Virus record (IMG/VR): IMGVR_UViG_3300006928_000067
Coordinates: 1 to 25,468 of that record
Reading direction: 5' to 3' (one strand)
DNA from: a virus
Length of the DNA stretch: 25,468 nt
The position numbers were made by a program, and so were the translations under genes. Under the pieces are notes generated by a model. It did no database searches and had not been told where the DNA came from. It was given only the letters and a program-made list of their open reading frames with translations. Of the stretch, positions 1 to 25,468 are shown in pieces; within the stretch, counting starts at the first letter, position 1, and each line of letters starts with the position of its first letter.

Positions 1-117
1 ATTAAAATCTTTTACTTTATGTCCATCGAGTGCCCAATCGCACGCTCTGTATATATCTTTTATTGTTTCTTCAGCAGTTTCTTCTGCTATTTTATCAAAT
101 TTCTCTTTATTTAGCAT
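1..117 (-). CDS. Hypothetical protein, N-terminal fragment (runs off left edge)
   Basis: Only the first 39 codons are in the window (start MLNKEKFDKIAEE); the reading frame is open to position 1. The visible part is acidic to neutral and looks helical (KIAEETAEETIKDIYRACDW). The start at 117 overlaps the stop of the upstream gene (107-529) by 11 bases, as expected for a translationally coupled phage operon. No family is recognised. Confidence 0.6.
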   Translation of the reverse strand, partial: MLNKEKFDKIAEETAEETIKDIYRACDWALDGHKVKDFN

Positions 118-529
118 AGTTTTTTAAGTAATAGTTCAACATATAGTTCATTCTTGCAAGTTGACTACCAATTAGTTCCCTCGCTTGACCAATCCATTTA
201 CTTGTATATAACTCACCATCGCGAATATACATCCACCTTTGATTCTGTTTATACACTGGATTTATTTGATATGGTGACCACGCACCATTTTGTTTTCTTA
301 CATAGCCACTTTTAAATATAGCCATTCTTAATTTATCTTTTGGTAATTCACATTTACCTTTATTCCACTTAATCATTTGCTTACTGAAGCAACTAACTGG
401 AAATTCAAATTCTCTTGTACCATTTTGCGCTTGTTTTTGCGTAGTTACTTCCTTAATATTATAATCAAGTAGTAATCTTCTTGCGAAAGCATTTTCTAAT
501 GCTTCTCTTTCTTGTCTATATATATTCAT
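107..529 (-). CDS. Hypothetical protein, 140 aa
   Basis: Basic protein with no family I recognise. The N-terminus looks helical (NIYRQEREALENAFARRLL). The middle has a Trp/Tyr-rich stretch (GAWSPYQINPVYKQNQRWMY) that could be a small beta domain, and the C-terminus is again helical and Tyr-rich. An in-frame ATG lies three codons further upstream at 538. I prefer 529 because that ATG overlaps the TGA of the preceding gene as ATGA (526-529), the commonest phage coupling arrangement. It belongs to the leftward run of small genes. A nucleic-acid binding role is possible from its charge but unsupported. Confidence 0.7.
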   Translation of the reverse strand: MNIYRQEREALENAFARRLLLDYNIKEVTTQKQAQNGTREFEFPVSCFSKQMIKWNKGKCELPKDKLRMAIFKSGYVRKQNGAWSPYQINPVYKQNQRWMYIRDGELYTSKWIGQARELIGSQLARMNYMLNYYLKNYAK

Positions 530-729
530 TTTTTCCATTTATATACTTTCTCATTCCACATTCCATTTCTACCTTTGCCGTATTTATTCTCGAAATAGTT
601 AGGTATTTCATTACCTTTACTATCTCTCACTCCAATACTATCACCAAATAGATCATAGAGATCTTTCTCGGTGGTATTTTTACCTAGTTTTATACTTTGA
701 TAAGCGTTATATTGTATTGATTTCGGCAT
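526..729 (-). CDS. Hypothetical protein, 67 aa
   Basis: Small basic protein starting MPKSIQYNAYQSIKLG, with an acidic centre (EKDLYDLFGDSIGV) and a C-terminus rich in Lys, Gly, Asn and Trp (NKYGKGRNGMWNEKVYKWKK). Its start lies inside the end of the upstream 53-aa gene (23-base overlap) and its stop overlaps the next start as ATGA. The tight overlaps on both sides are the main evidence that it is real. No family recognised. Confidence 0.65.
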   Translation of the reverse strand: MPKSIQYNAYQSIKLGKNTTEKDLYDLFGDSIGVRDSKGNEIPNYFENKYGKGRNGMWNEKVYKWKK

Positions 730-868
730 AGTTATTATTTTTAATAGTGTAGTATTTATTTAAATCTTTTGTATAATCTACTTTAGTTAATAATTTCTCA
801 CAAGTTGAACTTTGGAAATTAATTTTAAGTAAAATGTTATTATTTGGTAGAAATTTTATTGTATTCAT
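707..868 (-). CDS. Hypothetical protein, 53 aa
   Basis: A 53-residue reading frame, MNTIKFLPNNNILLKINFQS onward, ending in NNNYAEINTI. It is rich in Asn, Lys and Tyr. It is supported by position: a 33-bp promoter-like element (882-914) lies 13 bases upstream, and its 3' end overlaps the next gene by 23 bases. The first four residues (MNTI) match those of the 75-aa gene at 1466-1693, which also follows a copy of the element, but the rest does not align. Function unknown. Confidence 0.55.
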   Translation of the reverse strand: MNTIKFLPNNNILLKINFQSSTCEKLLTKVDYTKDLNKYYTIKNNNYAEINTI

Positions 869-881
869 TGTTTTTTATTAA

Positions 882-914
882 TATTATCTGTTAGTAATCG
901 TATTTATATTGTAA
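882..914 (-). promoter_or_regulatory. 33-bp promoter-like element, copy 1
   Basis: Read on the minus strand: TTAC, then ATATAAATACGATT, six variable bases, then AGATAATA. It is one of five same-length, same-orientation copies in the left arm. It sits 13 bases before the start of the 53-aa gene. The ATAAATAC core resembles the T4-type late promoter box TATAAATA; the conserved AGATAATA block at fixed distance is not part of that box. Confidence 0.55.
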
Positions 915-1008
915 ATTCATCACTTGAATCTAATCTATCATACCAATCATCTAAAACTATTTGTATTTGCTCTGATGTTAGTACAGTTATTCTATCTTCT
1001 TTTTTCAT
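904..1008 (-). CDS. Small acidic protein, 34 aa
   Basis: Reading frame starting MKKEDRITVLTSEQIQIVLD and ending in DWYDRLDSSDEFTI. It is strongly acidic in its second half. The start codon shares its A with the stop of the upstream lipoprotein gene (TAATG junction at 1008), which supports real, coupled translation. It is too short for domain assignment; small acidic phage proteins are often inhibitors that mimic nucleic acid, but nothing here demonstrates this. Confidence 0.55.
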   Translation of the reverse strand: MKKEDRITVLTSEQIQIVLDDWYDRLDSSDEFTI

Positions 1009-1130
1009 TATTTATATAAGTTTTTGTGTATGTTACCTGATTTTGTACCATATTTATTAGTGCATTGTCTACTCACCATACAATTTGTTAATAGTGATAA
1101 ACAAATTAAAGTTATTATTATTCTTTTCAT
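1008..1130 (-). CDS. Predicted mini-lipoprotein, 40 aa
   Basis: Starts MKRIIITLICLSLLTNC: two basic residues, a hydrophobic run of about 11 residues and a Cys at position 18 preceded by LLTN. This is a plausible signal-peptidase II lipobox of the relaxed Bacteroidetes type. The mature part would be only about 23 residues (polar, with Lys, Arg and Gly). It lies in a chain of tiny minus-strand genes: 19 bases after a one-helix membrane peptide and overlapping the next start by one base. An envelope role (superinfection exclusion or host takeover) is a guess. A spanin is less likely, since this arm holds no other lysis gene. Confidence 0.6.
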   Translation of the reverse strand: MKRIIITLICLSLLTNCMVSRQCTNKYGTKSGNIHKNLYK

Positions 1131-1149
1131 AATTTATTTATTTATTTAT

Positions 1150-1248
1150 TTAAAATCCCCACTTAGTCACTAAAGTGAACCAAGTTAGTATCGTTAGTAA
1201 TAGTAAGAATATTATATTCTCTATTATTTCTTTTATATTTATATTCAT
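1150..1248 (-). CDS. Single-helix membrane peptide, 32 aa
   Basis: Starts MNINIKEIIENIIFLLLLTI and ends LTWFTLVTKWGF. Residues from about 9 to 27 form one hydrophobic segment, enough for a single transmembrane helix, with a short charged N-terminus. It is three bases upstream-adjacent to the 44-aa gene and 19 bases before the lipoprotein gene, so it is probably co-transcribed with both. Such one-helix peptides are common in phage early regions as modifiers of host membrane functions. The specific role is unknown. Confidence 0.5.
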   Translation of the reverse strand: MNINIKEIIENIIFLLLLTILTWFTLVTKWGF

Positions 1249-1251
1249 AGT

Positions 1252-1386
1252 TTATTTTTTATGTAGTTGACTTACTAGTTCTTCATATAAAAAATCTAGT
1301 ACAGTTTCATTATATTTCTCTCTACTATCCACTTTAGGATCATAAGGAAATAAGTTTTCTAAGTTTTTAAGTGTAGTTTTATACAT
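1252..1386 (-). CDS. Hypothetical protein, 44 aa
   Basis: Frame starts MYKTTLKNLENLFPYDPKVD and continues as an amphipathic, mixed-charge stretch (REKYNETVLDFLYEELVSQL) ending HKK. It is predicted to be mostly helical, with a likely turn at FPYDP. It is the first of four closely packed micro-genes (1386 down to 904) and follows a 79-base gap that carries a possible RNA structure. No family recognised. Confidence 0.5.
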   Translation of the reverse strand: MYKTTLKNLENLFPYDPKVDSREKYNETVLDFLYEELVSQLHKK

Positions 1387-1407
1387 AGTTATAATTTAAT
1401 TGTTTGT

Positions 1408-1450
1408 TCTAGTGTAAGTAGTCGAAACTCACCTCTGCTCCAAGACTAGA
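1408..1450 (-). other. Possible structured RNA segment between two small genes
   Basis: In the 79-base gap 1387-1465 the minus strand can form an outer 6-bp stem (TCTAGT with ACTAGA) enclosing a 6-bp hairpin, GTGAGT with ACTTAC (one G-U pair), whose 7-base loop is TTCGACT. It lies just after the stop of the 75-aa gene and before the 44-aa gene. It could be a processing site or weak attenuator. No T-run follows it, so it is not a standard terminator. Confidence 0.25.
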
Positions 1451-1465
1451 TTGAGTAAAGAGTTA

Positions 1466-1693
1466 TTATACTAACTCTTTTCCTCTTAACACTACTGGAA
1501 TATTATTCGTCGCAGTGTAACTTTTATATTTTAACCAACATGGTAAGTTAGTTAAAGTGTCTTTCATTATATTGAAAACTATATCGTGATTGTATTTTAT
1601 AGTTTTACCTTTTTTAGTTGTGAAAGTGATTTCTGTGTTTGTATTAAGAAGACTTTTTCTTACTACAAATCTTTTTGAAGTGATTGTATTCAT
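1466..1693 (-). CDS. Hypothetical protein, 75 aa
   Basis: Basic protein starting MNTITSKRFVVRKSLLNTNT. It contains a Lys/Thr-rich beta-like segment (ITFTTKKGKTIKY) and ends NNIPVVLRGKELV. Copy 2 of the 33-bp element lies 31 bases upstream (1725-1757), so it is probably the first gene of its transcript. There is no Shine-Dalgarno sequence, only an A/T leader. No family is recognised; the size, charge and context fit a phage early regulatory or accessory protein. Confidence 0.65.
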   Translation of the reverse strand: MNTITSKRFVVRKSLLNTNTEITFTTKKGKTIKYNHDIVFNIMKDTLTNLPCWLKYKSYTATNNIPVVLRGKELV

Positions 1694-1724
1694 TGTTTAT
1701 TTAATTTAATTGTTAAGTTATTAG

Positions 1725-1757
1725 TATTATCTATTTGTATTAGTATTTATGTTGTAA
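1725..1757 (-). promoter_or_regulatory. 33-bp promoter-like element, copy 2
   Basis: Minus strand: TTAC, then AACATAAATACTAAT, six variable bases, AGATAATA. Same length and block spacing as the other four copies. It lies 31 bases upstream of the 75-aa gene start (1693). Confidence 0.6.
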
Positions 1758-1861
1758 AAGTAGATAGTTTATTTATTTATATTTTTTTATTTATATATGT
1801 AGTGCAAACTGTCTCACTTTATAATTATATTTATTTTTAATTAGTTTTTATTATTTATATA

Positions 1862-1894
1862 TATTATCTAATTTAATTAGTATTTATATAGTAA
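1862..1894 (-). promoter_or_regulatory. 33-bp promoter-like element, copy 3 (no ORF directly downstream)
   Basis: Minus strand: TTAC, then TATATAAATACTAAT, six variable bases, AGATAATA. It begins only two bases after the stop of the 80-aa gene. The next gene start (1693) is about 170 bases away and has its own copy, so this one is an orphan that may drive a non-coding transcript or add readthrough. Confidence 0.55.
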
Positions 1895-1896
1895 TT

Positions 1897-2139
1897 TTAT
1901 TTATTTATTAAGATGTAATCTAAATTCCAATCATCTTTTCTAATAGTATATTTTATTTTATTAGAATCTAGTGCGGCTATAGTAGTAGGCCAGTCAGTAG
2001 TATAAGAGAATAGTATAAATTTATATTCAGAATAATCTTTTATATTTAGATTATTATCTAGAAAGAATTGAGAGCAGTCAGATTTATAGTGTATTTCTGA
2101 GTCAGCTGGTAATATAGAATTTAATTTAGAATAAGTCAT
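1897..2139 (-). CDS. Hypothetical protein, 80 aa (paralogue of 2207-2446)
   Basis: Acidic protein starting MTYSKLNSILPADSEIHYKS. It aligns along almost its full length with the neighbouring 79-aa protein. Shared blocks are LPADxE(I/L)H near the N-terminus, ILFSYTTD in the centre, then P(T/E)TI(A/S)AL(D/K)SNKI(K/E)Y and NLDYILI at the C-terminus. The pattern of short alternating hydrophobic strands suggests one compact alpha/beta domain. Element copy 4 (2168-2200) lies 28 bases upstream. A tandem duplication is the simplest origin. Function unknown. Confidence 0.75.
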   Translation of the reverse strand: MTYSKLNSILPADSEIHYKSDCSQFFLDNNLNIKDYSEYKFILFSYTTDWPTTIAALDSNKIKYTIRKDDWNLDYILINK

Positions 2140-2167
2140 ATTAATTATTTATTTAGTTGTTTATTAT

Positions 2168-2200
2168 TATTATCTTTATATATTAGTATTTATATAGTAA
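2168..2200 (-). promoter_or_regulatory. 33-bp promoter-like element, copy 4
   Basis: Minus strand: TTAC, then TATATAAATACTAAT, six variable bases, AGATAATA, followed by A/T leader. It lies 28 bases before the 80-aa gene start. The conserved block is identical to copy 3. Confidence 0.6.
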
Positions 2201-2206
2201 TATTAT

Positions 2207-2446
2207 TTATTTTATTAGTATATAGTCTAAATTATATGAATCAGTTTTAATTATATATTCTATTTTATTAGATTTTAAAGCTGAGATAGTTTCAGGCATG
2301 TCAGTTGTATAAGAGAATAGAATGTAATTATAATCTGGTGTTAAATATTCTAGGTCGATGAAGTCTGGGTCCATTGGGTGGAGTTCAGTATCAGCTGGTA
2401 GTTTATTTAAAAGGGTGTTATAGTTTTTATTAGTAGTATAATCCAT
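2207..2446 (-). CDS. Hypothetical protein, 79 aa (paralogue of 1897-2139)
   Basis: Acidic protein starting MDYTTNKNYNTLLNKLPADT. It shares LPADTELH, ILFSYTTD, SNKIEY and NLDYILI blocks with the 80-aa neighbour; the variable part is the segment between LPADxE and the ILFSYTTD block, about residues 24-38. It starts 11 bases after the stop of a 40-aa gene and so is probably the second gene of the transcript begun at element copy 5. No known family recognised. Being duplicated, it may be a host-targeting accessory protein under diversifying pressure (inference). Confidence 0.75.
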   Translation of the reverse strand: MDYTTNKNYNTLLNKLPADTELHPMDPDFIDLEYLTPDYNYILFSYTTDMPETISALKSNKIEYIIKTDSYNLDYILIK

Positions 2447-2457
2447 AGAGTATATAT

Positions 2458-2580
2458 TTAATTGTTTAAAGTTATTTTAATAAATGGTTTATTATAGTGA
2501 TAAGGAAAAATAATTTGGTATTTAATATTATTGTTATTAAGATATTTAGTTATTTTAGTTATATTATTATAATTTATCAT
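2458..2580 (-). CDS. Hypothetical Asn-rich peptide, 40 aa
   Basis: Frame starts MINYNNITKITKYLNNNNIK and continues YQIIFPYHYNKPFIKITLNN. It is Asn/Ile/Lys/Tyr-rich, so composition alone could produce it in this AT-rich stretch. Support comes from place: element copy 5 ends 14 bases upstream of the ATG, and the 79-aa gene follows 11 bases after the stop. No function suggested. Confidence 0.45.
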   Translation of the reverse strand: MINYNNITKITKYLNNNNIKYQIIFPYHYNKPFIKITLNN

Positions 2581-2594
2581 TTGTTTTTTATTAT

Positions 2595-2627
2595 TATTAT
2601 CTGAGTGTATTAGTATTTAAATAGTAA
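2595..2627 (-). promoter_or_regulatory. 33-bp promoter-like element, copy 5
   Basis: Minus strand: TTAC, then TATTTAAATACTAAT, six variable bases, AGATAATA. It is the outermost copy, facing leftward away from the divergent region, and would start transcription of the 40-aa and 79-aa genes. Confidence 0.6.
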
Positions 2628-2993
2628 TTTATTAGCTACTCCCTAGGGGAGGGCCTAAAAAATAAAAAGTAAAAGCTAAAAACTTTAAGGAATTTTATGA
2701 AAAAAAGAGGGGGCCCGGGTTTTAAAAATGCGTTTTTGAAATAGGGCTGGAAGTGGGAGGAAGGTGTGCAATACTAAACTTCAATATTTATGATAATTTT
2801 TTTTAATGTGACATTAGGGTTATATAGTACCTATAGTAAGGGGCAATTGTCACTATCCCCTAATGATATTATACTAGGTATAATATCTAAGTACCTACCT
2901 ATATATAGGATTAAGAGTAATAAGCTACTGTCACACTAGTAAATAATATTTATTACATGTGATAGTAAAGAAGTAACAACTAGGCAAGAAACT
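2628..2993. promoter_or_regulatory. Divergent intergenic region, palindrome-rich with G-rich patches
   Basis: This 366-base gap separates the leftward small genes from the rightward virion block. Going right it holds: a hairpin CTCCC-TAG-GGGAG (2639-2651); overlapping palindromes GGGCCC and CCCGGG (2711-2719); an AAAAA-TGCG-TTTTT hairpin (2724-2737); a G-rich tract of five G-runs (2744-2764); ATTAGGG (2813-2819) inverted to CCCTAAT (2858-2864), the latter also able to pair with AGGGG (2839-2843); a TAGGTA/TACCTA stem (2875-2897); and a perfect 12-bp palindrome CCTATATATAGG (2898-2909). GTGACA/TGTCAC occurs at 2808, 2848 and 2929. No gene is convincing here. It is a candidate control region and perhaps a replication start. 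Confidence 0.5.
2847..2875 (+). promoter_or_regulatory. Candidate sigma70-type promoter for the rightward block
   Basis: TTGTCA (2847-2852) is separated by 17 bases from TATACT (2870-2875). Each hexamer matches five of six positions of the sigma70 consensus with ideal spacing. It overlaps the CCCCTAAT inverted-repeat arm, a natural place for regulation. If the host is a Bacteroidetes, whose main sigma factor uses a different -7 element, this match could be fortuitous. Confidence 0.35.
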
Positions 2994-4607
2994 ATGAGAA
3001 TATCAAACTACCCAACGGACACACTTGACGGCACCGAGTTAATCTTAGCTACTAATCAAGACACAACAACGCAAAAATATAAAACGGTTAATTTTACAAT
3101 TGACACGTTAAAAACATATATACACACTGATGTAAATGATGGTATAGATAAAATTATATTTGAAGGAGATACAAAAAATGACTTTGAAACAACATTAAAT
3201 GCATCAGACCCTACAGCTGACAGGGCAATTAGCCTTCCAAATCAAAGCGGAACAATCCCTGTTTTTGCAGTTGGTATATCAGGCAATACAGCAATTACAG
3301 CAACGCCAGACGAACTTAATATAATAGATGGTGTAACAGCAACAACCGCTGAAATTAATTATTTAGATATTACAACACTTGGTACAGTAGAAGCAAGCAA
3401 AGTACTTACAGCTGATGCAAACGGAGATGTTTTATTCCCAGATAATGAAATATTAAAATTTGGTACTGGTGGAGATCTTAAAATATACTACGATGGGGGT
3501 TCTAATAATCATAGCTATATAAGTCATGAGGGAACTGGTGTTTTAAATATTCAGTCAACTACTGATGATGTATCTATTAAAGCTCCTAATGGTAAAGGTG
3601 TTTATCTGTATGTTGGCGGTCAAAATGGTATTCGAACATTTCATGGTGGAGCTTCTGAACTCTATTATGCTAATGTAAAACGCTTTAACACTGAAAGTAC
3701 TGGGGTTACAGTTACTGGTAATGCCACCTGTTCAGGTGAATTAACAGCAACGAGTTATACTAGATCACTAGGCACACATCAAGTGGTAATGGATTCAGCT
3801 AATGCTGCCGCAATACAATTCGGTTCAGCGGCTGATTGGGATGCATATGGATATATAAGCACTAGTGGTGGAGCTATGACAATGGAAAATGTAGCGGGTA
3901 GTTCGAATATGGTCTTAAAAACTACCGGTGTACTTGAATTTCATGCTACTTCTTTAACTGTTGGTGTAGATGATGCCGGACATGATGTGAAGTTCTTTGG
4001 TGATACAGCAAGTCGATACATGCTTTGGGATACAAGTGATGACAAATTAAACGTACAAGGATCATTGGATGTTTTGAGTGGTGGAACGCATAGTGGATCT
4101 ACGATCTTTAATAGCAACTTAACAGCAAATGGTATTGTTCAAATATCTGGAAATACACAATTTGGTGTTAATGATACAGGTGTAGATGTTAAATTTTTCG
4201 GTGATACTGCAGGAAAATACCTTTTGTGGGATGCATCAGAAGATCAATTGATTATAAACGGTGATGTGGGAACACAAATAGTAAATGGTGGAGATAACAC
4301 GAATCCATCAATTTATTGGGGCACTGACACAAACACAGGAATATACCATGATTCTGATAATGCTATTAAAATAACTATAAATGGTACTAAAAGAGTTGAA
4401 GTAGGTGCTGGGTATTTACAAGTATACGGTGATGTGATAGCAACTGAAGACGTAAAAGCAGCACAATTTAAGTTATCTGCATTAAATACAGCACCGTCAA
4501 GTGCAAGTGATACAGGTACATTAGGTGAAGTAAGGATAGATGCTAGTTATATTTATGTTTGTACTGCATCAAATACTTGGAAAAGAGCTCAAATAGCTAC
4601 TTGGTAA
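2994..4607 (+). CDS. Modular tail-fibre protein, 537 aa
   Basis: Virion fibre of the type common in cyanophages and other marine phages. The N-terminal cap MRISNYPTDTLDGTELI resembles that of the 1406-aa fibre (MARISGYAPDTDVTKLDKII), suggesting both dock to related tail parts. Next come GVTATTAEINYLD (about residue 93), FGTGGDLKIYYDG (about 156), and two copies of a DVKFFGDTA...LLWD module (about 328 and 393). The C-terminal cap, SASDTGTLGEVRIDASYIYV, ending KRAQIATW, is a typical fibre terminus in marine phages. It is the first gene of the rightward block and shares one base with the next start. It likely contributes to host recognition. Start 2994 is the only good ATG; there is no Shine-Dalgarno sequence. 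Confidence 0.85.
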   Translation: MRISNYPTDTLDGTELILATNQDTTTQKYKTVNFTIDTLKTYIHTDVNDGIDKIIFEGDTKNDFETTLNASDPTADRAISLPNQSGTIPVFAVGISGNTAITATPDELNIIDGVTATTAEINYLDITTLGTVEASKVLTADANGDVLFPDNEILKFGTGGDLKIYYDGGSNNHSYISHEGTGVLNIQSTTDDVSIKAPNGKGVYLYVGGQNGIRTFHGGASELYYANVKRFNTESTGVTVTGNATCSGELTATSYTRSLGTHQVVMDSANAAAIQFGSAADWDAYGYISTSGGAMTMENVAGSSNMVLKTTGVLEFHATSLTVGVDDAGHDVKFFGDTASRYMLWDTSDDKLNVQGSLDVLSGGTHSGSTIFNSNLTANGIVQISGNTQFGVNDTGVDVKFFGDTAGKYLLWDASEDQLIINGDVGTQIVNGGDNTNPSIYWGTDTNTGIYHDSDNAIKITINGTKRVEVGAGYLQVYGDVIATEDVKAAQFKLSALNTAPSSASDTGTLGEVRIDASYIYVCTASNTWKRAQIATW

Positions 4608-4870
4608 TGGCAAAACCTAAGAAAAAAGTAAAAAAACAAAAATTAACTCCAGCCGCAGCAAAACGTAAGGCTGATAGGGATAAGAGACGTGCTAAGCGTT
4701 CTGATAGAAAGGAAAAAAAGGCTGAAAATCAGAGAAAAAGACGTGCTGCTAAGAAAAAAGGTCGTAAAATTAAAGGAAAAGACTACGATCATAAGAAGAA
4801 ACGCTTTGTTTCTGTAAAAAAGAACAGAGGCAATTACGGAAAAGGAACTAAAAAAGAGAAAAAACGATGA
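4607..4870 (+). CDS. Very basic small protein, 87 aa
   Basis: About half of its residues are Lys or Arg (start MAKPKKKVKKQKLTPAAAKR). It has no hydrophobic core, so it is probably disordered or coats nucleic acid. The frame is open upstream to an ATG at 4559, but 4607 is chosen because that ATG shares its first base with the stop of the tail-fibre gene (TAATG) and is followed by the MAKPKKK start typical of such proteins. Its stop overlaps the next start as ATGA. It may bind packaged DNA or a virion surface. The 31-aa protein at 8175 is similar in character. Confidence 0.65.
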   Translation: MAKPKKKVKKQKLTPAAAKRKADRDKRRAKRSDRKEKKAENQRKRRAAKKKGRKIKGKDYDHKKKRFVSVKKNRGNYGKGTKKEKKR

Positions 4871-5103
4871 AATTATTAACATACTTAATATATACACTAT
4901 TAATAACTTGCATGTTAGCATGTGGAAGTCCAAAATGGAAAAAGAAGAAGGAAATGAGGGAGAAAAGAATAGAAATGAGGGATAGCGTGAAAACGTTACA
5001 CCCTGATACTATAGTAAAATATAGAGAAATTAGATGGGAAGAGAAAAAAGCTAAGATTGATGCTAAATTTGATAGTTTAAAAGCAAAAAAAGAGAAAATT
5101 TAA
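4867..5103 (+). CDS. Small lipoprotein, possible spanin-like lysis protein, 78 aa
   Basis: The N-terminus MKLLTYLIYTLLITCMLACG is a signal peptide ending in a clear lipobox, LAC, with Cys19 the expected lipidated residue. The mature part is a highly charged, Lys/Glu/Arg-rich helix (KWKKKKEMREKRIEMRDSVK) with coiled-coil character, a central TLHPDTIVKY break and another charged helix. That layout resembles outer-membrane spanin partners, and a holin lies 3 kb downstream in the same block, so a role in outer-membrane disruption at lysis is plausible. No inner-membrane partner was identified. It implies a Gram-negative host. Confidence 0.7.
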   Translation: MKLLTYLIYTLLITCMLACGSPKWKKKKEMREKRIEMRDSVKTLHPDTIVKYREIRWEEKKAKIDAKFDSLKAKKEKI

Positions 5104-5113
5104 ATAAAACACT

Positions 5114-5515
5114 ATGGCAACATTAACCCCAACATTAAAATTAGAAAGTACAGACGCAACAACTGATACCTTATCGTTAACAAAGACAGATAGTGTAAAT
5201 GTTGGAACACCTATAATTGGACCAGCAAGAAAAGTTGCTGCTGCTACTGGAGGCACAAAAATAGATATTGATGTAACTGGTGGAGGTAATAAATATGTAT
5301 ATATTCTTCATACAGGAAAACAAAATGACGGTTCAACATCAACAACAAATACGCTTACGGTTTGTTTAAAAACCGGTGGTACAGTTTACGATATTGGTGT
5401 ATTAAAAGCAGAGGAATTTATGTATATTCCTGTCTTAAGTGCTAATTTAATACAAGTTGTTTCTAGTGGTGCACATACTATTCAAGTAGAATATGCATAC
5501 TGGACCGCAGCATAA
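5114..5515 (+). CDS. Small structural-type protein, 133 aa
   Basis: Starts MATLTPTLKLESTDATTDTL, rich in Thr, Ser and Val with regular alternating strands, and ends HTIQVEYAYWTAA. This N-terminal pattern is one I associate with small virion-associated proteins of marine phages, predicted as an all-beta domain. Its position between fibre, lipoprotein and chaperonin genes fits a minor tail, fibre or capsid decoration protein. I cannot assign the exact place in the particle. Confidence 0.6.
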   Translation: MATLTPTLKLESTDATTDTLSLTKTDSVNVGTPIIGPARKVAAATGGTKIDIDVTGGGNKYVYILHTGKQNDGSTSTTNTLTVCLKTGGTVYDIGVLKAEEFMYIPVLSANLIQVVSSGAHTIQVEYAYWTAA

Positions 5516-5526
5516 AATATTAATTA

Positions 5527-5571
5527 GGTAGGAAAACTACCATAACCAAAATAGTTCTAGCGAAAGCTAGA
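5527..5571 (+). other. Two tandem RNA hairpins in the 5516-5597 gap
   Basis: Hairpin 1 is GGTAG-GAAAA-CTACC (5527-5541). Hairpin 2 is TCTAGC-GAAA-GCTAGA (5556-5571), a perfect 6-bp stem closed by a GNRA tetraloop. They lie 14 bases apart between the 133-aa and 98-aa genes. No T-run follows either, so they look more like mRNA processing or stability elements, or a 5' leader structure, than a terminator. I do not recognise a known riboswitch. Confidence 0.45.
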
Positions 5572-5597
5572 CATGTTTAACCTTAAAACCAAATACA

Positions 5598-5894
5598 ATG
5601 ACGTATTTTTATAAAACTTACTCTTGGAGTTCACAAGGTGAAAATCAAGGAGTATCCGAGAAAACCATAGAAACTTGGAAGCATTTAGCTGAAAAGAAAA
5701 ATTGGAGAATAGTCCAATTACCAAATGGTTATTATCAAACCGAATACCGTAACATCGAAAAAGATGAATGGTATGATGTTACTAGACGAGAAACCTTAGA
5801 ATCAGCAGAAGCTGCAATCGATGGTAGTATTGATCACTATAAAAAAAGGATCGATTTTTTGAAAGGTCCGAAAGTGGTGAAGACGTTTAAGTAA
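5598..5894 (+). CDS. Hypothetical protein, 98 aa
   Basis: Aromatic-rich, roughly neutral protein: start MTYFYKTYSWSSQGENQGVS, a helical WKHLAEKKNW segment, a beta-like RIVQLPNGYYQTEYRN segment, then a helical C-terminus (ETLESAEAAIDGSIDHYKKR). It looks like a compact alpha/beta domain. It follows the double-hairpin leader and precedes groEL by 28 bases, so may share its transcript. No family is recognised. A chaperonin-linked role is only suggested by position. Confidence 0.65.
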   Translation: MTYFYKTYSWSSQGENQGVSEKTIETWKHLAEKKNWRIVQLPNGYYQTEYRNIEKDEWYDVTRRETLESAEAAIDGSIDHYKKRIDFLKGPKVVKTFK

Positions 5895-5922
5895 TATATT
5901 TTTTAATTTTAAATTTAATATA

Positions 5923-7491
5923 ATGGAATATAATCAACCTAGCTTAATTGTTAAGGATTTAAACTTTGGCGATAATGCCAAAGAGAGGATAATTTTAGGT
6001 GTGGATAAACTTGCTAAGGCAGTCAAATCCACCCTAGGCGCCTCTGGGAAATGTGTGATATATGAAGATGGTAGAGGCAAACCGGTGATTACAAAAGACG
6101 GTGTAACCGTAGCAGAATCGGTTGTCTTATTTGACCCGGTTGAAAATATGGGTGCCACTTTAATTAAAGAGGCTGCTAAAAATACAGTAAAAGAAGCTGG
6201 AGACGGAACAACAACCGCAATAGTTTTAGCAGAATCATTACTGAAACATGTAGATGATAAGGACTATGGAGCTTCAATTAGAGAAATTAAAGAAGGAATT
6301 CAATCCGGTATTAAAAAAGTACAAAAATATCTAGACACAAACAGTATACAGATTAAAGGAGATTTGTTAAAACACGTGAGTAGTATTAGTTGTAATAACG
6401 ATAATGTACTTGGGAAAATCATATCAGAAGCATATGAAAAAGTAGGTAAAGATGGTGTTGTATTAATGGAGGATTCTGATACAGAAGAAACGTTTACTGA
6501 TATTGTGGATGGGATACAAATAGATAGTGGGTTAACCTCACCTCATTTTGTTACAGATAAAGATAAGCATAGATGTATTTTAGAAAATCCTTATGTTTTA
6601 GTTGTATCTTCACCTATACCAAATTTAAGAAAAATACAAAATATACTAGAACAAATTATTAAAACTAAAGCGAGTTTATTAATAGTTGCAGAAGTTGATC
6701 AACAAGCAAAAGCAGCATTATTAATGAATAAGATGAAAGGTAATATTAATATTAATATTATTGATCCACCGGGTTTTGGTCCAACAAAAGCAGATACAAT
6801 AGAAGATTTAGCTATATTAACAGGGGCAAAAGTAATTAATGAAGAACTTGGGGATGATTTAGAGTTAATTGAACCACACACGCTCGGTAGAGTAGATAAA
6901 GTTATTACCGATGATAAAAACACCGTATTAACTGTTAACGGTGGAGGAGAACAACTAAAAGAAAGAATCGCTTCAGTTAAAAAACTAATTAAAAAAGAAA
7001 AGAATTCTTTTATTAAAGAAAAACTACAACAACGATTAGCAATGTTAAGTGGTAGTGTGGGAATGATTTATGTAGGTGCTAATTCAAAAGTAGAATTAAA
7101 AGAAAAGAAAGATAGAGTTGAAGATGCTATTTATGCTACAAAAGCAGCATTAAAAGAAGGTATAGTACCAGGTGGTGGTATAGCTTTATTAAATGCTGCA
7201 AATAATATGAAAGCAGAGAATATTGGGGAGAAGATACTAGCAGAAGCCATAAAATCTCCATTCATAACTATTATGGAAAACGCAGGTATCGAAAACTACG
7301 AAACACCTACCACCAAAGGTGTTGGATTTAATGTAATTTCCGGTGAAAAAGTTAACATGATTAAATCTGGAATCGTAGACCCCGTCTTAGTAACAAAAAC
7401 CGCATTAAAAAATGCAATTAGTGTAGTTAATACTATTATTTCTGCAGACTGTGTAGTTTCTAATATGAGAGTAGAAAATGCAAGCGGTTAA
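5923..7491 (+). CDS. groEL: Phage chaperonin GroEL (60 kDa chaperonin)
   Basis: ATP-dependent group I chaperonin; the ring folds proteins in the cytoplasm with a GroES lid. All nucleotide-site motifs are present: TKDGVTVA with K58 and D59, GDGTTT at 93-98, VEDA with Asp401, GGG at 417-419 and the VDP Asp486. The apical domain keeps the PHFVTD and PGFGP landmarks. At 522 residues it is shorter than the 548 of E. coli, and it ends NMRVENASG without the usual Gly-Gly-Met tail. It overlaps groES by 14 bases, in the reverse of the bacterial groES-groEL order. Divergence throughout argues for a long phage history rather than recent capture. Likely clients are the large virion proteins of this block (inference). 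Confidence 0.97.
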   Translation: MEYNQPSLIVKDLNFGDNAKERIILGVDKLAKAVKSTLGASGKCVIYEDGRGKPVITKDGVTVAESVVLFDPVENMGATLIKEAAKNTVKEAGDGTTTAIVLAESLLKHVDDKDYGASIREIKEGIQSGIKKVQKYLDTNSIQIKGDLLKHVSSISCNNDNVLGKIISEAYEKVGKDGVVLMEDSDTEETFTDIVDGIQIDSGLTSPHFVTDKDKHRCILENPYVLVVSSPIPNLRKIQNILEQIIKTKASLLIVAEVDQQAKAALLMNKMKGNININIIDPPGFGPTKADTIEDLAILTGAKVINEELGDDLELIEPHTLGRVDKVITDDKNTVLTVNGGGEQLKERIASVKKLIKKEKNSFIKEKLQQRLAMLSGSVGMIYVGANSKVELKEKKDRVEDAIYATKAALKEGIVPGGGIALLNAANNMKAENIGEKILAEAIKSPFITIMENAGIENYETPTTKGVGFNVISGEKVNMIKSGIVDPVLVTKTALKNAISVVNTIISADCVVSNMRVENASG

Positions 7492-7735
7492 TTATTATTT
7501 AGTAGTAGATCCTATTAAGGATAAGGATAAGAAGATTGGTGGTCTACTTATATCTGATACTTTAGATGTTGACCATAGGTATTCAAAGGGTACAATTATT
7601 ACAAAAGGTAATCTTGTAGAAGGTGTTAATAATGGTGATATTATACATTATGATAAACACGCTGGACATCAGATACACTGGAAAGATAATGTATATGAGG
7701 TAATTAAAGCCCCTGATATTGTACTGGTAGAATGA
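7478..7735 (+). CDS. groES: Co-chaperonin GroES
   Basis: 85 residues, slightly short for the family (about 97). The mobile loop GGLLISD (residues 21-27) matches the GroES GG-I/V/L-x-L signature that binds GroEL, and the core GDIIHYDKHAGHQIHW and the C-terminal DIVLVE follow the family pattern. It would cap the phage GroEL ring as a heptamer. It starts inside the groEL end (14-base overlap) and its stop overlaps the next gene as ATGA, so all three are translated together. The roof of the dome is probably reduced given the length. Confidence 0.92.
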   Translation: MQAVNYYLVVDPIKDKDKKIGGLLISDTLDVDHRYSKGTIITKGNLVEGVNNGDIIHYDKHAGHQIHWKDNVYEVIKAPDIVLVE

Positions 7736-8172
7736 AATTAAGTTCATCTGATTTACGTGAAATTAAATTGCTTAAGTATTACAGACTTGTTAGAAAATGG
7801 GCTTGTAAAACATATGATTTAAAAGATGCAGATTTAGAACTACTTATATATTTAGATTGTAAAGGTAAATTCACAAGAAATGATTTTATTGACGGGGTAT
7901 ACACATACTCATGGGATAAAAACAGGTGGGAAAGATTACGAAGAGATGGTTGGATTGAAGCATGGAGACATAGAAATAGAACAACAATCAAATATAGTAT
8001 TTTTAAAACATCATTTAAATGTTCGCAGTTAATAAGTAGAATATATAGAATTTTACTATGTGAAGAAGATTTACCCACTTCAGAAAGAAGTATTTTTTAT
8101 AAAAATAAATCATATACAGATAAGGTTTATAATAAATCTATAGATGATATGATAAAAGATAAAGACAGATAA
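7732..8172 (+). CDS. Predicted winged-helix protein, 146 aa
   Basis: Basic protein, start MKLSSSDLREIKLLKYYRLV. Residues about 30-100 read like a winged helix: helices DLELLIYLDCKGKFT and RNDFIDGVYTYSWDKNRWE, a possible recognition helix RLRRDGWIEAW and a beta-hairpin wing RHRNRTTIKYSIF. The C-terminus is basic and polar (YKNKSYTDKVYNKSIDDMIK). A DNA-binding regulator of MarR-like architecture is my best guess, though phage structural proteins with the same fold exist. Its start overlaps the groES stop by four bases. Confidence 0.6.
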   Translation: MKLSSSDLREIKLLKYYRLVRKWACKTYDLKDADLELLIYLDCKGKFTRNDFIDGVYTYSWDKNRWERLRRDGWIEAWRHRNRTTIKYSIFKTSFKCSQLISRIYRILLCEEDLPTSERSIFYKNKSYTDKVYNKSIDDMIKDKDR

Positions 8173-8174
8173 TT

Positions 8175-8270
8175 ATGCCAAAAGTAGGAAAAAAACATTA
8201 TCCATATACAAAGAAAGGAAAAGCAGCAGCAGCAAAAGCTAGAAAAAGAAAAGCTAAGAAAAAGAAATGA
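8175..8270 (+). CDS. Tiny basic protein, 31 aa
   Basis: Starts MPKVGKKHYPYTKKGKAAAA and ends KARKRKAKKKK. Short proteins with the same MPxVxKKxxPYTKKG opening recur in marine phage genomes next to virion and lysis genes, which is why I call it despite its size. It lies two bases after the winged-helix gene and overlaps the holin start as ATGA. It is strongly cationic and probably binds nucleic acid or membranes. Role unknown. Confidence 0.7.
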   Translation: MPKVGKKHYPYTKKGKAAAAKARKRKAKKKK

Positions 8271-8674
8271 GTAAAATATTAGCAAAAATATTTGGTAACG
8301 CTGGTGGTAGTGTGCTTCAAAAACTATCTGGCGTAGCTGATAAATTTATAACAACAGGTGATGAGAAAAGAGCATTCCAAAAAGATATGGAACAAATTTT
8401 TCTTGATGCCGAGGCAACAATGCAAAAAAACGTTACTGATAGATGGAAGGCAGATCTAGAACATGGTAACTTTTTAACACGATCAGTGCGTCCACTGGTC
8501 TTAATTTTTTTAATTATATCTACTGTAATCATGGTGTTTATTGATAGTGGTTCAATAAACTTTAACGTGGAGCAAAAATGGACCGATCTTCTTCAGTTAG
8601 TTTTAATGACTACGATCGGAGCATATTTTGGCGGACGAAGCGTTGAAAAGTTTAATCAATTTAAAAAGAAATGA
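8267..8674 (+). CDS. Holin, GTA-type 3TM superfamily
   Basis: 135 residues. An amphipathic N-terminal half (helices around 15-30 and 35-70) is followed by the TRSVRP motif (71-76), a hydrophobic segment PLVLIFLIISTVIMVFI (76-92), a short loop and a second segment LLQLVLMTTIGAYFGG (108-123), then a basic tail. The RxxRP motif just before the first strong membrane helix is characteristic of holins resembling those of gene-transfer agents. It would form the inner-membrane lesion that starts lysis. No endolysin is visible in the window. It is coupled to its neighbours by ATGA overlap upstream and a one-base gap downstream. Confidence 0.75.
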   Translation: MSKILAKIFGNAGGSVLQKLSGVADKFITTGDEKRAFQKDMEQIFLDAEATMQKNVTDRWKADLEHGNFLTRSVRPLVLIFLIISTVIMVFIDSGSINFNVEQKWTDLLQLVLMTTIGAYFGGRSVEKFNQFKKK

Positions 8675-8675
8675 T

Positions 8676-11600
8676 ATGGCAAGAATCAGTGGGTATGCTC
8701 CAGATACCGATGTAACAAAATTAGACAAAATAATTGGATCCGATTCATCTGGTGCAACTAAAAATTTTCGCATTGAAGATGTATCTAATTATTTTAAAAA
8801 TTCCAATTCATCAGGTATTGCTGGACAATTTACATGGCAGTATAAAATTAATGTTGTAAATAATATTGGTGACGATGGAATGATGAATATTACCACATCA
8901 GAAGGTAGTACATCATTTGCCAACATCACATCAATTAAAGTTAGTAAATGTATTTATGAAAATTCCCCTAATTCTATAGCAGATGCCCTCCCTGTTTTAA
9001 ATAATAAAGATCTTTTAATTGTTGATGTAAGTAATCACAACAATTGGGGTATATATACCGCAGGAACTGTCGCGGTAGATGGTTCTGATTTTAATTTCTA
9101 TAACCTATCCCTTACTTATCTTAATGAGGGTAATGGTAATCTCTCCGAAAATGTAGTTTATGGTGTTGCTGTACTAAAACAAACTGTTGGTACTGCACCA
9201 AAGGTAACTGTTACTGATAGTAATACTGATACAGCTTTTCCAGTTGTGTTTCATGATGAATCGAATAGTTTACTTGATGATACGGGTAGATTTACATATA
9301 ATCCTAATGATGGTATATTATCAATACCAGAAATATACAATACTGCCCTTACGTTAGGTAGAGACACAAGCAATAAAATAACATTCGCTGTAGATGATCA
9401 AATATGGTTTCAAGTTGCTGATGCTGGTCAATTTAAAATAATATCTAACGAAATACAACCAACCTCTAGTAATTCAATTGCTTTAGGGGATTCAACATAT
9501 ACATTTAAAGAATTATACCTTCACGGAGGAAATATTACATCTCCTTCATCTTCTCAATTAGATTTTACTACAACAACTGCTAATTTCTCTGGTTCATTAA
9601 GACTAGATAGCGTAAGTATATCAGCAATACAAAAATCATCAGAAGCGTTTGCTGATAATGATACAAGTTTAATGACATCGGCCGCTATTGATGACAGAAT
9701 AAATGCGGCTACACCAGCGCCCGATAGTTTATCATCAGTTCTTACCACAGGTAATACTACTGGTAGTACTAAAATTGAAGTTGATAACACATCTAGTGGG
9801 ATAGATTTTATTGATGATGCCAAGCTAAGATTTGGTACCGGTGATGATGTAGAAATATACGTTGCAAGTAATAATAATCTAAGTATAACACAAAATGCAG
9901 ATGACGCAACTATTACTTTTAGTAGTGATAACGGAAGCGGTGGTACAGCACCATATTTCGAAATAAATGGTGCCACAGAGAGAAATCATTTTCACAAAAC
10001 CACCAATTTCACTGATAATGCCAAGATAACAGTTGGTGCTTCTGAAGATCTTCAAATTTATCATGATGGATCAAATAGTTATATAGTACAAGGCGATGGC
10101 GCCCCAATTACGGGTGGTTTAATAATTAACTCACCATCTATTAGTGGTACAGCTATAAAAGACGAAGACAATATGGCTAGTGATTCAGCCACTCATTTAG
10201 CAACACAACAAAGTATTAAAAAATATGTAGATGATCAGGTAGATACAGTTGATACTTTAGCGGAAGTGTTAGCAATAGGTAACACCACAGGTGGTACAAA
10301 AATAGAGATTGATAACACGTCTGGTGGTATTGATTTTATTGATAGTGCTAAATTAAGATTTGGAACTGGTGATGATGCTGAAATATATGTTAATATAGGA
10401 AATGATTTATATATTGACCAAACAGCAGATGATAGATTTATATATATCCAAGCAGATGATGGTTCAGGTGGATTAACACCATATATTACAATAAATGGTG
10501 GTAGCGAAAGAGTACTAATCGATAAAGAAACAAGATTTGGATATGATGACGTCGGAGCTGATGTATACTTCTATGGTGCTACATCAGGTATAGCCATGCA
10601 ATGGAGACCCGCATCAGATGGATTAAACTTTAAAGACAACGCGAAAATAAATATGGGGGATAGTAATGATTTCCAATTTTATCATTCGGGTTCAAACATG
10701 TCATTCACAAATACAACCGGAGGCTGTACTTTTATTAATAATACCGCTGGTGCTCATTATGGTTTTCATACAGATGAATTTTATATTAAATCTACAGTCG
10801 CTAATGATCCATTGGTATATATACTAAATACTGCAAATGATGCAACTTCGAGTAGATTACAATTTAAGAAAGATAGACACAGCGCCGCTGGTGTTAATGG
10901 AGATGATATTGGTACAATAGAATTTAATGCTGGTAATTCCGCACAAGAGCAAACTGATTTTGCAAAAATAATCGGAGAAATTGCAACAGCAACCGATACA
11001 GATGAAGCTGGTAAATTATCATTACAAGTTGCATCTAGTGATGGATCCACATCTGGTTTAACTGATGGTATTATATTAACAGGACATGCTACAAGTGATT
11101 ATGTTGATGTAACAATTGGCGGTGGATCAAGTTCAACAGTAACAATATCTGGTAATTTACAAGTTTCAGGTACCACCACAACTGTTAATTCAACCACAGT
11201 AACTCTCAATGATCATAATATAGTATTAGATAGTGGTAATAGTACATCAGCTGTTGTTGATGGTGCTGGTATTACAATTGAAGGAGGTTCTGGTGATGAT
11301 GCAACATTTACATATAGTACAACTGGTCCTAAATTTGAAATGAAACTTGGTAGTGCTTATGAAGACTTACAAATAGCTAAATTAATAGCAACCGAACTAG
11401 ATATTTCAGGTGATGCAGATATAGATGGAACTATGGAAGCTGACGCATATACAGTTGACGGAACTGCATTAAATGAATACATCGCTGATACCGTTGGCGC
11501 AATGTTCACGGGTAATACGGAAACAAATATTACGGCAACATATCAAGATGGTGATAACACGATAGATTTAGTTGTTGGTACTCCTGGTACTGTCACGGTA

Positions 11601-12896
11601 GCGGATTCTACTGCTAATACAGCATTTCCTGTAATATTTCATGATGAGTCAAATGGACTATTAGATGACACTGGGGCATTCACATATAATCCTTCAACTG
11701 GTCAGTTAGATGTTACTGGTGATACTAAAATTAACTCAGGTAGTTTATATATAGAAACATCAGATAATACATCAGGTAAAATATATCTAGGAAAAACTTC
11801 AGGAACGCAAGCCAGTTCGTTAATATCAGCTACACACACTTTAGAAATAGATTACAATACACATACTGATTCAGGTGTTTTATATATTCAAAGTAATGGG
11901 TCAAATGTAGCATACTTTCAAACTGATGGTACGTTTACTCATTTAGGAGAAATTGAAGCTGTTACATTAGACATATCTGGCAATGCTGACATCGATGGAA
12001 CATTAGAAGCAGATGCATATACAGTAGATGGAACAACATTAGCAGAATATATATCTGATACAGTTGGGGCTATGTTTACAGGTAACACTGAAACTGGAAT
12101 CACCGCAACGTATCAAGATAGTGATAACACAATAGATCTTGTTGTGGGGTTAGCTAGTACGATTACAGTAACTGATTCTACAGCTAATACAGCGTTCCCT
12201 ATAGTATTCCATGATGAATCAAATGGTTTATTAGACGATACAGGAACATTTGAATATAATCCTAGTGCTAATAGATTAATATTTGGTGATGCAGCGGGTG
12301 TTGATCTTATTATTGGAAAAAGAGAGGATGCTGATGTTAGTGGTACTTTACCTAGTGGAACAGATGCACTATGTCATATATTTCATCCAAGCGCAACCTC
12401 TGGTGCAGGTACTGGTTTAACGTTTGATAATATGCAAGCGTGGGCATATGGATCGTGGGAGTTTGAAGGAAGCAGCGTTACATTTAGTAATGGTATGGAC
12501 GTAACAGGTGATGTAGAGGTAAGTGGTAGTGTTAAATGTACTCAAAATTTAAGAAGAACTATAACAGCTGTTACACATAGTACCAATACGTTTACATGTA
12601 CTTTAACAGCCAATGATAACTTTAGCTTTACATTAAATAATGCTACAAATACAATCAATATTGTAGCAGCTTCAGAAAATGTTGGGCAATCAGGAACAAT
12701 AGTTATAACAAATCCTTCAAGCGTTGGATCATTAGCTGTTAATGCAATACAGGGAAATGGTAGTGCATCAGAAGTATTAACACCAGAGGGCGCAACGATT
12801 AATTGGCCTACAGGTGCAAATAATATTAATATTATGTCATATTATGTTGCTGCTGCCGATAAAATATTAATCAACTTTGTTGGTAACTTTGCTTAA
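8676..12896 (+). CDS. Large modular tail-fibre protein, 1406 aa
   Basis: Giant fibre built from marine-phage fibre modules. N-cap MARISGYAPDTDVTKLDKII is like that of the 537-aa fibre. A module TAFPVVFHDESNSLLDDTG occurs three times (starting near residues 181, 977 and 1167). KIE(V/I)DNTSxGIDFID(D/S)AKLRFGTGDD occurs twice (about 360 and 535), and ADIDGT(M/L)EADAYTVDGT plus AMFTGNTETxITATYQD occur twice. TTTVNSTTVTLNDHNIVLDS is also typical of the class. The C-cap (TIVITNPSSVGSLAVNAIQG onward, ending INFVGNFA) is a known style of fibre end. An upstream in-frame ATG at 8628 lies inside the holin gene; 8676 is preferred because it restores the MARIS cap and follows the holin stop by one base. 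Confidence 0.87.
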   Translation: MARISGYAPDTDVTKLDKIIGSDSSGATKNFRIEDVSNYFKNSNSSGIAGQFTWQYKINVVNNIGDDGMMNITTSEGSTSFANITSIKVSKCIYENSPNSIADALPVLNNKDLLIVDVSNHNNWGIYTAGTVAVDGSDFNFYNLSLTYLNEGNGNLSENVVYGVAVLKQTVGTAPKVTVTDSNTDTAFPVVFHDESNSLLDDTGRFTYNPNDGILSIPEIYNTALTLGRDTSNKITFAVDDQIWFQVADAGQFKIISNEIQPTSSNSIALGDSTYTFKELYLHGGNITSPSSSQLDFTTTTANFSGSLRLDSVSISAIQKSSEAFADNDTSLMTSAAIDDRINAATPAPDSLSSVLTTGNTTGSTKIEVDNTSSGIDFIDDAKLRFGTGDDVEIYVASNNNLSITQNADDATITFSSDNGSGGTAPYFEINGATERNHFHKTTNFTDNAKITVGASEDLQIYHDGSNSYIVQGDGAPITGGLIINSPSISGTAIKDEDNMASDSATHLATQQSIKKYVDDQVDTVDTLAEVLAIGNTTGGTKIEIDNTSGGIDFIDSAKLRFGTGDDAEIYVNIGNDLYIDQTADDRFIYIQADDGSGGLTPYITINGGSERVLIDKETRFGYDDVGADVYFYGATSGIAMQWRPASDGLNFKDNAKINMGDSNDFQFYHSGSNMSFTNTTGGCTFINNTAGAHYGFHTDEFYIKSTVANDPLVYILNTANDATSSRLQFKKDRHSAAGVNGDDIGTIEFNAGNSAQEQTDFAKIIGEIATATDTDEAGKLSLQVASSDGSTSGLTDGIILTGHATSDYVDVTIGGGSSSTVTISGNLQVSGTTTTVNSTTVTLNDHNIVLDSGNSTSAVVDGAGITIEGGSGDDATFTYSTTGPKFEMKLGSAYEDLQIAKLIATELDISGDADIDGTMEADAYTVDGTALNEYIADTVGAMFTGNTETNITATYQDGDNTIDLVVGTPGTVTVADSTANTAFPVIFHDESNGLLDDTGAFTYNPSTGQLDVTGDTKINSGSLYIETSDNTSGKIYLGKTSGTQASSLISATHTLEIDYNTHTDSGVLYIQSNGSNVAYFQTDGTFTHLGEIEAVTLDISGNADIDGTLEADAYTVDGTTLAEYISDTVGAMFTGNTETGITATYQDSDNTIDLVVGLASTITVTDSTANTAFPIVFHDESNGLLDDTGTFEYNPSANRLIFGDAAGVDLIIGKREDADVSGTLPSGTDALCHIFHPSATSGAGTGLTFDNMQAWAYGSWEFEGSSVTFSNGMDVTGDVEVSGSVKCTQNLRRTITAVTHSTNTFTCTLTANDNFSFTLNNATNTINIVAASENVGQSGTIVITNPSSVGSLAVNAIQGNGSASEVLTPEGATINWPTGANNINIMSYYVAAADKILINFVGNFA

Positions 12897-12908
12897 TTAT
12901 GAAAAAAT

Positions 12909-15077
12909 ATGAGAAATTTATTTGCTTTTTTAAAGAAAGATTCTTGGTCGACATCCACATCTACTGTAGTTAGTACAAGTAAGTCAACCACTACGTCTTG
13001 GTCAACAAGCAAATCTACTACAACAGTTTACAACACAGGGACAAATACAACGACAACTTACAATACAAGTACTAGTACTGTGGTGAGTACAAGTAAGTCA
13101 ACAACGACTACTTGGAGTACTAGTAAGTCAACTACAACCACATACAACACATCTAAAAGTACTACAACTACTTTTAACACATCTACAAGTACAACTACCA
13201 CATATAACACTTCCACGAATACTACGACAACATATAATACTTCTACTAATACAGTAGTTTCTACGTCGAAAAGCACAACTACCACATGGTCTACGAGTAA
13301 AGCAACATCAACGGCGTATGAAACAAATCATAGTACGACCACCACATATGAAACAAGTAAATCCACTACAACTGTATATAATACTAGTACCACTACCGTT
13401 GTAAGTACTAGTAAATCTACTACCACAACATGGAGCACAAGTAAATCCACTGCAACAGTTGTAAGTACAAGTAAATCTACTACTACGGTGTATAATACAT
13501 TGAGAAGTACTGATACAACATATAATACTACTAAGTCTACAACTACTACATACAATACAAGTACCAGTACAGTTGTAAGTACAAGTAAAACAACAGCAAC
13601 TGTAGTATCAACTAGCAAATCTACTACTACCACATATAATACTAGTAAGTCAACAACCACTACGTATAATACATCAACGGCGACTACTACAGCTTATACT
13701 ACCACGTGGGCTACAACTCGATCAACTAATGAAACTTCATCAACAAGTAAGAGTACTACTACCACGTATAATACTAGTACAGCAACTACAACTACATATA
13801 ATACATCAACCGCAACAACAACAGCATATACTACTACTTGGGAAACTAGTAAAAATACCGCGGAAAGTAGATCGACTACAACTACATACTCAACAACAAC
13901 AACTTTTAACACTAGTACAGCAACCACCACAACATTTAATACTACTACAACTACAACTATAGGAACAACTACCACGTGGGCAACCAGTAAGAATACAGCG
14001 GAATCAAGAAGTACTACTACTACGTATGAAACAACTACGGCGTTTAACACTACCACGACCACAACTATAGGTACAACAACTACTTGGGCTACTAGTAAAA
14101 ATACAGCAGAATCAAGAAGTACAACTACAACGTATACGACAAATACAGTGTTTAATACTACTACCACTACAACTATTGGTACAACTACAACCTGGGCTAC
14201 TAGCAAGAATACAGCCGAAAGTAGATCAACTACTACAGCATATACTACAAATACGGTATACAATACCACCACGACTACTACTATAGGTACTACAACCACT
14301 TGGAATACAAGTAAAAGTACAGCTGAGAGTAGATCTACCACAACAACGTATGATACAACAACAACATATAATACCAGTACCACAACACAGCATTCTACAA
14401 CAACTACATGGACAACAACATTCGATACAACAACTACTTTTAATACTAGTCAAAGTACCACAACACAATATACAACAACGTGGACTACTACATTTGACAC
14501 AACAACTACGTTTAACACAAGTCAAAGTACCACAACGCAATATACCACTACCTGGACAACTACGTTTAACACGACAACCACATACAATACTAGCAAAAGT
14601 ACAACAGAAAGTAGAAGTACAACAACTACATATGACACAACAACCACATGGCAAACTAGTTCGATAACTAGTAAATCTACTACTACGACTTGGACAACGA
14701 CATTTAATACAACTACTACGTATGAAACAAGTAAAAGTACAACGGAAAGTAGAAGTACATCTACCTCTAGATCTACAACTGAGACATATAATACTAGTAG
14801 AAGTACAACTACAGTATATTCAACTAATACAACAACAGAATATACTACGTATTGGAATACTAGTCATTCTACCGCAACAAGTCATTCTACCACAACAGCA
14901 TATACTACTACATGGTCAACTAGTTGGAATACAACATATAACCAAAATACATATACATCCTACACATCATATTGGAACACATCAAGAAATACAGCTTGGA
15001 ATACCACGCGTACTACTTCAACTTCAAGTAGTGGCGGCGGCGGTGGCGGCGGAGGTTGTGGCAGGGGATGTCAATAA
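12909..15077 (+). CDS. Giant Thr/Ser-rich repeat protein A, 722 aa, with Gly8-Cys C-terminus
   Basis: After a short cap (MRNLFAFLKKDSW) nearly all residues are Thr or Ser, with an aromatic about every ten positions. The usual unit is ten residues, STTTTYNTSK-like, mixed with eight-residue VVSTSK units. From about residue 300 longer units appear: GTTTTWATSKNTAESRS four to five times and two identical 24-residue units starting at W501 and W525. The C-terminus is TSTSSSGGGGGGGGCGRGCQ. It looks fibrous, either beta-solenoid or an extended O-glycosylatable mucin-like rod. It follows the large fibre gene by 12 bases, so a tail or surface appendage is likely. Function is not known to me. Codons within repeats are scrambled while the peptide is kept. 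Confidence 0.8.
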   Translation: MRNLFAFLKKDSWSTSTSTVVSTSKSTTTSWSTSKSTTTVYNTGTNTTTTYNTSTSTVVSTSKSTTTTWSTSKSTTTTYNTSKSTTTTFNTSTSTTTTYNTSTNTTTTYNTSTNTVVSTSKSTTTTWSTSKATSTAYETNHSTTTTYETSKSTTTVYNTSTTTVVSTSKSTTTTWSTSKSTATVVSTSKSTTTVYNTLRSTDTTYNTTKSTTTTYNTSTSTVVSTSKTTATVVSTSKSTTTTYNTSKSTTTTYNTSTATTTAYTTTWATTRSTNETSSTSKSTTTTYNTSTATTTTYNTSTATTTAYTTTWETSKNTAESRSTTTTYSTTTTFNTSTATTTTFNTTTTTTIGTTTTWATSKNTAESRSTTTTYETTTAFNTTTTTTIGTTTTWATSKNTAESRSTTTTYTTNTVFNTTTTTTIGTTTTWATSKNTAESRSTTTAYTTNTVYNTTTTTTIGTTTTWNTSKSTAESRSTTTTYDTTTTYNTSTTTQHSTTTTWTTTFDTTTTFNTSQSTTTQYTTTWTTTFDTTTTFNTSQSTTTQYTTTWTTTFNTTTTYNTSKSTTESRSTTTTYDTTTTWQTSSITSKSTTTTWTTTFNTTTTYETSKSTTESRSTSTSRSTTETYNTSRSTTTVYSTNTTTEYTTYWNTSHSTATSHSTTTAYTTTWSTSWNTTYNQNTYTSYTSYWNTSRNTAWNTTRTTSTSSSGGGGGGGGCGRGCQ
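14409..14552 (+). repeat. Tandem 24-codon repeat with identical protein but different codons
   Basis: Units 14409-14480 and 14481-14552 encode the same 24 residues (WTTTFDTTTTFNTSQSTTTQ plus YTTT). By my codon-by-codon comparison 11 of 24 codons differ, all synonymously, and none changes the residue. This is an internal repeat of Thr-rich protein A. Confidence 0.85.
15032..15055 (+). repeat. Poly-glycine tract, GGC-rich
   Basis: Eight Gly codons, mostly GGC, make the most GC-rich stretch of this AT-rich window. Elsewhere Gly is usually GGT or GGA. It ends Thr-rich protein A, followed by CGRGCQ. Confidence 0.8.
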
Positions 15078-15083
15078 AAATAT

Positions 15084-15098
15084 TAATAAATACGTAAT
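15084..15098 (+). promoter_or_regulatory. Weak late-promoter-like box upstream of the methyltransferase-Hint gene
   Basis: TAATAAATACGTAAT in the 30-base gap contains AATAAATACG, sharing the ATAAATAC core of the left-arm elements, 10 bases before the ATG at 15108. Only the core is present, without TTAC or AGATAATA, so it may be chance in AT-rich sequence. Confidence 0.25.
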
Positions 15099-15107
15099 AA
15101 TTACACT

Positions 15108-16160
15108 ATGGCAACAGATTTTCAAAAGGGATACAAGGCGGCAACACTAACATTTGAGAGTGATAAAATTACTTTTCAAAATGCGGTAAATAATGATAAG
15201 TTTTCTCCAGGAGCATATGAGGTAATGATGGACTGGGAACAACCTATTATGGAAAAAATGGCAGAAATTGCTGTATCCGAAGGGGACCATGTTCTTGAAT
15301 GTGGTTTTGGTATGGGTATATTGTCTAATGCTATTCAAGCTAGAAAACCAGCATCACATACTATTTGCGAGAACCACCCAGATATAATACCTAAATTAAG
15401 GGCGTGGGCTAGCGGTAAATCTAACGTTATTTTACATGAAGATAGATGGTACACATTGATTGAAGAAACTGGTAGATACGATGCAATATTAATGGATACA
15501 TACGCTGATGATGATTTACATCCACGATTAGTGTATTTCTGTAGAAACAAAGGCGCGAAATCAGGTTGTAAAATTAGTTGGTGGAATTGGAGTGGTGGTA
15601 CAACAGATGAATATATGAAATTTTATTGGGATAATGTATCATTTACTGAAATGGACGTAGATCCACCTTTAAATTCATATTATAATCATGGAAAGTATTA
15701 TGTACCATTAAAAGTGTTAAATCCCAACGCAACAAGTTATGGTATAATAAATGACGCTGTAGTACATATCTCTGATTCTGAAACAAAACAAATTAACGAT
15801 ATTCCTTCTAATCATGATATTTTAACATGTGCGGATCCATCAAACCCTAGTTTAGTGGTACAAAAAAGTATAAAAAGTTGGGGAATGAAATGTAAAGGTA
15901 TTTATAATATTAACGATGGATTATTAAAAGTAACTGGTAATCATCCTATGATTGTAAAAAGAAGTGGATCATGGGTAAATAAAAAAATGAATGAATTAGT
16001 TGTTGGTGATAAATTATATAAAATAGATAACACAGAGGTGGAAATTACTAAAATAGAGTTTGATAGTTCAGATACTATTTATGAAATCTTTAATGTTAAT
16101 ATTGATCATAATCATTTTATTAATAACATTTTAATTAGGAAAGGGGGCGCTGATGCCTAA
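15108..16160 (+). CDS. GAMT-like methyltransferase fused to a degenerate Hint domain, 350 aa
   Basis: Residues about 30-205 match the guanidinoacetate/arginine N-methyltransferase type of SAM-dependent enzyme: EVMMDWEQPIME (38-49), the SAM loop LECGFGMGI (63-71), acidic ENHPD (88-92) and DAILMDTYADDD (125-136). Residues about 212-350 look like a Hint (Hedgehog/intein) domain: a strand pattern VVHISDSETKQINDI, block B TGNHPMIV with His279, ELVVGDKLYKI, and the end block DHNHFINNILI. The splicing residues are missing: no Cys or Ser at the expected first position, and the terminal His-Asn is replaced by RKGG. Self-splicing is therefore unlikely. It lies between the two Thr-rich genes and overlaps the second by eight bases. 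It might methylate a virion component. Confidence 0.7.
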   Translation: MATDFQKGYKAATLTFESDKITFQNAVNNDKFSPGAYEVMMDWEQPIMEKMAEIAVSEGDHVLECGFGMGILSNAIQARKPASHTICENHPDIIPKLRAWASGKSNVILHEDRWYTLIEETGRYDAILMDTYADDDLHPRLVYFCRNKGAKSGCKISWWNWSGGTTDEYMKFYWDNVSFTEMDVDPPLNSYYNHGKYYVPLKVLNPNATSYGIINDAVVHISDSETKQINDIPSNHDILTCADPSNPSLVVQKSIKSWGMKCKGIYNINDGLLKVTGNHPMIVKRSGSWVNKKMNELVVGDKLYKIDNTEVEITKIEFDSSDTIYEIFNVNIDHNHFINNILIRKGGADA

Positions 16161-18306
16161 TACCACAACAACATTTCAAACTAGTGTTACAACTACATAC
16201 CAAACAGGTGTAGGTACAGGACGTGCCACAGGTACATCATGGACGGTTAGTACATCACAAAATACAAGTCAAGCTACTAGTAAGTCTACTACCACAACTT
16301 ACAATACAACAACTACATATCAAACAAGTGCGGTAACTACTAAATCTACAGCAACTCAAACTAGTAGATCTACCACTACCACATGGTCGACCAGCCATAA
16401 TACAACAACAACTTTTAATACAACAACAACATATACCACAACAACCACATATAACACAAGTCATGCAACATCAACCTCAAGAAGTACTAGCCAGAGTACA
16501 ACAACAACGTATACCACATATTGGAATACGTCTCGTTCCACAGCAACGAGTCATTCTACCACAACTACATACACTACAACTACCACGTATGAGACAAGTC
16601 ATGCTACCTCTACGTCGAGAAGTACAAGTTCGTTAACGACTAAATCAACAACAACTACTTGGTCGACGAATAGAAGTACATCTACATCACGAAATACGAG
16701 TTCATTAACTACTAAATCTACTACAACCACTTGGTCAACAAATAGAGCCACTGCTACGTCAAGAAACACTAGTCAAAGTACCACAACAACATACACAACC
16801 ACTTGGTCAACTAGTAAAACTACTTCAGAGCAAAGAAGTACGACAACGGCATATACTACAACAACTACATATAATACGAGTACTACTACGCAAACTGCCT
16901 ATACTACAACATGGTCAACTAATAAAAATACCGCTGAAAGTAGAAGCACTACCACGGCATACACTACGAGTACCACATTTAACACGAGTACCACAACACA
17001 AACCGCATATACAACTACTTGGAGTACTAATAAAAATACTACCGAATCAAGAAGCACTACAACCGCATACACTACTAGTACTACATTTAATACAAGTACA
17101 GCTACACAAACAGCTTATACAACTTCGTGGTCTACAAGTAAATCAACAACTGAATCAAGGAGTACTACAACAGCGTATACCACAAGTACAACGTTTAATA
17201 CGAGTACAACCACACAAACGGCTTATACCACAACGTGGTCAACTAACAAATCAACAACCACTACTTGGTCCACAAGTAAAAGCACTACAGAGAGTAGATC
17301 AACAACAACAGCATATACAACATCAACTGCTTTTAATACATCTACAGTAACTAGTAAATCAACTAATACAGTGGTTAGTACAAGCAAATCTACTACTACA
17401 ACTTGGAGTACGAGTAAAAGCACAACAACAGTGTATAATACAACTACAGCTACCACAACAACATTTAACACATCTACAGTAACTAGTAAGTCGACAAATA
17501 CTGTGGTGTCGACGAGTAAATCTACTACGACAACGTATGAAACAAGTAAATCCACCACAACAACATATAATACCTCTACTGATACGACAACAACGTACAA
17601 TACAGCAACAACCACCGTGGTATCAACAAGTCATAGTACTAATACAGTATACAATACAGCGAGAAGTACAAACACGACGTATAATACAAGTAAGAGTACA
17701 ACAACTACATATAATACTTCTACTAATACAACAACAACTTATAATACTTCTACAAATACAACAACCACATATAATACTAGTACCGCTACCGTTGTAAGCA
17801 CTAGCAAGAGTACCACAACAACGTATAATACGTCTAAAAGTACCACTACAACTTATAATACAAGTACAAATACTACAACAACATTTAATACTAGCACCGC
17901 TACCACCACCACGTATAATACAAGTACAGCTACTGTTGTTAGCACATCGAAATCTACCGCTACTGTTGTTAGTACTAGTAAAGCTACAACAACAACTTGG
18001 GCTACAAGTAAGTCTACTACTACGACATACGAAACAAGTAAAAGTACTACAACTACATTTAATACGAGCACGGCTACCACTACTACATACAATACGGCAA
18101 CAACAACAGTCGTAAGTACTAGTAAAGCAACGGCAACGGCTCAGGTTAGTACAAGTAAAAGTACTACGACAACATATAACACAAGTACTGCTACAACCAC
18201 AACATATAACACAGCAACAAGTACAATGACAACAAAATCGTGGTTTAGTACATATCGGTCAGATTGGTCTACACAGCGAGTGGATTGGAACCGATCTACT
18301 GCTTAG
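16153..18306 (+). CDS. Giant Thr/Ser-rich repeat protein B, 717 aa
   Basis: Second protein of the same style as A: start MPNTTTTFQTSVTTTYQTG, then hundreds of Thr/Ser with regular Tyr, Trp or Phe. Early units resemble TTTTYETSHATSTSRSTS, middle units AYTTTWSTNKNTAESRSTTT repeated about five times with STTFNTSTTTQT spacers, and the last third returns to STTTTYNTSK and VVSTSK units. The C-terminal cap is Trp-rich and non-repetitive (KSWFSTYRSDWSTQRVDW), perhaps for attachment. No Gly-Cys tail. Its start overlaps the methyltransferase-Hint stop by eight bases and is the only start here preceded by a G-rich, Shine-Dalgarno-like run (GGAAAGGGGG). Likely a partner of protein A in a surface fibre. 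Confidence 0.8.
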   Translation: MPNTTTTFQTSVTTTYQTGVGTGRATGTSWTVSTSQNTSQATSKSTTTTYNTTTTYQTSAVTTKSTATQTSRSTTTTWSTSHNTTTTFNTTTTYTTTTTYNTSHATSTSRSTSQSTTTTYTTYWNTSRSTATSHSTTTTYTTTTTYETSHATSTSRSTSSLTTKSTTTTWSTNRSTSTSRNTSSLTTKSTTTTWSTNRATATSRNTSQSTTTTYTTTWSTSKTTSEQRSTTTAYTTTTTYNTSTTTQTAYTTTWSTNKNTAESRSTTTAYTTSTTFNTSTTTQTAYTTTWSTNKNTTESRSTTTAYTTSTTFNTSTATQTAYTTSWSTSKSTTESRSTTTAYTTSTTFNTSTTTQTAYTTTWSTNKSTTTTWSTSKSTTESRSTTTAYTTSTAFNTSTVTSKSTNTVVSTSKSTTTTWSTSKSTTTVYNTTTATTTTFNTSTVTSKSTNTVVSTSKSTTTTYETSKSTTTTYNTSTDTTTTYNTATTTVVSTSHSTNTVYNTARSTNTTYNTSKSTTTTYNTSTNTTTTYNTSTNTTTTYNTSTATVVSTSKSTTTTYNTSKSTTTTYNTSTNTTTTFNTSTATTTTYNTSTATVVSTSKSTATVVSTSKATTTTWATSKSTTTTYETSKSTTTTFNTSTATTTTYNTATTTVVSTSKATATAQVSTSKSTTTTYNTSTATTTTYNTATSTMTTKSWFSTYRSDWSTQRVDWNRSTA

Positions 18307-18333
18307 GTAGAAACTAGTAAAAACATGTAATAA

Positions 18334-18345
18334 TATAAATACAAT
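18334..18345 (+). promoter_or_regulatory. T4-late-like promoter box TATAAATACAAT
   Basis: It lies in the 58-base gap after Thr-rich protein B, 19 bases before the glycosyltransferase-like start (18365). It matches the TATAAATA late box and the core of the left-arm elements (ATAAATACxAAT), but on the plus strand. The second block is only partly kept (ATTTAATA instead of AGATAATA). Confidence 0.4.
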
Positions 18346-18364
18346 ATAAATTAAATTTAATAAT

Positions 18365-19270
18365 ATGGAAATGTTTAATAAAAACGAGTTGGATAAACGA
18401 ATAGGTCCACTCAAAAAAACAAAAAACCTTGAAGATCTAGAGCAGGTCGAGGGCTATGTAATAAGAAAATGTAGTGAAAGAGGTTTGGAAAAAAGTTATG
18501 ATGTTTTGGCAGAAGAAATGCCATACTTCAAAACAATGGCATATACAGAATTTGCCACTAATTTTTACATACAACCATTAAATGTAAAACTTAGAAATGA
18601 AATGATGATTGATGCGTGGAATGATAACGTAAAAAATCCAGATGATTGGTCATCATATCTAATAAATAATGTGTTGAAAAAATCTGTTAATAAATATCAA
18701 GACAGAGGAGAAAATTTTGATAAATATCCAGCTAAAGATTATTTAGTTGTATTACCAGGTTCAAACAAAGTTAAAACTAATGTTTGTTTAAATAGATTGC
18801 AATTTATATCTAAAAAACACGGTGATAATGTTTATTTTAAACCTCACCCAATAACAACACATCAAATAATTGGTGAATTAAAAGATTTTTTTGGAGAAGC
18901 TAATATATTACCAAGAGAAATTGATATGTATTATTACATGCAAAAAGCAAAAGGTGTATATACAACACATATAAGTGAAAGTGCTGTTTATGCTGGTGTT
19001 CTTGGCAAAATAATAGAACCAATTGATATATGGAATAATATCATGCACGGATCATTTGCTTGTATAAATAATCATTTATTTACCAATCAAGATAATATAA
19101 AAGATTACATAAATAGATGTTTTTCAAGTTATAAATCTGGTATTATTAATCCAGTTATAGATAAAGATTGGAAGAAAAAAGTAGATCAATATTTTGATTA
19201 TATTTGTAAAAAAAGAGATGTTTATAAAAACTGGTTTATTGATACAAGAAAACCAAAAGGAAAAAAATAA
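18365..19270 (+). CDS. Glycosyltransferase-like protein (GT-B / capsule-synthesis type), 301 aa
   Basis: N-terminal 120 residues are helical and charged. From Y126 (YLVVLPGSNK) the pattern turns to a Rossmann-like beta/alpha domain: VYFKPHPITTH (156-166), then VYTTHISESAVYAGVLGKII (198-217), then EPIDIW. The KPHP motif followed by a S/E-rich SESAVYAGxLGK loop is typical of GT-B enzymes of capsule, polysialic-acid and CDP-glycerol transferase types, where these loops bind the sugar-phosphate donor. Only the C-terminal half of that fold is obvious, so the acceptor side may be divergent. It directly follows the Thr/Ser-rich genes behind its own promoter-like box; Thr/Ser side chains there are possible acceptors (inference). 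The family call is moderately secure, the substrate unknown. Confidence 0.6.
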   Translation: MEMFNKNELDKRIGPLKKTKNLEDLEQVEGYVIRKCSERGLEKSYDVLAEEMPYFKTMAYTEFATNFYIQPLNVKLRNEMMIDAWNDNVKNPDDWSSYLINNVLKKSVNKYQDRGENFDKYPAKDYLVVLPGSNKVKTNVCLNRLQFISKKHGDNVYFKPHPITTHQIIGELKDFFGEANILPREIDMYYYMQKAKGVYTTHISESAVYAGVLGKIIEPIDIWNNIMHGSFACINNHLFTNQDNIKDYINRCFSSYKSGIINPVIDKDWKKKVDQYFDYICKKRDVYKNWFIDTRKPKGKK

Positions 19271-19297
19271 ACATACTATGACATTAGCTTATTAAGA

Positions 19298-19319
19298 ATA
19301 CTATTATTTGTGTAATAGT
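19298..19319 (+). other. AT-rich hairpin in the 19271-19354 gap
   Basis: TACTATTA-TTTGTG-TAATAGTA forms a perfect 8-bp stem with a six-base loop. It follows the glycosyltransferase-like stop and precedes the 88-aa gene. It contains few G-C pairs and no T-run follows, so it is a weak terminator candidate at best; it may protect mRNA ends. Confidence 0.35.
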
Positions 19320-19354
19320 AATAGAGTAGAATTTTAACTAAAATTTAATTAATT

Positions 19355-19621
19355 ATGAATAAAAAAGTAGAAAACGCAAAAGTAGAAAAAATCACTGATG
19401 AACAATTACAAGATCTTCAGGGATATGTGAGCAAAATTAATCAAGCTCAAATGGAGTTAGGTAGAATCGAATCACAGAAGTATGAATTAGTAAATGCAAT
19501 ACCACAATTCAAGAAAACCTTAAAGGATTTTCAGAATAAAATGGAAGATCAGTATGGTAAAGTAAGCATTAATATACAAGACGGGTCAATCTCAGAGATC
19601 GATGAGCAGGGTAATTCGTAA
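19355..19621 (+). CDS. Coiled-coil protein, 88 aa
   Basis: Acidic, Gln/Lys-rich: start MNKKVENAKVEKITDEQLQD, then heptad-like YVSKINQAQMELGRIESQKY and FKKTLKDFQNKMEDQY, ending in GKVSINIQDGSISEIDEQGN. Two helices with a beta-like tail are predicted. The arrangement (two-helix coil then VNIQDGSI-type tail) is one I associate with small proteins found upstream of packaging genes in marine Bacteroidetes-type phages, but I cannot name a function. Its stop lies 20 bases inside the next gene. Confidence 0.7.
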   Translation: MNKKVENAKVEKITDEQLQDLQGYVSKINQAQMELGRIESQKYELVNAIPQFKKTLKDFQNKMEDQYGKVSINIQDGSISEIDEQGNS

Positions 19622-19823
19622 AATTAGCGTTGGTAAAGATTACAAAAATGAAGCTATGCATTATGCCGTTGGCCAAGAGGTTTACGGCGGGCATACTATT
19701 TGTGATATATTAGAGGAGGATACAAAATACAGTATTTATATAAAAAAAGATAAAGATATATTACCATGGAAAGATTTTAATAAAAACATGGCAGTATCTA
19801 TTGAGTATAATCTTGAATATTAA
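19602..19823 (+). CDS. Hypothetical protein, 73 aa
   Basis: Starts MSRVIRKISVGKDYKNEAMH and continues as a small beta-rich domain (VGQEVYGGHTICDILEED, KYSIYIKKDKD), ending VSIEYNLEY. It overlaps the 88-aa gene by 20 bases and shares one base with the next start (TAATG at 19823). No catalytic motif is visible. It sits with the genes leading into terminase and portal, so it may act in virion assembly. Confidence 0.65.
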   Translation: MSRVIRKISVGKDYKNEAMHYAVGQEVYGGHTICDILEEDTKYSIYIKKDKDILPWKDFNKNMAVSIEYNLEY

Positions 19824-20413
19824 TGCGTAGTTTATATAATTTTATAATTACACCAATAGGTAAAAGATATAACAACACTAAAAAGGTTGGTAAAAAAAAA
19901 CTTATATTAAATGCTGAAATTGGTAATCATCAATATGTGAATAGAAAAGCTAAAGTTTTATCTATACCAATATTAGAAAAAACAGATATACAACCTGGTG
20001 ATACTATAATAGTACATCATAATGTATTTAGAAGGTGGCATAATATAAGAGGTGAAGAAAAAAATAGTAAAAGCTATATAGATGAAAATACATATGCGGT
20101 AACAAAAGATCAAGTATTTTTATATAAACGTAACAAAAAATGGATCTCTCCATTTGGATGTTGTTTTGTAAAACCAATTAAATCTTATGATACATTAAGT
20201 ATTGATAAAGAACAACCATTAATTGGCGTGTTAAAATATACAGATAACACGTTACCAAATATACATGTTGGAGATCTAATAGGATTTACACCGTATAGTG
20301 AATATGAATTTATCATTGATGGTGAAAGATTATATAGAGTTTTTACACAAGACATTTCAATTAAATATGAATATCAAGGACAAGAAGAAGAATATAATCC
20401 AAGCTGGGTATAA
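19823..20413 (+). CDS. Protein with two GroES-like domains, 196 aa
   Basis: The sequence reads as two halves with the co-chaperonin pattern. Half 1: FIITPIGKRYNNTKKVG, LILNAEIGNHQ, KAKVLSIPI, PGDTIIVHHNVFRRW, TKDQVFLYKR. Half 2: CCFVKPIKSYDTLSI, IGVLKYTD, VGDLIGFTPYSEYEFIIDGE, RLYRVFTQDISIKYE. The half-2 segment VGDxIxFxPYSEYEFxIDGE followed by DI closely follows the GroES roof-to-C-terminal strand pattern. Typical GGIVL mobile loops are not obvious (LILN in half 1 is the nearest). It may be a divergent co-chaperonin or a virion protein built from the fold. It ends inside the small-terminase-like gene. Confidence 0.55.
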   Translation: MRSLYNFIITPIGKRYNNTKKVGKKKLILNAEIGNHQYVNRKAKVLSIPILEKTDIQPGDTIIVHHNVFRRWHNIRGEEKNSKSYIDENTYAVTKDQVFLYKRNKKWISPFGCCFVKPIKSYDTLSIDKEQPLIGVLKYTDNTLPNIHVGDLIGFTPYSEYEFIIDGERLYRVFTQDISIKYEYQGQEEEYNPSWV

Positions 20414-20639
20414 AGCAGTTGATGAGTTAATTAAAGTAGCTAAAGAAAAAATTGTTGACTCAGAAGATGATGTTTCTGCTGATAGATTAAAAAATGCAGC
20501 GGCAACAAAAAAGTTAGCTATATTTGATGCTTTTGAAATACTGAATAGAATTGAAGAAGAAAGAAATATACTAGAAGATAAACCAACAAAGCAAAAAGAT
20601 AACACATTCCAAGGTTTTGCTGAAAGAAGATCTAAATAA
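20367..20639 (+). CDS. Possible small terminase subunit, 90 aa
   Basis: Highly charged helical protein: MNIKDKKKNIIQAGYKAVDE, LIKVAKEKIVDSEDDVSADR, LKNAAATKKLAIFDAFEILN, ending NTFQGFAERRSK. It stands directly upstream of the large terminase subunit and shares one base with its start, the usual terS position; size and charge fit a DNA-recognition subunit, but no helix-turn-helix is certain. Longer in-frame starts exist at 20298 and 20319. I choose 20367 because the extra N-terminal residues encoded in the overlap look unrelated to a protein start; overlap with the upstream gene is then 47 bases. Confidence 0.55.
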   Translation: MNIKDKKKNIIQAGYKAVDELIKVAKEKIVDSEDDVSADRLKNAAATKKLAIFDAFEILNRIEEERNILEDKPTKQKDNTFQGFAERRSK

Positions 20640-22861
20640 TGTATAAACAAACGTTATATAAAATAATTGAGCCAATACGAATTAATACGTTAAAAAGGCT
20701 TAATAAAAGTAAGAAATGGAAATATGGTTATAATAAAGAACATGATATTATAGTTATAAGTAAAACTGGTGAGATAGGTGAGATTTATGAAATTCAAAAT
20801 TTAAAAATCGCCTTACCAAAACCTACAGATACATATAGTAGGTCAAAGAAGAAAAAAGAACAATACTGGGAGCAGTTCGAATATCCAAAAGCATTGAAAA
20901 ATGTTAAAACCATTTTTGATTGGAGAGATTATCCCAATGAACATAAAGATAAATGGTTTAATTATATCAATGAAGAATTCAACCGCAGGGACAATGGTTT
21001 TTGGTTTAATAATAATGGTAAGCCTACTTATCTTACCGGTACTCACTATATGTATCTTCAGTGGTCAAAAATTGATGTGGGTGCTCCTGAATTTAGAGAA
21101 TCAAATAGATTATTCTATTTATTTTGGGAAGCTTGTAAAGCAGATAAACGTGCTTACGGAATATGTTATCTCAAAAATAGACGATCTGGTTTCTCGTTTA
21201 TGGCAAGTGCGGAAACAGTTAATGCTGCTACTATCTCGAGTGATTCAAGATATGGTATATTATCAAAGACTGGTTGGGATGCTAAAAAGATGTTTACAGA
21301 TAAGGTTGTACCAATATCTGTTAATTACCCGTTTTTCTTTAAACCGATTCAGGATGGTATGGATCGACCAAAAAGCGAACTTGCATATAGGGTCCCGGCT
21401 CAAAAGTTTACTCGTAAGAAACTTCAGACGAATGAACAGATTGAAGAGATTGTAGGTTTAGATACAACAATTGATTGGAAAAACACTGGGGATAACAGTT
21501 ATGATGGAGAAAAACTTAATTTACTAGTACATGATGAGAGTGGCAAGTGGGAGAGGCCTGATAATATATTAAACAACTGGAGGGTAACAAAAACATGTTT
21601 AAGATTAGGTAGTAGAATAATTGGTAAGTGTATGATGGGTTCAACATCAAACGCATTAGATAAAGGAGGAGATAATTTTAAAAGATTATTTAGAGACTCT
21701 GATGTAACAAAAAGAAATAAAAATGGACAAACTAAATCTGGATTATATAGTTTATTTATACCAATGGAATGGAACTATGAAGGATTTATGAATAGGTATG
21801 GTATGCCAGTTTTTGATACACCATCAGATCCAGCGTATGATTTCTATGGAGAATTAATAGATACAGGTGTTGTAGATCATTGGGAAAATGAAGTTGAAGG
21901 ATTAAAAAGTGATCCAGATGCTTTAAATGAATTTTATAGACAATTCCCAAGAACTGAAGAACATGCTTTTAGAGACGAAACTCAAAATAGTATATTTAAT
22001 TTAGCAAAAATATACGAGCAAATTGATTTTAATGAAGAAGCTAATAATGATTCGCAAATAACAACTGGAAATTTTGGTTGGGTAAATGGGGTGAAAGATA
22101 CAAAAGTAATATTTTATCCAGATGTGCGAGGAAAATTTAATATTAATTGGATACCATCAACTGGTTTACAAAATAATGTTATTATAAAAAATGGTGTTAA
22201 ATATCCTGGTAATGAGCACGTTGGGGTGTTTGGATGTGATAGTTATGATATTTCGGGTACAGTAGATGGCAAAGGATCAAAAGGTTCTTTACACGGATTA
22301 ACAAAGTTTAGTATGGAGGATGCTCCATCTAGTCAATTCTTTTTAGAATATATAGCTAGACCAGCAACCGCTGAATTATTTTTTGAAGATGTGTTAATGG
22401 CATTAGTATTTTATGGAATGCCTATGTTAGCAGAAAATAACAAACCAAGGCTTTTATATTATTTAAGAAGAAGAGGATATAGAGGTTTTAGTATGAATAG
22501 ACCTGATAAAGTTTGGAATAAGCTATCAGTAACAGAAAAAGAAATAGGTGGTATACCTAATACCAGCGAAGATATTAAACAAGCGCATGCGTCTGCAATT
22601 GAGATGTATATTCAAGAGCATGTAGGCATAAAACAAGATCAATCACATGGTACTATGTACTTTAATAAAACATTAAATGATTGGTCAAGATTTGATATAA
22701 CAAAAAGAACTAAGTTTGATGCTACAATTAGTTCTGGGTTAGCAATTATGGGATGTCATAGACATTTATATAAACCAAATGCTAAAATTGAAAGAGAAAA
22801 AGTAAATATAAATTTTGCTAGATATAAAAACACTGGCATAAGATCACAAATAATAGAATAA
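20639..22861 (+). CDS. terL: Terminase large subunit (packaging ATPase-nuclease), 740 aa
   Basis: Motor of DNA packaging: ATPase plus nuclease, acting at the portal. The ATPase domain shows an atypical Walker A, YLKNRRSGFSF (177-187; K179, R182 and the GxS end), the Walker B string LNLLVHDE with Asp299-Glu300, and a coupling loop MGSTSNALDKG (333-343). The nuclease domain begins near VGVFGCDSYDISG with Asp534 and Asp537 as candidate metal ligands. The N-terminal extension WYLTG-type feature PTYLTGTHYMYLQW (129-142) is a known pattern of large phage terminases. The length is larger than T4 gp17 (610). Its start shares one base with the upstream stop and the portal gene follows after two bases. 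Confidence 0.92.
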   Translation: MYKQTLYKIIEPIRINTLKRLNKSKKWKYGYNKEHDIIVISKTGEIGEIYEIQNLKIALPKPTDTYSRSKKKKEQYWEQFEYPKALKNVKTIFDWRDYPNEHKDKWFNYINEEFNRRDNGFWFNNNGKPTYLTGTHYMYLQWSKIDVGAPEFRESNRLFYLFWEACKADKRAYGICYLKNRRSGFSFMASAETVNAATISSDSRYGILSKTGWDAKKMFTDKVVPISVNYPFFFKPIQDGMDRPKSELAYRVPAQKFTRKKLQTNEQIEEIVGLDTTIDWKNTGDNSYDGEKLNLLVHDESGKWERPDNILNNWRVTKTCLRLGSRIIGKCMMGSTSNALDKGGDNFKRLFRDSDVTKRNKNGQTKSGLYSLFIPMEWNYEGFMNRYGMPVFDTPSDPAYDFYGELIDTGVVDHWENEVEGLKSDPDALNEFYRQFPRTEEHAFRDETQNSIFNLAKIYEQIDFNEEANNDSQITTGNFGWVNGVKDTKVIFYPDVRGKFNINWIPSTGLQNNVIIKNGVKYPGNEHVGVFGCDSYDISGTVDGKGSKGSLHGLTKFSMEDAPSSQFFLEYIARPATAELFFEDVLMALVFYGMPMLAENNKPRLLYYLRRRGYRGFSMNRPDKVWNKLSVTEKEIGGIPNTSEDIKQAHASAIEMYIQEHVGIKQDQSHGTMYFNKTLNDWSRFDITKRTKFDATISSGLAIMGCHRHLYKPNAKIEREKVNINFARYKNTGIRSQIIE

Positions 22862-22863
22862 AT

Positions 22864-25284
22864 ATGGCAAAAGAAACTACAAAAGATTATTTTCCAAGTC
22901 AAGTAGTTAGTGATGCGGAAAAACGTAGTTATGAATACGGGTTAAAAATCGCTAAAGCTATTGAGCATGAGTGGCTTGGCACCGGACCTAGCAGTAATCG
23001 ATTAAAATCAAATAGAAATAATTTTCATAAATTACGTTTATACGCAAGAGGAGAACAATCAGTTCAGAAATATAAAGATGAATTATCTATAAACGGTGAT
23101 TTATCTTATCTTAATTTAGATTGGAAACCTGTACCAATTATTCCAAAGTTTGTAGATATAGTAGTTAATGGTATCGCGGAAAGATTATATGATATAAAAG
23201 CATATGCACAAGATCCATTCAGTGTAAAACAAAGAACTGATTACATGGAAAACATTATGTTTGATATGGATGTTAAGGATGTTGGTAATTATACTATGAA
23301 AACTTTTGGTGTTAATGCTTTTAAATCAGATCAAAAAGTTTTACCAGAAACATCTGAGGAATTAGCTGTTCATATGCAATTAGAATATAAACAAGCAATT
23401 GAATTAGCAGAGGAACAAGCTTTAACCACATTATTTGAAGGTAATGATTATGAATTAATTAAAAAAAGATTTTATTATGATTTAGCTGTTGTAGGTATGG
23501 CTGCGGTTAAAAATAATTTTACTACATCAGAAGGTGTTACAATTGATTATGTTGATCCAGCTAATTTAGTATATTCATATACAGAAGATCCATATTTCGA
23601 TGATATATATTATATTGGTGAAGTAAAAAATATACCTATTAATGAATTAAAAAAACAATTTCCTGATTTAACAAATGAAGATTTATTAGATGCTCAGAAA
23701 CAAGGTTTTAAACCTGATGTGATGGGTTATCAAAATAATACAAATAATAGCGAAACAGATAATAATATTGTTCAGGTATTATATTTTAATTATAAAACCT
23801 ACATGAATGATGTATATAAAGTTAAACAAACTACATCTGGTGGTTCTAAAATAATACCAAAAGATGATACTTTTGATCCACCACATGAAGATGAAAGATT
23901 TAAAAAATTATCAAAATCAATAGAGGTTTTATATGATGGTGTTTTAATACTTGGTACTAAACAATTATTACGATGGGGTTTATCAAAAAATATGATACGA
24001 CCTAAGAGTGATTACACGAAGGTTAAAATGAATTATTCTTTAGTTGCACCAAGAATGTACAGAGGAAAAATAGAATCATTAGTAAGTAGGATTACAGGTT
24101 TCGCTGATATGATTCAGTTAACACATTTAAAATTACAACAAGTAATGTCTAGAATGGTACCAGATGGTATTTATTTAGATGCTGATGGTTTAGCAGAAGT
24201 TGATTTAGGTAATGGAACAAATTACAATCCACAGGAGGCATTAAATATGTTCTTCCAAACTGGTAGTATTATTGGTAGGTCATTAACTAGTGATGGTGAT
24301 ATGAATCCTGGTAAGGTACCTATACAGGAAATAGCAAGTGGGAATGGTGGTGCTAAAATGCAGTCATTAATTCAAACATATAATTATTATTTACAAATGA
24401 TAAGAGATGTGACTGGGTTAAACGAAGCGAGAGATGCTAGTACACCTGATAAAAATGCGTTAGTTGGTATACAAAAAATAGCAGCTGCAAATAGTAATAC
24501 CGCAACAAGACATATATTACAATCAGGATTATTTTTAACAGCTCAAGTGGCAGAGTGTTTATCTCTAAGAATCTCTGATATATTAGAATATTCACCAACA
24601 AAAGATGCTTTTATACAAGCTATAGGAGCGCATAATGTTGGAACGCTAGAAGAAATGGAAGGTTTACACCTACATGATTTTGGAATATTTATTGAACTAG
24701 CGCCAGATGAAGAAGAAAAACAATTACTTGAAAACAATATACAAGTAGCGTTGTCAAAAAATAGTATTGAACTTGAGGATGCTATTGATGTTAGAGAAAT
24801 AAAAAACTTAAAACTAGCAAATCAAGTATTAAAAATAAGACGTAAAAAGAAAATTGCAAGAGACCAACAAATTGCCCAACAGAATGTGCAACAACAAGCA
24901 CAAGCTAATGCGCAAGCAGCAAAACAAGCAGCTCAAGCTGAACTTCAAAAAAATCAAGCAATTATACAAGGTAAAATTCAGCAAGATCAAGCTGAAAAAC
25001 AAATGGAAATAAGAAAACTTCACGAAGAAGCAAAGTTGAAAAAAGATTTAATGAATCATGAATTCCAATTGAATATGCAGTTAAAACAACTTGAAGTGGA
25101 TGCAATGAAACAAAAAGAAACTAATAAGGAAGATCGTAAAGATGAACGAACTAGAATTCAAGCATCTCAACAATCTGAATTAATAGATCAAAGAAATAAT
25201 CAAGGATCACCTAAAACATTCGAGTCAGCTGACAACGATACGTTAAGTGGTAATTTTGATTTAGGTTCATTTGAACCTAGGTAA
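22864..25284 (+). CDS. Portal protein, 806 aa
   Basis: Dodecameric ring at the packaging vertex, contacted by TerL. It follows terL by two bases, the canonical order. The N-terminus MAKETTKDYFPSQVVSDAEK leads to NRNNFHKLRLYARGEQSVQK and a conserved-looking PVPIIPKFVDIVVNGIAERL (about 90-110), typical of long portals of marine phages. The mid part has YVDPANLVYSYTEDP (about 229) and VSRITGFADMIQLTHLKLQ. From about residue 655 on the tail is a Gln/Ala/Lys-rich coiled coil (QQNVQQQAQANAQAAKQAAQ), ending in an acidic, disordered C-terminus. Length is well above that of T4 gp20. The identification rests on position, size and pattern. Confidence 0.85.
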   Translation: MAKETTKDYFPSQVVSDAEKRSYEYGLKIAKAIEHEWLGTGPSSNRLKSNRNNFHKLRLYARGEQSVQKYKDELSINGDLSYLNLDWKPVPIIPKFVDIVVNGIAERLYDIKAYAQDPFSVKQRTDYMENIMFDMDVKDVGNYTMKTFGVNAFKSDQKVLPETSEELAVHMQLEYKQAIELAEEQALTTLFEGNDYELIKKRFYYDLAVVGMAAVKNNFTTSEGVTIDYVDPANLVYSYTEDPYFDDIYYIGEVKNIPINELKKQFPDLTNEDLLDAQKQGFKPDVMGYQNNTNNSETDNNIVQVLYFNYKTYMNDVYKVKQTTSGGSKIIPKDDTFDPPHEDERFKKLSKSIEVLYDGVLILGTKQLLRWGLSKNMIRPKSDYTKVKMNYSLVAPRMYRGKIESLVSRITGFADMIQLTHLKLQQVMSRMVPDGIYLDADGLAEVDLGNGTNYNPQEALNMFFQTGSIIGRSLTSDGDMNPGKVPIQEIASGNGGAKMQSLIQTYNYYLQMIRDVTGLNEARDASTPDKNALVGIQKIAAANSNTATRHILQSGLFLTAQVAECLSLRISDILEYSPTKDAFIQAIGAHNVGTLEEMEGLHLHDFGIFIELAPDEEEKQLLENNIQVALSKNSIELEDAIDVREIKNLKLANQVLKIRRKKKIARDQQIAQQNVQQQAQANAQAAKQAAQAELQKNQAIIQGKIQQDQAEKQMEIRKLHEEAKLKKDLMNHEFQLNMQLKQLEVDAMKQKETNKEDRKDERTRIQASQQSELIDQRNNQGSPKTFESADNDTLSGNFDLGSFEPR

Positions 25285-25312
25285 TTTATGTTTAATTATA
25301 TAGTATTATATT

Positions 25313-25468
25313 ATGGCAAAAACAAAAAAAGAAGTAGCTGAAAAGGTTACTGAAGAAGCTGTTGAAACTAAAAGTTCAACAGAAGATGGCAAGTTAAAAG
25401 TAAAAGCAAAACCATCTATGAAAAAAATGGAATTTAGCAATGAACCTACAAAGGTTGATATGTCTAAA
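25313..25468 (+). CDS. Hypothetical protein after the portal, N-terminal 52 residues
   Basis: Open to the right edge, start MAKTKKEVAEKVTEEAVETK, then KVKAKPSMKKMEFSNEPTKV ending DMSK. The visible part is highly charged and probably disordered. It lies 28 bases after the portal stop with an A/T leader, in the slot where a scaffold, protease or capsid-assembly gene is usual. No assignment is possible from the fragment. Confidence 0.6.
   Translation, partial: MAKTKKEVAEKVTEEAVETKSSTEDGKLKVKAKPSMKKMEFSNEPTKVDMSK

Follow-up and report, generated by a model that had tools for sequence, protein, structure and literature searches.

We consider it likely that two threonine-rich proteins encoded in this viral DNA, here called ThrA and ThrB, pair antiparallel and in register as beta-strands of a single long, thin virion fibre, which a glycosyltransferase-like protein (GT) encoded downstream probably decorates. 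The window, that is the whole stretch of DNA analysed, is a sequence of 25,468 bases from a marine bacterial virus (IMGVR_UViG_3300006928_000067). An earlier note, made from its letters, had delimited at 12909-19270 a four-gene cassette, in which a methyltransferase-Hint gene (MT-Hint) lies between the two Thr-rich genes and a KPHP-type glycosyltransferase gene follows; all four are real genes, found at those positions on the + strand. The small gaps that it described after the fibre gene are also present, with 12 nt from the fibre-like ORF to the start of ThrA, 30 nt between ThrA and MT, an overlap of 8 nt between MT and ThrB, and 58 nt between ThrB and GT. The features are as follows:

8676..12896, + strand: fibre-like protein, 1406 aa, the ORF directly 5' of ThrA (PHROG 29834, E=2.7e-7; synteny)
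12909..15077, + strand: ThrA, 722 aa, chain A of the proposed fibre (two-residue alternation)
12909..12947, + strand: conserved N-terminal segment of ThrA, the proposed virion-proximal end, MRNLFAFLKKDSW; in relatives MKNLGFTKKDFW or MKWLWNRIDFW
15033..15077, + strand: C-terminal tip of ThrA, the proposed distal end, GGGGGGGGCGRGCQ
15108..16160, + strand: MT-Hint, 350 aa (ORF)
15108..15722, + strand: methyltransferase domain, GAMT family, DTY motif kept (profile match)
15744..16142, + strand: degenerate Hint (intein-like) domain (profile matches, motif inspection)
16153..18306, + strand: ThrB, 717 aa, chain B, antiparallel to ThrA in the proposed fibre, A residue n opposite B residue about 705-n
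18238..18306, + strand: conserved C-terminal motif of ThrB, at the proposed ThrA N-terminus end of the fibre, SWFSTYRSDWSTQRVDWNRSTA
18365..19270, + strand: GT-like protein, 301 aa, carrying the motifs PGSN and KPHP; in several phage groups unrelated to one another, linked to Thr-rich proteins

ThrA consists of 47% Thr and 16% Ser, and ThrB of 46% Thr and 18% Ser. All four Thr codons are in use, and comparison of relatives gives a dN/dS of 0.09-0.25 in either gene, so these proteins are not low-complexity noise; the dN/dS values also imply that selection acts on the protein. A two-residue phase runs through both chains, with large residues on one face and T/S/N/A on the other: across all loci, successive W/Y/F/K/R residues fall at even versus odd spacings in a ratio of 4107:255 in A and 4082:268 in B (~94% even), the Thr regions contain few turn residues (Gly, Pro, Asp and similar), and breaks in the phase are almost absent. 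Each chain may form an extended beta-strand, its small face composed of T/S/N/A and its large face of T plus Y/W/F/K/R. The Thr-rich proteins had no match in Pfam, PHROGs or NCBIfam, and ThrB had none in the PDB; tblastn of both against phage records also returned nothing with low-complexity masking on, and is hence uninformative. The AlphaFold2 model of ThrA alone (pLDDT 35) is not interpretable. An ice-binding TxT surface was considered for these proteins, and set aside.

Searches of IMG/VR with MT-Hint and GT as queries yielded more than 100 loci. The Thr regions of A and B (about 300-1,420 aa) correlate in length at r=0.986 across 33 complete pairs, surplus length in either being mostly a C-terminal or inserted domain. 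When A is compared with reversed B, a sharp single-residue peak appears, which for the window's own pair reaches r=0.49 at offset 13, versus 0.16 in the parallel direction. The antiparallel score exceeds the parallel score in 33/33 pairs, and with 200 spacing-preserving shuffles per pair as the null, the observed antiparallel value is never attained in 30/33; over the first half of L109, L125 and L137, antiparallel r is ~0.8. For 14 of the 16 A proteins, the cognate B scores best among 16 candidates, and at coincident aromatic positions W stands opposite F 93 times, where permutation gives 41 on average and 58 at most. Such co-evolution of the sequences strongly supports antiparallel pairing of A and B.

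The strength of this signal varies between loci. It is weak in L037, L062 and L063, L128 is in register over part of its length only, and the register of the window's pair shifts by ~6 residues in the second half; L213 and L220 have no antiparallel preference, and in L220 parallel similarity is higher. In a gapped test, part of A resembles part of B in the same direction, and some repeats are therefore shared; coarse composition profiles do not clearly separate the two directions. A non-Thr domain of ~110-190 aa is inserted in one chain only in L109, L125 and L137 (ThrA) and in L083 (ThrB), and past it no clear register is resolved.

Length changes in one gene are also compensated in the other. 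A single 68-aa indel per gene separates L100 from L102, at 125 in A and at 136 from the C-end in B, and the two 68-residue insertions differ in sequence; between L062 and L063, changes of -12, +8 and +2 occur in both genes at mirrored places. Across eight pairs of relatives, some with members in common and the counts hence not wholly independent, 16 of the 37 indels in A are matched by one of equal size at the mirrored place in B, versus 3.0±1.6 at random and 1 in the parallel direction, and 68/73 indels are of even size.

These observations bear on what kind of structure the two proteins form. The earlier note had envisaged a mucin-like coat, and if ThrA and ThrB were largely disordered, sugar-coated glycoproteins comparable to serine-rich repeat adhesins, then a Thr+Ser content of 63-64%, alternating residues and an adjacent GT would all be expected; such a coat has no need of matched lengths, antiparallel register, a W:F preference or even-sized compensated indels, and we regard it as improbable. 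Together with the alternation, these features point instead to an ordered two-chain beta-fibre. There is similarly little to recommend two separate homo-oligomeric fibres, matched in length through repeat-array recombination or a shared external ruler. Some same-direction repeat likeness between the genes, and the more parallel L220, are in keeping with such fibres, but gene-to-gene copying would not give equal-size mirrored changes of differing sequence, and reversed residue order cannot come from DNA duplication or inversion. An antiparallel pair that is coiled or stacked, as in a beta-solenoid-like fold or short repeating hairpins, would make a fibre much shorter than extended strands do. 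Spacings of 10 and 36 residues, which recur in the Thr-rich proteins, favour this arrangement, yet the rarity of turns and nearly unbroken phase of the Thr regions make it unlikely.

In the extended two-chain fibre that we prefer, ThrA and ThrB would be antiparallel and in register over nearly their full length, and the ThrA N-terminus and ThrB C-terminus, which are the conserved ends, would therefore share one end of the fibre. That end would be proximal, and is the probable site of attachment; the variable ThrA C-terminus (a Gly/Cys tip, S74 chaperone or other domain) and the ThrB N-terminus would form the distal tip. If each chain is one continuous strand at ~0.33 nm per residue, then the fibre would measure roughly 230 nm in this phage. 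Its placement on the virion is suggested by two features that we counted for fibre context, namely that the cassette follows a fibre-like gene (in relatives often broken into smaller ORFs ahead of ThrA, by synteny), and that ThrA of relatives carries a C-terminal Peptidase_S74 domain (L029, E=1.2e-5, above the cut-off). The window's own ThrA has no such C-terminal domain, and ends in GGGGCGRGCQ; in most relatives with MT-Hint the tip is GG-C-x-RGC(Q/I)-like, and in others S74-chaperone-like or other domains take its place. As for the number of strands, an A3B3 stoichiometry is plausible where ThrA bears the trimeric S74 chaperone; the antiparallel A:B relation seen in sequence could coexist with a trimer of A chains.

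Some relatives have a single Thr-rich gene, and in 14/17 of these a turn-like or Cys/Gly-rich patch lies at 0.46-0.54 of the chain. They fit the idea of a one-chain hairpin that was later divided into two genes. This idea rests on the mid-chain turn or tip, because residue-level mirror symmetry within the single-chain homologues is not significant save in L155 (p=0.007; ~17 tested). In L213 (2392-3543) a Thr-rich protein terminates in an apparent Hint domain (FCNGILTHN), and more than one arrangement may thus place Hint at the fibre tip.

The linkage of GT to Thr-rich genes is conserved. Of 63 distinct close GT relatives whose loci extend 400 nt or more upstream, 62 have a Thr-rich ORF immediately 5' of GT, the sole exception being a broken GT gene, and the order ThrA, middle gene, ThrB, GT recurs in nearly all loci that span the cassette. 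With a broader GT profile, 54/60 diverse relatives have a Thr-rich ORF ≤1.5 kb upstream, Thr-rich ORFs making up 77 of the 525 ORFs in diverse GT loci (GT-adjoining ones counted in). The same GT family lies beside Thr/Ser/aromatic-rich proteins in the Caulobacter phages Lullwater and BL198 (T7-like), more weakly in Cr30, and in the Vibrio phages KVP40, D484, F86 and D479. The proposal of the earlier note that the genes act as one unit is upheld by these counts, GT being mostly found with Thr-rich genes rather than apart from them. Stenotrophomonas phage DLP6 has no Thr-rich neighbour of GT within the 1.8 kb covered, and the cassette is absent from the corresponding place in elemo phages and MW202828. 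In KVP40-like Vibrio phages, Thr/Ser/aromatic-rich ORFs lie next to GT at L140:3887-4480 (KVP40.0254), L141:3961-4494, L143:3891-4448 and L144:3939-4451; a turn-like Cys/Gly patch occupies the centre of several of them, and the ORF by the GT family is unannotated in D484 (L141) and F86 (L143).

The GT assignment itself is the weakest within the cassette. The KPHP motif named in the earlier note is conserved, but there is no Pfam match and the GT-B-like fold matches are weak, the best being UDP-GlcNAc 2-epimerase in the PDB (E=9e-4), with TagF and SenB weaker; the family corresponds to PHROG 26179/30602, whose function is not annotated, and the structure model has a pLDDT of 73. Gene linkage, the one basis for the role, makes GT most likely the dedicated sugar-adding enzyme of the A/B fibre, and it would probably glycosylate the outward face by transferring sugar to Thr/Ser. 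A possible, less probable role is that GT acts on a host surface polymer or on phage DNA, and relates to the fibre through adsorption only. The weak fold match, from which the acceptor is not predictable, leaves room for this, and phage glycosyltransferases that modify host O-antigen or DNA are common; against it, a Thr-rich protein is the constant partner of the GT family in several unrelated phage groups.

The methyltransferase assignment made earlier stands, MT-Hint matching the guanidinoacetate N-methyltransferase (GAMT) family (PDB 3orh, E=7e-17) with the catalytic DTY motif aligned. The Hint claim fares less well: weak domain matches exist (Pfam Intein_splicing, E=0.005; an intein-containing PDB chain, E=4.6e-4), but the domain looks degenerate, lacking the C-terminal His-Asn of autoprocessing (the end reads NNILIRKGG), with the block B His lost in L035. 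A methyltransferase role in the cassette, as the earlier note had it, is weakly supported: a GAMT gene is present here, but elsewhere A-B-GT is kept without a middle gene (L183, L214, L220), and homologues of MT are also found away from Thr-rich genes. The methyltransferase is an optional cassette member, missing from some loci and otherwise of two types, namely MT-Hint of the GAMT family or a second, shorter methyltransferase with weak class-I methyltransferase- or spermidine synthase-like matches. An enzyme of GAMT type points to guanidino (arginine) methylation of a putative substrate; it would be accessory, and might act on the fibre or on the tip. In a different phage (L012:2584-10558), a GAMT-like methyltransferase lies right after a 2,467-aa fibre-like ORF of Gly/Ser/Thr repeats.

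Downstream of the cassette lie small genes, the terminase and the portal. As the terminase resembles those of Flavobacterium elemo phages (~45% identity; 62% to uncultured podovirus MW202828), and a contig binned to a Flavobacteriales MAG contains a close GT relative, the host is likely to be flavobacterial. Promoter- and terminator-like sites in the window show no excess over shuffled sequence, and searches for tRNA and Rfam RNA found none. GroEL and GroES genes, together with a gene for a second GroES-like protein (PHROG 13932, E=8e-20) that lies just 5' of the terminase and is kept in relatives, occur at 5923-7735 and 19823-20413, and two adjoining small ORFs on the - strand (1897-2139 and 2207-2446) are apparent duplicates (ILFSYTTD...NLDYILI).

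We know of no described fibre of two-chain antiparallel Thr-rich architecture, and found none in the open-access literature. Known trimeric phage fibres consist of identical parallel chains. The cassette resembles phage tail fibres and spikes (homotrimeric and beta-structured, some with a Peptidase_S74 intramolecular chaperone) in following a fibre-like gene, in encoding a long beta-rich protein, and in the conserved N-terminal segment, variable C-terminal domain and, in relatives, S74 domain of ThrA; it differs in having two separately encoded, length-matched chains that would run in opposite directions. Phage-encoded glycosylation of virion proteins exists, for example in mycobacteriophages, and likewise a GT gene here adjoins structural genes; the family is, however, a separate one (PHROG 26179/30602), and the glycan is putative here. 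Closest in layout are KVP40.0254/KVP40.0256 and Lullwater gp41/gp42, in which a Thr/Ser/aromatic-rich protein precedes the same GT family, but as a single chain with a mid-chain turn-like or Cys/Gly-rich patch, which may represent the A/B pair as one hairpin chain.

Serine-rich repeat proteins (SRRPs; Fap1, GspB, L. reuteri SRRP), as summarized in PMC5207161 and PMC6291802, combine alternating Ser/Thr repeats with dedicated glycosyltransferases next door. ThrA and ThrB share the long alternating Ser/Thr repeats and adjoin GT, itself a weak assignment; SRRPs, in contrast, are single-chain bacterial cell-surface adhesins rather than two mirrored phage partners, and in ThrA/ThrB large aromatic residues stand in fixed phase. 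No cell-wall anchor or accessory secretion genes were seen within the window, which is a virus fragment. The pond-water glycofibrils resolved by cryo-EM (CryoSeek II, as cited in PMC12967142) are described there as extended tetrapeptide repeats under a glycan coat, with the gene not identified. Going by that description, they share with A/B the long extended peptide repeats and a glycan coat, which for A/B is proposed, and differ in their tetrapeptide repeat.

By a small degree we favour a new fibre class, comprising two chains of hundreds to nearly two thousand residues that would form antiparallel continuous beta-strands with W/F, Y/Y or Y/W pairing, one-chain hairpin relatives and a dedicated glycosyltransferase. 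The mirrored indels make this reading directly testable. If it is correct, then matched-length chains zipped in opposite directions would represent a new way of building long fibres, with pairing that is readable from sequence, and would serve as a natural model of long filaments built from beta-strands. It would also account for a class of Thr-rich genes that lack annotation, one of them in the well-studied phage KVP40, and would indicate that phage fibres may have a dedicated modifying enzyme.
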